In this document: positions 1 through 64,000 of the stretch, one piece after another
How the letters are laid out: each line of letters starts with the position of its first letter
Numbering within the stretch: position 1 is the stretch's first letter
Program-made: the position numbers and the translations under genes
The notes under the pieces: generated by a model
Databases searched by the model: none
What the model was told of the DNA's origin: nothing
The model's input: the letters and a program-made list of their open reading frames with translations, nothing else
NCBI RefSeq assembly: GCF_028463845.1
Contig: NZ_CP116805.1
Coordinates: forward strand, 1,922,001 to 1,986,000
Source of the DNA: Gimibacter soli
GTDB lineage: Bacteria; Pseudomonadota; Alphaproteobacteria; Sphingomonadales; Kordiimonadaceae
DNA length: 64,000 nucleotides
Direction: 5' to 3'

Positions 1-1
1 G

Positions 2-790
2 CATGATCGCTGGGACCGGCTCTATGCCCGGCAGGAACAGCTGCTGGAAGGCCGTGCCTGCGACGAGTTCATGCAGGGCCTCAAGCTCCTGAAGCTTTCT
101 GACGGCGGCATCCCGCGCTTTGATGACCTGTCGGCGCGGCTGGGCAAGCTGACCGGCTGGTCGGTCGTGGCGGTGCCTGATCTGGTGCCGGATGACGTTT
201 TCTTCGATCATCTCGCCAATCGCCGCTTCCCGGCAGGCAATTTCATCCGCAGCGAGCGCGAGCTTGATTATCTGCAGGAACCTGATGTTTTCCATGATGT
301 TTTCGGCCATGTGCCGATGCTCGCGAACCCGGTGTTTGCCGACTATATGGAAGCCTACGGAAAGGGCGGGCAGCGCGCGCAGGGCAAAGGCGTGCTTGCC
401 AATCTGGCGCGGCTTTACTGGTACACGGTCGAGTTCGGCCTTATCAGCACGAAGGACGGCATGCGCATTTACGGCGCCGGCATCGTCAGCTCGAAGGCGG
501 AAAGCATCTACAGCCTTGAAAGCGATAGCCCGCACCGCATTCATTTCGACCTGAAGCGCCTGATGCAGACGGATTACAAGATCGACGATTTCCAGCAGAC
601 CTATTGGGTGATCGATAGCTTCAAGGAGCTTCTCGAAGCCACCTATCAGGACTTTGGCCCGCTTTATGATGCCCTCGTCAGCGAGAACATGAAGCACGCA
701 CCTGATGCCATTCTGACGGATGATCGGGTGCATCATGAGGGCACGCAGGCCTATGCGCGTGCCGGTGGGCGGCTCGCCAAGGCCGGCTAG
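2..790 (+). CDS. phhA: Phenylalanine 4-monooxygenase (5' end outside window)
   Basis: This enzyme hydroxylates phenylalanine to tyrosine using O2, tetrahydropterin and non-haem iron in the cytoplasm, the first step of phenylalanine breakdown. The reading frame is already open at base 2, so the N-terminus lies upstream of the window; an internal Met at 71 is not the start. The iron-binding HDVFGH motif is clear, with histidine codons at 293 and 308. The third ligand is the Glu codon near 431 in WYTVEFGL. The 262 visible residues cover nearly all of a bacterial-type single-domain hydroxylase of about 270-300 residues. No regulatory ACT domain is visible. The next gene follows on the same strand after 73 bases. 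Confidence 0.95.
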   Translation, partial: HDRWDRLYARQEQLLEGRACDEFMQGLKLLKLSDGGIPRFDDLSARLGKLTGWSVVAVPDLVPDDVFFDHLANRRFPAGNFIRSERELDYLQEPDVFHDVFGHVPMLANPVFADYMEAYGKGGQRAQGKGVLANLARLYWYTVEFGLISTKDGMRIYGAGIVSSKAESIYSLESDSPHRIHFDLKRLMQTDYKIDDFQQTYWVIDSFKELLEATYQDFGPLYDALVSENMKHAPDAILTDDRVHHEGTQAYARAGGRLAKAG

Positions 791-863
791 GCGAAATCCC
801 GCCATTCTTTCCACTACTTGCAGCGAAAGCCGATACACGGCATGATGGCGCTGAAGGGGGGAT

Positions 864-1778
864 ATGATGCGCGATATCATATCCAGGTGGAGGCGACGGA
901 TCTGGGCTCGCTGCGCAGTGGCGGCGGGCAGGCCAGCAATTCATGCCTTCTTCCGGCCTTTCATGCTGCAATTATGCTGCGTCCTTGCGCTGGCCGGTTT
1001 GCCGGCTTACGCCGATGATGAAGACCTGCCTGTCTTCAAGCTTTATCATCCTGAAAATCCGCCCTGGGGCTCCCGCGAGGGCGAGAACGGCTTCATAGTC
1101 GAGATCGTCGAAACTGCCTTCAAGCGGGCAGGGATACCGTTTGATGCAGTTTATGCGCCGTGGAAGCGCGAGCAGACGATGGTGCAGAAGCATCCGAACG
1201 GTTTCATGGCGCCGCTGACGCGCGTTGAGCACCGCGAGAAGCTTTATACATGGGTGGCGCCCGTCAATATCTCCTTCCTGCAACTGGTGACCCGCTCGAA
1301 CGCGCTTTCCAGGGCACCGTTTGAGGAGCTGAAAGGCATGCAGGTGGCAGCGCGGATGGAATCGCCCGCCGAATTCATGCTGAAGGACCTCGGTTTCCAG
1401 TCGATCACCATCGTGGAGGACGAAGAGGCCGCGGCCCGCATGATATTGGCGGATCGGGTGCTTCTGTGGATGCAGCGTGGCCTGCCAGGCCACTGGGCCT
1501 ACGACAGGGCTGGCGGCAAGATTTCAGACCTGAAAGTCATCCGTTTCTGGCGCACGCCGATGCAATATCTGGCTGCCTCGCCGGGTACTGACCCCAAGGT
1601 GATCGATAAACTGAGGGTAGAGCTTGATGCCATGCGCACATCGGGCGAGATGGACCGCATCAAGCAATCCTATTTTTCCTTCCCGCTTCACTGCGACATC
1701 CTGTTTGCTTGCACCGCGACTTCGGCGGAAGGCGACGCCAAACCATTCGGGCAAAATCCGGACGAGGGCACGGAATAG
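864..1778 (+). CDS. Periplasmic solute-binding protein, family 3 type
   Basis: Resembles polar amino-acid ABC transporter binding proteins (SBP_bac_3 fold): a mature start followed by FKLYHPENPPWG, then a GFIVEIVETAFKRAGI segment typical of lobe I. A hydrophobic stretch at residues 34-50 ending AYADD looks like a signal peptide with an unusually long, basic n-region. A strong AAGGGGGGA ribosome site sits just before the start at 864 (or the adjacent ATG at 867). A start at 963 would give a conventional short signal peptide but lacks such a site. No permease or ATPase gene is nearby, so it may be an orphan receptor or a sensor-type binding protein rather than a transporter part. The ligand is unknown. 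Confidence 0.75.
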   Translation: MMRDIISRWRRRIWARCAVAAGRPAIHAFFRPFMLQLCCVLALAGLPAYADDEDLPVFKLYHPENPPWGSREGENGFIVEIVETAFKRAGIPFDAVYAPWKREQTMVQKHPNGFMAPLTRVEHREKLYTWVAPVNISFLQLVTRSNALSRAPFEELKGMQVAARMESPAEFMLKDLGFQSITIVEDEEAAARMILADRVLLWMQRGLPGHWAYDRAGGKISDLKVIRFWRTPMQYLAASPGTDPKVIDKLRVELDAMRTSGEMDRIKQSYFSFPLHCDILFACTATSAEGDAKPFGQNPDEGTE

Positions 1779-1784
1779 CGCCGG

Positions 1785-2234
1785 TTATTGCGGTGCCGGG
1801 CCGGGGCTTGCATTGCCCATGTCGAGCACGGCCTTCCACTCGCCGTCGCGTTTCGCCCAGATGGTCGTATATTTGCCGTAGGCGGTTTTGCGCTCGCCGT
1901 CTTTCATGAAGCGAAGCTCATAGGTGCCCCATGTGTAGGCAAGATCGCCGGACCCGGCGACGGAGCCGTCCTGCGGCCACCATTCAAGCTGCATGTCGGC
2001 AGGCAGGCCTTCGAAGCCCTTCATGATGGCGTCATGGCCGAGCGTTGCGTGAGCGCCGCCATCCAGCTTCACCGCGTCACTTGCCAGATAGTGGCTGAAT
2101 GCCGCTGCCATGCCGCGTTCCATCGACATGCGGCTGAAGGCGCTGTCCACGCCCATGATGTCGCCGCGGTCGTCCGCCATCGCAGCAGGCGTGAATGCAG
2201 CGACGAGCAGCAGGGTTGCAAGGGTTTTGCGCAT
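1785..2234 (-). CDS. Secreted SnoaL/DUF4440-like (NTF2 fold) protein
   Basis: A 149-residue protein with a clear Sec signal peptide (MRKTLATLLLVAAF, cleavage near AMA-DD). The body has the pattern of NTF2-like DUF4440 proteins: a helix-rich start with FSHYLASDAV, a GHDAIMKGFEGL middle and a C-terminal sheet with YTWGTYELRF and GKYTTIWAKRDGEWK. Members bind small hydrophobic ligands or are enzymes; no function can be assigned. It converges with the upstream binding protein with only 6 bases between stop codons. Its ribosome site lies inside a strong hairpin (see 2239-2263), suggesting control of translation. Confidence 0.75.
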   Translation of the reverse strand: MRKTLATLLLVAAFTPAAMADDRGDIMGVDSAFSRMSMERGMAAAFSHYLASDAVKLDGGAHATLGHDAIMKGFEGLPADMQLEWWPQDGSVAGSGDLAYTWGTYELRFMKDGERKTAYGKYTTIWAKRDGEWKAVLDMGNASPGPAPQ

Positions 2235-2238
2235 GATT

Positions 2239-2263
2239 TCCTCCCGTTTGTTGGGCGGGAGGA
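2239..2263 (-). promoter_or_regulatory. Hairpin sequestering the ribosome binding site of the DUF4440 gene
   Basis: Perfect 8-base arms (TCCTCCCG and CGGGAGGA) around a 9-base loop. On the minus strand the second arm is the Shine-Dalgarno sequence GGGAGG, which ends 5 bases from the ATG at 2234. As mRNA, the ribosome site would be fully base-paired. That is seen directly; a thermometer or protein-controlled switch is inference. Confidence 0.5.
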
Positions 2264-2324
2264 TAGCACGCAGGCAGTGGCTGGCGCCCTGATAGTAGCG
2301 GTTTAAACCAAGTGTCTAGAAAGT

Positions 2325-3005
2325 TCAGTCTTTGGAAGCTGCCTTGAAAACCTCAAGCTGGGCTTCGAAGGCGCGCTGGTAGGCGGGGCGGGCCTCGCCG
2401 CGAGCCACATAGGCGGCAAGATTGCTGTGTTCCTTGAGAAGGCTTGACCTTCCGAGGCGTCGCAGAGCCGAAATCATCAGAAGGTCTCCCGCGCTGAAAT
2501 CACCGTCCAGCCAGTCGGCATTCCCGAGCTGGTTTGAAAGGGCTTCAAGTCGCCGGCGGATACGCGCTTCAACAATCGGCATGCGTGCCTCGTACCAGGG
2601 CTCGTCCTTTTCGGTGAGGACAGCCGCCTCGCGGGCAGTGATCGGCGGCTCGATCGTATTGAGGGCGGCAAACATCCAGCTGATGGCGCGTGCCCGGGCG
2701 TTTGGTTCCTTGGGCAGCAGGCCGGGGTGGCGTTCGGCGATATGCAGGATGATCGCGCCGGATTCGAACAATACGAGCCCGTCTTCCTCACACGTCGGAA
2801 TCTGCCCGAAGGGATGAAGTGCGACGTGGGCTGGTTCCTTCAGTGCTGTGAAGGATAGCAGCCGCACGTCATAGGGCTGGCCGACTTCCTCGAACGCCCA
2901 GCGAACCTGCATGTCACGCGCCAGACCGCGACCGCGGTCCGGCGAGTTTTCAAAAGCTGTGATGGTGGCTGTCACTTCGGGTTCATCCGGCAACAGCAGC
3001 ATCAA
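2325..3005 (-). CDS. Glutathione S-transferase family protein
   Basis: A 226-residue cytosolic GST-like protein. The N-terminal thioredoxin-like half contains the [28 protein letters not shown] block: the conserved cis-Pro (IP) and the glutathione-contacting E-S pair. The helical C-terminal half includes [18 protein letters not shown], the usual N-capping motif. The first about 20 residues are unusual and the exact start is uncertain. The start given overlaps the stop of the upstream VOC gene by 23 bases, indicating translational coupling in one operon (TetR, AHSA1-like, VOC, GST). The substrate is unknown; the operon suggests detoxification. Confidence 0.85.
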
Positions 3006-3462
3006 GGGCTGCGATATCGATTTTCCCCATTGTCATCATCGCGTTGAAGGCGCGCTGAGCTTCATCCGGGTCGCTGCTGGTCGTCAGGTCCAGCAGGCGC
3101 TGCGGGGTGATCTGCCACGAAAAGCCCCAGCGATCCTTGCACCAGCCGCAGGCGCTCTCGGTGCCGCCATTGCCCACAATCGCATCCCAGTAACGGTCGG
3201 TCTCTTCCTGTGTTTTCGTCACGACCATGAAGCTGACGGATTCGTTCGGGGTGAAAATCGGGCCGCCATTGAGGCCAACATACCGCTGGCCCAGAAGGGT
3301 GAATTCAACGGTCAGCTCCGTGCCCGCACTCCCGCCCGGGAAGTCGGCTGGGGCCATATTCACCCGGCTGACGCTGCTGTTCGGGAAGGTGCGTGCATAA
3401 AATTCGGCGGCTTTGCCGGCTTCGCCGTGATCAAACCACAAGCAGGTAACAAGATCGGTCAT
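2983..3462 (-). CDS. VOC family protein (PhnB-like)
   Basis: A 159-residue PhnB-like vicinal-oxygen-chelate protein, often mislabelled as 3-demethylubiquinone methyltransferase. Evidence is the start [18 protein letters not shown], the block [18 protein letters not shown], and [16 protein letters not shown] near the end. The ATG at 3462 is preceded by AGGAGAACAG, a good ribosome site; the open frame continues upstream to 3552 but without support. It lies 28 bases after the AHSA1-like gene and overlaps the GST gene. Members are metal-binding lyases, isomerases or resistance proteins; the reaction here is unknown. Confidence 0.85.
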
Positions 3463-3490
3463 CTCTGTTCTCCTAGAGGTGGGCAATGTC

Positions 3491-3937
3491 TCACTGATTG
3501 ATTTCGGGCAGCACAAGGTGCGTGAGCTTGTCGAGCGAATCCTGCCAGCCAAGATAGCAGGCCTCGGCCGGGATCACATCCGGCACACCTTCCTGCACAA
3601 TGTTGATTTCGGTGCCACAAGAGACCGCCTTCAGGGTGATGCTTGCGCGCATCTTACCTGCTGGCATGTGCGGCCCTTCGAAGCTCGTGGTGTACACAAG
3701 GCGTTCGCCGGGGACGAGTTCATGGTAGATGCCGCCAAAGGAATGGCTGTGGCCGGTTGTGAAATTGCGGAAGGACATACGGTGTTTGCCGCCTTCCTTC
3801 GCGTCCAGTTCATGGACCGTGCAGACATAACCATAGGGCGGCAGCCAGCTGGCGATGGCGTCTGCTTCCAGAAAGGCGCGATAGACCTTTTCGGGGCTGG
3901 TGGCGATAACGCGGTGCAGTTTGATCGTGTTTGGCAT
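3491..3937 (-). CDS. SRPBCC/AHSA1-like domain protein
   Basis: A 148-residue START-like fold protein. The family pattern is visible: a helix-strand start with [23 protein letters not shown], a central [17 protein letters not shown] strand pair, and the C-terminal helix [16 protein letters not shown]. Members of the Aha1-homology group bind hydrophobic ligands and are frequent partners of VOC and GST genes in small-molecule defence operons. It is second in the TetR-led operon, 35 bases after the regulator. The ligand is unknown. Confidence 0.8.
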
Positions 3938-3972
3938 TTTTGGTTCCTCTCGCTGTTATGTGACTCAGGCTT

Positions 3973-4587
3973 TCAAGCCATTTTTGGGGTGAAGAGCAGT
4001 TTCAGGTAACGGGTCAGGTGATCGACACTTTCAGCCGCCACCTCGGCCCCGCCTTTTGCCTTGGCAAGGATGAAGGCGCCTTGCAGCACGGCCTGTGTGT
4101 GCAGGGCGAGGGACTTCGCCGTCCAGTCAGGCGTCAAACCCCGGTCGCGAAAGGCGGCCTCGATATCGGCTTCAAGTGTTGCGGCGTGGCTGCTGATGCT
4201 GCGATCACAGGCATCGCGAATGGCAGGTGTCGTCTCGTAGGTTTCCTGCACCATCGTGCCGACAAGGCAGGTGAAATCCGGTACGCCGCCCTGCAGCAGT
4301 TCCTTGCGGAAGGCGACATAGGCAAGGATGCGGTCAAGCGGGTCGGCATGGTCGTGATAGGGCGCGCCGGCGAAGAGGCCGCTGGTCATTTCAGACCAAT
4401 AGTCCGCCGCCGCCACACCCAGCGCTTCCTTGGATTTGAAATGGTGGAAAAAAGCCCCCTTGGTGACGCCCGCCGCAGCGCAAAGCTCATCCACCGACGT
4501 GGCGGCATAGCCCTTGGTGCGGATGACCGTCAGGGCGGCATCCAGAAGCTTTGAACGTGCATCCTGTTTGGTAGGCTGGCTGGGCAT
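3973..4587 (-). CDS. TetR/AcrR family repressor of its own operon
   Basis: A 204-residue regulator. The N-terminal helix-turn-helix is intact: RSKLLDAALTVIRTKGY, then TSVDELCAAAGVTKGAFFHHFKSKEAL. The C-terminal ligand domain (YAFRKELLQGG-like, with DFTCLVGTM) resembles the AefR/AcuR-type branch. The start at 4587 has AAGGAGAGG upstream; the longer frame to 4635 would run through the promoter. It is first in an operon with AHSA1-like, VOC and GST genes. A palindromic operator lies exactly within the promoter (4607-4635), so negative autoregulation of the whole operon is very likely. The inducer is unknown. Confidence 0.9.
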   Translation of the reverse strand: MPSQPTKQDARSKLLDAALTVIRTKGYAATSVDELCAAAGVTKGAFFHHFKSKEALGVAAADYWSEMTSGLFAGAPYHDHADPLDRILAYVAFRKELLQGGVPDFTCLVGTMVQETYETTPAIRDACDRSISSHAATLEADIEAAFRDRGLTPDWTAKSLALHTQAVLQGAFILAKAKGGAEVAAESVDHLTRYLKLLFTPKMA

Positions 4588-4606
4588 TTCCCTCTCCTTG
4601 ACATGT

Positions 4607-4635
4607 AACATACCGACCAGTTGGTATGTTGTCAA
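4607..4635 (-). promoter_or_regulatory. Promoter with spacer-embedded TetR operator
   Basis: On the minus strand, TTGACA (4630-4635) and TATGTT (4607-4612) are separated by 17 bases. Positions 4607-4630 form an imperfect 24-base palindrome with perfect 8-base arms AACATACC and GGTATGTT. A repressor bound here would cover the spacer and the -10 box. The first downstream gene encodes the TetR protein. Confidence 0.8.
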
Positions 4636-4665
4636 TGTACTTGAATTCGGGCGGCATCAAAGCAA

Positions 4666-4693
4666 AAGGCCCCGGCATTTCTGCCAGGGCCTT
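4666..4693 (-). terminator. Terminator of leucine dehydrogenase transcript
   Basis: A 12-base inverted repeat with one mismatch and a 4-base loop (AAGGCC...GGCCTT outer arms), followed on the minus strand by TTTTGCTTT. It lies 26 bases past the bcd stop codon and separates it from the TetR operon. Confidence 0.85.
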
Positions 4694-4719
4694 CAGATGG
4701 TTAGCTGCTGTCTGCGCGC

Positions 4720-5838
4720 TTATTCAGCGGCAGCAAGCTTCGCTTCGTTGGCGTGGCGGATGATGTTCTCGGCCATTTCGTTCGCGATGATACCGGTCGG
4801 GCGGCCTTCCTTGTCGGACGCCGTGAAGATTTTCGAGAGCGTCTCGCCGATGCGCAGGACCTTGGCGGTACGCGCAGCTTCGTTGACGGGCTCTTTATAG
4901 ACTTCGGATTCGACCGAGATGATGCCGCCAGCGTTGATCACATAGTCCGGTGCGTAAAGCACGCCGCGCTTGCGGAGGACTTCGTCTTCAACACCTTCGC
5001 TTTCAAGCTGGTTGTTGGCGGCACCTGCGATGATCGAGGCCTTGATGTCCGGGATCGTCTTGGCATTGAGGCCGCCACCAAGGGCGCAGGGGGCGAAGAC
5101 GTCGCAGTCCACGGCATGGATCGCAGCAGGTGCCACAACCTCAACCGGGCCCATGGCTTTCACAGCCTGGATGTTGGCATCGACGATATCGGTGACAACA
5201 ACCTTGGCGCCGGCCTTCAGGAGGTGCTCGACGAGATACTGGCCAACGTGACCAACGCCCTGAACGGCAACGGTGACGCCCTTCATGTCGGTTTTGCCAA
5301 GCTTGTGCGTCACTGCGGCCTGAATGCCGGTGAACACGCCAAGTGCGGTGTGTGGCGACGGGTCGCCGGTGCCGAAGTCGCCGCCTTCAAGGCCGCAGAC
5401 GAACTGGGTGGTCTCGGACGCTGCCTGCAGCATGGCGGGCGTGGTGCCCACATCTTCCGCCGCCCAGTAAACGCCACCAAGGCGCTGGACGAAACGGCCG
5501 AAGGCATGCATCAGCTCGGGCGTGCCAAGCTTTTTCGGGTTCCCGATAATCACCGACTTGCCGCCGCCAAGGCGCAGGCCCGCCATGGCGTTCTTGAAGC
5601 TCATGCCGCGCGACAGGCGAAGCACGTCATAGACGGCATCCTGCTCGCCGCGGGTTTCCGCCACATCGACGGGCGCGCCCGAATGAAGGGCAGCATAATC
5701 CCAGAAGCGGGTGCCGCCCGTAGCCGGGCCAAGCGCCGAAGAGTGAACGGCGATGATGGCTTTGAGGCCGGTTGCCGGATCGCTGCAGAAGACCACTTGC
5801 TCGTGGTTCTTGAAGCTGCGGGAGTCAAACACAGGCAT
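4720..5838 (-). CDS. bcd: Leucine dehydrogenase (Glu/Leu/Phe/Val dehydrogenase family)
   Basis: NAD-dependent oxidative deamination of leucine and related branched-chain amino acids to 2-oxo acids, in the cytoplasm. The 372 residues contain the ALGPATGGTRFW substrate block, the two active-site lysines (K82 in MSFKNAMAGL and K94 in LGGGKSVIIG), and a Rossmann dinucleotide site VAVQGVGHVGQYL. GAANNQLE and YVINAGGIIS are hallmarks of leucine/valine/phenylalanine dehydrogenases. It follows the fused 2-oxoacid ferredoxin oxidoreductase gene by 32 bases, so the two are probably co-transcribed. That pairing suggests deamination followed by oxidative decarboxylation. Phenylalanine or valine could also be substrates. 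Confidence 0.9.
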   Translation of the reverse strand: MPVFDSRSFKNHEQVVFCSDPATGLKAIIAVHSSALGPATGGTRFWDYAALHSGAPVDVAETRGEQDAVYDVLRLSRGMSFKNAMAGLRLGGGKSVIIGNPKKLGTPELMHAFGRFVQRLGGVYWAAEDVGTTPAMLQAASETTQFVCGLEGGDFGTGDPSPHTALGVFTGIQAAVTHKLGKTDMKGVTVAVQGVGHVGQYLVEHLLKAGAKVVVTDIVDANIQAVKAMGPVEVVAPAAIHAVDCDVFAPCALGGGLNAKTIPDIKASIIAGAANNQLESEGVEDEVLRKRGVLYAPDYVINAGGIISVESEVYKEPVNEAARTAKVLRIGETLSKIFTASDKEGRPTGIIANEMAENIIRHANEAKLAAAE

Positions 5839-5870
5839 GTCTTTTTCCTTCGAAAGGGTTTGGGGACCCG

Positions 5871-8800
5871 TTATTCCGCCGCACTGGCCATCTGAGGGGC
5901 GGGTTCACCGCGCCATTTGGCAAGCAGGGCCGTCTTGGCCTGGGCAGCCGCCCGGGCATTTTCCTCTTTCACCGGGCCGAAGCCGCGGATCATGTCGGGC
6001 ACATTGGCGATTTCGGTTGCCAGTGCCAGCTTGTCGGCGGTCAGCGCGCCGAGAAGTTCTGTCAGTGTCGCCTCGTACTCTGCGATCAGCGCCCGTTCCA
6101 TCTTGCGTTCGGCGGTGTAGCCGACGAGATCGAGGGGCGTGCCGCGCAGACCCTTGAGTTTCGCGAGAAGGCGGAAGGCCGTGAAAATCCACGGGCCGAA
6201 CTCGCGCTTCTTCGGGCGGCCGGTAGCGACGTCCTGGCCCGGCAGCAGCGGCGGGGCGAGATGCACGGAAAGGCGCATCTTGCCGTCGAACTGGGTGTTC
6301 AGCTTTTCCATGAACTCAGGCGCCGAATAGAGGCGCGCGACCTCATACTCGTCCTTGTAGGCAAGGACCTTGGCATAGTTCAGGGCAACTGCACGGGTGA
6401 GCTTCTCATCCTTGCCACCAGCTTTGGCTTCGGCTGCACGCACCTTTTCGACAAGGGCGGTGTAGCGGTCGGCATAGGCGGCATTCTGATAGGCCGTCAG
6501 ATGCTTCACGCGGCTCGCAATGATTTCGTCCACGGTTTCGGGCAGCTTGGCTTTATCAAGCGTCGTGCCTTTCAGAACCTTCAGGACAGCATCGATATCG
6601 TGCGCTGCCATACGGCCCCAGAAGAAGGTGCGCAGATTGCCTTCCACGCCCACCTTGTTGAGGCGGATGGCGCCTTCGATAGCTTCATAGCTGAGCGGGA
6701 TCAGGCCCTTCTGCCATGCATAGCCGAGAACGAAGGTATTGGTGGCAATGCTGTCACCCATCAGGGCCGCAGCAATTTCCTGTGCGGGTACACGGAAACG
6801 CTTGTCCTCGCGGGTCACTTCATCAAGCTGCTTCTGCACAGCCGCCTGCTTGAAGTCGATGTCCTTGTTGCGGACAAAGTCGGCAATCGGCGTGAGGTGC
6901 GAGTTGATAACGGCAGCCGAACGGTCAGCGCGCAGGACGCCGGTTGCGTCCTTCGAGGCCGCCACAATGCTGTCGCAGGCGAGAAGCGTGTGGGTACGGC
7001 CCGTCACGATGCGGGGGCTGCGCAGCTTGTCGCTGTCTGCGGCAATCCGCACGTGGCTGAGGACCGAGCCGCCTTTTTGCGCAAGGCCGGTCATGTCGAG
7101 GACCGACGAAGCCTTGCCGTCAAGGTGCGCCGCCATGCCGAGGATGGCACCAACGGTCAGTACGCCGGTGCCGCCGATCCCGGTGACGAGGATGTTATAA
7201 TCGTCAAATTCGGGGTCGAAGTCCGGCAGCTTGGGCTCGGGCAGGGCAGGCAGGCCAAGCGTATCAAGCTCGCCGACACCAGCTTTCGATTTGCGCGGCT
7301 TGCCACCATGGACGCTGACGAACGAGGGGCAGAAGCCCTTCACGCAGCTGAAGTCCTTGTTGCAGCTCGACTGGTTGATCACCCGCTTGCGACCGAATTC
7401 GGTCTCCAGCGGTTCCACCGACACACAGTTCGATTGAACCGAGCAATCACCACAGCCTTCGCAGACGGCATCGTTGATGAAGACACGACGATCGGGATCT
7501 TCCATCAGGCCGCGCTTGCGGCGACGGCGTTTTTCGGCCGCACAGGTCTGGTCATAGATGATCGCGGTCACGCCCGGCGTTTCGCGCAGCTCTTCCTGCA
7601 AGCGCATCAGCATCGAGCGGTCGTGGACCTCAACGCCTTCCGGCAGCTTGACGAGCGCATAGTCGCCCGGCTTTTCGGAGGCGATGACCACACGGCCCAC
7701 ATGCTCCGACTTCAGCTGGTAGGCGATTTGCGGCACGGTGAGGCCGCCTTCAACTTCCTGCCCGCCGGTCATGGCGACAGCATCGTTGAAGAGGATCTTG
7801 TAGGTGATGTTCACACCAGCCGCGACGGCCTGACGGATTGCAAGGCTGCCCGAGTGATTATAGGTGCCGTCGCCAAGGTTCGCGAAGATGTGCTTTTCCT
7901 TGGTGAAGGGCGCCATGCCAACCCACGGAACCCCCTCGCCACCCATGTGGGTGAAGGTCTCGTTCCGGCGTTCCATATTGATTGCCATGATATGGCAACC
8001 GATACCGGCAGTCGCACGGCTGCCTTCCGGTACCTTCGTGGAGCTGTTGTGCGGGCAACCCGAGCAGAAATAGGGCGTGCGCTTGATTTCCGGCGTATAG
8101 CCTTCGGAGGCGCGGCGGCGCTCGGTGAAATAGTCGAGCTTCGCCTCGATATCCTTGTTCTTGTAAAGGCGCGACATGCGGGCTGCGATGACGTGGGCGA
8201 TGATGCCGACATCAAGCTCGTTTTCAGGCGGCAGCAGCCAGTTATCCTTCTCGTCGTGTTTGCCGACGACAAGCGGACGCACGCTTTCTTTCCAGTTATA
8301 GAGCTGCCAGCGCAGCTGGTGCTCGATCATCTCGCGCTTTTCTTCGACGACGAGGACTTCTTCCAGCCCTTCGCAGAAGTGGCGGACCCCTTCGGGCTCC
8401 AGCGGCCAGGGCATGCCGACCTTGTAGAGCTTCAGGCCGATTTCCTTGGCAACTTCCTCGTCGATGCCAAGCTCATAGAGCGCCTGACGCACGTCCTGAT
8501 AGGATTTGCCCGAGGTGATGATGCCGAATTTCGGTTTGGGGCTGTCCCAGATGACGCGATCGATGCCGTTGGCGCGCGCGAAAGCATGGGCTGCGAAGCC
8601 CTTGTAGCGCTGCAGACGGAAATCCTGATCGCGCCACACATCCGGCCAGCGGATATTGAGGCCGCCTTCGGGCATTTCAAAATCGGTCGGCAGGATGATC
8701 GAGCGGCGCTCGCCCACGAGATCAACGGTGCCCGACGATTCCACGACTTCGGCGTTCGCCTTGAAGCCGACCCACGTGCCGGTATAGCGGCTCATCGCAA

Positions 8801-9359
8801 TGCCGAGGAGGCCGTATTCCACAAACTCGGAAATCGAGGCGGGATACAGTTCCGGCATGAAGGCGGCCATGAAGTTATGGTCCACCTGGTGCGGGATCGT
8901 GGAGGATTTGGCGCCGTGGTCGTCGCCGCCGATGCACAGCACGCCGCCATGCGGGGTGGTACCGGCAGCGTTGCCGTGCTTCACCACGTCCATCGAGCGG
9001 TCGAGGCCGGGGCCTTTGCCGTACCAGATGCCGAACACGCCGTCGTACATCTTGTGCTCTTCGTGGAGATCAATGAGCTGGGTACCCCAGACGGCGGTTG
9101 CGCCGAGGTCCTCGTTGATGCCGGGAACAAATTCGATGTTTTCAGGCTTCAGGTATTTTTCGGCCCGCATCAGTTCCTGGTCGTAGCCACCAAGCGGCGA
9201 GCCCCGATAGCCGGAAATGAACCCGGCTGTGTTGAGACCCGCTTCAGTGTCGCGCCAGCGTTGAACCAGCGGCAGACGCACCAGCGCCTGGACACCATTC
9301 ATATAGACGCGGCCGTCGCGACGGACGTATTTATCGGCAAGGGTTACCTTGTCAGTCAT
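5871..9359 (-). CDS. Fused indolepyruvate (2-oxoacid):ferredoxin oxidoreductase
   Basis: A 1162-residue single-chain enzyme combining IorA-like and IorB-like parts. It decarboxylates aryl or branched-chain 2-oxo acids to acyl-CoA, passing electrons to ferredoxin. Order: pyrimidine-binding domain with GYRGSPLGGYD near the N-terminus, the TPP site GDGTYNHSGSLAIRQA in the middle, an iron-sulfur segment with CEGCGDC and further cysteines, then the gamma-type domain with GIGGTGVLTVG. The ATG at 9359 has GGGAGAAT upstream; an adjacent ATG at 9362 is possible. The gene leads an operon with leucine dehydrogenase and sits beside the leucine catabolic genes, so branched-chain 2-oxo acids are the likely substrates here; aromatic ones cannot be excluded. 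Confidence 0.92.
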   Translation of the reverse strand: MTDKVTLADKYVRRDGRVYMNGVQALVRLPLVQRWRDTEAGLNTAGFISGYRGSPLGGYDQELMRAEKYLKPENIEFVPGINEDLGATAVWGTQLIDLHEEHKMYDGVFGIWYGKGPGLDRSMDVVKHGNAAGTTPHGGVLCIGGDDHGAKSSTIPHQVDHNFMAAFMPELYPASISEFVEYGLLGIAMSRYTGTWVGFKANAEVVESSGTVDLVGERRSIILPTDFEMPEGGLNIRWPDVWRDQDFRLQRYKGFAAHAFARANGIDRVIWDSPKPKFGIITSGKSYQDVRQALYELGIDEEVAKEIGLKLYKVGMPWPLEPEGVRHFCEGLEEVLVVEEKREMIEHQLRWQLYNWKESVRPLVVGKHDEKDNWLLPPENELDVGIIAHVIAARMSRLYKNKDIEAKLDYFTERRRASEGYTPEIKRTPYFCSGCPHNSSTKVPEGSRATAGIGCHIMAINMERRNETFTHMGGEGVPWVGMAPFTKEKHIFANLGDGTYNHSGSLAIRQAVAAGVNITYKILFNDAVAMTGGQEVEGGLTVPQIAYQLKSEHVGRVVIASEKPGDYALVKLPEGVEVHDRSMLMRLQEELRETPGVTAIIYDQTCAAEKRRRRKRGLMEDPDRRVFINDAVCEGCGDCSVQSNCVSVEPLETEFGRKRVINQSSCNKDFSCVKGFCPSFVSVHGGKPRKSKAGVGELDTLGLPALPEPKLPDFDPEFDDYNILVTGIGGTGVLTVGAILGMAAHLDGKASSVLDMTGLAQKGGSVLSHVRIAADSDKLRSPRIVTGRTHTLLACDSIVAASKDATGVLRADRSAAVINSHLTPIADFVRNKDIDFKQAAVQKQLDEVTREDKRFRVPAQEIAAALMGDSIATNTFVLGYAWQKGLIPLSYEAIEGAIRLNKVGVEGNLRTFFWGRMAAHDIDAVLKVLKGTTLDKAKLPETVDEIIASRVKHLTAYQNAAYADRYTALVEKVRAAEAKAGGKDEKLTRAVALNYAKVLAYKDEYEVARLYSAPEFMEKLNTQFDGKMRLSVHLAPPLLPGQDVATGRPKKREFGPWIFTAFRLLAKLKGLRGTPLDLVGYTAERKMERALIAEYEATLTELLGALTADKLALATEIANVPDMIRGFGPVKEENARAAAQAKTALLAKWRGEPAPQMASAAE

Positions 9360-9541
9360 CATATTCTCCCGCCCCACTCCCGGCAAAAGGGAGGTATCAA
9401 GTTGCCAGAGTATGCCACTCAGTTGAGGAAATGAGCTTTCGAAGATTCGCGATTTTCGCAATGTTCGGGAAGCGAAACGCAGCCGGATTGAAATAAGCTT
9501 GTCCGGGGGCCGTATATTGTAACTTACTGCAGCGCAATAAA

Positions 9542-9567
9542 AAAGAGGCGGAGAATCCCGCCTCTTT
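9542..9567 (-). terminator. Terminator of mscL
   Basis: Perfect 10-base arms (AAAGAGGCGG and CCGCCTCTTT) with a 6-base loop. On the minus strand they are followed by a run of T. It lies 24 bases after the mscL stop. Confidence 0.9.
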
Positions 9568-9590
9568 CCTCATCATTTGTTGAATTTGGC

Positions 9591-10025
9591 TTACTTGGCC
9601 TGCGCCTTCAGAAGGTCGCGGATCTCGGTCAGCAGCACTTCCTCGGCGGGCGGGGCCGGCGGCTCGGCAGGTGCAGCCGGGGCCTCAGCTTCCTTGCGCT
9701 TGGCGGTATTCACGGCTTTCACCAGCATGAAGACAGCAAAGGCAACGATGACGAACTCGATCGCCACATTGATGAACTGACCATAGGCAATCACCGGCAC
9801 ACCGGCGGCCTTCACTTCGGCGAGCGGAGCGCCCGCAGCCGTTTCGCCGAGGGCGATATAGAGATTGGAGAAATCGAGCTTCCCGAGCATGGGGCTGATT
9901 GCGGGCATGATGATGTCGTTGACAAGCGACGACACGATCTTGCCGAAGGCGGCACCAATGATGATACCGACAGCGAGGTCGATGACATTGCCCTTCACGG
10001 CAAAGTCGCGGAATTCCTTGAGCAT
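9591..10025 (-). CDS. mscL: Large-conductance mechanosensitive channel MscL
   Basis: A 144-residue inner-membrane channel that opens on osmotic downshock. The N-terminal signature [37 protein letters not shown] (amphipathic helix and first span) is unmistakable. A second span follows at [20 protein letters not shown]-like residues, and the charged C-terminal helix ends [12 protein letters not shown]. The proline/alanine-rich linker before that helix is slightly long. It lies between two amino-acid catabolic operons but has its own terminator, and a hairpin upstream separates it from ivd. Confidence 0.97.
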
Positions 10026-10049
10026 GAAATCAGTCTCCCCTTAAAGAAT

Positions 10050-10071
10050 GGACGGCGCCGAAGCGCCGCCC
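10050..10071 (-). terminator. Probable terminator of the liu operon
   Basis: A 9-base stem with one mismatch capped, on the minus strand, by a TTCG tetraloop (10059-10062), then ATTCTTT. It lies between ivd and mscL. The T-run is weak, so some read-through into mscL is possible. Confidence 0.6.
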
Positions 10072-10107
10072 AGAGTAACACTGAATTTTGTGATCCGGAA
10101 AAGCGTT

Positions 10108-11274
10108 TCACGCTGTCTCGGTGAAAAGCTCGCGGCCGATCAGCATGCGGCGAATTTCGGATGTGCCGGCGCCGATCTCGTAAAGCTTGGCGTCGCGCCA
10201 CAGGCGGCCGGTCGGATATTCGTTGATATAGCCGTTGCCGCCCAGCGCCTGGATCGCTTCGCCTGCCATCCATGTAGCCTTTTCTGCGGCATAAAGGATG
10301 CAGCCGGCGGCATCTTTACGGGTGGTTTCGCGGCGGTCGCAGGCGGCAGCGACGGCGTAAACATAGGCCCTCGCCGCACCCCAGGTGGCATACATGTCGG
10401 CAAGCTTGCCCTGCATCAGCTGGAAGGTGCCAATGGGTTGGCCGAACTGCTCGCGCTCATGCACATAGGGGATCACAGTATCGAGGCAGGACCGCATGAT
10501 GCCCAAGGGGCCGCCCGACAGAACGACGCGCTCGTAATCCAGCCCGGACATCAGCACGCGGGCCCCGCGGCCTTCTTCGCCCATCACATTTTCAAACGGC
10601 ACGAGGCAGTCCTCGAACACCAGCTCGCAAGTGTTGGAGCCGCGCATGCCAAGCTTGTCGAGCTTCTGCGCGGTCGAGAAGCCCTTCATGCCTTTTTCAA
10701 CAAGGAAAGCGGTCACGCCGCGTGCCCCAGCGTCCATGTCGGTTTTTGCATAAACCACCAGCACGTCGGCATCCGGGCCGTTGGTGATCCACATTTTGTT
10801 GCCATTCAAGAGATAGCCATCGTTCCGCTTGTCGGCGCGCAGACGCATCGAGATGACGTCCGACCCGGCGCCGGGCTCGGACATGGCCAGTGCGCCCACA
10901 TGCTCGCCCGAAATCAGTTTCGGCAGATATTTGGCGCGCTGCTCGTCATTGGCGTTACGCACAATCTGGTTCACGCAGAGGTTCGAATGGGCGCCGTAGG
11001 AAAGCCCGACAGCGCCGGACGCGCGGCTGATTTCTTCCATGGCGATGACATGGGCGAGATAGCCCATGTTGGCGCCGCCAAACTCCTCAGGCGCGGTGAG
11101 GCCGAGAACGCCAAGTTCGCCGAGCTTGGCCCAGAGGTCCGCCGGGAAGGCGTTGTTATGATCGATCTCGGCGGCACGCGGGGCGATCTCGTCGGCCGCG
11201 AAGCGCGCAACAGTGTCGCGCAGCATATCGATTTCTTCCGAATGGCCGAACTTCAGGTGGGGGAACTCGAACAT
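10108..11274 (-). CDS. ivd: Isovaleryl-CoA dehydrogenase
   Basis: An FAD-dependent acyl-CoA dehydrogenase of 388 residues that converts isovaleryl-CoA to 3-methylcrotonyl-CoA in leucine breakdown. MSEPGAGSD and the WITNGPDAD flavin-contact block are present. The catalytic base is Glu248 in [15 protein letters not shown], the position used by isovaleryl-CoA dehydrogenases rather than the C-terminal Glu of most short-chain enzymes. The C-terminus [14 protein letters not shown] is typical. It is last in the mccB-liuC-mccA-ivd operon, 31 bases after mccA. This gene order is the reverse of many liu clusters, where the dehydrogenase comes first. Confidence 0.95.
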
Positions 11275-11305
11275 GGCTGGACTTCCTTGTTTCTAAGGCT
11301 TGTTT

Positions 11306-13306
11306 TCAGGCTTCTTCGATGGTGAGGAGGAGGGCGCCGTCGGCCACCTGCTCGCCTGCGCGGGCAGCAAGGCCCTTCACGGTGCCGGCACGCGGGGCGG
11401 TCAACGTCTGTTCCATCTTCATGGCTTCGAGGATGAGGAGCGGCTGGCCTTTTTCGACCACATCGCCTTCCTTCACCTTCACTTCGAGCACCTTGCCGGG
11501 CATCGGCGTGACGATGGTGCCGGGGCCGTCCGCATCGTCGTCATGGGCGCCGGCACGGGCATGGCGCTTCAGATGCCTGGTGGCGCGGGCGGTGACGAGA
11601 TGAACGTCGTCGTCACCGGTAAGCGCGTGGAAATGCTCGGTCAGGCCATCGATGGTGGCGCTAATGGCGGCTCCGTCTGCAGAAAGGGTGGATACGACGA
11701 CTGACGTTTCGCCGGTTTGAGCGCGGTATGGCAGGCCACGACCGGTGACGGTCACTTTCACGGGCTCGCCTTCTTCTGCGTCAAACAGGAAGCTTTCAGC
11801 GGAGGGCAGGTTGACCTTGAAATTGTCGCGCACATCCCACGGATCGGTCGCCGCCACATGCGGGCGGTGAGCGATGATGGCGAGCACAGCCTTAATGTGA
11901 TCGAGTGCCGTCACGGTCTTCGCCGGGACGAGTGCGGCTTCATGCTCGGCGATGAAACCGGTGTGCACGTCGCCCGAACGGAACACAGGGTGATCAAGCG
12001 CGCGGATCAGGAAGTCGCGGTTGGTGACGAGGGGCGCCACCGGTGTTTCTTCCATCAGGGTGATCAGCCGGTCGATCGCGGTGGCGCGGTCGGGGCCGTA
12101 GGCGATCATCTTGGCGACCATCGGGTCATAATGGATGGTCACGGCATCGCCAGCGCGGACACCGGCGTCGATCCGGCAGCCTTCGCCGAGCTTGCGCATG
12201 GGATCGAATAGGTCAATCGGGCCGGTCGCGGGCAGGAAACCCTTGTCGGGGTCTTCGGCATAAAGGCGCACCTCAACGGCATGGCCCTTGACCCGCGCGT
12301 CGATTTCATCCTGCGTGCGGGGCAGGGTTTCGCCCTCGGCGACCTTCAGCTGCCACGCGACAAGATCCTCGCCAGTGATTGCTTCCGTCACCGGATGCTC
12401 CACCTGCAGGCGGGTGTTCATTTCCATGAAATAGAAGGGCGCGCCGTCGATCCCGTTCGCGACATCGACGATGAATTCGACCGTACCCGCACCGCGGTAG
12501 CCGATGGCCTTGGCGGCGCGCACGGCGGCATCACCCATTTTGCTGCGCATGTCAGCACTGATGCCGGGGGCCGGGGCCTCTTCCACCACTTTCTGGTGGC
12601 GGCGCTGCAGCGAGCAATCCCGCTCGAACAGATGCACCGCATTGCCATGGGTATCGGCAAAGACCTGCACTTCAATATGGCGTGGTCGTTCGATCAGCTT
12701 TTCGATCAGCAGCGTGCCGTCGCCGAAGGAATTTTCGCCCTCGCGCTTTGCTGCAGCAACCGCTGCAGCAATTTCAGCTTCTCCGTAAACCTTGCGCATG
12801 CCCTTGCCGCCGCCACCGGCGACAGCTTTCAGCAGCACAGGATAACCTACGCGGGCGGCTTCACGGGTGAGGGTTTCGAGGCTTTGGTCGGCGCCGTGGT
12901 AGCCCGGCACGACCGGGACCTTGGCATCTTCCATCAGGGCCTTCGCCGCGCCTTTCAGGGCCATGGCGCGCATGGCGTCAGCGGTTGGCCCCACGAAGAT
13001 GATGCCCGCGGCTTCGCAGGCCTCGGCAAAGCCGGGGTTTTCGGAAAGGAAGCCATAGCCCGGGTGAATGGCATCGGCACCCGTGCGTTTGGCAGCGTCC
13101 AGAAGCTTGGCGCCGACAAGATAGCTTTCCCCCGCACTGGCGGGGCCGATATGGACGGCTTCGTCAGCCGCTTCCACATGCCATGCCTTGGCGTCGGCGT
13201 CGGAATAAACGGCGACGGTGCGGATGCCGAGGGCCTTGGCGGTGCGCATCACACGAACGGCAATCTCGCCCCGGTTGGCGATCAGGAGCTTTCTGATCTT
13301 GCGCAT
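11306..13306 (-). CDS. mccA: Methylcrotonyl-CoA carboxylase, biotin-carrying alpha subunit
   Basis: Biotin carboxylase and carrier subunit, 666 residues, that carboxylates 3-methylcrotonyl-CoA together with the beta subunit (14103-15710). Domains in order: biotin carboxylase N-terminal (LLIANRGEIAVRV), ATP-grasp with the glycine-rich loop AVAGGGGKGMR and MEMNTRLQVEHPVTE, a middle linker domain, and the C-terminal biotinyl domain with the biotin-accepting Lys630 in LEAMKMEQT. Its ATG shares one base with the stop of liuC (TGATG), a sign of translational coupling. Other acyl-CoA carboxylases look similar; the leucine context decides the name. Confidence 0.93.
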   Translation of the reverse strand: MRKIRKLLIANRGEIAVRVMRTAKALGIRTVAVYSDADAKAWHVEAADEAVHIGPASAGESYLVGAKLLDAAKRTGADAIHPGYGFLSENPGFAEACEAAGIIFVGPTADAMRAMALKGAAKALMEDAKVPVVPGYHGADQSLETLTREAARVGYPVLLKAVAGGGGKGMRKVYGEAEIAAAVAAAKREGENSFGDGTLLIEKLIERPRHIEVQVFADTHGNAVHLFERDCSLQRRHQKVVEEAPAPGISADMRSKMGDAAVRAAKAIGYRGAGTVEFIVDVANGIDGAPFYFMEMNTRLQVEHPVTEAITGEDLVAWQLKVAEGETLPRTQDEIDARVKGHAVEVRLYAEDPDKGFLPATGPIDLFDPMRKLGEGCRIDAGVRAGDAVTIHYDPMVAKMIAYGPDRATAIDRLITLMEETPVAPLVTNRDFLIRALDHPVFRSGDVHTGFIAEHEAALVPAKTVTALDHIKAVLAIIAHRPHVAATDPWDVRDNFKVNLPSAESFLFDAEEGEPVKVTVTGRGLPYRAQTGETSVVVSTLSADGAAISATIDGLTEHFHALTGDDDVHLVTARATRHLKRHARAGAHDDDADGPGTIVTPMPGKVLEVKVKEGDVVEKGQPLLILEAMKMEQTLTAPRAGTVKGLAARAGEQVADGALLLTIEEA

Positions 13307-14091
13307 CAGGCGTCTCCCTTCCAGCTGGGGCTGCGTTTTTCAAGGAATGCGGCAAGGCCTTCCTTGCCTTCGTCGCTGGCGCGGCGATAGGCGATCCGCT
13401 CAGCCGTTTCCTCGCGAAGTTCGTCATTGATTTCTTTGGATGCCACAAAGCTGGCGAGCGCCTTGGCGTCCGCCATCGCGCCGGGGGCGGCGTCAAGGCA
13501 GTGGCTGACCCATGCTTCAACGGCCTTTTGCGCGGCTTCCATGTCGGCGGCTACCTCATGCACAAGGCCGATCCGGTGGGCGAGGGCAGCGTCGAACCGC
13601 TCACCGCTCGTGAACAGGCGCCGGGCCTGCCGCGCACCGATGGCAGCCACCACGAAGGGGGAGATGGTGGCGGGCGTCAGGCCAAGCTTCACTTCCGAAA
13701 AGGCAAAACGGGTGCCTTCCACCGCCACCACGAAATCGGCGCAGGAAAGAAGCCCCGTGCCCCCGCCCATCACGGCGCCATGCGCGATGGCAGCCACGGG
13801 CTTCGGGCATTCATACAAGGTATCGAGCATTTCGGAGAGGCGCATCGCATCGTCCAGATTCTGCTCGTAATCATAATTGGCTGCCGCCTGCATCCAGTTG
13901 AGGTCAGCGCCTGCCGAGAAGCTTTTGCCGCTACCGGCAAGGACAATCGCCCGTACATCTGTCCGCTTGCCAAGGTCGGCAAAGGCATGGGTGAGGGCCG
14001 CGATCAGCTCGGCATTGAAGGCGTTATGCACATCGGGCCGGTTGAGCGTGACGGTGGCAACCCCGTTTTCAAGGAGATCGATATCAAGCAT
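13306..14091 (-). CDS. liuC: Methylglutaconyl-CoA hydratase (enoyl-CoA hydratase family)
   Basis: A crotonase-fold hydratase of 261 residues expected to hydrate 3-methylglutaconyl-CoA to HMG-CoA. The oxyanion-hole segments are visible: SFSAGADLNWMQ and the GAVMGGGTGLLSCADFVVA block. FSEVKLGLTPATISPFV is typical of the methylglutaconyl/enoyl-CoA hydratase group. It lies 11 bases after mccB and overlaps mccA by one base, within the leucine operon. The enzyme that would follow, HMG-CoA lyase, is not found in the window. Confidence 0.9.
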   Translation of the reverse strand: MLDIDLLENGVATVTLNRPDVHNAFNAELIAALTHAFADLGKRTDVRAIVLAGSGKSFSAGADLNWMQAAANYDYEQNLDDAMRLSEMLDTLYECPKPVAAIAHGAVMGGGTGLLSCADFVVAVEGTRFAFSEVKLGLTPATISPFVVAAIGARQARRLFTSGERFDAALAHRIGLVHEVAADMEAAQKAVEAWVSHCLDAAPGAMADAKALASFVASKEINDELREETAERIAYRRASDEGKEGLAAFLEKRSPSWKGDA

Positions 14092-14102
14092 TCTGCCGTC
14101 TC

Positions 14103-15710
14103 CTACATGCGGAACACGCCGAAGCGTGTGTCTTCGATGGGGGCGTTGAGGGCTGCAGACAGGCCGAGCGCCAGCACACGGCGCGTGTCGGCGGGGTCGA
14201 TGACGCCGTCGTCCCAGAGGCGGGCACTGGCATAATAGGGATGGCCCTGCGCTTCATACTGGTCGCGGATCGGGGCCTTGAAGGCTTCTTCCTCGTCCGC
14301 GCTCCACTGGCCGCCCTTGGCCTCGATCCCGTCGCGCTTGACGGTGGCCAGCACGCCAGCTGCCTGTTCGCCGCCCATCACCGAGATGCGGGCATTCGGC
14401 CACATCCACAGGAAGCGGGGCTGGTAGGCGCGGCCGCACATGCCATAGTTGCCGGCGCCGAAGCTGCCGCCGATGATGACGGTGAATTTCGGCACATTGG
14501 CCGAAGCCACGGCGGTCACCATCTTGGCGCCGTCGCTGGCTATGCCGCCGTTTTCATATTTGCGGCCGACCATGAAGCCGGTGATATTCTGCAGGAACAC
14601 GAGCGGGATCTTGCGCTGGCAGCACAGTTCAACAAAATGCGCGCCCTTGAGCGCACTTTCGGAGAAGAGCACACCATTGTTGGCGACAATGCCAACCGGC
14701 ATCCCGTGGATATGCGCGAAGCCTGTGACGAGCGTCTCACCGTACAGCTTCTTGAACTCGTCGAAATGGCTGCCGTCCACGATCCGGGCGATCACCTCGC
14801 GCACGTCATAGGGCTGACGCACATCTTTCGGGATCACGCCGTGCAGGGTGGCGGGGTCATAAAGCGGATCGACGGGCGCCTTGGTGACGACCGGCATTTC
14901 CTTGCGGCGATTGAGATTGCCAACGATATGACGCGCAAGGCCGAGCGCGTGGGTATCGTCCTTCGCCAGATGGTCGGCGACACCCGAGACACGGGCGTGT
15001 ACGTCACCGCCGCCGAGGTCCTCAGCCGATACTACTTCGCCGGTGGCGGCTTTCACAAGCGGCGGGCCACCAAGGAAGATGGTGCCCTGGTTCTGGACGA
15101 TGATGCTTTCGTCCGCCATCGCGGGCACATAGGCGCCGCCTGCGGTGCAGGAGCCCATGACGACGGCGATCTGCGGGATGCCGGCGCCGGACATGCGCGC
15201 CTGATTATAGAAGATGCGGCCGAAATGGTCGCGGTCGGGGAAAACGTCGTCCTGGTTCGGCAGGTTGGCGCCGCCGCTGTCCACGAGATAAACGCAGGGG
15301 AGCTTGTTCTCGGCAGCGATCTCCTGCGCCCGCAGGTGCTTCTTCACCGTGATCGGATAATAGGTTCCGCCCTTGACGGTGGCGTCGTTGCACACCACCA
15401 CACATTCGCGGCCCGCCACGCGCCCGATGCCGGTGATAACACCCGCCGCCGGGATATCCTCGCCGTACATATTGTGCGCAGCAAGCGCCGACAGCTCGAG
15501 GAAGGGTGAGCCGGGATCGAGGAGCGTCTGCACCCGTTCGCGCGGCAGCAGTTTGCCGCGAGCCACATGCTTGGCACGGGCAGCTTCGCTGCCGCCTTCG
15601 GCAACCTTGGCGGACAGGGACTTCAGGTCATCAACAAGCGCGCCCATGTGGGCGGCATTGGCCTTGAAGCTCTCGGACGCGGGGTCGAGGGTGGATTTCA
15701 GCTGGCTCAT
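14103..15710 (-). CDS. mccB: Methylcrotonyl-CoA carboxylase, carboxyltransferase beta subunit
   Basis: A 535-residue carboxyltransferase subunit partnering MccA. It has the two crotonase-like halves of acyl-CoA carboxylases: [15 protein letters not shown] with [18 protein letters not shown] in the first and [33 protein letters not shown] and [11 protein letters not shown] in the second. The SGGANLP and [10 protein letters not shown] signatures are those of methylcrotonyl-CoA rather than propionyl-CoA enzymes. It is first in the operon; its ATG at 15710 has a GGGAGA site. Opposite it, 124 bases away, starts a LysR-type gene. Confidence 0.95.
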
Positions 15711-15822
15711 CGAGCGGGTCTCCCAGGGTCAGGCCCGTTTTTGCTGCGGCTAGGCAGGCTTGTGGCTGGCATCCTATCCGGGGCTCTGCTATTGGTACAG
15801 TTGAAAGCAAATATGGTTACGA

Positions 15823-15835
15823 TAGATAGCATCTA
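15823..15835. promoter_or_regulatory. LysR-type T-N11-A palindrome over the LysR start codon
   Basis: Arms TAGAT and ATCTA around AGC, matching the T-N11-A pattern of LysR operators. It ends on the first base of the LysR gene's ATG. That gene has no visible ribosome site, so a very short or absent leader is likely. Placement fits autoregulation and control of the divergent liu operon; this is inference. Confidence 0.45.
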
Positions 15836-16704
15836 TGATTGATCTGTATCTTCTGCGCTATTTTCTGGCGGTTGTTGAAACCGGCTCCTTCACGCGGGCG
15901 GCAGAGCGCGCCTTTGTCACGCAGCCCACGCTTTCGTCCGGGATCAAGAAGCTTGAAGCCGAGCTTGGCACCACGCTTTTCGACCGCTCGAGCAAGCGGG
16001 TTTTCCTGACGGATGCCGGCATCCGCTTCCTGCCGCGCGCCAAGGCGATCCTTCATGAGTGCAATCTGGCGGTGGAGGCCGTGCGGGCGGTGGAGGAAGT
16101 GCCGGTGCTGCGGCTGGGGCTTCTCGGCACCCTCGGCAACAGGCAGGTGGAAGCTTTCGTGGCGGGCTACCGGGAGCGTGGCCCCAAGGTGACACTGGAG
16201 ATTTACGACGGTACCGAGCAGGAACTGTTGAACCGGCTGGATGACCGCAGCCTTGATTATGCAATCTCGATCTGGCGTGGAGATGACGGGCATGGGGCCA
16301 TTCGCCTGGGCGGTGAGCCCTATGTTTTCATCCTGCCGCGCGACCATAAACTGGCGGAGCGGGAAAAGCTTTCAGCGACCGATCTGGTTGAGGAGCGTAT
16401 GATTGTGCGCAGCCGCTGCGAGGTTCTCTCTGAGACCAGTCGCTATTTTACGGACCATAATGTGCGGCCCCGGCTGGTTTATCGCACACCAAACGATAGT
16501 CGGGCGGTTGCGATGGTGGCGGCGGGTGTCGGGGGGACTGTCGTTCCGTTCAGCCTTGCAGACGAACGGGTCGTCGCAAAACCCCTTGAAGGTTTTGCTT
16601 ATCGGCGTGATCTGGCTTTGCTTAAACCGCGTTACCAGCCAACTCCTGCCATAGAACGTGTGGCGGGGGTTCTGGAACGTTGGGTTACCGACTTTTGGGG
16701 GTAG
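15835..16704 (+). CDS. LysR-type transcriptional regulator, likely of leucine genes
   Basis: A 289-residue regulator. The N-terminal winged helix-turn-helix is complete (LYLLRYFLAVVETGSFTRAAERAFVTQPTLSSGIKKLEAELG, residues 3-44), followed by an inducer-binding domain beginning at VPVLRLGLLGTLGN. Divergent orientation to mccB makes it the natural candidate to control the liu operon. In many gamma- and betaproteobacteria that role belongs to the MerR-type LiuR or TetR-type LiuQ, so a LysR here would be a replacement. It could instead act on the RND genes downstream on its own strand. The inducer is unknown. Confidence 0.85.
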   Translation: MIDLYLLRYFLAVVETGSFTRAAERAFVTQPTLSSGIKKLEAELGTTLFDRSSKRVFLTDAGIRFLPRAKAILHECNLAVEAVRAVEEVPVLRLGLLGTLGNRQVEAFVAGYRERGPKVTLEIYDGTEQELLNRLDDRSLDYAISIWRGDDGHGAIRLGGEPYVFILPRDHKLAEREKLSATDLVEERMIVRSRCEVLSETSRYFTDHNVRPRLVYRTPNDSRAVAMVAAGVGGTVVPFSLADERVVAKPLEGFAYRRDLALLKPRYQPTPAIERVAGVLERWVTDFWG

Positions 16705-16728
16705 TCAGGTTTAGGTAAAACGCAAAGG

Positions 16729-16746
16729 GATCACAGATATGTGATC
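16729..16746. repeat. Perfect-armed inverted repeat GATCACA-N4-TGTGATC
   Basis: Two 7-base arms around GATA, between the LysR gene and the RND efflux genes. No T-run follows, so it is more like an operator than a terminator. The arrangement is TCACA-N4-TGTGA, which is not the CRP order. A site for an efflux regulator is possible. Confidence 0.4.
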
Positions 16747-16881
16747 TCGAAGTTATGCCCTGTACGTATAACGGACGCAGGAAACTGCCTCTGACGGTCG
16801 TATATCTACGAGGCTAAAGAATTAGGGACATGGGCGCTGATCGCAGTGCCCGCATTGATTTGGTTATTGGGGGTCGTCTGT

Positions 16882-17979
16882 ATGTCGCGCGCGAAGGTTT
16901 ATCTGTCCGGTCTGTTGGTCGCCGTTATGGCGGGCAGCGCCTGGCTTCTGCTCTCTGACCCGAAAGGGGGCGAGGGGCAAGGTCGGGGCATGTCGGCCAT
17001 CACGGTTCGGGCCGTTCCGGCGGAGAAGCGCAAGTTCGCCGATATTGTGGAAGCCATCGGCACAGCGCGTTCGAAAGAATCCGTGGTGCTGATGTCGCGC
17101 GTGTCGGAAACGGTCAGCAAAGTGCTTTTCGATGACGGGCAACTGGTTGAGGAAGGCCAGCTTCTGGTGAAGCTGACCGACGACGAGGAAAAGGCCGCAA
17201 TCGAAGAGGCGGGTGCTTACCTGCGCGAGGCCCAGCAGCAGTATGACCGTATCACCGATCTGGTGCGTCGTGGCAACGCCTCCACCGCGACGCTCGATAA
17301 TGCCAAGCGCCAGCTTGATGAAGCACAAGCACGGCTTGACGGTGCCAAGGCGCGGCTCAATGACCGCCGCATTGAAGCCCCCTTCGATGGTATCCTTGGC
17401 CTGCGGCAGGTCAGCGAAGGTTCGCTGATCACCACCACGACGCCTATCACCACAATCGACCAGATCGATGTGATGAAGGTTGATTTCTCGGTGCCGGAAC
17501 GCTTCATCGCGGCCCTCAAGCCGGGTCAGAGCGTTGACGCGCGGGTCGAGGCCTATCAGGGCGAAACTTTCAGCGGCAAGGTGACCACGGTCAATAGCCG
17601 GGTTGACCCGATCTCGCGCACCATCATTGTGCGCGCGGAGGTCGATAACAAGGACCTGCGCCTGCGTCCCGGCATGCTGATGTCGGTGGAACTGACAAGC
17701 CGCACATGGGACGGTCTTGCCGTGCCCGAGGAGGCCGTGGTGCCCACTGCCGGCAAGGATTATGTGTTTGTCGTTGAAAACGGATTGTCGAACCGCAAGG
17801 AAGTGATGCTCGGCCTGCGCCGCCCCGGTTACGTGGAGATCACCGGCGGTCTCGGTGAAGGTGACCTCGTGGTGACCGAAGGCACGCTTCGTCTTGGTAA
17901 TGACGATGTGCCGGTGCGGCTGCTGGGACAGGCGGCAGAAGCAGAAGCTGGCTCGAACACGGTGGAGGCCGCACAATGA
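16882..17979 (+). CDS. RND efflux periplasmic adaptor (HlyD/MFP family)
   Basis: A 365-residue membrane-fusion protein linking the inner-membrane RND pump to an outer-membrane channel. After a short cytoplasmic tail there is one N-terminal hydrophobic segment (VYLSGLLVAVMAGSAWLLL). The biotinyl-lipoyl halves (VSETVSKVLFDDGQLVEEGQLLVKL and IEAPFDGILGLRQVSEGSLI) flank a coiled-coil hairpin at about residues 95-155; a beta-barrel domain follows. The ATG at 16882 is preferred; a GTG at 16846 is the alternative. It overlaps the pump gene by an ATGA junction. No outer-membrane factor gene is adjacent. Confidence 0.92.
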   Translation: MSRAKVYLSGLLVAVMAGSAWLLLSDPKGGEGQGRGMSAITVRAVPAEKRKFADIVEAIGTARSKESVVLMSRVSETVSKVLFDDGQLVEEGQLLVKLTDDEEKAAIEEAGAYLREAQQQYDRITDLVRRGNASTATLDNAKRQLDEAQARLDGAKARLNDRRIEAPFDGILGLRQVSEGSLITTTTPITTIDQIDVMKVDFSVPERFIAALKPGQSVDARVEAYQGETFSGKVTTVNSRVDPISRTIIVRAEVDNKDLRLRPGMLMSVELTSRTWDGLAVPEEAVVPTAGKDYVFVVENGLSNRKEVMLGLRRPGYVEITGGLGEGDLVVTEGTLRLGNDDVPVRLLGQAAEAEAGSNTVEAAQ

Positions 17980-20900
17980 TCCTCTCCGAAGTTTCGGTCA
18001 AAAGGCCGGTTTTCGCCACTGTCATCAGCCTTCTGCTGATGGCGTTCGGCCTTCTGTCATTTTCCAAGATTTCCGTGCGCGAACTGCCGGACGTGGATCC
18101 GCCGATCGTTTCGATCAGCACCGATTATCCGGGCGCCAACGCGGCGGTTATCGAAACCCGCGTGACGCAACTTATCGAGAATGCGATTGCCGGTGTGGCC
18201 GGGATCAAGCTGATTGAATCGACGAGCCGTGACGGCCAGTCGAACATCGATATCGAGTTCAATCTGGACCGCGATATCGATGCCGCCGCCAACGACGTGC
18301 GCGACCGGATCAGCCGTATCCTTGACAACCTGCCCGAAGATACGCAGCCGCCCGAGGTCTCAAAAGCGGATTCGGATACGCGTCCGATCATGTATTTCAA
18401 CCTGACCAGCCCTTCGATGGATACGTTGCAGCTGACCGACTTTGCCGAGCGCAACATTGTCGACCGGCTTTCGGTCGTCGACGGTGTGGCGGCAATCCGG
18501 GTAACCGGGTCCAGCCGCTATGCGATCCGCATCCATCTGTCGCGGCAGGCGATGGCGGCGCGCGGTGTGACCATTGGTGACGTGGAAGCGGCGCTTCGGT
18601 CTGAAAACATCGAACTGCCGGCAGGCAAGATCGAATCCGTGCACCGCGACACCATCGTTCGTATCAACCGCGAATATACGCGCCCCGAAGAGTTCAACGA
18701 GATCGTCGTGCGTCTGTCGAAAGACAGCGGGCAGGGCGAGTTCGTGCGGCTTGGCGATATCGCCCGGGTGGAGCTTGGCAGCGAGCGCGAGCGTCAGGAA
18801 TTCCGTGGCAATGGCAACCCGCTTGTCGGCATTGCTGTTGTGAAGCAATCGACCGCCAACACGGTGGCGGTGGCCGAAGGCGTGCGGCAGGAAGTGGAAC
18901 GTATCCGCCAGACGCTGCCTGAAAGCATGCGGCTGTTGTCATCCTATGATAGCTCGGTCTTTATCGAACGCGCGATTGATGAGGTTTACTTCACCCTCAC
19001 CATTGCCATGAGCCTCGTGGTGCTGGTGCTGTATCTGTTCCTTGGCAATATCCGTACGGTGATTGTGCCCGCAGTAACTGTGCCTGTGTGCATCATCGCC
19101 AGCTTCTGGGCGCTGGCGGCGACCGATGTCAGCATCAACCTTATCACTCTCCTCGGCCTCGTGCTCGCCATCGGCCTTGTGGTCGATGACGCCATTGTGG
19201 TGCTGGAGAATATCTATCGCCGGGTGGAAGAGGGCGAGCCGGGCCTTCTGGCTGCCTACAACGGCGCCAAGCAGGTGGGTTTTGCGGTGATCGCAACCAC
19301 GCTGGTGCTGATTGGTGTGTTTGTACCGATCATGTTCCTGACCGGGAACGTCGGCCGCCTGTTCGGCGAGCTTGCGATTACCATGTCTGCCGCCGTTGGA
19401 TTCTCCAGTATCGTGGCGCTGACGCTGACCCCGATGATGTGCTCGCTTTTCGTGCGGCGCCGTCACAAGAAACCGGCCTTCGCCCAGTTCCTTGATCGCT
19501 TCTTTGCAAAGGTGCAGGACGGATATGGCCGCACGCTGCAATCCACGCTGGCCGCGAAGCCGCTTGTGATCCTTTGTTTCGTCGGTGCGTTTGCCGTGAT
19601 CGGCGGGCTTGCCCGTCAGGTGCCGAGCGAACTGGCACCGATTGAAGACCGCAGCATGCTGTTCCTCAATATCCGTTCGCCGGAAGGCGCCAGCTTCGAT
19701 TTCATGCGTGCCCGTGCCCGCGAGATTGAAACGCAGGTTCTGCCCCTTGTCGAAAAGGGCGAACTGGAACGCTTGCTTGTGCGTGTGGAATCCGATGGCG
19801 GCTTCGGCTTCATCGTGATGAAACCGTGGGAAGAACGTCAGCGTTCGGCCGGTGAAATCGCCGAGGAGCTCCGCCAGAAGCTTGAAGCCAATGTGCCGGG
19901 CGTGCGCGCCATCCCGATCCAGACATCGGGCCTGTCGTCCTCACGCGGTGGCGGATCGGATTTCGAGCTTGTCGTTGGCGCCAATACCTACGAAGACCTC
20001 GGCCGTTACCGCGACGTCCTTTTCGAAGCCATCCAGAAGTATCCGGGGCTCACGAACGCCGATATCGATTACCGGGAAGACCAGCCGCAATATGCGGTGA
20101 AGATCGACCGCACCCGCGCCGCCGACATGGGCGTTTCGGTGCAGACCATCGGCTCAACGCTTGAAACCATGATGGGTGGCCGCCGTGTGACCACCTATGT
20201 GAATGACGGCGAGGAATATGACGTGATCCTGCAGGCTGAAGCGCAGGACCGCGAACAGCCGATGGATATGACCAACCTCTATGTGGCGGCGCAGGGCGAG
20301 GGCAACCAGCTTATTCCGCTATCGAACCTCGTAAGGGTCGAGGAAGTCTCGGGCTCGGCAGCCCTTCGCCGCTTCAACCGCGTACGGGCCCTGACTATCG
20401 AAGGCAACCTCGCACCTGGTTACAATATGGGCGAGGTGCTGGAAGATATGGTGGCGCTGGTGCGCAGCGAAATCCCCGATGCGACCTCCATCGACTACAA
20501 GGGCGCGACCCGCGAATATGTGGAAGCAGGCTCGGACATCTATTTCACCTTCGCCATGGCGCTGGTGGTGGTGTTCCTGATTTTGGCTGCGCAGTTCGAA
20601 AGCTTCGTCCACCCGGTGGTTATCATGTTCACCGTGCCGCTCGCAGTGATGGGCGGACTTCTGGGGCTGTATCTCGCGGGCAGTACGCTCAATATCTACA
20701 GCCAGATCGGGCTGATCATGCTCATTGGCCTTGCCGCCAAGAACGGCATCCTGATCGTGGAGTTTGCGAACCAGCTGCGCGATGAGGGCCTTGAAATCCG
20801 TGACGCGCTCATCGGCGCCTCGAAACTGCGCCTGCGGCCGATCCTGATGACCAGCCTTTCGACCGCGATGGGCGCTGTGCCGCTGATGTTTGCAAGCGGC

Positions 20901-21104
20901 GCGGGCTCGGCCAGCCGCCAGACGATTGGCGTTGTGGTGTTCGGCGGGGTGATCGTCTCCACCATCTTCACCCTCTATATCGTGCCTGTTTTCTACGACA
21001 TGCTCGCCAAATATACGAAGTCACCCGGCTTTGTGGCCGAGAAGCTGAAGAAGCAGCAGCATGAAGAAGAGGGCGGCACGCCAACAGGCGCGCCAGCCGA
21101 ATGA
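17976..21104 (+). CDS. RND efflux pump permease (HAE1-like)
   Basis: A 1042-residue proton-driven inner-membrane exporter. It shows the duplicated RND plan: an N-terminal span, a large periplasmic loop starting VSISTDYPGANAAVIETRVTQ-like, spans 2-6 around residues 335-475, a second span near 530, a second loop and a closing block of spans. The proton-relay aspartate is seen in GLVLAIGLVVDDAIVVLEN. The C-terminal GLAAKNGILIVEFANQLRDEG motif is typical of drug pumps. Substrates are unknown. The terminator 9 bases past the stop ends the adaptor-pump operon. Confidence 0.93.
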   Translation: MILSEVSVKRPVFATVISLLLMAFGLLSFSKISVRELPDVDPPIVSISTDYPGANAAVIETRVTQLIENAIAGVAGIKLIESTSRDGQSNIDIEFNLDRDIDAAANDVRDRISRILDNLPEDTQPPEVSKADSDTRPIMYFNLTSPSMDTLQLTDFAERNIVDRLSVVDGVAAIRVTGSSRYAIRIHLSRQAMAARGVTIGDVEAALRSENIELPAGKIESVHRDTIVRINREYTRPEEFNEIVVRLSKDSGQGEFVRLGDIARVELGSERERQEFRGNGNPLVGIAVVKQSTANTVAVAEGVRQEVERIRQTLPESMRLLSSYDSSVFIERAIDEVYFTLTIAMSLVVLVLYLFLGNIRTVIVPAVTVPVCIIASFWALAATDVSINLITLLGLVLAIGLVVDDAIVVLENIYRRVEEGEPGLLAAYNGAKQVGFAVIATTLVLIGVFVPIMFLTGNVGRLFGELAITMSAAVGFSSIVALTLTPMMCSLFVRRRHKKPAFAQFLDRFFAKVQDGYGRTLQSTLAAKPLVILCFVGAFAVIGGLARQVPSELAPIEDRSMLFLNIRSPEGASFDFMRARAREIETQVLPLVEKGELERLLVRVESDGGFGFIVMKPWEERQRSAGEIAEELRQKLEANVPGVRAIPIQTSGLSSSRGGGSDFELVVGANTYEDLGRYRDVLFEAIQKYPGLTNADIDYREDQPQYAVKIDRTRAADMGVSVQTIGSTLETMMGGRRVTTYVNDGEEYDVILQAEAQDREQPMDMTNLYVAAQGEGNQLIPLSNLVRVEEVSGSAALRRFNRVRALTIEGNLAPGYNMGEVLEDMVALVRSEIPDATSIDYKGATREYVEAGSDIYFTFAMALVVVFLILAAQFESFVHPVVIMFTVPLAVMGGLLGLYLAGSTLNIYSQIGLIMLIGLAAKNGILIVEFANQLRDEGLEIRDALIGASKLRLRPILMTSLSTAMGAVPLMFASGAGSASRQTIGVVVFGGVIVSTIFTLYIVPVFYDMLAKYTKSPGFVAEKLKKQQHEEEGGTPTGAPAE

Positions 21105-21112
21105 TTTGAAAG

Positions 21113-21144
21113 ACCGGCCGGGAGGAAACTTCCGGCCGGTTTTG
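21113..21144 (+). terminator. Terminator of the first RND operon
   Basis: Perfect 9-base GC-rich arms (ACCGGCCGG and CCGGCCGGT) with a 10-base loop, followed by TTTGC. It begins 9 bases after the pump stop codon. Confidence 0.85.
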
Positions 21145-21152
21145 CATCCGGA

Positions 21153-21551
21153 TTATTCCGCCGCGCGGGGGATAAGATCTTCCGGGCGGAAGAAGAGGGA
21201 AAGTTTCAGGCTTTCGCCGATGCGTGTGGCCTTTTCCTGCAGTTCAGCGGCGTCTACTGGCGTCATCAGCTCGTTGGTTGTTGCCGCCCAGAGGGCAAGC
21301 CATCGGTCGAACATTTCGGGCCGGATATGGGCCTTGTGCTTCATATGCGCAGGCATCGGGCGGCCCTTGTAGCGACCACTTGTCAGCATCACCGATGACC
21401 AGAAGGCGGAAAGCTGCTCCAGATGATGGGGCCAGTCGGAGATCGCATTGTTGAACACCCAGCCGATCATGTCGTCGGCGCGGACGCGGGCGTAGAAGGC
21501 ATCCACGAGCCGGGCAAGGCCTTCGTCAGTGAGGGGCAGGGGCGGGGTCAT
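21153..21551 (-). CDS. Group III truncated haemoglobin
   Basis: A 132-residue 2/2 globin. The group III pattern is visible: LARLVDAFYARVRADDMIGWVFN near the start, WPHHLEQLSAFWSSVMLTSGRYKG in the middle and HIRPEMFDRWLALWAATTNE, whose His is the probable haem ligand. FxxF-type and C-terminal helices follow. Group III globins have been linked to oxygen or nitric oxide handling, for example Ctb in Campylobacter. The NsrR-like palindrome 14 bases upstream of the start codon suggests nitric oxide control here. The gene stands alone and converges with the RND operon. Confidence 0.88.
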   Translation of the reverse strand: MTPPLPLTDEGLARLVDAFYARVRADDMIGWVFNNAISDWPHHLEQLSAFWSSVMLTSGRYKGRPMPAHMKHKAHIRPEMFDRWLALWAATTNELMTPVDAAELQEKATRIGESLKLSLFFRPEDLIPRAAE

Positions 21552-21565
21552 CGCTGTCTCGTTTT

Positions 21566-21588
21566 AAGTGGTATTTAAAATACATCTA
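21566..21588 (-). promoter_or_regulatory. NsrR-like operator upstream of truncated haemoglobin
   Basis: A 23-base palindrome-like site with arms AAGTGGTATTT and AAATACATCTA around one A. It agrees at 20 of 23 positions with the published proteobacterial NsrR pattern (aagATGyATTT-n-AAATrCATctt). A TTAA-N7-TTAA string (CtrA type) also happens to lie at 21564-21578, so the assignment is not unique. Confidence 0.5.
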
Positions 21589-21674
21589 TTATGGCGAGGC
21601 AAACGACGCAAGCAGAATGCACCGGGTGCGACAATCCGCCCCGTCACGTTCGGGTGAGCGGGGCGGGTGTCCGG

Positions 21675-22895
21675 TTATACGGTTTTGGCGGCGCTTACCG
21701 AGAAGCCGACGGCTTCCAAGGCCTCGACCAGACGGTCCGCGTGGGCGCGGTCCTTGGTTTCGACCACCAGTTCCATTTCGGTCATTTTCAGTGAAACGGC
21801 GCCGAATTCGCGCTGGTGCTTCACCTCGATGACGTTGGCGCCAAGGCGCGCGACGACTTCGGTAACACGGGCGAGATTGCCCGGCTGATCCATCATCTCG
21901 ATCCGGAGGCGCGTCAGGCGGCCATCGCGGGCCATGCCGCGCATGATGGCGGAGGCCAGAAGGCGGCTGTCGATATTGCCGCCGGTCAGCACGATGCCGA
22001 CCTTGCGACCGTGGAAATATTCCTTGTAGTGCATGAGGGCTGCGAGCCCGATGGCGCCGGCGCCTTCCACGACGACCTTCTCGACTTCCATCATAAGGAG
22101 GATGGCAGCTTCGATACGGCTTTCGGGCACGATCAGGATGTCATCGACCAGCGCCTTGACGACCTCGCGGGTTTTCTCGCCCGGCTTTTTCACGGCGATG
22201 CCCTCGGCTACCGTGACGGACGAGCCCTTGAGGTCGGTGCCGTCAACCACCGCTTTCATCGAGGGGAAAGCCTCGGTCTGCACGCCTACCACCTTGATGC
22301 CCGGCTTGATGGCCTTGGCGATGGTGGCGATGCCCGAGATGAGGCCGCCGCCACCGATCGGCACGATCAGGGTGTCAAGCTCGGGGCATTCATCGAGCAT
22401 CTCGAGGCCGACTGTGCCCTGGCCCGCCATCACGAGCGGATCATCAAACGGATGCACGAAGGTGAGGCCTTCCTTCTCGGCAAGATCATAGGCGGCCTGT
22501 GTGGCTTCCTCGAACGTCTTGCCGGATAGCACAACGCGGGCGCCCAGTTCCTCGGTGCGCTTCACCTTGTTGAACGGGGTGCCTTCCGGCATCACGATGG
22601 TCGCCGGGATGCCAAGGCGACCGGCATGAAAGCTGACACCCTGCGCATGGTTGCCGGCGGACGCGGCGATCACGCCGTTCGTATCCTTGGGCAACGACAA
22701 CAGCTTGTTCAGCGCACCGCGCTCCTTATAGGCGGCGGTGAACTGGAAAATCTCGAACTTCAGCCAGACGTCGGCGCCGGTGATGGCGCTGAGCGTGCGG
22801 GAGTGATGCATGGGTGTGTGCGGGATGGCGCCTTCAATGGCCATGGCCGCGCGGCGCACATCTTCAGCATTGATGGGCAGTTTTGCATCGGTCAT
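21675..22895 (-). CDS. ilvA: Threonine ammonia-lyase with ACT domain
   Basis: A PLP enzyme of 406 residues that deaminates threonine to 2-oxobutyrate. The PLP lysine is Lys57 in FTAAYKERGAL; the phosphate-binding loop is PIGGGGLISG. A C-terminal ACT domain (MRGMARDGRLTRLRIEMMDQPGNL onward) of about 75 residues indicates allosteric control. The length and single ACT domain match the short biosynthetic/catabolic type rather than the 500-residue E. coli IlvA, so tdcB-like function is equally possible. The ATG at 22895 has a GAGGAGG site; the upstream ATG at 22913 lies before that site and is unlikely. Confidence 0.9.
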   Translation of the reverse strand: MTDAKLPINAEDVRRAAMAIEGAIPHTPMHHSRTLSAITGADVWLKFEIFQFTAAYKERGALNKLLSLPKDTNGVIAASAGNHAQGVSFHAGRLGIPATIVMPEGTPFNKVKRTEELGARVVLSGKTFEEATQAAYDLAEKEGLTFVHPFDDPLVMAGQGTVGLEMLDECPELDTLIVPIGGGGLISGIATIAKAIKPGIKVVGVQTEAFPSMKAVVDGTDLKGSSVTVAEGIAVKKPGEKTREVVKALVDDILIVPESRIEAAILLMMEVEKVVVEGAGAIGLAALMHYKEYFHGRKVGIVLTGGNIDSRLLASAIMRGMARDGRLTRLRIEMMDQPGNLARVTEVVARLGANVIEVKHQREFGAVSLKMTEMELVVETKDRAHADRLVEALEAVGFSVSAAKTV

Positions 22896-22931
22896 GGGGG
22901 CCTCCTCGGTCATTATTCACGTGCGCGAGGC

Positions 22932-22983
22932 GGACAGGCCTGCGCCGGACTGCTGCTTTGCCACAGTCCGGCCCTGCCTGTCC
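22932..22983. repeat. Long imperfect hairpin between hydrolase and threonine ammonia-lyase genes
   Basis: Nested inverted repeats: outer arms GGACAGGC/GCCTGTCC (22932-22939, 22976-22983) and inner arms CCGGACTG/CAGTCCGG (22945-22952, 22964-22971). There is no T-run on either strand. It could be a weak terminator or mRNA-stabilising element after the hydrolase gene. Confidence 0.5.
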
Positions 22984-23001
22984 ATGGCTGAAATGAAGGG
23001 T

Positions 23002-23868
23002 TTAGCGGCCTTTGGCGATCACGGCGTCGATGGCGGCAAGGCATTCGGGCTCGTTGAGGATCGGTGTGTGGCCGACATTCGGGATGGTGACGGCGACCAT
23101 GCCCTCGTGGCGGCGGCCCATCTCTTCCATCGTTTCGGCCGACAGAAGATCGGAAAGCCCGCCGCGTAGCACGGCCAAGGGGGTGCCCTTCAGGCTTTCA
23201 AATGCGGGCCAGATATCGGAGGGCGCCGCGTCAGACGTCGCATTCTTGAAAGGAAGGGCGATGTTCGGGTCATAATCGAGGATCGGCTGGCCATCCTTCT
23301 CGACAAAGATCTTGCGGGTGAAGCTGTCCCATTCCGCGTCCGTGAAATCGGGATACACATCGACTGCCATGGCCTTCACGCGTTGGATGGCCTCGGCCCA
23401 GTCCCTGGCCGGGGTGATCTTGCCGACATAGCCCTTGATGCGCTCGATGCCGACCTGATCAATCACCGGGCCGATATCGTTGAGCGTGGCGGATTTGAAG
23501 AAGCCGGGCTTCATCGAGGAGATGATCATCGTCATCAGCCCGCCAAGCGAGGTGCCGACGGCATGGACGCGGGCCACGCCGGCGTCCGCGAGCAGTGTGA
23601 ACATGTCGCCGATATAGGTGCCGGGATGATAGTTCGCCGGGTTCGGGTCCCATGCCGAAAGACCACGGCCGCGCTGCTCGGCGACCAGCACCCGATAGCG
23701 GCCTTTCAGGTGATCGGCCACTTCGGTGAAGTCGCGCGCGTTGCGGGTGAGGCCCGGCATGCAAAGGACCGTTTCGACACAGTCGCCGGTGCCCGCCGCG
23801 TCATAATCGCGGTAGTGCAGGCGCAGGCCATCGCTGCTGGTGTAATAACGATCCTTATAGTCAGCCAT
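23002..23868 (-). CDS. Alpha/beta hydrolase
   Basis: A 288-residue serine hydrolase. The nucleophile elbow is GTSLGG with Ser107; an oxyanion segment CMPGLTRNARDF, an EQRGRGLSAWDP strand-turn and the catalytic His in VGHTPILNEPECL are present. There is no signal peptide, so it acts in the cytoplasm. Its start overlaps the end of the acyl-CoA ligase by 8 bases, so the two are translationally coupled. The operon (TonB receptor, ligase, hydrolase) suggests hydrolysis of an ester, lactone or ring-cleavage product of an imported carboxylic compound. The exact substrate is unknown. Confidence 0.88.
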   Translation of the reverse strand: MADYKDRYYTSSDGLRLHYRDYDAAGTGDCVETVLCMPGLTRNARDFTEVADHLKGRYRVLVAEQRGRGLSAWDPNPANYHPGTYIGDMFTLLADAGVARVHAVGTSLGGLMTMIISSMKPGFFKSATLNDIGPVIDQVGIERIKGYVGKITPARDWAEAIQRVKAMAVDVYPDFTDAEWDSFTRKIFVEKDGQPILDYDPNIALPFKNATSDAAPSDIWPAFESLKGTPLAVLRGGLSDLLSAETMEEMGRRHEGMVAVTIPNVGHTPILNEPECLAAIDAVIAKGR

Positions 23869-25411
23869 AGTGTCGGTCCTTGTAACGTTCGCGCAGTTCG
23901 CGTTTCAGGATTTTGCCATTGGGGTTGCGCGGCAGTTCATCGATGAAATCGACCGCCGTCAAGCGTTGCTGGCGTCCGAGGCGCGCATTGGCCCAGTCGA
24001 GCATGGCACTTGCCTCGGCTTCTACCTTGCGGACGATCACTGCGAGCGGCGTTTCGCCCCAACGTTCGCTGGGCACACCAATGACAGCCACCTCGCTGAC
24101 GGCCGGATGTTCCATGAGGACGGCTTCGATATCCTGCGGGTAGATATTCTGCCCGCCGGACAGGATCATGTCCTTCTTGCGGTCGACGATATAAAGATAG
24201 CCGTCTTCATCGAAGCGGCCGATATCGCCTGTCCTCAGCCATTTGTCGCCGTGGCCGTCGGTCCATGTGGCGTCGGCTGTGGCTTCCGGGCGGTTCCAGT
24301 AGCCGGGCATGACGATGCGGCCGCGCCCGACGATCTCGCCCGCGGTGCCGGTAGGGACTTCGATGCCTTCATCGTCGATCAGCTTCAGTTCCGTGCCGAA
24401 AAGTGGCAGGCCGACCGAGGCCCAGCGGCCTTCGGCGTCTTCGGGGTCGAGCGTGGTGATCAGCCCTTCGGTCAGGCCGTAAAGCTCGATCACCTTGGGG
24501 CCGAGGCGCGTGAAAAGCCGGCGCTTCAGGTCGGCATGCAGGGGTGAGCCGCAGCTCATAACCGCCTTGAGGGATGAAAGGTCAAAATCCGTTTCATCCG
24601 GCACATCCAGAAGGCGTTGATACTGGATCGGCACCATCGAGAAATGGCTGATGTGGTCGTCTTCGATCCGCTGTAGCACACGCCGGGCGTCAAAGCCGTT
24701 CTCGATATAAAGCGTGCCGCCACAAAGGAGGGTTCCGAGAAAGCCGACCCAGCTGATGTTGGAATATAGCCCGATGGTGAAAAGTGTGCGGGCCGCGCTA
24801 TCGTAGCGCAGCGTGATGGCCAGATCGCGCGCCCAGCCCAATCGCCCGGCCTGCGTATGCACGATGCCTTTGGGCAGCCCCGTGGTGCCGGACGAATAGA
24901 TGATGTTCATCGGTGTTGCCGGGTTCACTATCGGCAGGGTGTTAGGGCAGGGGCCTGTATCAAAGAGGCTCGTGAAATCCATCCAATCGGCGGGCAGGTC
25001 TGCGTCCGCCGCGATCCAGCGGATGCCGTCCAGTCGCCCTACGAGCGGCTGAAGGCGCGCGATCTGGTCACCTGTCGCGATCACGGCACGGGCGCCTGCG
25101 TCTTTCAGCATATTTTCAAGTGCGGCGTCGCTGACCGACAGGTTGATCGGCACGGAGGTGAGGCCTGCGGCGATACAGCCGATCAGCGCTTCGGCCATCG
25201 GGGCGCCGTTCGACATCACGATGCCGACCCGGTCGCCTTCATCAAGGCCAAGCGAGCGAAGTGCATGGGCAAGGTGGTTCATGCGGGCAGTGAGTTCGCC
25301 CCAAGTGAGCCGCACGCCATCCGCCACAAGGGCTGTCTTGCTGGCACGCTGCCGCCCGTGGAGTGCAAGAATGCGGGGGAGCAAGGGTGCCCTGTCATCG
25401 AATGCGGACAT
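23861..25411 (-). CDS. AMP-forming acyl-CoA synthetase
   Basis: A class I adenylate-forming ligase of 516 residues that activates a carboxylic acid to its CoA thioester. Motifs in order: the P-loop YSSGTTGLPKG, ELYGLTEG, the TGDIGRF hinge region, VDRKKDMILSGGQNIYP and the catalytic lysine region NPNGKILKRELR. The ATG at 25411 opens a conventional N-terminus; the frame extends upstream to 25630 only because it runs over the receptor gene. It lies in an operon between a TonB receptor and a hydrolase, controlled by a TetR protein. The acid may be aromatic, fatty or steroid-like. Confidence 0.88.
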   Translation of the reverse strand: MSAFDDRAPLLPRILALHGRQRASKTALVADGVRLTWGELTARMNHLAHALRSLGLDEGDRVGIVMSNGAPMAEALIGCIAAGLTSVPINLSVSDAALENMLKDAGARAVIATGDQIARLQPLVGRLDGIRWIAADADLPADWMDFTSLFDTGPCPNTLPIVNPATPMNIIYSSGTTGLPKGIVHTQAGRLGWARDLAITLRYDSAARTLFTIGLYSNISWVGFLGTLLCGGTLYIENGFDARRVLQRIEDDHISHFSMVPIQYQRLLDVPDETDFDLSSLKAVMSCGSPLHADLKRRLFTRLGPKVIELYGLTEGLITTLDPEDAEGRWASVGLPLFGTELKLIDDEGIEVPTGTAGEIVGRGRIVMPGYWNRPEATADATWTDGHGDKWLRTGDIGRFDEDGYLYIVDRKKDMILSGGQNIYPQDIEAVLMEHPAVSEVAVIGVPSERWGETPLAVIVRKVEAEASAMLDWANARLGRQQRLTAVDFIDELPRNPNGKILKRELRERYKDRHYG

Positions 25412-25444
25412 GATGGCCTCGACGCCTGGGTGAACCGGGAGGAA

Positions 25445-25466
25445 GGCAGGGGCCGAAGCCCCCGCC
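25445..25466 (-). other. Intercistronic hairpin between receptor and ligase genes
   Basis: Nine-base arms (GGCAGGGGC and GCCCCCGCC, one mismatch) with a TTCG tetraloop on the minus strand. No true T-run follows. It probably protects the receptor message or reduces downstream expression, as seen between strongly and weakly needed genes of one operon. Confidence 0.55.
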
Positions 25467-25479
25467 ATAGACCTGTGTC

Positions 25480-27744
25480 TTAGAAATTGACACCGAGCGT
25501 CGCGGTTACGGTGCGCGGTGCGCCGTAATAGACGGTCGTATTGTTTTCGAGCCCGAGTGTCGGGAAATAATAGCCCGAGGTCCGGTAGCGCTCGTCGAAG
25601 ATGTTTTTGCCATGCAGGCCAAGCGACCACATGCCGTCTTCCGATGTCCAGACGATGCTGGCGTTGAAGATATCGGTCGGGCCCTGATCGAGTTCGGTAT
25701 AGGGCACTTCAAACTGCACGACCGAGCTCTTGTGCGCCCAAGCAGCATTGAGGTTGAGGCGGCCTGTCGAAAGTTCGCGGTTATAGTTGAGCGCGAGGTT
25801 CGACATGAATTCCGGCGTATTCTGCATGCGGCGCTGGTCAGCAACGTTCTGCCCGAAATAGTCCCATTCCTTGATTTTCGCATCAAGAAGCGACACGGCG
25901 AACTGGGCCGTCAGTTCTTCGGTAAGGAGGGCTGTACCTTCAAGTTCGATGCCCTTGATGGTCGACTTGCCGGCGTTCGTCAGCGTGCCAGCGAAGGAAT
26001 CGTCGGTACCGTCGTTGTCTGAGTCATAGATCAGCGAACCCGGAATCTGCATGTCTTTATAATCGCTGTAATAAACGGCGATGTTGGTGCGCAGGCGACC
26101 ATCGAGCCAGGTGGATTTCAATCCGGCTTCGAAGCTGTCGAGAATTTCAGGCTTGACGCCCTCGGCGATTTCCGGGTTCAGGAAGTTCGCACCGCGCGGG
26201 TCGAACATGCCGGCCTTGAAGCCACGGCTGTAGGACGCATAAACATTGGCGTCATCGGTCAGGTCATAGGCCAGCACGACGCGCGGCGAGAAGTTTTTAT
26301 AGGTGCGCTCATTCTCGAAATCGCTGGTGACAGCCACAAGCGGGGCTGATGCGTTGCCGAAGAAGGGCGACTGCAAGCCAAAATAGTTGGCGCGGAACAC
26401 ATCAGCAGACCGTTTGTCATGTGTGTAACGACCGCCGACGGAGACCGAGAAATCGTCGGTCACGTCATAGGTGAAATCGCCGAACAGGGAGGCGGCCTTG
26501 GTGTCAACCACGCCGCCTGTGTAGGCAACAAGAGGCAGGCCGTAGAAGATGCGTCCAAGCTGACCAAGGACAACATCGAAATCGTTCGAAGCAGTGGCGT
26601 CCAGATAGTAGAAGCCGAGCACGCCATTCAGCTTTTCAGACGTATATTGGGCCTGGAATTCCTGGCTGAACTGGCGATTGTCATAAATGACAGGGGCGTC
26701 AGCATCGTCAACCGGCAGGGCATCGAAATCGATGACCGACTCCGTATAGTCGGTGCGGAAGGCGGTGATTGATTTCAGGGTCAGCGATTCACTGGCATTC
26801 CACTCGACAAGGCCATGAAAACCTTTGGATTTCACTTCATTGTTGCCATCGATCCCCGCAGTTGATGCATTCTCGCTGGCGCCTGCTTCGGTGTCATATA
26901 CGTCCTTCAGGACGGTATTCCCGCTGATGTTGGCAGGGTAGAAGCGGTGGCCGCCGAGCGCATTCGAATCGTCATCGGTCTGGTCGAAGCTGAAGCGCAT
27001 GAAGACGTCATCGCTTGGCAGCAGTTCGAGGCTGGCGCGAATGGCGAAGACCTGCTTGTTATAGTTTTCCTCTCCGGTCGTCAGATTCTTGCCGAAACCG
27101 TCACGGTTCAGCGAAGCGACGGCGGCGCCGAAGCGGACTGTATCGCCAAGCGGCAGCGAGACCTTGCCGATGGCATCAATCTGGTTGTAGCTGCCATAGG
27201 ACAGTTTTACCGATGCTTCGGGCTCGTCTGCCAGGCGCTTCGTCACATACTTGATGGCGCCGCCCACGGCGTTGCGGCCATAAAGCGTGCCCTGCGGGCC
27301 GCGAAGCACCTCGATCCGCTCGACATCATAGATATCGAGAAGCGCGCCTTGCGGACGGGCAAGGAAGACATCGTCGATATAAAGCGCCACGCCTTGTTCG
27401 TAACCGGCAAGCGGGTCTTGTTGGCCGACGCCGCGGATGAAGGCGGTGAGGGTCGAGTTGGTGGCGCGCGAGGCTTCAAGCGTCAGGCCGGGAACGGACT
27501 GCGCGAGCTCGGTGATGTCAGCGGTACCGCGCATCTCCAGCTGTTCGGCCGTGAAGGCCGAAACCGCAACCGGCACATCCTGCAGGCTTTCCTCGCGGCG
27601 GCGAGCGGTGACGACGATTTCTTCAAGCGAGAGACGCTCTTCCGCTCCGGCATCCTGTGCCAGTACGGGGGCGGACGTGGCAAGGAGCGCGGCGGCGCAG
27701 ACACCCTGCAGATAGAGTCCGACTGTCGATTGATTGCGTAGCAT
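25480..27744 (-). CDS. TonB-dependent outer-membrane receptor
   Basis: A 754-residue ligand-gated porin. A signal peptide ending PVLAQ precedes a TonB-box-like EEIVVTARRREESLQD. The plug domain (VPVAVSAFTAEQLE, then LRGPQGTLYGRNAVGGAIKYVTK) and a beta-barrel follow. The last residues end in aromatic/Val-Asn-Phe (LGVNF), as outer-membrane barrels do. It belongs to the large alphaproteobacterial group with 'IVVTAR' plugs used for varied organic nutrients rather than iron alone. The start at 27744 has GGGAGGA upstream. It leads the operon with an acyl-CoA ligase and a hydrolase and faces a TetR gene. Confidence 0.93.
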   Translation of the reverse strand: MLRNQSTVGLYLQGVCAAALLATSAPVLAQDAGAEERLSLEEIVVTARRREESLQDVPVAVSAFTAEQLEMRGTADITELAQSVPGLTLEASRATNSTLTAFIRGVGQQDPLAGYEQGVALYIDDVFLARPQGALLDIYDVERIEVLRGPQGTLYGRNAVGGAIKYVTKRLADEPEASVKLSYGSYNQIDAIGKVSLPLGDTVRFGAAVASLNRDGFGKNLTTGEENYNKQVFAIRASLELLPSDDVFMRFSFDQTDDDSNALGGHRFYPANISGNTVLKDVYDTEAGASENASTAGIDGNNEVKSKGFHGLVEWNASESLTLKSITAFRTDYTESVIDFDALPVDDADAPVIYDNRQFSQEFQAQYTSEKLNGVLGFYYLDATASNDFDVVLGQLGRIFYGLPLVAYTGGVVDTKAASLFGDFTYDVTDDFSVSVGGRYTHDKRSADVFRANYFGLQSPFFGNASAPLVAVTSDFENERTYKNFSPRVVLAYDLTDDANVYASYSRGFKAGMFDPRGANFLNPEIAEGVKPEILDSFEAGLKSTWLDGRLRTNIAVYYSDYKDMQIPGSLIYDSDNDGTDDSFAGTLTNAGKSTIKGIELEGTALLTEELTAQFAVSLLDAKIKEWDYFGQNVADQRRMQNTPEFMSNLALNYNRELSTGRLNLNAAWAHKSSVVQFEVPYTELDQGPTDIFNASIVWTSEDGMWSLGLHGKNIFDERYRTSGYYFPTLGLENNTTVYYGAPRTVTATLGVNF

Positions 27745-27800
27745 GAATTGGTTCCTCCCCAGGAATGCAGACAAGGCAAATCACCCCATCCTCGCTATCT

Positions 27801-27829
27801 ATAAAATTCAACACATGTTGAAATGTCAA
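27801..27829 (-). promoter_or_regulatory. Receptor operon promoter with embedded operator
   Basis: On the minus strand TTGACA (27824-27829) and TTTTAT (27801-27806) have a 17-base spacer. The spacer contains the near-perfect palindrome TTCAACA-N2-TGTTGAA (27807-27822). Occupancy by a repressor would block RNA polymerase. Confidence 0.8.
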
Positions 27830-27837
27830 ACGGGAAA

Positions 27838-27853
27838 TTCAATGAGCGTTGAA
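27838..27853. promoter_or_regulatory. Second TTCAA-N6-TTGAA operator
   Basis: A 16-base palindrome-like site with the same arms as the site at 27807-27822. Centres are 31 bases apart, about three helical turns, so two dimers could bind on the same DNA face. It overlaps an ATG at 27842 that is in frame with the TetR gene. Confidence 0.65.
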
Positions 27854-27907
27854 ATCAAACGCAGAATCCTTCAGGCTGTCGCCGCAAAGCCACAGATGGG
27901 GGTTCCT

Positions 27908-28567
27908 ATGGCGCTCAAACCCGCAGGCAAGGACCAGCAACGGCGCAAGGACAGGATCCTTGATGCTGCCGAGATCCTTTTCGCCAAGCATGGCTTCGAC
28001 GGGGTGACGCTGCGCAAGGTGGCGGCCCTTGCCGAAGTTGATCTGGCGCTCGCGAGCTATCATTTCGGGTCGAAGCAGGGGCTGTTCGATGCGGTTCTCT
28101 TGCGCCGCGCCGAGGTATTGAACGAACGCCGCCTTGCCGCGCTCGAAGCCTGCGAACGGGCGGCTGCCCCGAAGGCGCCTGCGGTCGAGGAAATCGTCCG
28201 GGCCTTTCTGGCGCCGATGTTCGCGGCCGATCTCGCCCGCGATCCGGGTTGGCAGCATTATTTCGAACTGATCGCCTATGTGAACAACGCGCATGACATG
28301 GGCGGCCGGGTGATGACCCAGTTCTTCAACCCGCTGGTGGTGCGTTTCATGGATGTGTTCAAGCGCGCCATGCCGGATACGCCGCATGAGCAGATCTACT
28401 GGTCCTACCATTTCATGTCGGCGGCCCTGTCGCTGACCTTCGCCCAGACAGAGCGGATGAAAATCCTTTCAGGCGGCGCCATCGACAGCCGCGATCTTGA
28501 AGCTGCGGTCGAGCAGATGATCCCGTTTGTAACGGCGGGTTTCGAGCGCCTCTGCAAAACAGCCTGA
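27908..28567 (+). CDS. TetR family regulator of the receptor operon
   Basis: A 219-residue regulator. The helix-turn-helix reads RRKDRILDAAEILFAKHGFDGVTLRKVAALAEVDLALASYHFGSK (about residues 11-56). The C-terminal domain contains the YELIAYVNNAHDMGG-like and YHFMSAALSLTFAQTERM blocks of the TetR_C group seen with fatty or aromatic acid genes. The ATG at 27908 with GGGGG upstream is preferred; the frame stays open to 27842, where an ATG lies inside the second operator. It is divergent from the TonB receptor and two palindromes lie between, so it most likely represses that operon and itself. Confidence 0.88.
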   Translation: MALKPAGKDQQRRKDRILDAAEILFAKHGFDGVTLRKVAALAEVDLALASYHFGSKQGLFDAVLLRRAEVLNERRLAALEACERAAAPKAPAVEEIVRAFLAPMFAADLARDPGWQHYFELIAYVNNAHDMGGRVMTQFFNPLVVRFMDVFKRAMPDTPHEQIYWSYHFMSAALSLTFAQTERMKILSGGAIDSRDLEAAVEQMIPFVTAGFERLCKTA

Positions 28568-28659
28568 GAATAGCGCGGGACTGATTCCGGTTGGAGGTCG
28601 GCGGCGGCCTCTGCTATGCCCGTGCCTTATCCATATAAGAACGAACGGGGGGATCAGGC

Positions 28660-30873
28660 ATGATCGACAGACTGGCGAAGGCAGCCGTGCTTGCGGCGAT
28701 GATCGGAGGAGGGGCCATGGCGGCGGAAACGGACCTGACGGTAGAACGCCTTGAGGCGAGCCCGGCCCTTTCCGGCCCCAATGTGCAGGGCCTGAAATTT
28801 TCCCCCGATGGCAAACGGCTGACCTTTCTGCGCGGCAGTGCGGACGAGGCTGCCCGGCTGGACCTCTGGGAATATGATCTGGAGAGCGGCGAGGCTTCGC
28901 TTCTGGTCGATTCCGCCGCGATGCTCGACGGCGCCGAGGAAGTGCTGAGTGAAGCCGAAAAGGCGCGGCGCGAGCGTGACCGCAGCCTTACCGGCAAAAG
29001 CGGTATCGTCAGCTATGACTGGAACGCCGCCGGTGACGCGCTTCTCATCCCGCTTGGCGGTGATCTTTATGTGCTGCCGGTTGGCGGCAAGGCGCGCCAG
29101 CTGACGGCAACGGACGCCTTCGAAGGCGACGCCCGGTTCAGCCCGGACGGCAAATATGTCTCCTTCGTGCGCGACCGCGACCTTTATGTCGTTGATGTTG
29201 AAAGTGGCGCCGAGACGCGCCTGACGACCGCCGAAAGCGACACGATCTCGAACGGCATGGCCGAATTTGCGGCTGCCGAGGAACTGGGGCGCTACAGCGG
29301 TTACTGGTGGTCGCCCGACAGCAAGACGATTGCCTTCGCCCGCGTGGACGAGGCCCCCGTCATGGTGCTGCAGCGCTATGAAGTGAATGACGACGGCGGC
29401 GTCACCTCCATCGAGCAGCGTTACCCGAAGGCGGGTACGCCGAACGCCGAGGTCAGCCTTGGTCTCGCGCCCATCGATGGCGGTGCCACGCTCTGGGTCA
29501 ATATGGGCAAGGACAAGGATATCTACCTTGCCCGCGTGAACTGGGCACCGGATTCGAAAACATTGCTGGTGCAGCGCCTCAGCCGCGATCAGGAAACGCT
29601 TGATATCCTGCGGGCCTCGGCCGCGACCGGGATCACCGATACGCTGATGAGCGAGAAAAGCGATGTCTGGGTCAACCTGACCGACGACCTCACCTTCCTG
29701 CCCGATGGCCGGTTTGTCTGGACCAGCGAGCGCACCGGTTTCCGCCATGTCTATCTTTCAAACGGCGTGAACGGTGACCTGAAGCAGCTGACAAGCGGCG
29801 ACTGGGTCGTTGATTCCGTCCTCAAGGTGGATGCGGATGCAGGGCTTGTTTATTTCGCGGGCTGGATGGAAAGCCCGCTTGAACAGCATCTCTACAGTGT
29901 GCCGCTTGCTGGCGGGCAGGTGCGGCAGGTGACGCTGGAGGAAGGCTGGCATGATCCGGTCGTGGGGGCAGGGGTCTTCATCGACAAATTTTCGAGCCCC
30001 GACCAGCCGCCGCAAGTGATGGTGCGCGACCTGAAGGAGGGCACCACGCGCTTTGCCGTGATCGAGAACAAGCTGGATGATAGCCATCCCTATGCGGCCT
30101 TTGCGGCGAATCGCGCCCGGACCGAGTTCGGCAGCTTTGAAGTGGCAGGTGGCACGGAACTGCATTACCGGCTGTATCTGCCGGCTGATTTTGACGCGAG
30201 CCGGCAATATCCGCTGATCCTCAACCCCTACGGCGGGCCGCACGGGCAGCGCGTGAAGAAAAGCTGGTCGCTTGATTTCAATGAGATCCTCGCCCGCCGG
30301 GGCTATGTCGTGATGGTGATCGATAACCGGGGCATGTGGAACCGCGGCCTGAAATTCGAGGCCGCCATCAAGAATGCCATGGGCACGGTGGAAATCGCCG
30401 ATCAGGTCGCCGGTGTCGAGCATCTGGTGAAAGAGGGTTATATCGACCGGGAGCGAGTCGGCTTCTGGGGCTGGTCATACGGTGGCTATATGACCCTGAT
30501 GGCGCTGTCGCAGGCGCCGGATGTGTTCAAGGCCGGTATGGCGGTGGCGCCCGTCACCGACTGGCGGCTTTATGATACGGCCTATACCGAACGCTATCTC
30601 GGCATGCCGGACGCTCCGGGTGATGTGTATGAGAAAAGCTCGGTCTTTGCCCATCTGGGCGGCCTGAAAGGCAAGCTCCTCCTCATTCATGGCATGGCGG
30701 ACGATAATGTCTTCTTCGACAATTCGGTGCGCCTGATGGGCGTACTTCAGACCAATATCGTGCCGTTCGAGCTGATGACCTATCCGGGCAAGCGTCATGG
30801 CATCCAGGGTGAGGCCGTGCGGGCGCACCTGTGGGGCAGGGGCCTCGACTTTTTCGAACGAAACCTGAAATAA
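28660..30873 (+). CDS. Dipeptidyl-peptidase IV-like serine peptidase (family S9)
   Basis: A 737-residue secreted exopeptidase that removes N-terminal X-Pro dipeptides. An N-terminal signal peptide (LAKAAVLAAMIGGGAMA) directs it to the periplasm. A beta-propeller of WD-like repeats follows (FSPDGKRLTF, FSPDGKYVSF, WSPDSKTIAF). DPP-IV motifs are visible: the double-Glu-type FAAAEELGRYSGYWWSPDS segment, and the catalytic domain with GWSYGGYM (nucleophile Ser), MADDNVFFDNS (Asp) and GKRHGI (His). It probably supplies amino acids for the catabolic genes elsewhere in the window. It stands alone and ends in a strong terminator. Confidence 0.92.
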   Translation: MIDRLAKAAVLAAMIGGGAMAAETDLTVERLEASPALSGPNVQGLKFSPDGKRLTFLRGSADEAARLDLWEYDLESGEASLLVDSAAMLDGAEEVLSEAEKARRERDRSLTGKSGIVSYDWNAAGDALLIPLGGDLYVLPVGGKARQLTATDAFEGDARFSPDGKYVSFVRDRDLYVVDVESGAETRLTTAESDTISNGMAEFAAAEELGRYSGYWWSPDSKTIAFARVDEAPVMVLQRYEVNDDGGVTSIEQRYPKAGTPNAEVSLGLAPIDGGATLWVNMGKDKDIYLARVNWAPDSKTLLVQRLSRDQETLDILRASAATGITDTLMSEKSDVWVNLTDDLTFLPDGRFVWTSERTGFRHVYLSNGVNGDLKQLTSGDWVVDSVLKVDADAGLVYFAGWMESPLEQHLYSVPLAGGQVRQVTLEEGWHDPVVGAGVFIDKFSSPDQPPQVMVRDLKEGTTRFAVIENKLDDSHPYAAFAANRARTEFGSFEVAGGTELHYRLYLPADFDASRQYPLILNPYGGPHGQRVKKSWSLDFNEILARRGYVVMVIDNRGMWNRGLKFEAAIKNAMGTVEIADQVAGVEHLVKEGYIDRERVGFWGWSYGGYMTLMALSQAPDVFKAGMAVAPVTDWRLYDTAYTERYLGMPDAPGDVYEKSSVFAHLGGLKGKLLLIHGMADDNVFFDNSVRLMGVLQTNIVPFELMTYPGKRHGIQGEAVRAHLWGRGLDFFERNLK

Positions 30874-30899
30874 CCACGTCATTTTCAGGGTTTAATTTG

Positions 30900-30935
30900 A
30901 TGGGGAGGCACGGTGTGTCTCCCCATTGTCTTTTA
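30900..30935 (+). terminator. Terminator of the DPP-IV-like gene
   Basis: Twelve-base arms (ATGGGGAGGCAC and GTGTCTCCCCAT, one G-U pair) with a 3-base loop, then TGTCTTTTA. Confidence 0.88.
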
Positions 30936-30979
30936 GTATCAACGGCTTAGTAATTTTGTGCATTGCAACAAAAATAATC

Positions 30980-31008
30980 TTGACACTTTGGTGCAGCGCA
31001 CATATATT
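30980..31008 (+). promoter_or_regulatory. Strong phasin promoter with TGCA-rich flanks
   Basis: TTGACA (30980-30985) and TATATT (31003-31008) with a 17-base spacer, a near-consensus sigma-70 promoter. Spacer GGTGCAGCGCAC and a downstream CTGCAGTGCACC (31022-31033) are related inverted elements. An imperfect TTTTGT...ACAAAA repeat lies just upstream. PhaR repressors of phasin genes bind TGC-rich sites, so PhaR control is plausible. Confidence 0.75.
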
Positions 31009-31068
31009 TTGCTCATGAACGCTGCAGTGCACCATGAAGATGGCGCCGGCGAGAAAGGAACAAGAGCC

Positions 31069-31530
31069 ATGGCTACCAAAGCTGAAGCTAGTGTTGAGAA
31101 AAAGATCGAAGAGGCAACCGAGAAAATGACTGCTGACCTCAAAAAAGGTTTCGAAGCTTTCGCGGACTTCTTCAAGACCCCGAAACTTGACGTGACGAGC
31201 GTCATCGAGTTCCAGAAGAAAAATATCGAAGCTGCCGTGGAAGCAAACAAGATTGCTTTCGAAGGCGCTAAAGCAGCTGCCCAGGCGCAGATCGACATGA
31301 CCAAGGACGCCGTTGCGAAGTTCAACGATGCAGCGACCGAAGTCTTCTCGACCAAATCGCCGGAAAGCTCGGTAACCAAAGGTTACGAAGTGGCCCAGAA
31401 GATGTTCCAGTCGAACCTTAAGGGCTACCGTGAAGTGACTGACCTCGTCATCGCTTCCAACCAGAAAGCAGTTGCTGTCCTGCAGGCGCGTTACACCGCC
31501 GGCGTGGAAGAGCTCAAAGCTTCGGCCTAA
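31069..31530 (+). CDS. Phasin family protein
   Basis: A 153-residue amphipathic, almost entirely helical protein of the Phasin_2 type that coats polyhydroxyalkanoate granules. Features are the lysine/alanine/glutamate-rich start, FEAFADFFKTPKLDVTSVIEFQKKNIEAAVEANKI, and regular heptad-like hydrophobics to the end. The ATG at 31069 has AAAGGAA upstream; longer in-frame starts lie within the leader. The message begins about 55 bases upstream from a near-consensus promoter, matching the high abundance of phasins. No synthase gene is nearby. Confidence 0.88.
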   Translation: MATKAEASVEKKIEEATEKMTADLKKGFEAFADFFKTPKLDVTSVIEFQKKNIEAAVEANKIAFEGAKAAAQAQIDMTKDAVAKFNDAATEVFSTKSPESSVTKGYEVAQKMFQSNLKGYREVTDLVIASNQKAVAVLQARYTAGVEELKASA

Positions 31531-31637
31531 GGGCCGACCGGAAATCAACCGGCCCGGGGTTGGATACCTCCCCTCCCTCCCCTCCCCATCTGATCCCGGG
31601 CCTGTTGATCGTTCCTGAAAAGGAACCAAGGATGAAG

Positions 31638-31674
31638 CCGGATGACCTCCCCTCGGTCGTCCGGTTTTCCTTTT
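31638..31674 (+). terminator. Terminator of the phasin gene
   Basis: Ten-base arms (CCGGATGACC and GGTCGTCCGG, one mismatch) with a 7-base loop, then TTTTCCTTTT. It lies about 105 bases after the phasin stop. Confidence 0.85.
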
Positions 31675-31789
31675 GGGGCAGGGCCCCCGTGCGCGGGCAC
31701 ATTTTCCTTGGCATTTGACGAGAAAACGCTAGTGTGCGCCCCGAATTGACGCGCGCCCGAGGGCCGCTTTCTGATGTACCGGAACGATC

Positions 31790-33373
31790 ATGGCCTTTGA
31801 CCAGGAAATCGAACGGCGCCGCACTTTCGCGATCATCTCGCACCCGGACGCCGGTAAAACCACGCTGACCGAGAAACTCCTGCTGTTCGGGGGTGCCATT
31901 CAGCTTGCCGGCGAAGTGAAGGCACGCGGTGATCGCCGCCGGGCTCGTTCGGACTGGATGAAGGTGGAACAGGAACGCGGTATTTCGGTCGCGTCGTCGG
32001 TGATGACCTTCGATTATGAAGGCCACACCTTCAACCTCCTGGATACGCCGGGCCACGAAGACTTTTCGGAAGATACCTACCGCACGCTGTCAGCCGTCGA
32101 CAGCGCCGTGATGGTGCTTGACGCCGCCAAGGGTATCGAGACCCAGACCCGCAAGCTTTTCGAAGTGTGCCGCCTGCGCGACATGCCGATTGCCACCTTC
32201 ATCAACAAGATGGACCGCGAGGCCCGCGATCCGTTCGACCTGATCGATGAAGTGGAACAGAAACTCGCGCTTGATGTGACGCCGGCAAGCTGGCCGATTG
32301 GCATGGGCCGCGATTTCCTCGGCTGTTATGACCTGCTGAACGACCAGCTTGTGCTGTTCGATCGCGGCAAGGGCGATGTACTGACCGAAAGCATCCAGTG
32401 TTCGGGTCTTGACGATCCGAAACTTGAAGAACTGCTGCCGGATCATGCCCTTGAGAAGCTGAAAACGGATATCGAGATGGTGCGTGCCCTGTGCAAGCCG
32501 TTCGATATTGAAGCCTATCTTGAAGGGCACCTGACGCCTGTCTTCTTCGGCTCCGCGATCAACAATTTCGGGGTTCGTGAACTGCTTGCCGCGATTGGCA
32601 AGAATGCACCGAGCCCGCGTCCCGGCAAAGCGCTGGAGCGCAGCGTAACGCCGACCGAAGACGCGATGTCGGGCTTCGTGTTCAAGATTCAGGCGAACAT
32701 GGACCCCAAGCACCGGGACCGTATCGCTTTCCTGCGCATCGTTTCGGGCCGTTTCCGCAAGGGCATCAAGGCCAAGCATGTGCGCTCGGGCAAGATCATG
32801 GCGATCCATAATGCCCAGCTTTTCCTTGCGCAGGACCGCGAGGTCGCCGAGGAAGCTTTTGCTGGCGATATCATCGGTATCCCGAACCACGGCAATTTGC
32901 GGATCGGTGACACGCTCACCGAAGGTGAGCTGATCCGCTACACGGGTGTGCCCTCGTTCGCGCCGGAAATCCTGCAGAAGGTCCGCTCGGAAGACCCGAT
33001 GAAGGCGAAGCACCTTGGCCGCGCACTTGAGCAGCTGGCGGAGGAGGGCGCTGCCCGCGTCTTCAAGCCGAACCTTGGCAGTGACTGGGTCGTGGGCGTG
33101 GTTGGCCCGCTGCAGTTTGACGTGCTGGCCGACCGTATCCGCACCGAATACCAGCTGCCCGTGAAGTTTGAGGCGACAACGCTGATGACTGCCGAATGGG
33201 TGGACGGCGACCCGCGCGAAGTGAAGAAATTCGTCGATGCCAACCGTGCCTCGATGGCGGTGGATCATGCGGGTGCGCCTGTTTATCTGGCGCGCAACAA
33301 CTGGCATCTCGACAAGGCGAAGGAAGATTATCCGACGCTGCGCTTCCTGAAGACCAAGGAAGAAGTTTACTAA
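31790..33373 (+). CDS. prfC: Peptide chain release factor 3
   Basis: A 527-residue translational GTPase that removes RF1/RF2 from the ribosome after termination. GTPase motifs are clear: G1 SHPDAGKTTLTEK, G2/switch region QERGISVASSVM, G3 DTPGHEDFSEDTYR and G4 NKMDREARD. Domain 2 and the RF3-specific C-terminal domain (FKPNLGSDWVVGVVGPLQFDVL) follow. The SEDTYRTL sequence after G3 distinguishes RF3 from EF-G. Length matches the family. It stands alone and ends at a hairpin terminator. Confidence 0.97.
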   Translation: MAFDQEIERRRTFAIISHPDAGKTTLTEKLLLFGGAIQLAGEVKARGDRRRARSDWMKVEQERGISVASSVMTFDYEGHTFNLLDTPGHEDFSEDTYRTLSAVDSAVMVLDAAKGIETQTRKLFEVCRLRDMPIATFINKMDREARDPFDLIDEVEQKLALDVTPASWPIGMGRDFLGCYDLLNDQLVLFDRGKGDVLTESIQCSGLDDPKLEELLPDHALEKLKTDIEMVRALCKPFDIEAYLEGHLTPVFFGSAINNFGVRELLAAIGKNAPSPRPGKALERSVTPTEDAMSGFVFKIQANMDPKHRDRIAFLRIVSGRFRKGIKAKHVRSGKIMAIHNAQLFLAQDREVAEEAFAGDIIGIPNHGNLRIGDTLTEGELIRYTGVPSFAPEILQKVRSEDPMKAKHLGRALEQLAEEGAARVFKPNLGSDWVVGVVGPLQFDVLADRIRTEYQLPVKFEATTLMTAEWVDGDPREVKKFVDANRASMAVDHAGAPVYLARNNWHLDKAKEDYPTLRFLKTKEEVY

Positions 33374-33378
33374 GGCTT

Positions 33379-33410
33379 GTGTGACGGCTGCGCTGCCGTC
33401 ACACTGATTT
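33379..33410 (+). terminator. Terminator of prfC
   Basis: Perfect 10-base arms (GTGTGACGGC and GCCGTCACAC) with a 6-base loop, followed by TGATTTC. The T-run is short, but the stem is strong and lies 5 bases after the stop codon. Confidence 0.7.
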
Positions 33411-33451
33411 CTGTTCGGAGTTCCACCTGTCAGGCAATTGGGGGGATTCCG

Positions 33452-33871
33452 ATGGAATCGCAAACAGGCAAGGTGATCGGCATCGGCGGGGTCTTTGTGA
33501 AATGCAAGGACCCGGACGCCACGGTCGCCTGGTACAAGAAATATCTTGGCATTCCGTTCGATGGTTACGGCGCCAGCTTCCCGTTCAGGGAAGGGGCCAG
33601 TACCGACGCGCCCGGCTATTCGGTATGGGGGCCGTTCAAGGCCGATACCGTGTATATGAAGCCGTCGACCAAGGACTTCATGATCAATTTCCGGGTCGAT
33701 GATCTGGATGCGATCCTCACACGCCTGAAGGCCGAAGGCGTCCAGCAGGTTGATGAGGTCGTCGACGAGCCCTATGGCCGCTTCGCCTGGATCATGGACC
33801 CCGATGGCATCAAGATCGAACTGTGGCAGCAGATCGGTCCGCCGCCACCGCCGCCCTCGGGTGATGCCTAA
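33452..33871 (+). CDS. VOC family (glyoxalase/bleomycin-resistance-like) protein
   Basis: A 139-residue two-module VOC protein. The first module begins IGGVFVKCKDPDATVAWYKKYLGIPF; the second ends RFAWIMDPDGIKIELWQQ, whose Glu is the usual metal ligand. The ATG at 33452 has GGGGGA upstream. A polyproline tail (seven of eight residues) follows. It may be a glyoxalase-like lyase or an antibiotic-binding protein; no substrate can be named. Its stop codon overlaps that of the convergent chromate transporter by 3-4 bases. Confidence 0.85.
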   Translation: MESQTGKVIGIGGVFVKCKDPDATVAWYKKYLGIPFDGYGASFPFREGASTDAPGYSVWGPFKADTVYMKPSTKDFMINFRVDDLDAILTRLKAEGVQQVDEVVDEPYGRFAWIMDPDGIKIELWQQIGPPPPPPSGDA

Positions 33872-35118
33872 GCCATCAGGTGCAGGCCGGCGCCGGCATT
33901 TGCCCCCAGAATAACGATGCGTGGTGCGCTCCAGCCTTGTCGTTCCATCAGCCACAAGGCGATGGCGGCTAGGGCCATGGCGGCGATGTCGATCTTCGCG
34001 TCTGGCAGGAAGGTATGCTGGCCAAGCGTGAGCGCAAGGCTGCCGATAACGCCGACGACCGCCGCGGTGATCGCCTTCAGGGGTTTGGCGATGCCGGGCA
34101 GGTGACGGGTGGCTTCCACATAAGGGGCGCCCGCGAAGATGAACAGGAAAGATGGCAGGAAGGTCACCCACGTGACGATGAGGGCGGCCAGCCAGCCGGA
34201 GACGGCGGCGGGGCCTTCGCCGCTTTGGAAGCCGCCGACGAAAGCCACGAAGGTAACAACCATGATCAGAGGGCCGGGTGTTGCTTCGCCGAGCGCGAGG
34301 CCGTCCATCATCTGCGGGCGGCTGATCCAGCCATGGGCCGATACTGCCGCCTGATCCACATAAGGGAGCACCGCATAGGCGCCGCCGAAGGTCAGGAACG
34401 CCGCCTTGGTGAAGAAAAGCCCCATTTCGGTGAGCGTGGAGCCTGCGCCGCCCATCACCACGGCCAGCACCATCGGGACAAGCCACAGCAAGAGGCCGAT
34501 GGAAAGGACCGGCAGCAAGCGGGGCTTCCGGCTTTTCGCGGGTTCCGTTGTCGCGGCAGTCGTTGTGGTGGCTGCTTTGTCCTGCCGGTGGGCGATCCAG
34601 CCCGCAAGGGCGGCGCCGCCGACAACCAGCGGGAAGGGCAGGTGGAACACCGCAAGGGCGATGAATGCCGCAATGGCAATGCAGGCAAGGAAGGGCGTGG
34701 CAAGCGTCTTGCGGCCCATCTTCAGCGCGGCATGCACGATGATGGCAACAACGACCGGCTTCAGGCCGTAGAAAAGGGCGGCGACCGCCGGCAGGCTGCC
34801 GAACGCCATATAGGCCCACGCGAGCCCGGCAAGCAGGAAGAAAGACGGCAGGATGAACAACAGCCCGGCTGCCAGCCCGCCTTTCACCCCGTGCATCAGC
34901 CAGCCGAGATAGGTAGCAAGCTGCTGCGCCTCCGGCCCCGGTAGCAGCATGCAGTAATTGAGGGCGTGCAGGAAATGCGCTTCATCGATCCAGCGACGTC
35001 GGGTGACAACCTCGTCATGCATGATGGCGATTTGCCCGGCCGGGCCGCCGAAGCTGATGAAGCCAAGCTTTGTCCAGAAGCGTAAGGCCTGCCCGAAAGG
35101 AATGGTCGTCACTGCCAT
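33868..35118 (-). CDS. chrA: Chromate transporter, two-domain ChrA type
   Basis: A 416-residue inner-membrane protein made of two homologous ChrA halves. The first has FWTKLGFISFGGPAGQIAIMHDEVV and MLLPGPEAQQLATYLGWL. The second repeats FFTKAAFLTFGGAYAVLPYVDQ and LALGEATPGPLIMVVTFVAFVGG. About ten hydrophobic spans are seen. The start at 35118 (MAVTTIPFGQ) is preferred; upstream codons to 35226 overlap the neighbour's start. ChrA exports chromate in characterised cases. No chrB regulator is adjacent, so induction by chromate is not evident. Confidence 0.9.
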   Translation of the reverse strand: MAVTTIPFGQALRFWTKLGFISFGGPAGQIAIMHDEVVTRRRWIDEAHFLHALNYCMLLPGPEAQQLATYLGWLMHGVKGGLAAGLLFILPSFFLLAGLAWAYMAFGSLPAVAALFYGLKPVVVAIIVHAALKMGRKTLATPFLACIAIAAFIALAVFHLPFPLVVGGAALAGWIAHRQDKAATTTTAATTEPAKSRKPRLLPVLSIGLLLWLVPMVLAVVMGGAGSTLTEMGLFFTKAAFLTFGGAYAVLPYVDQAAVSAHGWISRPQMMDGLALGEATPGPLIMVVTFVAFVGGFQSGEGPAAVSGWLAALIVTWVTFLPSFLFIFAGAPYVEATRHLPGIAKPLKAITAAVVGVIGSLALTLGQHTFLPDAKIDIAAMALAAIALWLMERQGWSAPRIVILGANAGAGLHLMA

Positions 35119-35224
35119 CTTCTCTGAAATTTGCCCGCATGCTTCAGGGGCGCACGTGCAGAGGCCCTTGACCGCACCATTGTCGCAGGCACAATAGCCA
35201 CTTGGCAAGAGGAGGGGGAACTCC

Positions 35225-36301
35225 ATGAAGCTGCATCATTTTCTCGTCGCCTTCGCGGCGCTCATTCTGGCGTTCATCGTTTGGCCGGCGCCCATTGCGC
35301 CGGAAGCCTATGATCCGCCGGCCGATCCCGGCTTCACGGGGCCTTATGCGCTGAATGACGCGCTTCAGTTCGCCGAAGTGCTGCCGCTGAAGGACGGCGC
35401 CGGCCCCGAGGATGTCGCCGTGGACGCTGAGGGCCGGATATACGGTGGCCTGCAGGACGGTCGGATCGTTCGCCTGTCGGCGGATGGCAAGGCACAGGAA
35501 ACCTTCGCGACGATTGAGGGCGGACGCCCGCTTGGCCTCGCATTCGACGCGGCGGGCAACTTGATCGTTGCCGATGCCTACAAGGGGCTGGTGAGCGTGG
35601 CGCCCGATGGTAGCTGGTCGGTGCTGACGGACAGCGTGGACGGCAAGCGCTACGGTTTCACCGATGATCTTGATATCGCCTCCGACGGCAAAATCTATTT
35701 CTCGGACGCCAGCGACCTGCATGGGCAGCGCCATTACCGGCTTGATCTTCTGGAAGCCATGCCGCGCGGTCGCCTGATCGTTTATGATCCGGCAGCGGGC
35801 GAAGCGAAGCTCCTGCTCGATGGGCTTTATTTCGCGAACGGCATCGCGCTTTCTGAAAACGAGGACTTTGTTCTCGTCAATGAAACCGGCCGCTACCGCA
35901 TCACCCGCTACTGGCTGAAGGGCGAGAAGGCCGGCACCTCGGATATTTTCATCGATAATCTGCCGGGCTTCCCGGATGGCGTTTCAGCGAACCGCAAGGG
36001 CACCTTCTGGCTGGCGCTGGCGTCGCCCCGTAACCCGCTGCTGGATAAGGTGCACCCGAAGCCCTGGGCCAAGGCGCTGCTTGCCAAGCTGCCGGCATCC
36101 CTGCAGCCGTCTGCGATCCATCACGGCATGGTCGTCGGGCTCAATGAAGACGGCAAGGTGATCGCCATGCTGCATGACCCCGAAGGCAAGCACCTTTACA
36201 TGATCACGTCGGTCGAGGAGGCAGGCGGCTATCTGTATCTCGGCAGCCTTGAAGCCCCACAGATCGGGCGGATTGCGCCGCCACGGCCGTTCAATATGTG
36301 A
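35225..36301 (+). CDS. SMP-30/strictosidine-synthase-like beta-propeller protein
   Basis: A 358-residue protein with an N-terminal membrane anchor or signal (FLVAFAALILAFIVW). It is followed by a six-bladed propeller of the strictosidine synthase/SMP-30/APMAP group. Diagnostic segments are GPEDVAVDAEGRIYGGLQDGRIVRL, GRPLGLAFDAAGNLIVADAYKGL, FTDDLDIASDGKIYFSDAS, LYFANGIALSENEDFVLVNET and LPGFPDGVSANRKGTFWLALASPR. Bacterial homologues may be lactonases or esterases acting at the cell envelope. The reaction is unknown. It is divergent from chrA and nearly touches fliP (4 bases). Confidence 0.85.
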   Translation: MKLHHFLVAFAALILAFIVWPAPIAPEAYDPPADPGFTGPYALNDALQFAEVLPLKDGAGPEDVAVDAEGRIYGGLQDGRIVRLSADGKAQETFATIEGGRPLGLAFDAAGNLIVADAYKGLVSVAPDGSWSVLTDSVDGKRYGFTDDLDIASDGKIYFSDASDLHGQRHYRLDLLEAMPRGRLIVYDPAAGEAKLLLDGLYFANGIALSENEDFVLVNETGRYRITRYWLKGEKAGTSDIFIDNLPGFPDGVSANRKGTFWLALASPRNPLLDKVHPKPWAKALLAKLPASLQPSAIHHGMVVGLNEDGKVIAMLHDPEGKHLYMITSVEEAGGYLYLGSLEAPQIGRIAPPRPFNM

Positions 36302-36305
36302 ACGG

Positions 36306-37127
36306 CTAACCGGTGACAGGTGGCAGGGGGGCGGTGCCGAAGCTCTGGATCAGGGACCCGGCAACGAGCCCCCAGCCATCGACCAGCACGAAGAAGATCA
36401 GCTTGAAGGGCAGGGCGATCATCACCGGCGGCAGCATCATCATGCCCATCGACATCAGGATGGACGCGACCACCATATCAAGAACGATGAAGGGTACGAA
36501 CAGCAGGAAGCCGATCTCGAAGGCGCGGCGCAGCTCGCTGATCATGAAGGCGGGCAAGAGCGTGGTCAGCGGCACGTCTTCGGCGCGTTCGGCAGGTTCG
36601 GCATTCGCGAGGGTCTGGAAAAGGCCAAGGTCTTCTTCCCGCACCTGCGCCAGCATGAAGCCCCGAAGCGGTACGATGGCGCGGTTGAAAGCCTCGCGCT
36701 CGTCGATTTCTTCGTTCATCAGGGGCTGGATGCCGGTGTCATACATGGCGTTGAAGGTGGGTGCCATCACATAGCCCGTCATGAAAAGGGCCAGTGAAAT
36801 CAGCACGATATTCGGCGGCGTGCTTTGCGTGCCAAGCGCACTCCGCAAGAGCGACAGCACCACGATCATCCGGGTGAAGCTTGTGGTCATCACCAGAATG
36901 CTCGGCGCCAGGCTCAGGATCGTGATCAGCAGGATCATCTGCACGACGCGGCCGGAAAGCGAGCCTTCCTGCCCAAGGTCAATGCTCAGCGACTGCGCTG
37001 CGGCTTCAGGGGCAATCAGGAAGACGCTCGAAAGAGCAGCAACACAAAGCCCGGCCACAGCCAGTGGCTTCAGCCATGATTTGAAGCCTTCAATCAGCAG
37101 TTCGCGGCGGGTCGGGGTATCGGTCAC
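36306..37127 (-). CDS. fliP: Flagellar export gate protein FliP
   Basis: A 273-residue inner-membrane protein of the flagellar type III export gate. After a signal-like first segment (about residues 18-45) the FliP core is clear: [47 protein letters not shown], and the C-terminal [43 protein letters not shown]. Translation is coupled to fliO by a 4-base overlap. It is the last gene of a three-gene minus-strand operon facing the flgB operon. Confidence 0.97.
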
Positions 37128-37408
37128 GCTTTGGCCTCGTCCTTGGCCGCGCCTTCGCGGCGGTCGATCAGGCGAAGGCCTTCCGCCCCCGCGCCGACAA
37201 GATAGTCTGCGCCGTTCCAGCGCACAAGCACCAGCCGGTTGCGGGCATCCAGCGCGCGAACCTCGAGGATTTCAATCTCCTTCGCCCGGCGCGGCAGCAC
37301 AGGCTGGCCGGGCACAAGGCCGAAACGGCGAGCCCCCCATGCGATGAGCGCGATGAGGGCTAGGACGAAAAGAAGGGCGACAAACGCGCCGAGCATCTCA
37401 CCGATCAT
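37124..37408 (-). CDS. fliO: Flagellar biosynthesis protein FliO
   Basis: A 94-residue protein with one N-terminal membrane span ([25 protein letters not shown]). A small cytoplasmic domain follows: [31 protein letters not shown], the FliO-typical strand pattern. FliO assists assembly of the FliP ring. It overlaps both its neighbours by 4 bases, so the three genes are translated as a unit. Confidence 0.9.
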
Positions 37409-37767
37409 GATTGGCCTTTGTCTTCAGCCGGCAAACTGGTGCCGGTGGGCGGGTTTTCCTCAGGCTCGCCAGCGAGGCGGCGGTTTTCCTGATAGACCCG
37501 GTCGAGGATGAGGGAAACAGCATGCAGGGCCTCAAGGGGGACGGGGCTTTCCACCTCGAACTGGTCAAGGATATCGGTCAGCTCGCTGTCCTGGCGCACC
37601 TTCACCCCTTCGGCGAAGGCGATATCAAGGATGCGTTCGGCATTGAAGCCCTTGCCCTTGGCAACGATCTTCGGGGTGCCGCCGGACGTGCGTTCGCCGT
37701 CGATCGCCACCGCTTTCGTCGAGGGCGTTTTCAACTGGTCCGCTTCTTGCAAAGTCTTGTCCTGCAT
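37405..37767 (-). CDS. FlhB C-terminal-domain-like protein (FhlB type)
   Basis: A 120-residue soluble protein. Residues about 33-95 (KIVAKGKGFNAERILDIAFAEGV through LEALHAVSLILDRVYQ) match the cytoplasmic domain of FlhB/YscU export-switch proteins, as in the full FlhB of this window (KLVAKGVDNVALKIREIAEENG). The NPTH autocleavage motif and the membrane part are absent. Similar stand-alone proteins (FhlB, YlqH) occur near flagellar genes. It may bind export substrates or tune the specificity switch; its role here is inference. It leads the fliO-fliP operon. Confidence 0.8.
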   Translation of the reverse strand: MQDKTLQEADQLKTPSTKAVAIDGERTSGGTPKIVAKGKGFNAERILDIAFAEGVKVRQDSELTDILDQFEVESPVPLEALHAVSLILDRVYQENRRLAGEPEENPPTGTSLPAEDKGQS

Positions 37768-37889
37768 AAGCCTATTGAGCGGCGAAACGGCAAAAATTGC
37801 AAGAACAAGCTCAAAGGCGGTTTTGGTAAGATGAAGCAGAAGCCGGAGACGAGGCGCAAAAGCCAGCCGGTAGAAAGCAGAGACAAGAC

Positions 37890-38318
37890 ATGGACTTGAA
37901 CCAGATTCCTATCATGGGCGCGCTCAAAGAGCGGATGCGCTGGCTCAACGAGAACCAGAGCGTGATCGCCGAGAATGTGGCCAATGCCGATACGCCGGGC
38001 TACCGCGCCCGCAAGCTCGAGGAACAGGACTTCTCTTCCCTGGTGGAAAAATTTGCCGGGGACAAGGAAGTATCTGCCCCCCGCGGCACCGCCATGCTGC
38101 GTACCGATCCCCGCCACATGAGCCCGACCGGCGCCGTGGAAGGTGAGTTCAAGACCACGAAAGACAAGTCGATGGAGGAAGACCCCGATGGCAGTGCGGT
38201 CATCCTTGAAGAAGAGATGGCCCGCATGGCCGACAACCAGATGCAATATGGTCTGGCTGTCAATCTCTACCGCAAGAATGTCGGGCTGATGAAAAAAGCC
38301 CTCGGCAAGACGCAATAA
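37890..38318 (+). CDS. flgB: Flagellar basal-body rod protein FlgB
   Basis: A 142-residue proximal rod protein exported by the flagellar apparatus. The N-terminal rod motif is clear: LKERMRWLNENQSVIAENVANADTPGYRA. The C-terminal heptad segment MARMADNQMQYGLAVNLYRKNVGLMKKAL pairs with the N-terminus in the rod. It starts the plus-strand flagellar operon and is 122 bases from the divergent FhlB-type gene. No sigma-54 or CtrA-like site was recognised in that gap. Confidence 0.96.
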   Translation: MDLNQIPIMGALKERMRWLNENQSVIAENVANADTPGYRARKLEEQDFSSLVEKFAGDKEVSAPRGTAMLRTDPRHMSPTGAVEGEFKTTKDKSMEEDPDGSAVILEEEMARMADNQMQYGLAVNLYRKNVGLMKKALGKTQ

Positions 38319-38340
38319 CGGATAGGCAAGGAGACAGACG

Positions 38341-38748
38341 ATGGACCTCAACACCGCCATGAAAGTTTCTGCATCCGGCCTGCACGCACAGTCTGTGCGG
38401 ATGCGTGTGATTGCCGAAAACCTCGCCAACCAGGATTCGGTTGCCGACAACGCGGGCGGCGCGCCTTATCGCCGCAAGCTCGTTACTTTCGCGAACGAAC
38501 TGGACCGGGCCATGGGCGTAAACCTTGTGAGCCCCGGTCGCGTGCAGTATGATCAGTCCGAATTCGGTTTGCAGTATGATCCGGGCCACCCGGCCGCAGA
38601 CGATGCCGGCTATATCCAGACAACCAACGTCAACGGCCTTGTCGAGGCCATGGATATGTCCCAGGCCCAGCGTTCGTACCAGTCGAACCTTAACGCGCTC
38701 GAGACCAGCCGTCGCATGGCCTCGCTGACGCTGGATCTGATGCGCTAG
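38341..38748 (+). CDS. flgC: Flagellar basal-body rod protein FlgC
   Basis: A 135-residue rod protein. It shows the start MKVSASGLHAQSVRMRVIAENLANQDSV, the middle PYRRKLVTFANELDRA, and the conserved GYIQTTNVNGLVEAMDMSQAQRSYQSNLNALETSR C-terminal helix. It lies 22 bases after flgB with an AAGGAG ribosome site, in the usual flgBC-fliE order. Confidence 0.97.
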   Translation: MDLNTAMKVSASGLHAQSVRMRVIAENLANQDSVADNAGGAPYRRKLVTFANELDRAMGVNLVSPGRVQYDQSEFGLQYDPGHPAADDAGYIQTTNVNGLVEAMDMSQAQRSYQSNLNALETSRRMASLTLDLMR

Positions 38749-38760
38749 GAGTTCTGAGCC

Positions 38761-39093
38761 ATGGATATCAAGCAGCTTGACGCAATGAATGCCTACGCCC
38801 AGGCGGCCCGTACGGGAACGTCGGGGCTCACGGGTCGGGACGGTGACGATGGCCTTTCGGCAATCGGTGCCCAGGGCTCTGCGTTCGGCTCGCTGGTGGA
38901 TGGGGTGATGGGCGACGTTGCGGCGTCTTCCGGCACCATGGAAACCGTGGGTGTCCAGTCGCTTGTCAATCAGGCTGACCTCGTGGACGTTGTCACTGCC
39001 GTATCGAACGCTGAAATGGTGGTCGACACGGTCGTCACGGTGCGCGATAAAGTGTTGAACGCATACAACGATATCCTGAAGATGCCGATCTGA
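38761..39093 (+). CDS. fliE: Flagellar hook-basal body protein FliE
   Basis: A 110-residue protein linking the MS ring to the rod. The C-terminal half is diagnostic: ADLVDVVTAVSNAEMVVDTVVTVRDKVLNAYNDILKMPI. The N-terminal half is glycine/alanine-rich and variable. It starts 12 bases after flgC with GGAG upstream. Confidence 0.93.
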   Translation: MDIKQLDAMNAYAQAARTGTSGLTGRDGDDGLSAIGAQGSAFGSLVDGVMGDVAASSGTMETVGVQSLVNQADLVDVVTAVSNAEMVVDTVVTVRDKVLNAYNDILKMPI

Positions 39094-39172
39094 TCCCGCG
39101 TTGTCGGCTGGCAGCTTCGGGTGGCATCATCCGGACAGCGGCTGGTATGCCGAGAGATAAGGGGATCATACG

Positions 39173-39439
39173 ATGACCGGACCGGACGTACTTGATGTGG
39201 CGCGCGACGCCATGACCACGCTCCTTATCCTGATCGCCCCCATTCTCAGCATCGGTCTTTTCATCGGCCTGACGATTGCCTTCTTTCAGGCCGTTACCCA
39301 GATCAACGAAATGACGCTGACCTTCGTGCCGAAGATCATTGCCGTCTTTTCCGGGCTCCTGTTTATGATGCCCATGATGGGGCGCCAGCTTGGCGGCCTG
39401 ATGGAGCGCATCGCTGACCGCATCATTGCGGGCGGATAG
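39173..39439 (+). CDS. fliQ: Flagellar export protein FliQ
   Basis: An 88-residue export-gate protein with two membrane spans. The first is ALLILIAPILSIGLFIGLTIAFFQAVTQINEMTLTFVPK-like and the second IIAVFSGLLFMMPMMGRQL. The 79-base gap from fliE is the largest in the operon and has no obvious terminator. It is 6 bases from fliR. Confidence 0.96.
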   Translation: MTGPDVLDVARDAMTTLLILIAPILSIGLFIGLTIAFFQAVTQINEMTLTFVPKIIAVFSGLLFMMPMMGRQLGGLMERIADRIIAGG

Positions 39440-39445
39440 TAACCC

Positions 39446-40204
39446 ATGCTGGACGATGTCCTGCCAAGCGAGATTTTTGGCGTCCTTCTGGTGCTTACGC
39501 GGGTTGCGGCCCTTGTGATGCTGATGCCGGGGCTGGGCGACGCCTCGATCCCCGCGCAGATTCGGGTCTCTTTCGCCTTTCTCCTGTCGATTGTCGTGTA
39601 TCCCGTGGTTGCGCCGCTGCTGCCGGCCATGCCGCCGTCATTCGTCGGCCTTGTGATGCTGATGCTGCATGAAGCCTTCCTAGGCATTCTGATCGCCCTT
39701 ATCGTGCGCATCTTCATGTCGGCAACCCATGTGGCAGGTACAATCATCGCTTACCAGTCAGGCCTTGCAGCGGCACAGTCCTTCGACCCCACACAGGGCA
39801 CCCAGTCGGCGATCATCGGCACCTTCATGACGCTGATCAGCGTGACGCTGGTGATGGTGACGAACACCCACCACCTGATGATCATGGGCATGGTGAACAG
39901 CTATACGCGCTTCCCGGCGAACGAGGTGGTTGCCGTGGCGGATTTTGCGCGGGTGATCATCCATTATGTCGGCTATTCGTTCCAGATCGGGATGCAGCTC
40001 GCGGCGCCCTTCATTGTGTATGGCCTTGTCTATAACGTAGGGCTTGGTCTGATCGCACGGATGATGCCGCAGTTTCAGGTCTTCTTCATCGGGATGCCGC
40101 TCAATATCTTCCTTGGCTTCGCGCTCTTCGCCATGGTGTTATCCTCCATGATGCACTATTTCATGGATCATCTTCAGTCTGTTCTGATGCAATTTCTGGG
40201 GTAG
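39446..40204 (+). CDS. fliR: Flagellar export protein FliR
   Basis: A 252-residue, six-span export-gate protein. It shows VLLVLTRVAALVMLMPGLGDASIPAQIRVSFAFLLS, ARVIIHYVGYSFQIGMQLAAPFIVYGLVYNVGLGLIARMMPQ and FFIGMPLNIFLGFALFAMVLSSMM. FliR completes the FliP-Q-R gate. Three bases separate it from flhB. Confidence 0.97.
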   Translation: MLDDVLPSEIFGVLLVLTRVAALVMLMPGLGDASIPAQIRVSFAFLLSIVVYPVVAPLLPAMPPSFVGLVMLMLHEAFLGILIALIVRIFMSATHVAGTIIAYQSGLAAAQSFDPTQGTQSAIIGTFMTLISVTLVMVTNTHHLMIMGMVNSYTRFPANEVVAVADFARVIIHYVGYSFQIGMQLAAPFIVYGLVYNVGLGLIARMMPQFQVFFIGMPLNIFLGFALFAMVLSSMMHYFMDHLQSVLMQFLG

Positions 40205-40207
40205 GAC

Positions 40208-41299
40208 ATGGCCGAGCAAGACGACAGCCAGAAGACTGAAGAGCCGACTTCCAAGAAGCTTCAGGACGCGATCGACAAGGGCAACGTGGCCTCCAGCCAG
40301 GAATTCAAGACCTGGTTCCTGCTGCTTGGCGCCACTTTCATCATCGTCAGCCTGTCGGACTTCCTGACCGCCCGGATCATTGCTCCGATCACAGCGTTTC
40401 TCAGCCGTACGCACGAAATGACGTCGGACGAAGGCGGCATCGCGGGCCCCACGTTCGAACTGGTGCGGGAAGTGTTCCTGATTGCGCTGATCCCCATGTT
40501 CATCCTGATGATCATGGGGCTTGTCGGCACGCGCATCCAGCAGCCACCGGTTTTCACACTCGAAAAGGTCAAGCCGACGCTCGAGAAGGTGTCGCCGCTC
40601 AAGGGCATCAAGAAGATTTTTTCGGGCCGCACAGTGGTCGAATTCTTTAAAATCCTCGCCAAACTGATTGTGGTTTCAGGTGTCGTTTTCATCATTGTCT
40701 GGCCCGAGCGCGACCGGCTGGACAGCCTGATGATGGTCGACCTTTTCGACGTCCTCAAAATCATCCAGGATTTGGCCGGCCAGCTTTTCATCGGTGTGCT
40801 GATCATCCTCACCTTCATCGCGGCGGCGGACCTCGCTTACCAGCGTCACCAGCATCACAAGCAGCTGAAGATGTCGAAGCAGGAAGTGAAGGACGAGCAC
40901 AAGCAAACCGAAGGCGACCCGATGGTGAAGGCGCGGCTGCGCGGTATCCGCATGGAACGCGCCCGCCAGCGGATGATGGCGAACGTACCGAACGCCGATG
41001 TGGTGATCACCAACCCGACCCACTTTGCCGTCGCCCTTGAATACAAGCATGGCCAGATGGACGTGCCGAAACTGGTGGCTAAGGGGGTGGATAATGTGGC
41101 CCTCAAGATCAGGGAAATCGCCGAGGAAAACGGCGTGCCCATCGTTGAAAACCCGCCGCTTGCGCGCGCCATCCATGCCACGGTCGAGATCGACGAGGAA
41201 ATCACGCCGGATCATTACAAGGCGGTCGCCGAGGTGATCGGCTATGTGATGAAGCTCCGTCGCGCGACCGGCGGCATCGGCAAGCGTACCGCGCGCTGA
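40208..41299 (+). CDS. flhB: Flagellar export switch protein FlhB
   Basis: A 363-residue protein with four membrane spans and a cytoplasmic domain that cleaves itself to switch export from hook to filament substrates. The N-terminus QDDSQKTEEPTSKKLQDAIDKGNV is characteristic. The autocleavage motif N269-P270-T271-H272 is intact (ADVVITNPTHFAVAL). The C-terminal domain contains VENPPLARAIHATVEIDEEI and ends in a basic tail. A separate FlhB-C-like protein lies at 37405-37767. Confidence 0.97.
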   Translation: MAEQDDSQKTEEPTSKKLQDAIDKGNVASSQEFKTWFLLLGATFIIVSLSDFLTARIIAPITAFLSRTHEMTSDEGGIAGPTFELVREVFLIALIPMFILMIMGLVGTRIQQPPVFTLEKVKPTLEKVSPLKGIKKIFSGRTVVEFFKILAKLIVVSGVVFIIVWPERDRLDSLMMVDLFDVLKIIQDLAGQLFIGVLIILTFIAAADLAYQRHQHHKQLKMSKQEVKDEHKQTEGDPMVKARLRGIRMERARQRMMANVPNADVVITNPTHFAVALEYKHGQMDVPKLVAKGVDNVALKIREIAEENGVPIVENPPLARAIHATVEIDEEITPDHYKAVAEVIGYVMKLRRATGGIGKRTAR

Positions 41300-41384
41300 G
41301 GTGTTCTCCATCTTCCCGGACTTGCGCTTCCCCTTGGCCTGCCGCTAATCTGGCGCCAAAGCACGTGGGGGAGGATTGCGCATC

Positions 41385-43784
41385 ATGGATAGCCGGTTGC
41401 CGGACCGTTCGGCCGAGACCCTGACCTACGGGGCCTCCACCGCTGGTATCAGCCTTGTGCTGATGGCGCTGGCCGGATTGATGATGTCGGGCGGGATTGC
41501 CGCAATCGCTTATCTCCTTGGCGGCATTGACGGCATGGTCATGGGCGGCGGGCTTGCGCTGACGCTGGCGGCCGGGATCGTGATCCGACGCCTCGCGCTA
41601 CTTGACCAGCCTCGCAAGGCCATTGATTTCCTCGACCCCGAACTTGTCCGCATGCTGTGCGGCATTAACCGCCGCGCCATGCTGGTGACCGGCCTTTCCG
41701 GCAATCCGGTTTCGCTCAATTCCGCGTTCGAGCGGCTGACGGGATCGGGGGCGGCTGGCCTTCATGACCTGATCGCTGGTGAGGCCGCGCACCGTTCGCT
41801 CGCCACGCTCGTGCGCAATGTGCGGCAAACGGGCGAAGGCTCGGGCGCTTTTCCGCTCGCCTCCGATCCGGCGCAGGAAATCACCCTTCGCGGGCGCCGC
41901 ACCGCGCACTATATGATCTGGGAAGTGTCGGTCGACAGCTATGAAGCGCGGCTGGAGCAGGAACGCGAGCGGCTGGCGGGCTTCGCCGCTCCGTTGTTTG
42001 ATCGTATCCAGGCCGGCATCGTGCTGGAGGACAAGACAGGCCGCCTGATTGCCGCCAACCAGACGGTGCGGGACTGGCTCGGGATAACACCCGATGATCC
42101 GCTGCCGGCGAGCCTGCCGCTTGACCATGAAGGGCGCCACCTGAAGATCGGCCGCCGCCGCGATATGGCGGTGCGGTCGGTGACCCACGAGCTGACGACG
42201 CGGGAAAAGGACCGGCATATCGGCCGTTACCGCTTCCTGATCAGCGCGGAATCGCTGCGTCAGCGCCCCGGCCGGGAAGACGGCGCTATCCTGATCGACC
42301 CGATGCTGGACACAGCGCCTGTTTCAGTAGCGGTTGCCGACCGTGCCGGCACGGTGCGGGAGACGAACGCCACCATGAAGGGCGCCTCCATCGGGCGCGG
42401 CCTCAAGGACGGCGACAGTATCCTGAATATCGTGCACGAGGAAGACCGGGCAGAACTGAAGCAGCATCTGGAACTCGCCGCCACCGGCGAAATTTATGAC
42501 CGGCCCATCGACGTGCGCTTCAATGTGCAGCCCGAGCGGGTGGGGCAGATCTATTTCTCGAACGTGGCGACCGAGAAAGAACAGCTCGCCATTCTCTATT
42601 TCCTTGATACTACGCAGGAAAAGAGCCTTGAACGGCAGTTTGTGCAGGCCCAGAAGATGCAGGCGGTGGGCCAGCTCGCCGGCGGCGTGGCGCACGATTT
42701 CAACAATCTGCTGACCGCCATTCTCGGCTTCTGCGATCTTCTTCTGGTCCGGCACGATGCGGGGGACCAGTCCTTCTCGGATATCATGCAGATCAAGCAG
42801 AATGCCAACCGCGCCGCCAACCTTGTGCGGCAGCTTCTGGCCTTCTCGCGCCAGCAAACCCTGCGCCCCAAGGTGCTCCTTATCACCGATATCCTGGCCG
42901 AGGTTTCAAACCTGATCCGCCGCCTGATCGGCGAGACGATCGAGTTGAAGGTGGTGCATGGCCGCGACCTGATGCCGGTGAAGGTGGACCAGGGCCAGCT
43001 TGAACAGGTGATCATCAACCTCGCCGTTAACGCGCGCGATGCGATGCCCGAAGGTGGTCGGCTTGAAATCCGCACCTCGGCGATCAGCGCCGATGATCCC
43101 TTCGTGCAGAAATACGATATCGTCGAGCCCGGCGATTATGTGCTGATCGAATTCGAGGACACCGGCTGCGGTATTCCGAAGGAAGTGATCGGCAAGATTT
43201 TCGAACCCTTCTTCACCACCAAGGAAGTGGGGCAGGGCACCGGCCTTGGCCTCGCCACCGTTTATGGCATCGTGAAGCAGACCGGCGGCTATGTGTTCGT
43301 GGAATCCGAAGTGGGCGTTGGGACCACCTTCTATCTTCTGTTGAAGGGCTACGCGCAGGCCGGCGAGGAAGTCGTCAAGGCACAGATCGGCGAAGACGAG
43401 GGCCCGGCGCGGGACCTGACCGGCAAGGGCGTCATCCTGATTGTGGAAGACGAGGACCCGGTGCGGATGTTCGCCTCCCGCGCGCTTGCCAACAAAGGCT
43501 ATACGATCCTTGAAGCCAACTCGGGCGAGGCGGGGCTTGAGGTCATCGAAAGCCATGACGGGCCGATTGACCTGCTGATTTCGGACGTCGTGATGCCCAA
43601 TATGGATGGGCCGACGCTCGTGAAAACTGTGCGCGAAACCATGCCGCACCTGCCGGTCATCTTTGTCTCGGGCTATGCCGAGGATGTGTTCCGCCAGAAT
43701 CTTGAGGCCGAAGACTTCCATTTCCTGCCGAAACCCTTCTCTCTCAAAGACTTGGCCGAGAAGGTAAAGTCCATTCTGGGCTAA
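41385..43784 (+). CDS. cckA: CckA-type hybrid histidine kinase
   Basis: A 799-residue cell-cycle kinase/phosphatase that in alphaproteobacteria feeds phosphate through ChpT to CtrA and CpdR. Order: two N-terminal membrane spans (about residues 20-65), PAS-type domains (about 85-415), a HisKA domain with His437 in [17 protein letters not shown], HATPase ([33 protein letters not shown]), and a receiver with Asp734 in [11 protein letters not shown]. The start at 41385 (ATG, GGGGGAGGA upstream) is preferred over a TTG nine bases earlier. Position behind flhB matches many alphaproteobacterial genomes and links motility with the cell cycle. Confidence 0.93.
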
Positions 43785-43795
43785 CTGCTGTTGCG

Positions 43796-44209
43796 CTAAG
43801 TGATCTTCCCCATCAGCCAAATCAGATTGGCTGCGATGAATGCAACGGTGAAGCTGAAGGCTATGCTTGGCCACAGGCTTGTCAGCTGCCATGAAGCGAA
43901 AAGATAGGGAAGGGCAAGTGTGCTAGCAGAGAATATTAGCGCGACGATCGCGGCTGCCAAAATGAACCATATCCAATGAAGGCCCGCGGACAATGGGAAT
44001 GCGTGCAATATTCTGACGCCTGTTACCAGGCCGATAAAAATCAGAACGGTCAATCGAACAGTTTCTTGGATGGAGGATGCCTCCCCAAAGAAGTTCTGCC
44101 AAAGAAGCCATGCGATTGGCGCAAGAAAAATAGTGTGCAGCAGCGCTGCACCGATAGTGAAACGCCATGAAGGCTTGTTGCTGCGTTCTTCGTTGTCCGA
44201 CGATATCAT
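43796..44209 (-). CDS. Hypothetical four-span membrane protein
   Basis: A 137-residue protein I do not recognise. A short polar N-terminus precedes four hydrophobic segments at about residues 17-37, 50-68, 78-100 and 107-132. Base composition is visibly more AT-rich than its neighbours, hinting at a different history. The ATG at 44209 is chosen; a GTG at 44215 with GGGGG upstream is possible. It is divergent from recA and shares with it an intergenic region carrying two LexA-like sites, so it may also respond to DNA damage. Confidence 0.6.
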   Translation of the reverse strand: MISSDNEERSNKPSWRFTIGAALLHTIFLAPIAWLLWQNFFGEASSIQETVRLTVLIFIGLVTGVRILHAFPLSAGLHWIWFILAAAIVALIFSASTLALPYLFASWQLTSLWPSIAFSFTVAFIAANLIWLMGKIT

Positions 44210-44291
44210 CGTCACCCCCGGTAGGCCGAAACGATGGTTAAATTCTTTCTATGATTGATCAAAGTGTCAATTGGGCTGCGTGAGCAGGTTG

Positions 44292-44306
44292 GTACAAAAA
44301 CAGAAC
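44292..44306. promoter_or_regulatory. LexA-like site upstream of recA (distal)
   Basis: GTAC-N7-GAAC, one mismatch from the alphaproteobacterial LexA box GAAC-N7-GAAC. It lies 83 bases before the recA start, between the divergent genes. Confidence 0.45.
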
Positions 44307-44325
44307 AAACAATATTGCGCCATGG

Positions 44326-44340
44326 GAACAAACATGGTAC
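44326..44340. promoter_or_regulatory. LexA-like site upstream of recA (proximal)
   Basis: GAAC-N7-GTAC, again one mismatch from GAAC-N7-GAAC and a mirror of the distal site. It lies 49 bases before the recA start. recA is expected to be in the SOS regulon, which supports the assignment. Confidence 0.5.
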
Positions 44341-44388
44341 GAATGCCGCATTGCAAGCATATCCAGCCTGTGGAATAAGGGGGCTCTC

Positions 44389-45471
44389 ATGGCAATGCCG
44401 GAACTGCAACTCGTTAAAGGAAACTCAGTGGATAAGTCCAAAGCGCTAGAAGCCGCCCTCAGCCAGATCGACCGTGCGTTCGGCAAGGGTTCTGTGATGA
44501 AACTCGGCCAGAAGGGAACGGCCATCGAGATCGAATCGATCTCCACCGGTTCTCTCGGCCTTGATATCGCGCTTGGGATTGGCGGCCTGCCCAAAGGCCG
44601 TATCGTTGAGATTTACGGCCCGGAAAGCTCGGGTAAAACGACGCTCGCGCTGCATGCCGTGGCGGAATGCCAGAAGAAGGGCGGCACCGCTGCTTTTGTT
44701 GATGCCGAGCATGCCCTTGATCCCGTTTATGCCCGTAAGCTGGGCGTGGACCTGAACGAACTGCTCGTCAGCCAGCCGGACACCGGCGAACAGGCGCTGG
44801 AAATTGCCGATACGCTCGTTCGTTCGGGCGCTGTCGATATCCTCGTCGTTGACTCGGTCGCAGCCCTTACGCCACGCGCCGAACTTGAAGGCGAGATGGG
44901 CGACAGCCACGTGGGCCTGCAAGCCCGCCTGATGAGCCAGGCGCTGAGGAAGCTCACTGCTTCGATCTCGCGCTCGAATGCGATTGTTATCTTCATCAAC
45001 CAGATCCGCATGAAGATCGGTGTGATGTATGGCAGCCCGGAAACCACCACGGGCGGTAACGCGCTCAAATTCTATGCGTCGGTTCGTCTCGATATCCGCC
45101 GCGTCGGCCAGATCAAGGACAAGGAAGATATCGTCGGCAACACGACCCGCGTGAAAGTGGTGAAGAACAAGGTTGCCCCGCCGTTCAAACAGGTTGAGTT
45201 CGATATCATGTACGGCGAAGGCGTTTCCAAGAACGGCGAAATCCTCGATCTTGGCGTCAAGGCCGGTGTCGTCGAGAAATCGGGTTCCTGGTACAGCTAT
45301 TCCAGCCAGCGCATCGGGCAGGGCCGCGAGAATGCCAAGAAATTCCTCGCCGACAATCCGGATGTGGCTGCCGATATCGAGCGGGTGATCCGCCAGAATT
45401 CCGGCACCATGAACGAAGCGATGCTGACCTCGCCGGATGATGAAGACGGCGGCGACTATAGCGACGAATAA
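44389..45471 (+). CDS. recA: Recombinase RecA
   Basis: A 360-residue strand-exchange ATPase and LexA coprotease. Walker A GPESSGKT is at residues 77-84; the mobile loop and L2 DNA-binding loop ([29 protein letters not shown]) are intact. The C-terminus is acidic ([11 protein letters not shown]), the regulatory tail. The ATG at 44389 has AAGGGGG upstream. LexA-like sites precede it and a strong terminator follows. The window also holds a perfect-LexA-box gene at 61443-61604. Confidence 0.98.
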
Positions 45472-45520
45472 AAGCCTGGCCCGAAGGGCACGGCAGCAGG
45501 ATCAAGGGAAGGGCCGTCCG

Positions 45521-45545
45521 GCAGCGGGCGGCCCGCTGCTTTTTG
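45521..45545 (+). terminator. Terminator of recA
   Basis: Perfect 8-base arms (GCAGCGGG and CCCGCTGC) with a 3-base loop and TTTTT. Confidence 0.9.
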
Positions 45546-45659
45546 CGCGTTTCGCCCACGGGGCATGCTGGACACGGGCGCCCATGCCCGCTAAATAGGC
45601 GCTCTTGGTGTACCCATCATGGGTATGGTGCCACGAACGCTAGTGACAGGAACGGCTTC

Positions 45660-48308
45660 ATGACCGGTGTTAACGACATTCGCAAAGGGTTTCTCGACTA
45701 TTTCGGCAAGGCTGACCATACGGTCGTCGCCTCCGCGCCGCTGGTGCCGATCAACGACCCGACGCTGATGTTCACGAACGCCGGGATGGTGCCTTTCAAG
45801 AATGTCTTCACGGGTGCCGAAGTCCGCGATTACAAGCGCGCGGCATCCAGCCAGAAATGCGTTCGCGCCGGCGGCAAGCATAACGACCTCGATAACGTCG
45901 GCTACACCGCCCGCCACCACACCTTTTTCGAAATGCTCGGCAACTTCTCGTTCGGCGACTATTTCAAGGACGGCGCCATCGAACATGCCTGGAACCTGAT
46001 CACCAAGGATTTCGGCATCGATGCCGACCGCCTTTGCGTCACCGTTTATCACGAGGACGAAGAAGCTGCCGGTCTCTGGCGCAAGATCGCCGGCCTGCCG
46101 GACGACCGCATCATCCGCATCGCGACAAGCGATAACTTCTGGTCGATGGGCGATACCGGCCCGTGTGGCCCGTGCTCGGAAATCTTCTATGACCACGGCG
46201 ACCATATCTGGGGTGGCCGTCCGGGAACGCCCGAGGAAGACGGCGACCGTTTCGTCGAAATCTGGAACCTCGTCTTCATGCAGTATGAGCAGCTGGCCTC
46301 CGGCGAGCGCATCAACCTGCCGAAGCCGTCGATCGATACCGGCATGGGGCTGGAGCGTATCTCCGCCGTGATGCAGGGCGTGCACGATAACTATGATATC
46401 GACCTTTTCCGCCGCCTGATTGCGGCGTCCGTTGATGCAACGGGCGCGAAAGAGGTGAAGGAAACCCGCGCCTCGCACCGCGTGATTGCCGATCACATGC
46501 GCGCCATGTCCTTCCTGATCGCGGACGGCGTGCTGCCGTCGAACGAAGGCCGTGGCTATGTCCTGCGCCGGATCATGCGCCGCGCCATGCGCCACGCCCA
46601 TATGCTGGGCGCGAAGGACCTCGTGATGCACAAGATCGCCCCCACGCTGGTGGCTGAAATGGGGGCGGCGTTCCCCGAGCTCGTGCGCGCCGAAAAGCTC
46701 ATTCAGGAAACCCTGAAGCTTGAGGAATCGCGTTTCCGCGCCATGCTCGAAAAAGGCATTCGTCTTCTCGATGACGAAGTCTCGAAACTTGCGTCGGGTG
46801 CTGCCCTGCCGGGTGATGTGGCCTTCAAGCTTTACGATACATACGGCTTCCCGCTGGACCTGACGCAGGATGCCCTGCGCGAACAGGACCGCACGGTTGA
46901 CGTGGCTGGCTTCAACGAGGCCATGGACCGCCAGCGGGCGCAGGCGCGCGCCGCCTGGGCGGGCTCTGGCGACACGGCCACCGAAAAGGTCTGGTTCGAT
47001 ATCCTCGACCGCGCCGGCGCCACCGAATTCATCGGCTACACGACCGAGCATGCCGAAGGCGCCGTTGTGGCGCTCGTCAAGGACGGCCAGGAAGTCACCG
47101 CTGCCAATGCAGGTGACGAAGTGCTTGTCGTGATGAACCAGACGCCTTTCTACGGCGAATCCGGTGGCCAGATGGGCGACGCCGGTATCATGAAGGCTGG
47201 CAGCACGGCACTGGATGTATCCGACACCGCCAAAATGGTTGGTGCGCTGCATGCTCACCGTGCCACCGTGAAGGCTGGCAACGTTAAGGTCGGCGACAGC
47301 CTTGACCTTGTCGTCGATGGCAACCGCCGCACGCGCCTGCGTGCCAACCACTCTGCCACGCACCTTCTGCACGAAGCCCTGCGCCGCAAGCTCGGCGAGC
47401 ATGTGACGCAGAAAGGGTCGCTGGTGGCGCCCGAGCGGCTGCGTTTCGATATCTCGCACCCGAAGCCGATTGAAGAGGCCGAGCTGCGCGTCATCGAGCA
47501 GGAAGTGAATGCCCTCATTCGCGGCAATGCCGATGTGGAAACCCGCCTCCTTTCCTATGACGATGCCATTGAAGCCGGCGCCATGGCGCTGTTCGGCGAG
47601 AAATATGGCGACGAGGTCCGTGTCGTTTCGATGGGCGACGAGCTGAAAAGCAGCCGTCCGCATTTCTCGGTGGAACTTTGCGGCGGCACGCACGTGCGCC
47701 GGCTGGGCGATATCGGGCTTTTCGTGATCGTTTCCGAAGGCGGTGTTTCTGCCGGCGTGCGCCGGATCGAGGCACTGACGGGCGAAGCCGCCCTCAATCA
47801 CCTGCTGGCCCAGCAGACGCTTCTGAAGGAAGCCGCCGGTACACTGAAAACCAAAGCCGAAGAATTGCCGGAGCGCGTTGCAGCCCTTGTGGCCGAGAAG
47901 CGCACGCTGGAGCGTGATCTGGCCGATGCCCGGAAGAAAGCTGCCCTTGGTGGTGGTGCGTCGAGCGGCCCGGTAGCGAAGGATGTGAACGGCGTCAAGT
48001 TCCTCGGCAGCGTGCTTGAAGGCGTCAGCGCCAAGGACCTGCGCGGCCTTGTAGACGAAGCCAAGGGCCAGGTGGGCTCGGGTGTCGTGGCCTACGCTGT
48101 GAATGCCGATGGCAAGGCCGCTATCGCGGTCGGCGTGACGGCGGACCTGACGGATAAGGTGAGCGCGGTTGACCTCGTGCGCGCAGCCACAGCAGCCGTT
48201 GGCGGGCAGGGTGGCGGCGGCCGCCCGGACATGGCGCAGGCCGGTGGCCCGGATGGCGGCAAGGTCGCTGATGCCATTGCGGCAATCGAAGCTGCGCTCG
48301 CTGGTTGA
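45660..48308 (+). CDS. alaS: Alanine-tRNA ligase
   Basis: An 882-residue class II synthetase that charges tRNA-Ala and edits Ser/Gly mischarging. The catalytic core starts [27 protein letters not shown] and includes [11 protein letters not shown] and [18 protein letters not shown]. The editing domain carries [12 protein letters not shown] and the [13 protein letters not shown] zinc motif. A glycine-rich C-Ala domain ends [13 protein letters not shown]. The ATG at 45660 has AGGA upstream; longer frames reach back to the recA terminator and are not credible. Confidence 0.98.
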
Positions 48309-48338
48309 GACCTTGAGTATAAATCAAATCAAGATGAT

Positions 48339-48370
48339 AGGGGTGGCGGTGACGCTGCCCCTTTTCATTT
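48339..48370 (+). terminator. Terminator of alaS
   Basis: Ten-base arms (AGGGGTGGCG and CGCTGCCCCT, two G-U pairs) with a GTGA loop, then TTTCATTT. Confidence 0.85.
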
Positions 48371-48388
48371 GAAAATATTGTTTCATAT

Positions 48389-48421
48389 GCAATCACTCGT
48401 TGACTAAGACGAGTGGATTGC
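48389..48421. repeat. Inverted repeat upstream of the TorT-like gene
   Basis: Arms GCAATCACTCGT and ACGAGTGGATTGC pair over 12 bases with one bulge, around an 8-base loop. No T-run follows. It lies 41 bases before the gene start, so an operator or leader hairpin is likely. Confidence 0.5.
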
Positions 48422-48462
48422 GCAGTCTTCTCGCGTGTTTATGAGTATTGCGGGGGCAAGAT

Positions 48463-49491
48463 GTGAAGCGCATTGGCTTTGGAACGCTTGTGCTGGCGTT
48501 GGGATTAATAATGCCGGCAGTGAAGGCTGAGGCTCGTCTTGAACTTGACGGGCTGAGAGTTCAGACCTTCCAGAGCGACAATCCGGAACAGGCGGAACGT
48601 ACTGTTCGCTTCGAAGGCCCCGAGGCCGCAAGCAAGCCCTGGCGAATTTGCGCCGTTCTTCCGAATGTCAGCGACAGCTACTGGGACTGGGTCGTGGATG
48701 GCCTGCGTCAGGAAGCAGCTGCCCTTGGCGTGAGGGTCGCTGTTTTCGAGGCGAGCGGCTATGACGCTTCGGGCCTCGAGCAGCAACGGCGTCTTCTGAT
48801 GTCCCGCTGTGTGGGCGGCAAGTATGATGCGATCCTCATCGCCGCCATCGAAGACGGTGGCCTGAATGAGCCATTGGCAGCTGCCCGCACCGCCGGTATC
48901 CCGGTTATCGACCTGATCAACGGCTATGACGACACCAAAGTTTCAGCGCATGCCATGGTCGACTTTTGGCATCTCGGCAGTCTGGCCGCCAAGATGACGC
49001 GTGATATGGCTGCCAAGGGTGCTGTGGGGGCGAAGGGCAAAGCGCGGGTCCTGTGGGTGCCCGGGCCGGAAATGGCCAACTGGGTGCAATGCGGGCACAA
49101 GGGCTTTACCGAAACGCTGGCAGACGTGCCGGGGATCGAGGTCATCTCGCTGTATGGCCCGCCGTTCGAACGTGTACAGGCGCAGCTCATCCGCGACGCA
49201 TGGGACAAACACGGCCCCTTCGATATGGTGGTTGGCACGGCGCCGACTGCGGCTGCCGCCGTTTCCCTGCGGGCATCGGGCATGCTACCCCACGGCATGC
49301 CGGTCCTTTCCTACTATGCCACGCCGACAGTGATGGACCTGTTCGCGCGGGGCAAGTTGATGGCGGTTGGCACCGATGAGCCCGTGGTGCAGGCGCGGAT
49401 CGGGGTATCGCTGGCTGTCATGTTGCTGGAGGGCATGCCGGTGCCGCGGGTCGTTGGCCCCATTCCCCGCATGGTCCATCATTCGGACTAG
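48463..49491 (+). CDS. TorT-like periplasmic ligand-binding protein
   Basis: A 342-residue periplasmic type I binding protein, the same length as E. coli TorT. A signal peptide (LVLALGLIMPAVKAEA) is followed by WRICAVLPNVSDSYWDWVVDGLRQEAAALGV. This parallels TorT's WKLCALYPSLKDSYWLSLNYGMQEAARRYGV, which I recall from E. coli. TorT presents trimethylamine N-oxide to the sensor kinase TorS. No torS, torR or reductase gene lies in the window. The GTG start at 48463 with GGGGG upstream is preferred; a TTG at 48448 is possible. It may sense another ligand. Confidence 0.78.
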   Translation: MKRIGFGTLVLALGLIMPAVKAEARLELDGLRVQTFQSDNPEQAERTVRFEGPEAASKPWRICAVLPNVSDSYWDWVVDGLRQEAAALGVRVAVFEASGYDASGLEQQRRLLMSRCVGGKYDAILIAAIEDGGLNEPLAAARTAGIPVIDLINGYDDTKVSAHAMVDFWHLGSLAAKMTRDMAAKGAVGAKGKARVLWVPGPEMANWVQCGHKGFTETLADVPGIEVISLYGPPFERVQAQLIRDAWDKHGPFDMVVGTAPTAAAAVSLRASGMLPHGMPVLSYYATPTVMDLFARGKLMAVGTDEPVVQARIGVSLAVMLLEGMPVPRVVGPIPRMVHHSD

Positions 49492-49501
49492 TGGCCGGCC
49501 T

Positions 49502-49945
49502 TTATTCCTCGACGAGGGTCCATGCCCAGCTGGTGGCATCCGCACCATCAGCCTTGGAGATGGTGGCGGTGAGGCGATTGCCGTCCCGCACATAGCTGAT
49601 TTTCTGCGGATAGTCGTGATCCGGCTTCAGGAACACGGCGCTGCTGGCGCTATGTTCCACCAGCGGGAAGGCGACCGGTGTGCCGCCGCCCGGCTGGGCG
49701 ATATAGGCGGCGTCCGGCCCCGTCGTGATCCGGATGAATTCAAAATTCCCCGTCTTGCCGTCCTTGAGGCTGCGGTTGACCGCGAAATAGACGCCGCCTT
49801 CGCCGTTCGTCCACATTTCCTCGCTCACCTTGCTGCCTTGCTCGCTGCGCCAATGGCCGGTCAGCCAGTCGAAATCGCCGGCATGGGCTGAGGGACAGGC
49901 GAGGAAGGCGATGGCGGCATAAGCAAGCAGACGAGGACGAGGCAT
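49502..49945 (-). CDS. Secreted DUF6265-like protein
   Basis: A 147-residue protein with a signal peptide (LLAYAAIAFLACPSAHA). The mature part has the pattern FDWLTGHWRSEQGSKVSEEMWTNGEGGVYFAVNRS, then FEFIRITTGPDAAYIAQPGG and FLKPDHDYPQKISYVRDGNRLTATI. These match a widespread family of small beta-barrel proteins of unknown function (DUF6265, lipocalin-like). It converges with the TorT-like gene, 10 bases between stops. No function can be assigned. Confidence 0.7.
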   Translation of the reverse strand: MPRPRLLAYAAIAFLACPSAHAGDFDWLTGHWRSEQGSKVSEEMWTNGEGGVYFAVNRSLKDGKTGNFEFIRITTGPDAAYIAQPGGGTPVAFPLVEHSASSAVFLKPDHDYPQKISYVRDGNRLTATISKADGADATSWAWTLVEE

Positions 49946-49993
49946 GGCAGGGCTCCGTGGTGGCTGGGTGCGATGATCATACCCTTAAAGAGA

Positions 49994-50021
49994 AAAGGCC
50001 GCACCATCCGGCACGGCCTTT
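49994..50021 (-). terminator. Terminator of icd
   Basis: Outer 8-base arms AAAGGCCG and CGGCCTTT enclose a partly paired interior. On the minus strand the hairpin is followed by TCTCTTT. It starts 25 bases after the icd stop. Confidence 0.75.
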
Positions 50022-50046
50022 CCTGAATTCTGCGCTGAAACGTGGC

Positions 50047-51261
50047 TTAGCCGAGCTTGGCTTTCAGGTTCTGGTCGATCTTGTCGAAGAACTGGCCGGT
50101 GGTCATCCAGCTCTGGTTCGGGCCGATCAGCAGTGCAAGGTCTTTGGTCATGCTGCCGCGTTCAACGGTTTCAACGCAAACCTGCTCAAGCGTTTCAGCG
50201 AAGGCCGATACTTCCGGCGTGCCATCGAGCATGCCGCGATACTTGAGGCCTCGCGTCCAAGCGAAGATCGAGGCGATCGGGTTCGTCGAGGTTTCCTTGC
50301 CCTGTTGGTGGTGACGATAGTGACGGGTCACCGTGCCGTGGGCGGCTTCGGCTTCGATGGTTTTGCCATCGGGCGTCATCAGAACCGAGGTCATCAGGCC
50401 GAGCGAGCCGAAGCCCTGTGCCACTGTGTCAGACTGCACGTCGCCGTCGTAGTTTTTACAGGCCCAGACGAAGCCGCCAGCCCACTTGAGGGCGCTTGCG
50501 ACCATGTCGTCGATCAGGCGGTGTTCGTAGGTGATGCCGGCGTCCTTGAACTTGTCTTTGAACTCGGTCTCGAACACTTCCATGAACAGGTCCTTGAAGC
50601 GACCGTCATAGGCCTTGAGGATCGTGTTCTTGGTGGAAAGGTAAACCGGCCATTTGCGGTCAAGGCCATAGTTCATGCTGGCGCGGGCGAAATCCATGAT
50701 CGAATCGTCAAGGTTATACATGCCCATGGCCACGCCGGAGCTCGGGAAATTGAACACTTCGTGCTCGATGGCTTCGCCGCCGTCCTCGGGCTCGAAACGC
50801 ATGGTGAGCTTGCCCTTGCCGGGTACTTTGAAGTCGGTCGCGCGGTACTGGTCGCCAAACGCATGGCGGCCGATTACGATCGGCTTGGTCCAGCCCGGCA
50901 CAAGGCGCGGTACGTTCTTGATGATGATCGGCTCGCGGAACACCGTACCGCCCAGAATGTTGCGGATGGTGCCGTTGGGGCTTTTCCACATTTTCTTGAG
51001 GCCGAATTCCTCAACGCGCTGCTCATCAGGGGTGATGGTCGCGCACTTCACGCCCACGCCATGTTCCTTGATGGCATTGGCGGCATCGATGGTGATCTGG
51101 TCGTTGGTTTCGTCGCGCTTTTCGATCGAGAGATCGTAATAGAGGAGTTCCACATCGAGATAGGGCTGCACAAGGCGCTCACGGATCCATTGCCAGATGA
51201 TCCGGGTCATCTCGTCGCCGTCAACCTCGACGATAGGATTTTTGACTTTAATCTTGCTCAT
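50047..51261 (-). CDS. icd: NADP-dependent isocitrate dehydrogenase (eukaryote-like type)
   Basis: A 404-residue dimeric TCA-cycle enzyme. It belongs to the subfamily shared with human IDH1/IDH2: start [68 protein letters not shown], and [17 protein letters not shown] with [19 protein letters not shown] provides substrate contacts and the metal-binding aspartates follow. This type is usual in alphaproteobacteria. It is a single gene with its own terminator. Confidence 0.97.
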
Positions 51262-51399
51262 CTTGTCCTCAATTGTTGGCCCGGTAAACGGTGTCAGAAA
51301 CCGGGCAGCGCGTTCGGGCGCAGGGAGGCTGCGCCAATATTGGGCGGCACCCTAGCATCAAGCTTTCGGCGTTTGAAGCCCTTTATGGGCCGGGACTTG

Positions 51400-51990
51400 T
51401 CAGATCAGTTCACTCAGGCCCTCGCCCTCTACCATAGCCACGCTATCAAGGTGGGCAAGCGCTTCTGCAGCCGATGCCGTCACCGTGATCAGGTCGGCGT
51501 GGGCGGGCTTTGCAAAGCCTTCGGTGACGATGCTTCGCACCAGCGTGACGAGTGCATCCCAATAGCCGCCGGAATTGACGAGAACGATGGGTTTGCGGTG
51601 CAGGCCGAGCTGTGCCCAGGTGACGATCTCGAACAGTTCGTCAAGCGTGCCAAGGCCGCCGGGCAGCACGAGAAAAGCGTCGGACCGGTCGAACATCATT
51701 TTTTTGCGTTCATGCATCGACCCGGTGACATGGATTTCAGCAAGGCCCCCTTGCGTGATTTCCACGGCGTCCAGATGGTCGGGGATGATGCCGATCACAC
51801 TGCCGCCGGCGTCCACCGAGGCGCGGGCGACAAGGCCCATCAGGCCGATAGAACCGGCGCCGTAAACGAGATCAAGCCCGCGTTCGGCAAGGCCTTTGCC
51901 AAGCTCGGTTGCTTCGCGCGCATACACCGGATTGGCCCCGGTGCGCGATCCGCAATAAACACACACGGATTTGAGGGGTTGAAGGGTCAT
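51400..51990 (-). CDS. LOG family protein (TIGR00730 type)
   Basis: A 196-residue Rossmann-fold protein related to cytokinin-activating phosphoribohydrolases ('lysine decarboxylase-like' in older annotations). The motifs are VCVYCGSRTGANPVYA, GLDLVYGAGSIGLMGLVARAS, MHERKKMM and the nucleotide-binding PGGLGTLDELFEIVTW. In bacteria it probably hydrolyses nucleoside 5'-monophosphates such as AMP. The ATG at 51990 has GGAGAG upstream; the frame extends further without support. It is divergent from the LysM gene. Confidence 0.9.
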   Translation of the reverse strand: MTLQPLKSVCVYCGSRTGANPVYAREATELGKGLAERGLDLVYGAGSIGLMGLVARASVDAGGSVIGIIPDHLDAVEITQGGLAEIHVTGSMHERKKMMFDRSDAFLVLPGGLGTLDELFEIVTWAQLGLHRKPIVLVNSGGYWDALVTLVRSIVTEGFAKPAHADLITVTASAAEALAHLDSVAMVEGEGLSELI

Positions 51991-52142
51991 ATTCTCTCCA
52001 CAATATAGGGCGACAAGGGCATTATGGCCGTCGATGCTTCTATCTGGCCGCAAGGCCGGAATCGGGCCGCTCTCAGAAACATCTTTCAACATTAGCGGCC
52101 GATTGTTAATGAACAACAAAACTAACAGGCGTTCGACCCATC

Positions 52143-53165
52143 ATGGCTTTTGAAACAGAAAACGACGGATTGCCGCCGAAGGTCAAGCTGGCAGCGATCA
52201 TTGTGATCGTCCTCGCTGTCTCGGCTGTGATCTGGCAATTCACTGCAGGCAATGGCACCCCGGCTCCGACCGGCCCCGTTGTCCCCGGCGCCAAGGAACA
52301 GCCGGTTGCCGAAGCACCGCAAAAGCCGGCGTTCGATCTGGTGCGGATCGCGCGTGGTGGCACAGGCGTTATCGCCGGTCGCGTGGCGCCCAATGCCCAT
52401 GTCACGCTTTATGCCAATGATGTGAAGATTGCCGAAGTGGATGCCGACGCCCAGGGTGAATGGGTGATCGTGCTGGAACAGCCGCTGGAAGCCGGGTCTG
52501 TTTCTCTCAATCTGAAAAGCCATGATCCGGCGACCGGTACGGTGGCCGAAGCCGATGATGTGGTCGTGGTATCTGTCCCTGAGCCCGACGACCGCAGCTT
52601 TGCCGAACGCGACGAAAGCGGTGTTGTTGCCGTTCTCAGCCCCAAATCGGGCGAGGGTGGCAGCCGCCTGTTGCAGAAGCCGGGTACGGCCTCCATTGCC
52701 GAAGTAGGTGACAGCCTTTCGGTGGACGCACTTGACTATGGTGACGGCGGTTCGCCGGTCATCAGTGGCCGCGCCCTGCCGCGCGTTGATGTGCGGGTCT
52801 ATGTTGATGATGAATTCATCGGTGTCACCCGGGTGAAGGATGATGGCACCTGGTCGGTGACCGCAGCCAACACTATTGGTGGCGGCCGGCATACGATCCG
52901 GGTGGACCAGACGATTGGTAAGGATGGCACCGTGCAGCTCAGGATCGAGCAACCGGTGGAAGCTGGCCTGCCGCTTGACCCCCGTCAGGCTGCGGGCGGT
53001 GTGATCGTGCAGCCGGGCAACACGCTGTGGCACATCGCGCGGCAGCTGTATGGCTCCGGTGTGCGCTATACGATGATCTTCAAGGAAAACAGCGAAGTGA
53101 TCCGCGATCCGGATCTCATCTATCCCGGGCAGATGTTCCGCCTGCCGGAAGGGGAACGGGGCTGA
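52143..53165 (+). CDS. Membrane-anchored protein with C-terminal LysM domain
   Basis: A 340-residue envelope protein. One N-terminal span (KLAAIIVIVLAVSAVIWQF, about residues 14-32) anchors it. A proline/alanine linker, two beta-sandwich-like repeats (IAGRVAPNAHVTLYANDVKIAEVDADAQGEW and ISGRALPRVDVRVYVDDEFIGVTRVKDDGTW), and a C-terminal LysM (IVQPGNTLWHIARQLYGSGVRYTMIFKEN through YPGQMFRLP) follow. LysM binds peptidoglycan. The repeated module is a bacterial Ig-like fold. It likely tethers the inner membrane to the wall or supports division. Confidence 0.88.
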   Translation: MAFETENDGLPPKVKLAAIIVIVLAVSAVIWQFTAGNGTPAPTGPVVPGAKEQPVAEAPQKPAFDLVRIARGGTGVIAGRVAPNAHVTLYANDVKIAEVDADAQGEWVIVLEQPLEAGSVSLNLKSHDPATGTVAEADDVVVVSVPEPDDRSFAERDESGVVAVLSPKSGEGGSRLLQKPGTASIAEVGDSLSVDALDYGDGGSPVISGRALPRVDVRVYVDDEFIGVTRVKDDGTWSVTAANTIGGGRHTIRVDQTIGKDGTVQLRIEQPVEAGLPLDPRQAAGGVIVQPGNTLWHIARQLYGSGVRYTMIFKENSEVIRDPDLIYPGQMFRLPEGERG

Positions 53166-53174
53166 GGTGCTGCC

Positions 53175-53585
53175 TCAGTCCAGCGGCTTCAGGTGCGCGC
53201 GCAGCGACCGCAGGTGATTTTCCGATTCGAGCAGGATAAGCGTCAGCGCGCCCATCAGGCTGGCGCCGGCCATATAATCCTCGGTCGTCGTGATGCTCGA
53301 AAATTCAACCATGCCATCGCGGTTCATCCGGTAGGCGCCGTCCACGCCGCGATTGTTGAGGAAAAGCCGCTCAAGCGCGAGGCCGCGCTGCAGTTCGTCC
53401 TCGATGGTGAAATAGACCTGCCCGAGCTTGGCATTCAGCCGGATTTCGCCGCCATTGCCGCCCTTTTTCAGCGAGCGTGCATGGAAGTGAATGCCTTCCC
53501 ACTCGAAATCGATCTCGTCGAAGCGGGCCTCATCAAGGTTTTCAAGATGCCCCTTGGCGCGTTCGAGACTGTCATGCAGTTTCAT
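53175..53585 (-). CDS. Conserved-looking hypothetical protein
   Basis: A 136-residue cytosolic protein that I do not recognise. The predicted pattern is a helix (SLERAKGHLENLDEARF), several strands (FEWEGIHFHARSL, EIRLNAKLGQVYFTIEDE), then two C-terminal helices including an alanine/leucine-rich segment (GASLMGALTLILLESENHLRSLRAHL). Codon use is like the neighbours, so it is probably real. A TTAA-N7-TTAA (CtrA-like) site lies 69 bases before its start. It converges with the LysM gene, 9 bases apart. Confidence 0.65.
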   Translation of the reverse strand: MKLHDSLERAKGHLENLDEARFDEIDFEWEGIHFHARSLKKGGNGGEIRLNAKLGQVYFTIEDELQRGLALERLFLNNRGVDGAYRMNRDGMVEFSSITTTEDYMAGASLMGALTLILLESENHLRSLRAHLKPLD

Positions 53586-53653
53586 AGGTCGAAACTTTCA
53601 CCCGTTTGGGAAACGAAAGGACGGTTCACCCGCAATAGCTTGAAGAAGCTCTT

Positions 53654-53668
53654 TTAAACAAGCGTTAA
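53654..53668. promoter_or_regulatory. CtrA-like site TTAA-N7-TTAA
   Basis: A full match to the spaced TTAA half-sites bound by CtrA in alphaproteobacteria. It lies between the divergent hypothetical gene and psd. The motif is short and AT-rich, so a chance match is possible. Confidence 0.4.
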
Positions 53669-53822
53669 ATTGTAGGAAGACGTTCGTTGACAATTGCCCC
53701 GCCATCTTGCCATGAAGCCGCCTTTGGGGCCAGCGTGATCGGGCTAAGCTTGACGACGCGGGCCCAAATCGTCAGTGTGTCCTGAATTTTACAGGTCCCC
53801 ATACGGGAAAAGGTTTGTTTCG

Positions 53823-54485
53823 ATGAAAGCAATGGATGTCGTGATGACGCCGATTCACCGCGAAGGTCATCTCTTCGTGGCTTTGTTCTTCGCGGCGTCG
53901 ATCGTCTTGATGGCGCTGTGGGCGCCGCTTGGCTGGATCGGCCTCGTGCTGACAGCATGGTGCCTTTATTTCTTCCGTGACCCGCACCGCGTGGTGCCGG
54001 AAGAGAAGGGCATCCTCGTAAGCCCCGCCGACGGCACCGTTTGCCTGATTATGGAAGCGACCCCGCCCGCCGAGCTCGGCATGGGCGACGAGAAGGTTAC
54101 CCGTGTCTCGATCTTCCTTTCCGTGTTCAACGTGCATGTGAACCGCGTGCCCGCCGCCGGCACCATCACCGGCCTTGCCTATGTGCCCGGCAAATATCTG
54201 AATGCCGCCGCTGAAGAAGCGAGCGAGGAAAACGAGCGCCAGCTTGTCCGTATGACGACCGAAGACGGCGACGATATTGCCTTCGCACAGGTTGCAGGGC
54301 TCGTGGCGCGTCGTATCCTCTGCGACCTTGAAGAAGGCCAGAAGGTGGACCGCGGCGATCGCATGGGCCTGATCCGCTTTGGCAGCCGCACCGATATCTA
54401 TCTGAGCGCCAAGCTGAAGCCGATGGTGAAAGTGGGCCAGACCATGATTGGCGGCGAGACCGTCATCGCGCGTCGTTCGGCCTGA
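53823..54485 (+). CDS. psd: Phosphatidylserine decarboxylase, short form
   Basis: A 220-residue pyruvoyl enzyme making phosphatidylethanolamine at the inner membrane. Hydrophobic segments at about residues 15-50 anchor it. Conserved motifs are YFFRDPHRVVPEEKGILVSPADGTV, SIFLSVFNVHVNRVPAAGTI and the self-cleavage site RFGSRTDIYL, where the Ser becomes the pyruvoyl group. The FGS form and short length are typical of the alphaproteobacterial/archaeal-like type II enzyme. The ATG at 53823 has AAAGG upstream; ATGs 9 and 21 bases later are alternatives. It forms an operon with pssA, 16 bases away. Confidence 0.95.
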   Translation: MKAMDVVMTPIHREGHLFVALFFAASIVLMALWAPLGWIGLVLTAWCLYFFRDPHRVVPEEKGILVSPADGTVCLIMEATPPAELGMGDEKVTRVSIFLSVFNVHVNRVPAAGTITGLAYVPGKYLNAAAEEASEENERQLVRMTTEDGDDIAFAQVAGLVARRILCDLEEGQKVDRGDRMGLIRFGSRTDIYLSAKLKPMVKVGQTMIGGETVIARRSA

Positions 54486-54501
54486 AGCATCGGGACGCCC
54501 C

Positions 54502-55290
54502 ATGGATAATCGTCCCCTTCTTTTCCGCGAGATATCGATCCGCACCATCTTGCCGAATGTGGTGACGCTGCTTGCCTTTGTGGCTGGCCTCACCGCCATT
54601 CGCTTCGCGCTTGCCGGCAAGTGGGAACTGGCCGTCTGGGCCGTGATCGTGGCCGGTGTGTTCGACGGGCTGGATGGCACCGTCGCAAGGCTTCTGAAAA
54701 GCACCAGCCGTTTCGGGGCGGAACTTGATTCGCTTTCCGATAACGTCGCCTTCGGTGTGGCGCCGGCGGTTGTGCTTTATCTCTGGACGCTTGAAAGCAT
54801 CGACCGGCTCGGCTGGGCCTTCGCGCTTCTCTATGCCATCGCCATGGCGCTCAGGCTTGCCCGCTTCAATGCGCGCATGGAAGACGAGGACGAGCCCCGC
54901 CGCCGCCTCGGTTTCATCACGGGTGTGCCAGCGCCGATGGGTGCGGCGCTCATGCTGATGCCCATCATGATCGATCTGGTGGCGGAAACCGATCTGGTGC
55001 GCGGTTATCCCCGCATCATCGGCCTTTATGTGATGTTCGTCGCCATGCTGATGGTTTCGACCCTGCCGACATGGTCGCTGAAGTCGATCCGCATGCCGAA
55101 GCAATGGTTCTCGCCCTTCATGCTGTTGATCGGCGCGATTATCGCCGGGCTTTTCGCCCGCACGTGGGAAGTGATCATCCTTCTGGGGCTCACCTACCTT
55201 GCGACGCTGCCGTTCAGCTATGTGGCCTTCAAGCGCCGCGTAGGGCAGAAGCAGCGGCAGGGCGCCGAGCTGCACTCACCGAAAGAATGA
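54502..55290 (+). CDS. pssA: CDP-diacylglycerol-serine O-phosphatidyltransferase
   Basis: A 262-residue multi-span membrane enzyme making phosphatidylserine, the substrate of the preceding Psd. The CDP-alcohol phosphotransferase signature is complete: DGLDGTVARLLKSTSRFGAELDSLSD, with all the metal-binding aspartates. ITGVPAPMGA and a C-terminal span series follow. It is the membrane-type II enzyme. The ATG at 54502 is chosen; the longer frame overlaps psd. A shared terminator follows. Confidence 0.95.
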   Translation: MDNRPLLFREISIRTILPNVVTLLAFVAGLTAIRFALAGKWELAVWAVIVAGVFDGLDGTVARLLKSTSRFGAELDSLSDNVAFGVAPAVVLYLWTLESIDRLGWAFALLYAIAMALRLARFNARMEDEDEPRRRLGFITGVPAPMGAALMLMPIMIDLVAETDLVRGYPRIIGLYVMFVAMLMVSTLPTWSLKSIRMPKQWFSPFMLLIGAIIAGLFARTWEVIILLGLTYLATLPFSYVAFKRRVGQKQRQGAELHSPKE

Positions 55291-55295
55291 CGAAG

Positions 55296-55327
55296 AACTG
55301 GCCGCTACTCAGCGGCCAGTTTGTTTT
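55296..55327. terminator. Bidirectional terminator between pssA and an RND pump gene
   Basis: Perfect 11-base arms (AACTGGCCGCT and AGCGGCCAGTT) with a 4-base loop. TTTGTTTT-type bases follow on the plus strand and TTCTTC on the minus strand. It covers the last codons and stop of the convergent pump gene. Confidence 0.85.
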
Positions 55328-58300
55328 CGTCAGCACTTGCAGCGACGTCGCTGTCGGCTTTGCGGCCACGGCGGGCTTGCCATTTGATCCGCAGCTGTTC
55401 GCGTGCGGCGAGGGCGGCGGGCGTGAACACAAGGGTCAGCATCGTGGAGGCCCCAAGGCCCCACACAACGGCAACCGCCAGATCGACCCAGAATTTCGAG
55501 GTCGGCGAGCCGAACTCGATATCCGCATCGAAGAAATTGACGTTGAATTCAAGCGCCATCGGCAGCAGGCCGATCATCGTGGTGCCGGTGGTGAGAAGGA
55601 TCGGCCGCAGGCGCTGGGCGCCCGTGTGTACGATGGCCTCAAGCGGGTCGATGCCATGCTCGCGGAAGCGGTTATAGGTGTCGATCAGCACGATATTGTT
55701 GTTCACCACGATCCCGGCGAGGGCGACGATGCCGATGCCCGTCATGATCACCGAAAATTCGCGCCCCGTGACGAACAGGCCAAACAGCACACCGATGGCC
55801 CCCATGATCACGGCAGTGAGGATGAGGGCGGTCTGGTAGAAGCTGTTAAACTGCGCCAGCAGGATGAGGCCCATCAGCGCGAGCGCGAGGAGCATGGCAC
55901 CGAACAGGAAACTTGAGGCTTCCTGCTGGAATTCGTCGCTGCCCTCGAATTTCACATTCACGCGCGGGTCCAGCTTGGCGGCGCCTTGCCATTCCTTCAT
56001 GGCATCCACCACGCGGTTCACCTGCACATCGTCGCGCACGTTGGCGCTGACGGTGACGGAGCGCTCGGCGTTCGTACGGGTGATTTTGCCGATCTTCGGC
56101 GTCGGCACCCGGTCCACGAGGTTGGTAAGCGCGACCGGCCCCTTCGGCGTCATGATCGTCAGTTCGTCAAAGGCCTGGATGCCACGGGCATCCTGAGGCA
56201 GGCGGATGCGGATATCTTCCTCGTCGATGGAATCAGCGGGTCGGTAACGCCCGGCGAGCATGCCGTTGGTCATCAGCTGGATGAAACTGCCGACGGTGGT
56301 GACATCGGTGCCATAACGCCCGGCTTCGGCGCGGTCCACATCAAGCGACCAGTCGATACCCGGCACATGGAGCGTGTCTTCCACTTCCACCACACCGTCA
56401 ATCTCGCCGAGCTTGGCTTTCACTGTCGCGACGGCACCTGTCAGCAGGGCAGGGTCTTCGCTGGAAAGCCTGATCTGGATATCCTTGCCCTGGATCGGGC
56501 CGAAGCTGACTTCGGAAAGTTCCACCTTGATGCCTGCCATATCGGCCGTGCGTTCGCGCAGCTCGTTCTTCAGGTCTTCGTAGCTCTGGCGTTTGTTCCA
56601 GTCATCAAGCATCAGGTTGACGCGGCCGACGACGTCTTCGGAGCCGGTGATATCGTTGTTGGTGAGCATCGTGGTGCTCCACACCGCTTTCACGCCGGGT
56701 GTGTCGTAAACGCGGTTGCCCACGCTACGGACAAGCCGGTCGATCTCGCCAATCGACATATTGCCGCGAGCATGCACCAGCAGGCGCACCAATGGCGGAT
56801 CACCTTCCGAGAAAGTGCGGCTGCCAAGGTTAGCCGCACCATAGGCCATCACGATCATCACCATGATCACGACAGTGCCGGCCAGAACGCGGAAAGGCCT
56901 GCGCACCACGGCTTCAAGGATTTCACCGTACCAGCGGGTGAAGCCGGTGAGCCGGTTGACCGAGAAGCTCGCGTCCTGCGACAGGGCCTGCATGGCGGCG
57001 ACATTCACCTCGCTCGGCTTGCCGATGGTAGCGCCAAGCGTTGGCAGGAAGACGAGGGCCACAAGCAGCGAGCCCATGAGGGTATAGATCACCGTGATCG
57101 GGATATATTTCATGAACTCGCCCATGATGCCGGGCCAGAAGATGATCGGCAGGAAGGCAGCAACTGTGGTGAGCGTCGAGCTGATGATCGGCAACCCCAT
57201 TCGCTTGGCGGCAAGGCTGTAGGCTTCCTGCCGGTCAAGGCCTTCAACCATCTTGCGGTCGGCGTATTCGGTGACGACGATGGCGCCGTCGACCAGCATC
57301 CCGACCGCGAGAATGAGGCCGAACATCACAACGTTGTTGATGGATTCGCCTGTGTAATGCAGACACATGATGCCGAACAGGAACGAGGCGGGCACGGCCA
57401 CGCCGATGAGCATGGCTGCGCGTGTACCAAGGGCCGCTACCACGATGATCACCACAAGCACGATTGCGGACACCACGTTGTTGCGGAGCGTATCAAGGAA
57501 GTCGGCGACCTCCACCGACTGGTCGAACAGGTAGTCGATCTGGATACCGGCGGGCCAGCTGGCACGCATCTTTTCAACCACCGTTTTGGCCTGTTCGGCC
57601 GCTTCCACCACGTTCGCCTCGGTGCGTTTCATCACATCGATCGTGTAGGCGGGCTGGCCGTTATAGTGCGACAGGCGGGTTGCATCCTTGAAGGTGCGGC
57701 GAACGGTCGTCAGGTCGCGAAGCGTTACCACGCCGTCAGTCGAGGCCTTGATGGGCAGGTTGAGGACATCGTCCGGCTCTTCCACCAGCCCGTCCACGCG
57801 CACCGAGAAGCGCCCCGATGCGGTGTCAAGCGAGCCTGCCGCCACCAGCCGGTTGTTGTTGGCAACAACGCTGTATAGCTCGGCAGGGGTGACATTATAG
57901 ACGGTCAGCTTGGCCGGATCGATCAGCACCTCAAGCATCTGTTCGCGCTCGCCGCCGGTTTCCACTTCGCGGATCAGCGACTGGGCCTCTAGCTCCTCGC
58001 GCACTGAGCGGACGATCTGCGCCATGGTGCGTTCGGGCACGGGGCCGGAAAGAACAATGGTCAGCACCGGCTCGTCGGACGTGCTGAATTCCGAAAGGGT
58101 CGGCTCCAGCGTGTCGTCCGGCAGGCGCGAGCGGGCCATGTCCATCGCGTCGCGCACCAGCTGGCGGGCGCGGTCCTGGCTCTGGTCCGGGTGGAACTCG
58201 GCGATCAGGTAAGCGCCGCCCTCGCGGCCCACGGCATCCAGCCGCTTCAGGCCTTCAAGGCCGCGCAGCTGCACTTCCATCGGTTTGATCAGCAGCCGCT

Positions 58301-58481
58301 CGGCATCTTCCGGCGAGATGCCGTCATGCGAGATATTGATCAGGAAAACCGGGAAGGGGATATGGGGATCCTCCTCCTTCACGATATTGGCGTAGGAAAG
58401 CATCCCGGCGATCAGGATGATCGACAGGAGCGTCAGGATAAGGCGTTTGGAGCGGACGAAGAAGTCGATCATGCCGCTCAT
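55305..58481 (-). CDS. RND efflux pump permease (second system)
   Basis: A 1058-residue proton-driven exporter. The N-terminal span (LILTLLSIILIAGMLSYANIVKEEDPHI) is of the type found in pumps with an 'EEDP' start. The proton-relay Asp lies in FGLILAVGMLVDGAIVVTEYADRKM, with one Asp rather than the DD pair of the first pump. A second loop and the C-terminal GIVVNNNIVLIDTYNRFRE block complete the duplicated structure. This variant belongs to a different RND branch from the 17976-21104 pump. It overlaps the adaptor gene by 4 bases in a PadR-adaptor-pump operon. Substrate unknown. Confidence 0.92.
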   Translation of the reverse strand: MSGMIDFFVRSKRLILTLLSIILIAGMLSYANIVKEEDPHIPFPVFLINISHDGISPEDAERLLIKPMEVQLRGLEGLKRLDAVGREGGAYLIAEFHPDQSQDRARQLVRDAMDMARSRLPDDTLEPTLSEFSTSDEPVLTIVLSGPVPERTMAQIVRSVREELEAQSLIREVETGGEREQMLEVLIDPAKLTVYNVTPAELYSVVANNNRLVAAGSLDTASGRFSVRVDGLVEEPDDVLNLPIKASTDGVVTLRDLTTVRRTFKDATRLSHYNGQPAYTIDVMKRTEANVVEAAEQAKTVVEKMRASWPAGIQIDYLFDQSVEVADFLDTLRNNVVSAIVLVVIIVVAALGTRAAMLIGVAVPASFLFGIMCLHYTGESINNVVMFGLILAVGMLVDGAIVVTEYADRKMVEGLDRQEAYSLAAKRMGLPIISSTLTTVAAFLPIIFWPGIMGEFMKYIPITVIYTLMGSLLVALVFLPTLGATIGKPSEVNVAAMQALSQDASFSVNRLTGFTRWYGEILEAVVRRPFRVLAGTVVIMVMIVMAYGAANLGSRTFSEGDPPLVRLLVHARGNMSIGEIDRLVRSVGNRVYDTPGVKAVWSTTMLTNNDITGSEDVVGRVNLMLDDWNKRQSYEDLKNELRERTADMAGIKVELSEVSFGPIQGKDIQIRLSSEDPALLTGAVATVKAKLGEIDGVVEVEDTLHVPGIDWSLDVDRAEAGRYGTDVTTVGSFIQLMTNGMLAGRYRPADSIDEEDIRIRLPQDARGIQAFDELTIMTPKGPVALTNLVDRVPTPKIGKITRTNAERSVTVSANVRDDVQVNRVVDAMKEWQGAAKLDPRVNVKFEGSDEFQQEASSFLFGAMLLALALMGLILLAQFNSFYQTALILTAVIMGAIGVLFGLFVTGREFSVIMTGIGIVALAGIVVNNNIVLIDTYNRFREHGIDPLEAIVHTGAQRLRPILLTTGTTMIGLLPMALEFNVNFFDADIEFGSPTSKFWVDLAVAVVWGLGASTMLTLVFTPAALAAREQLRIKWQARRGRKADSDVAASADENKLAAE

Positions 58482-59539
58482 GACGTGGCACTTTCTTCAA
58501 CAAGGCGGACCTTCTCGCCGTCAGCCACAAAGTCCTGACCCGTGGTGATGATGCGGATATCGTTCGGCAGGCCCGCCACCCAGACGCCGCCTTCGGCGTC
58601 ATCCAGCACCTCAACCGGCATGAAGGTGGCGCGGTCTTCCCCATCCACCAGCCGCACGCCAAGGCGGCCTTCCTTGTCGAGGATGAACCACGACGGCGAC
58701 AGGAGATGCGCATGGGTGCGACCGATCGGCAGGCGGATCGTTGCGGTCAGGCCTTCCTTCAAGGTGTGCTCAGGGTTCGTAAGCTCGACTTCCACCCGGA
58801 AACCGCGGGTTTCCAGATTGGCGGCGGACGCGACGTAACGGATACGCCCGGTCATGTCCGGCAGGCCCTTGACGGAAACCGTGGCAGGCTCGCCAACATC
58901 GAGATCACTGACGAAGGCTTCAGACGCCTCGGCAACGGCCAGGAAGGGCTCTTCCAGCATCAAGGTTGCGCAGGTCGAACCCTTTTGCAGGTAGCTTCCG
59001 ACTTCGGCCTCGCGGGTTTCCACGATGCCATCGAACGGGGCCTTGATGCCGGTGTGGGCCAGATCAAGCTCGCGCCGGTCAACGGCGGCGAGGGCGGCAT
59101 CGAGCTGTGCCTTGGCGGCTGCTGTTTGCGTTTCAGAGCGGTGCCCCTTGGCCGCAAGCGCGACGGCGGCGTTATATTCAAGCTGGCGCTGGTCCAGAAG
59201 CGCCTTTGCCTCGGCAAGGCTTGCCGCGCGGTCGGCGGTATCGATCCGGCAGATCACGTCGCCCTTTTTGATCCGCGTGCCTTTCTCGACCGGTGTGGCG
59301 ATCACGCGACCATCGATCTCGGACTTCAGGGCGACTTTGCGCAGGGCTTCCGTATGGCCGCGCACCGAGGCTTCATGGCCGAAATCGCGGGCCGTGAAGG
59401 ATTGATAGACAACGGGAAAGGCCTTGTCGCCGGTTGCCGCTTCCACCGCCTGTTCGTGGCGGGGCCCTGAAACGATGCCAATGGCAAGATAAAGGGCAAG
59501 GGCACCAGAGATTACAAGGGCAGTCGTGACCGGCTTCAT
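58478..59539 (-). CDS. RND efflux periplasmic adaptor (second system)
   Basis: A 353-residue membrane-fusion protein. An N-terminal signal-anchor (TALVISGALALYLAIGIVSG) is followed by split lipoyl halves (LKSEIDGRVIATPVEKGTRIKKGDVICRI and GIKAPFDGIVETREAEVGSYLQKGS). The coiled-coil hairpin of about 60 residues lies between them; a beta-barrel follows. It is coupled to the pump gene by a 4-base overlap and sits 73 bases after the PadR regulator. Confidence 0.92.
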   Translation of the reverse strand: MKPVTTALVISGALALYLAIGIVSGPRHEQAVEAATGDKAFPVVYQSFTARDFGHEASVRGHTEALRKVALKSEIDGRVIATPVEKGTRIKKGDVICRIDTADRAASLAEAKALLDQRQLEYNAAVALAAKGHRSETQTAAAKAQLDAALAAVDRRELDLAHTGIKAPFDGIVETREAEVGSYLQKGSTCATLMLEEPFLAVAEASEAFVSDLDVGEPATVSVKGLPDMTGRIRYVASAANLETRGFRVEVELTNPEHTLKEGLTATIRLPIGRTHAHLLSPSWFILDKEGRLGVRLVDGEDRATFMPVEVLDDAEGGVWVAGLPNDIRIITTGQDFVADGEKVRLVEESATS

Positions 59540-59612
59540 AAGCTATTCCAGTATCTTCAAATATATGCCTGCGCGCAGTTTTCGGCGAATTGCGGCAATT
59601 TTACGTCAGATG

Positions 59613-60143
59613 TTACGAAGCCGGGGCCATCATGCCTGCGATCAGGCCCTTTTTTTTCTTCACGAGAAAATCATGGGCGGCTTTCTGCATGACGATCCCG
59701 TATTCCAGCACGAAGCGAGAGGCAGCACCTTCCTCGGCGCCCAGCATGACCTCGAGCGCCTCGATCTGCTCGCCGTGGTGGGCGATGCGCTCGTCGATCA
59801 GGTCCTCGATACGGTGCGGGGCCACGGCTTCAGCGAACAGAAGGGCGGCCAAAAAGTCCGACCGGTTGCGGTCAGGCCCCGGCGAGTTGGCGAGGGCGGC
59901 CTCAAGCTCGGCGCGGCCAGCGGGCGTCAGGCTGTAAATCTTTTTGTCCGGGCGTTTGGACTGGGCTTCTGCGCGGCAGGAAATCAGGCCTTCTTCGGTG
60001 AGCCGGGTAAGGGCAGGGTAGATCGAGCCAAAGCTCGCTTCGCTGAAGAAGCTGAAGCTGCCTTCGGCAACCATCTTCTTGATCTCGTATCCTGTCGCGT
60101 CACCAAGGCTGAGGATGCCAAGGCAGAGTGTGGGGATATCCAT
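59613..60143 (-). CDS. PadR family transcriptional regulator
   Basis: A 176-residue regulator. The N-terminal winged helix is PadR-type: LGILSLGDATGYEIKKMVAEGSFSFFSEASFGSIYPALTRLTEEGLI, then KKIYSLTPAGRAEL in the wing. A C-terminal helical dimerisation domain (residues about 95-176) follows, with RIEDLIDERIAHHGEQIEALE. It is first in an operon with the second RND pump and so probably represses it until an inducer, likely a pump substrate, binds. A TCATATGA palindrome at 60167-60174 may belong to its operator. Confidence 0.9.
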   Translation of the reverse strand: MDIPTLCLGILSLGDATGYEIKKMVAEGSFSFFSEASFGSIYPALTRLTEEGLISCRAEAQSKRPDKKIYSLTPAGRAELEAALANSPGPDRNRSDFLAALLFAEAVAPHRIEDLIDERIAHHGEQIEALEVMLGAEEGAASRFVLEYGIVMQKAAHDFLVKKKKGLIAGMMAPAS

Positions 60144-60331
60144 TCTTTGTCTTTCTATATCGGGCTGTCATATGAAGATGGCATCTGTGGCGCCTTTGTA
60201 AAGGGGGGAGGCACAGAAATCGGTAGCCCTTCGGGTTTTGGCGCGCCCCTTGCTTGCCAATCGCGTCGGGTATGGCATTCCGGTTGCGGGCGCCATGAGC
60301 TAAAGTGACGTTCCAAGGATGGGGTGCAGTG

Positions 60332-61075
60332 ATGTTCAATCATTATACGAAGACTTCTCTTTCCGGCCTTCTGGTTGCCCTCACACTTTCGGGCTGCGGC
60401 GCGCTCGGGATCGGCGGCAAGGACGAGGATGTGCAGAAAACATCTGACCGCCGTGACCAGATTCTGGTGAACACGGGGGCAACCGGCCCGCAACCCGGCC
60501 TCAACGGCCCGGTCGAAGATCGGGTGCTGCGCGACAAGTTCCGTGACCTTGAAGGCGTGTTCATGCGCGTGGAAGAACGGCTCGGCAATATTGAAGGTCG
60601 GCTCAACGCGCTTGAAGCCAATCAGGTGGCCTCGGCGAGCGAAGCGATGACTGCCCAACGCGATTCGGCCTCTGCTTTCAGTGCCGAACTCGACAGCCTG
60701 AAGCAACAGGTTGCCACCCTGAACAACGTGAACCGCAATCAGGCGCAGGAACTGCAGCGCCTCAATGCAGATGCCGAGCGGGCGCGGCAGGCCTCGATGC
60801 CGCCTCGCTTCAGCGTGCATCTTTCATCCTACCGTACCATCGAACAGGCGCGAGTCGGGTGGAGACAACTTGCGGCTGCATTCGGTGCGCCGCTTGGCGA
60901 GCTGAAGCCATATATTGTGACAGAACAACAGGATGGCCTCGGTTCCTTCATCAAATTGCAGGCTGGCGTGCTGAACAGTCAGCAAGCAGCGGACGAACTT
61001 TGCGCCACATTGAAGCGCATGTCGGGCGATCAATTCTGTGCTGCAATGCGGCTGGCTGGCGATCCGTTACAGTAA
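60332..61075 (+). CDS. SPOR-domain lipoprotein
   Basis: A 247-residue outer-envelope protein. A lipobox LSGC (VALTLSGCGALG) follows the signal peptide, so the mature N-terminus is lipidated. A central coiled coil (about residues 65-145, VEERLGNIEGRLNALEANQVA and LDSLKQQVATLNNVN) leads to a C-terminal SPOR domain (RFSVHLSSYRTIEQARVGWRQLA onward). SPOR binds denuded septal peptidoglycan, suggesting a role in division or wall growth. The start at 60332 is preferred over a longer frame. It is divergent from the PadR gene. Confidence 0.85.
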   Translation: MFNHYTKTSLSGLLVALTLSGCGALGIGGKDEDVQKTSDRRDQILVNTGATGPQPGLNGPVEDRVLRDKFRDLEGVFMRVEERLGNIEGRLNALEANQVASASEAMTAQRDSASAFSAELDSLKQQVATLNNVNRNQAQELQRLNADAERARQASMPPRFSVHLSSYRTIEQARVGWRQLAAAFGAPLGELKPYIVTEQQDGLGSFIKLQAGVLNSQQAADELCATLKRMSGDQFCAAMRLAGDPLQ

Positions 61076-61170
61076 CGAAAACGGCAACTTGCAGGCATGG
61101 TGCAGTGCGGCAAATAATATTCGCATGCGCAACAAGTTCACATAACGTACAAGTATTTGAAAAAAATAAT

Positions 61171-61212
61171 AAAAAGGCCGTCGTGAGGCCTTGACAAAAG
61201 AGGCCATTTTTT
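61171..61212 (+). terminator. Candidate terminator after the SPOR lipoprotein gene
   Basis: AAAAAGGCC (61171-61179) can pair with GGCC-A-TTTTT (61202 onward), and shorter GGCCT/AGGCC pairing precedes a six-T run. Competing pairings exist. It begins about 95 bases after the stop codon. Confidence 0.55.
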
Positions 61213-61219
61213 GTCGGAT
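61191..61219 (+). promoter_or_regulatory. Possible promoter of the structured RNA
   Basis: TTGACA (61191-61196) with a 17-base spacer to TCGGAT (61214-61219). The -10 match is poor (3 of 6). It would start RNA near 61226. Confidence 0.3.
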
Positions 61220-61225
61220 ACACCC

Positions 61226-61405
61226 ACCTTCGGGGAAATGCTTCAGATAGTGCGACTTGGGGAGGTTGAGCCCTATCTGATACTAGCGCTGGTCAAACGG
61301 CTGCTGACATTTCCTCGAAAGGCCGGGCAGCGTCCCGATGGGGGGAAAACGCTCGGATTCTGGCGCGGCGAGAGGGTGCAAGCCCAATCTGCCGCGCCAT
61401 TTTTT
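61226..61405 (+). ncRNA. Candidate structured small RNA of unknown family
   Basis: About 180 bases without a credible gene. A 12-base helix pairs 61229-61240 with 61308-61319 (one G-U). Inside it 61243-61250 pairs with 61273-61280 (8 perfect pairs). A 9-base GC-rich hairpin (61361-61369 with 61391-61399) is followed by six T residues, an excellent terminator with no coding gene before it. It does not resemble 6S, SRP, RNase P, tmRNA or riboswitches that I know. It points towards the SOS-type small gene at 61443-61604 from the opposite strand. This stretch, 61076-61442, holds no supported protein gene. Confidence 0.5.
61361..61405 (+). terminator. Strong intrinsic terminator of the structured RNA
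   Basis: Arms TGGCGCGGC and GCCGCGCCA are perfectly complementary; the interior also pairs in part (AGA/TCT, GGG/CCC). TTTTTT follows immediately at 61400-61405. Confidence 0.85.
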
Positions 61406-61442
61406 ATGTGCTGGCCTCAGGGCGCACAGCCAATCCCGAACT

Positions 61443-61604
61443 TCAGTTGAGACGCAGGCCGCTGGCGCTGCCCATCGGGCGGCTGGCCCGGCGTTGCCGC
61501 CAGAAACGCGACACGGGGCCAAGGGCATCCTGGAACGCGGTCATCCCGAAGGCGCCGATCATCACAAACAGGCCGAAGAGCAGGGCATGGAGCAGGCTGG
61601 TCAT
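61443..61604 (-). CDS. Small single-span membrane protein, apparently SOS-controlled
   Basis: A 53-residue open frame that does not overlap a larger gene. The start MTSLLHALLFGLFVMIGAFG gives one membrane span (about residues 4-24). A basic, polar tail (FWRQRRASRP) follows, so the C-terminus is probably cytoplasmic. The ATG at 61604 has AGAGG at proper distance. Two perfect GTTC-N7-GTTC (LexA) boxes flank its -35 and -10 elements. Small SOS-induced membrane peptides include the division inhibitor SidA of Caulobacter and the toxin TisB of E. coli; similarity here is in architecture only, not sequence. Function is unproven. Confidence 0.7.
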   Translation of the reverse strand: MTSLLHALLFGLFVMIGAFGMTAFQDALGPVSRFWRQRRASRPMGSASGLRLN

Positions 61605-61622
61605 CTGGTCGTCCTCTTGAAT

Positions 61623-61637
61623 GTTCTTGTTGTGTTC
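61623..61637. promoter_or_regulatory. Perfect LexA box (GTTC-N7-GTTC), proximal
   Basis: An exact alphaproteobacterial LexA box, 19 bases before the start of the small membrane protein gene. It overlaps the -10 element of its promoter. Confidence 0.85.
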
Positions 61638-61663
61638 TTATTCTGCTATTGTGCGCCCGTCAA
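61635..61663 (-). promoter_or_regulatory. Promoter of the small SOS gene
   Basis: On the minus strand TTGACG (61658-61663) and TAAGAA (61635-61640) have a 17-base spacer. A LexA box abuts the -35 and another overlaps the -10, so LexA would fully occlude it. Confidence 0.65.
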
Positions 61664-61678
61664 GAACAAAAAAAGAAC
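61664..61678. promoter_or_regulatory. Perfect LexA box (GAAC-N7-GAAC), distal
   Basis: The second exact box; its N7 is all A. It directly abuts the -35 element of the small gene and could also influence the divergent ppx/gppA gene. Confidence 0.85.
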
Positions 61679-61766
61679 ATATCACTTGAGGTGGTGTACG
61701 GATGGCTTTGTGTTGCTAAGGCCTGCCTGCTGGTGTTAAGAGGAACTCAAGTGCGCCGGAACGGGC

Positions 61767-61785
61767 GCCTGCCTTGGAGGCAGGC
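61767..61785 (+). other. Leader hairpin upstream of ppx/gppA
   Basis: Perfect 7-base arms GCCTGCC and GGCAGGC with a 5-base loop, followed by CCAAAA. It lies in the 145-base stretch before the start codon, which has no other recognised site. A role is unknown. Confidence 0.4.
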
Positions 61786-61822
61786 CCAAAACGATCCGGC
61801 TAGAAAATACGAAGAGCGCCCT

Positions 61823-62965
61823 ATGTCGTTAGACGAAATCAACGCGGGGTCGCCGGGCGCCGATGGGGAAATGACTCCACCGCGCAGCACCGAGCGTTCA
61901 CCAGCCCGGGCCGATGGTCCGGGATCGCGCACCAGCCGCCCTCAGGCGCGGCCCGTGTATAGCGCGATCGACCTTGGCACCAACAATTGCCGTCTCCTGA
62001 TCGCCCGACCGACCGCCGGTGGCTTCCGTGTCATCGATGCCTTTTCGCGCATCGTGCGGCTCGGCGAAGGCGTTGCGCAAACCCGTCGCCTTTCCGACGA
62101 CGCGATGAACCGTACCATCGAAGCCCTGAAGGTCTGCGCCGACAAGATCGACCGGCGCGGCGTCACCTGCATGCGCCATGTGGCGACCGAAGCCTGCCGC
62201 ATGGCCGAGAACAGCGACGAGTTTCTGGCGCGGGTGCGCGAAGAAACCGGCATCAATCTGGATATCATCAGCGCGGGCGAGGAAGCGCGGCTTGCTGTCA
62301 TGGGCTGCCAGTCGTTGATTGCCCCCGGCAACCGGCATGCGCTGGTGTTCGATATCGGCGGCGGCTCCACCGAGCTGATCTGGGTGAAGGTGCTGCCTGA
62401 GCGCCGCACCGAGATCCAGGGCTGGATGTCGATCCCGTGGGGTGTGGTCTCGCTGACCGAAGCCTTCGGCGCCTCCGGTGCTACGGTGGGGATCGATAAA
62501 TATCACCGCATGGTATCGACCGTGCGCGATCACCTGCAGGCGTTCGAGGACGCACATCAGCTGTCGAAGGTCGTCAAGCGCAAGCGGGTCCAGTTCCTGG
62601 GCACGTCGGGCACGGTGACGACGCTCGCGAGCCTGCATCTGAAACTGCCGCGATACAGCCGGGACCGTGTGGACGGCGCCTGGATGAAATCGTCGGAAAT
62701 TGCCCGTCTTTCCTACAGTGTCGCCATGATGTCGCATGAGGAACGGGCAGCCGAGCCCTGCATCGGGCACGAACGCGCCGACCTTGTGGTGGCGGGTTGC
62801 GCCATCCTCGATGCGATCCTCGGCATGTGGAATGTACAAAGCCTGCGCGTGGCCGACCGTGGCATCCGCGAAGGCATCCTGCGCGGCCTGATGTCGCCCG
62901 AACGCTCGCTGCCCCAACAGGCGCGGCGCGGTTATCGGGGCGGGCGGCAGCAGGGCCAGCGATGA
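61823..62965 (+). CDS. ppx: Exopolyphosphatase / pppGpp phosphatase family protein
   Basis: A 380-residue member of the sugar kinase/Hsp70-like Ppx-GppA superfamily. The phosphate-binding loops are visible: AIDLGTNNCRLLIA and FDIGGGSTELIWV, with SAGEEARLAVMGCQSL between. It degrades polyphosphate or pppGpp. The short length lacks the C-terminal HD domain of E. coli Ppx. The first 50 residues are a charged low-complexity tail, so a later start is conceivable; the ATG at 61823 has a weak ribosome site. rlmE follows 16 bases later, a pairing common in alphaproteobacteria. Confidence 0.9.
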   Translation: MSLDEINAGSPGADGEMTPPRSTERSPARADGPGSRTSRPQARPVYSAIDLGTNNCRLLIARPTAGGFRVIDAFSRIVRLGEGVAQTRRLSDDAMNRTIEALKVCADKIDRRGVTCMRHVATEACRMAENSDEFLARVREETGINLDIISAGEEARLAVMGCQSLIAPGNRHALVFDIGGGSTELIWVKVLPERRTEIQGWMSIPWGVVSLTEAFGASGATVGIDKYHRMVSTVRDHLQAFEDAHQLSKVVKRKRVQFLGTSGTVTTLASLHLKLPRYSRDRVDGAWMKSSEIARLSYSVAMMSHEERAAEPCIGHERADLVVAGCAILDAILGMWNVQSLRVADRGIREGILRGLMSPERSLPQQARRGYRGGRQQGQR

Positions 62966-62981
62966 GTGAAGGACAGGACTG

Positions 62982-64000
<1,019 letters not shown>

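Follow-up and report, generated by a model that had tools for sequence, protein, structure and literature searches.

A short open reading frame in Gimibacter soli, divergent to a Ppx/GppA phosphatase gene (ppx), is preceded by two exact copies of the LexA-type motif GTTC-N7-GTTC and raises two questions: is it a genuine gene of the SOS response and, if so, what would its product do in a cell with damaged DNA? The window analyzed here is a 64,000-nucleotide stretch of contig NZ_CP116805.1, in which the frame and its surroundings occupy less than three kilobases (Table 1).

The frame opens with an ATG at position 61604 and encodes 53 amino acids followed by a stop codon (MTSLLHALLFGLFVMIGAFGMTAFQDALGPVSRFWRQRRASRPMGSASGLRLN). 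Hydropathy analysis of the product revealed one N-terminal membrane span (KD19 of 2.02) and a tail with a net charge of +5, and AlphaFold2, run without an alignment, modeled a helix over residues 2–40 (mean pLDDT 81.8). The initial annotation, made from the letters alone, had described a 53-codon gene with a ribosome site, encoding one membrane span plus a basic tail, and this description is borne out in full, a Shine-Dalgarno-like AGAGGA lying seven bases 5′ of the ATG.

Table 1. Features of the small-gene locus, in window coordinates.
Feature	Coordinates	Strand	Basis
SPOR-like protein gene, convergent	60305..61075	+	SPOR 18.7 vs 21-bit Pfam cut-off; tblastn
ORF, 53-residue single-span membrane protein	61443..61604	-	frame kept in relatives; selection on span
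Variable basic C-terminal tail, residues 28-53	61446..61523	-	hydropathy, alignment, selection
Membrane span, residues ~4-24	61533..61595	-	hydropathy, own-family alignment, AlphaFold2
Shine-Dalgarno-like AGAGGA, 7 bases before ATG	61612..61617	-	sequence; relatives' leaders
LexA-type box 2, overlaps -10 and likely transcription start	61623..61637	+	exact GTTC-N7-GTTC
-10 element TAAGAA	61635..61640	-	sequence; 35-locus comparison
-35 element TTGACG, abuts box 1	61658..61663	-	sequence; 35-locus comparison
LexA-type box 1, 5' of -35	61664..61678	-	exact GTTC-N7-GTTC; pair kept in relatives
Ppx/GppA phosphatase gene, outside the proposed mechanism	61823..62965	+	Pfam PF02541; tblastn in 24/24 own-family loci

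Read on the gene strand, box 1 (61678–61664, GTTCTTTTTTTGTTC) and box 2 (61637–61623, GAACACAACAAGAAC) are both exact, mutually inverted and 41 bases apart. The −35 and −10 elements that they enclose are separated by a 17-base spacer at this locus; TAAGAA agrees with TATAAT at three of six positions, and box 2 begins within it, so that three letters are common to both. The promoter had been proposed as TTGACG-17-TAAGAA bracketed by two exact boxes, and all of its coordinates and sequences proved correct. A generic promoter scan returned no site anywhere in the region, the small gene's own promoter included.

The weight that such boxes deserve was assessed against chance. The window contains five single exact boxes for 1.65 expected, a number reached in two of 100 shuffles, and the whole genome contains 89, against 101 for a reversed-pattern control. 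As single boxes are no commoner than this control genome-wide, a lone box counts for little, and weight was given to boxes with A/T-rich cores; the same figures speak for a reading in which chance boxes happen to stand before a spurious frame. The inverted pair gives a different picture: a search of 196 genomes of the order for two exact inverted boxes with 20–36 bases between them showed that this genome has one such pair and that 38 of the 196 genomes carry it, while the reversed pattern used as control was recovered in none of the 196. The earlier argument that two perfect boxes 41 bases apart are very unlikely to arise by chance stands for the inverted pair; exact boxes taken singly are not rare.

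The families within the order are labeled f1 to f8 here, f1 being that of G. soli (29 genomes). The 38 pair-bearing genomes are distributed over f1 (24 of the 29), f2 (two), f4 (one), f6 (four), f8 (five) and f5 (two), and two further f1 genomes, G024 and G008, carry the pair with one mismatch. In three f1 genomes (G022, G026 and G027), the main ppx locus was not found on searching, G022 being rated 100% complete. The two f5 pairs (G147 and G178), without T-rich cores or an abutting TTGAC, look like chance; these two genomes and G036 (f2) were removed from the 38 to give the set of 35 loci compared below. At the G036 locus (L135), where the two exact inverted boxes have A/T-rich cores and a spacing of 35 bp, inspection revealed no span ORF behind the pair.

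Eighteen further ppx loci from f2 to f8 had usable upstream DNA (L162, with only two bases available upstream of ppx, carries no information). G050 and G054 carry their known pairs there, the G039 locus (f6) has a pair with one mismatch followed by a small span ORF, and the G034 (f7) and G042 (f2) loci have one exact box each, again with a small span ORF behind; in the other 13 of the 18, all four f5 loci included, exact boxes are absent, as are one-mismatch boxes with A/T-rich cores. In the wider Alphaproteobacteria, 28 of 30 genomes, drawn from 30 other families, yielded a ppx locus. Neither the box pair nor a small divergent span ORF was found in any of these 28 loci (the L169 stretch was misplaced in the ORF scan), where lone boxes amounted to one exact box with a GC-rich core and three one-mismatch boxes with A/T-rich cores. 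A stricter pattern, requiring TTNAC after box 1 of the pair, was found in this genome only among 385 genomes sampled across the class, of which five, this one included, belong to the order. Compared across genomes, as initially suggested, both the frame and the boxes are conserved in relatives. Spread by phages or plasmids was considered and rejected, as none of the viral contigs searched contained the strict promoter pattern and the DNA of the locus gave no plasmid match.

Judged over the 35 loci, the promoter is the best-kept unit of the locus. The distance between boxes is 40–48 bases (40–43 in 31 loci), and TTGAC abuts box 1 exactly in 27 of the 35. Once each locus was oriented by its −35 match, agreement with CTTGAC was six of six in 27 loci, five of six in seven and four of six in one, versus one to four of six in the opposite orientation. 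When spacers of 11 to 24 bases were compared, 17 gave the best mean match to TATAAT (3.29 of six, followed by 2.89 at 15), and 19 of the 35 loci reach a match of at least four at this spacing; restricting the choice to 16–18, with ties given to 17, assigns a 17-base spacer to 30 loci. The −10 matches are weak throughout (three to five of six). Cores are T-rich in box 1 and A/T-rich in box 2, and 22–37 nt separate the end of the −10 element from the chosen start codon, start codons having been picked by the analyst after inspection. Seven differences separate the 56-bp operators of this genome and its congener G001, all of them within the 17-bp spacer.

Exact boxes with A/T-rich cores also precede, in this genome, lexA (Peptidase_S24 and LexA_DNA_bind domains), uvrA and the genes of an IMS-family polymerase and a radical-SAM protein, as well as another gene without a Pfam match that we read as imuA-like; the exact box at a ribonucleotide reductase gene has A or T at five of its seven core positions. 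The motif GTTCN7GTTC is common to Caulobacter and this locus, whereas the inverted pair departs from the single box given for ~97% of Caulobacter SOS promoters in the accessible text of PMC12700426. At the level of predicted sites, control of the small gene by LexA is well supported. Elsewhere, a C5 DNA methyltransferase gene (L079, 273–1403, reverse strand) has an exact A/T-core box starting 112 bases before its ATG, and a small HTH gene (L094, 1070–1474, reverse strand) has one starting 130 bases upstream; the latter's product is HigA-like on our own reading only, and Caulobacter higBA is discussed alongside the SOS response in the part of PMC13384398 available to us. In the window itself, upstream of recA (44389–45471, forward strand), two one-mismatch boxes lie at 44292–44340, in the same orientation and 34 bases apart.

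A short single-span ORF lies just after box 2 in all 35 loci, compared with 323 of 21,000 random places in the same loci (1.5%); the hydropathy cut-off of 1.65, applied equally to this control, was set after the lowest observed value (1.69) had been seen, so that the 35 of 35 is partly fitted. The proteins measure 34–93 residues (30 loci), the 34 residues of that from G006 being scarcely more than the span, and tail charge is positive in 28 of the 30 and zero in two. Two span positions, F13 and G17, never vary in the 24 proteins of the own family; G20 is shared by 23 of them and Q25, immediately past the span, by 22. Conservation is concentrated on one face of the helix (permutation p = 0.013 over residues 7–26, a range chosen by the analyst). 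One alignment in which the L131 row starts five residues too soon entered none of the counts.

Selection was examined by pairwise comparison. Between this genome and its congener, the span codons show no nonsynonymous and four synonymous changes, against 5.5 and 3.5, respectively, in the tail; a second close pair gives zero versus two in the span and two versus four in the tail. In six more distant pairs, which were hand-picked, share members and are not independent, pN is 0.14–0.33 in the span and 0.44–0.64 in the tail, for a pS of 0.45–0.83. By these counts constraint is weaker on the tail than on the span, yet the tail is not free in every pair, and the span looks like the working part. The sequences themselves thus support a gene, a promoter layout with paired boxes, the conservation of these and selection on the span. 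Chance boxes before a spurious frame, favored only by the single-box counts, are an exceedingly improbable explanation, as the paired operator and the frame are both conserved and the frame is under selection; on the pair control and this selection it was rejected.

A profile built from the 24 own-family proteins recovered a 25th member outside the building set, in G024 (E 4e-13), whose operator has one mismatch, and missed that of G008, where the gene is present and one box carries one mismatch. Beyond f1, the profile gave weak matches in 14 genomes (E 0.0019–0.099), of which only that of G045 stands behind a known operator; the others were taken as chance. When the five f8 proteins were compared with the own family, hhalign detected no similarity between the profiles (probability 0.1%), so a profile common to f1 and f8 was not obtained; a shared function would consequently rest on promoter and architecture, and any common descent of the two sets is conjectural.

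Library searches with the 24 aligned members returned no confident match to a known family in Pfam, NCBIfam, PHROGs, PADLOC or PDB. Pfam at E 0.1 gave five weak matches, none to a toxin family (best, DUF2627, E 0.027); the best NCBIfam match was to Na+/H+ antiporter subunit G (E 0.0049, in three members) and the best in PHROGs to families of unknown function (E 0.0027), while PADLOC gave no match and PDB no profile match. We took the weak matches to reflect the common composition of membrane helices. The suggestion that the protein may belong to a new family therefore agrees with the searches made, and the best reading is of a sequence family new to these libraries, present in Kordiimonadales and kin. 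The literature searched, outside which most subscription journals fall, held nothing pairing Kordiimonas with 'SOS response' or LexA, and the family goes unreported in the accessible portions of PMC4211646, PMC12700426, PMC13396833, PMC8565304 and PMC3567139.

With a gene and its control in place, the question becomes that of function, for which the neighboring genes supply faint context. In the own family, the small gene is divergent to ppx in 24 of 24 loci and the SPOR-like gene is convergent to it in 23 of 24 (tblastn), and the ppx neighbor is also present in f6 (G045, G050 and G054) and f2 (G029). This adjacency in the f1, f2 and f6 genomes looked at would suit an SOS-induced regulator of a membrane protein outside the divisome, whether a protease, a transporter or a Ppx-linked or envelope factor, and the conserved helix face would imply a partner without designating which one. 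Also on this side, a distant Ppx/GppA paralogue lies 6–7 kb from the box pair in three f8 and f4 genomes looked at (G041 and G071 in f8, G031 in f4), the main ppx being elsewhere. In f8, however, operator and layout occur in another neighborhood, beside other conserved genes (the downstream gene in five of five loci, the upstream gene in four of five) and away from the main ppx, so that the link to ppx looks positional; moreover, several known SOS-induced one-span peptides arrest division. We consider such a regulator unlikely.

Another possibility is a depolarizing SOS peptide of the TisB/DinQ type, which would lower membrane potential and slow growth or compact the nucleoid. According to the accessible text of PMC3567139, E. 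coli DinQ has 27 amino acids, one span and two LexA operators, its overproduction depolarizes the membrane, and dinQ and tisB are restrained by antisense RNA, their transcripts being processed. The protein studied here belongs to the same size class, with one span and SOS-type control, and the opposite strand just past the gene (61211–61410, forward strand) bears a candidate structured RNA, which falls in the interval separating the small ORF from the SPOR-like gene, folds much more stably than shuffles (z −4.36) and has a GC stem and T run at its end. Yet its predicted pairing with the beginning of the mRNA is equalled by shuffled versions (131 of 200 as low), the congener alone of the loci searched has a counterpart (94%), and no promoter-like site was found on either strand, although the same scan missed the gene's own promoter. 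It had no Rfam match at curated thresholds, only two chance-level ones below them, and a known RNA family beside the gene was accordingly set aside.

The leader is also short, at 22–37 nt in the 35 loci, in contrast to the processed transcripts of dinQ and tisB, and no Pfam toxin family was matched. A search of the window around the gene for direct repeats of at least 14 yielded none; at the locus of Pseudokordiimonas caeni (Kordiimonadales), one 16-nt repeat (81%) occurs over the start codon, inside the SPOR-like gene. Hydrophobic moments of the spans range from 0.05 to 0.86. With no antisense RNA supported at the locus and no long leader, a type I toxin-antitoxin layout was rejected, although an antisense RNA encoded elsewhere in the genome may exist. 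We judge a depolarizing peptide quite improbable and infer that division arrest, which the initial annotation had named beside depolarization without choosing between them, is to be favored.

The explanation that we prefer, and hold to be fairly probable, is that of a LexA-repressed gene encoding a one-span, SidA-like peptide of the inner membrane that would arrest cell division during DNA damage. Arrest at FtsW, FtsI or FtsN is our best guess, held with the same fair degree of confidence, because of the precedents of SidA and YneA, the selected helix face and the fact that SulA was not found: Pfam matched no SulA domain in the small protein, and PF03846 gave no match in any of 31 relatives, the E. 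coli control being positive.

Our model is inferred at every step, from LexA binding and induction to the topology, target and effect of the peptide. A pair of LexA dimers would hold the promoter shut, the first in contact with the −35 element and the second lying over the −10 element and the transcription start, and a block on both elements would suit a gene that is harmful when leaky. RecA filaments would trigger LexA self-cleavage, both boxes would clear and the short-leader mRNA would be translated at once. The peptide would insert with its N-terminus out and its C-terminus in, and in most cases its basic tail would serve as a cytoplasmic anchor; as two of the 30 tails are without net positive charge, such an anchor would not be universal. 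Selection on the helix face suggests a membrane partner, and this face (F13, G17 and G20, with Q25 at the cytoplasmic end) may pack against a transmembrane helix belonging to a late-divisome protein, with FtsW the likeliest, so that septal wall synthesis would be held off, as by SidA in Caulobacter.

Known systems offer several points of comparison. SidA of Caulobacter crescentus, described in the available part of PMC4211646 as a 29-residue SOS-induced inner-membrane protein interacting with FtsW, is likewise a tiny alphaproteobacterial membrane protein under SOS-type control, the likeness being one of size class and control; the proteins reported here are longer (34–93 residues in 30 loci) and mostly have a basic tail. 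From the same source, Caulobacter DidA is a damage-induced protein of 71 amino acids, also with one span, but it is SOS-independent and binds the SPOR domain of FtsN, whereas the present gene has LexA-type boxes. YneA (Bacillus), SosA (Staphylococcus) and ChiZ (Mycobacterium) are small membrane proteins too, induced by damage or the SOS response and inhibiting late division, according to the accessible text of PMC13396833. There, the YneA span binds TM7 of FtsW, and FtsW binding is predicted for SidA, SosA and ChiZ, in models that its authors call not of high confidence, with the SidA site on the opposite side of TM7 from that of YneA. YneA and ChiZ have a LysM domain; here the tail is short, mostly basic and probably cytoplasmic, and Pfam detected no LysM in the small protein or its own-family members. 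DinQ and TisB share SOS-type control of a membrane peptide with this gene, DinQ also its single span and two LexA operators, and differ in the leader, antisense RNA and toxin-family respects given above.

More tentatively, and with somewhat less than even confidence, the gene may encode a DNA-damage checkpoint peptide that is ancient and general in the clade of Kordiimonadales and kin. The helix would be the best-kept part of this protein, and two LexA dimers, facing each other at a distance of about four helical turns, would lock the promoter. If true, a regulatory architecture would have persisted in five families even as the protein sequence diverged almost past recognition. It was chiefly the operator, and less the protein, that led to the gene, and the paired operator may serve as a search key for further such genes. 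Small membrane regulators are short and easily missed, as pointed out in the accessible text of PMC4211646, and the present work would extend this point to SOS division inhibitors. It provides a concrete candidate for a division inhibitor in an alphaproteobacterial group where SulA was not found (31 genomes). The 35 natural variants reveal which span residues are kept, and hence where a partner helix may bind; should the explanation hold, they would form a natural collection of FtsW-blocking helices.
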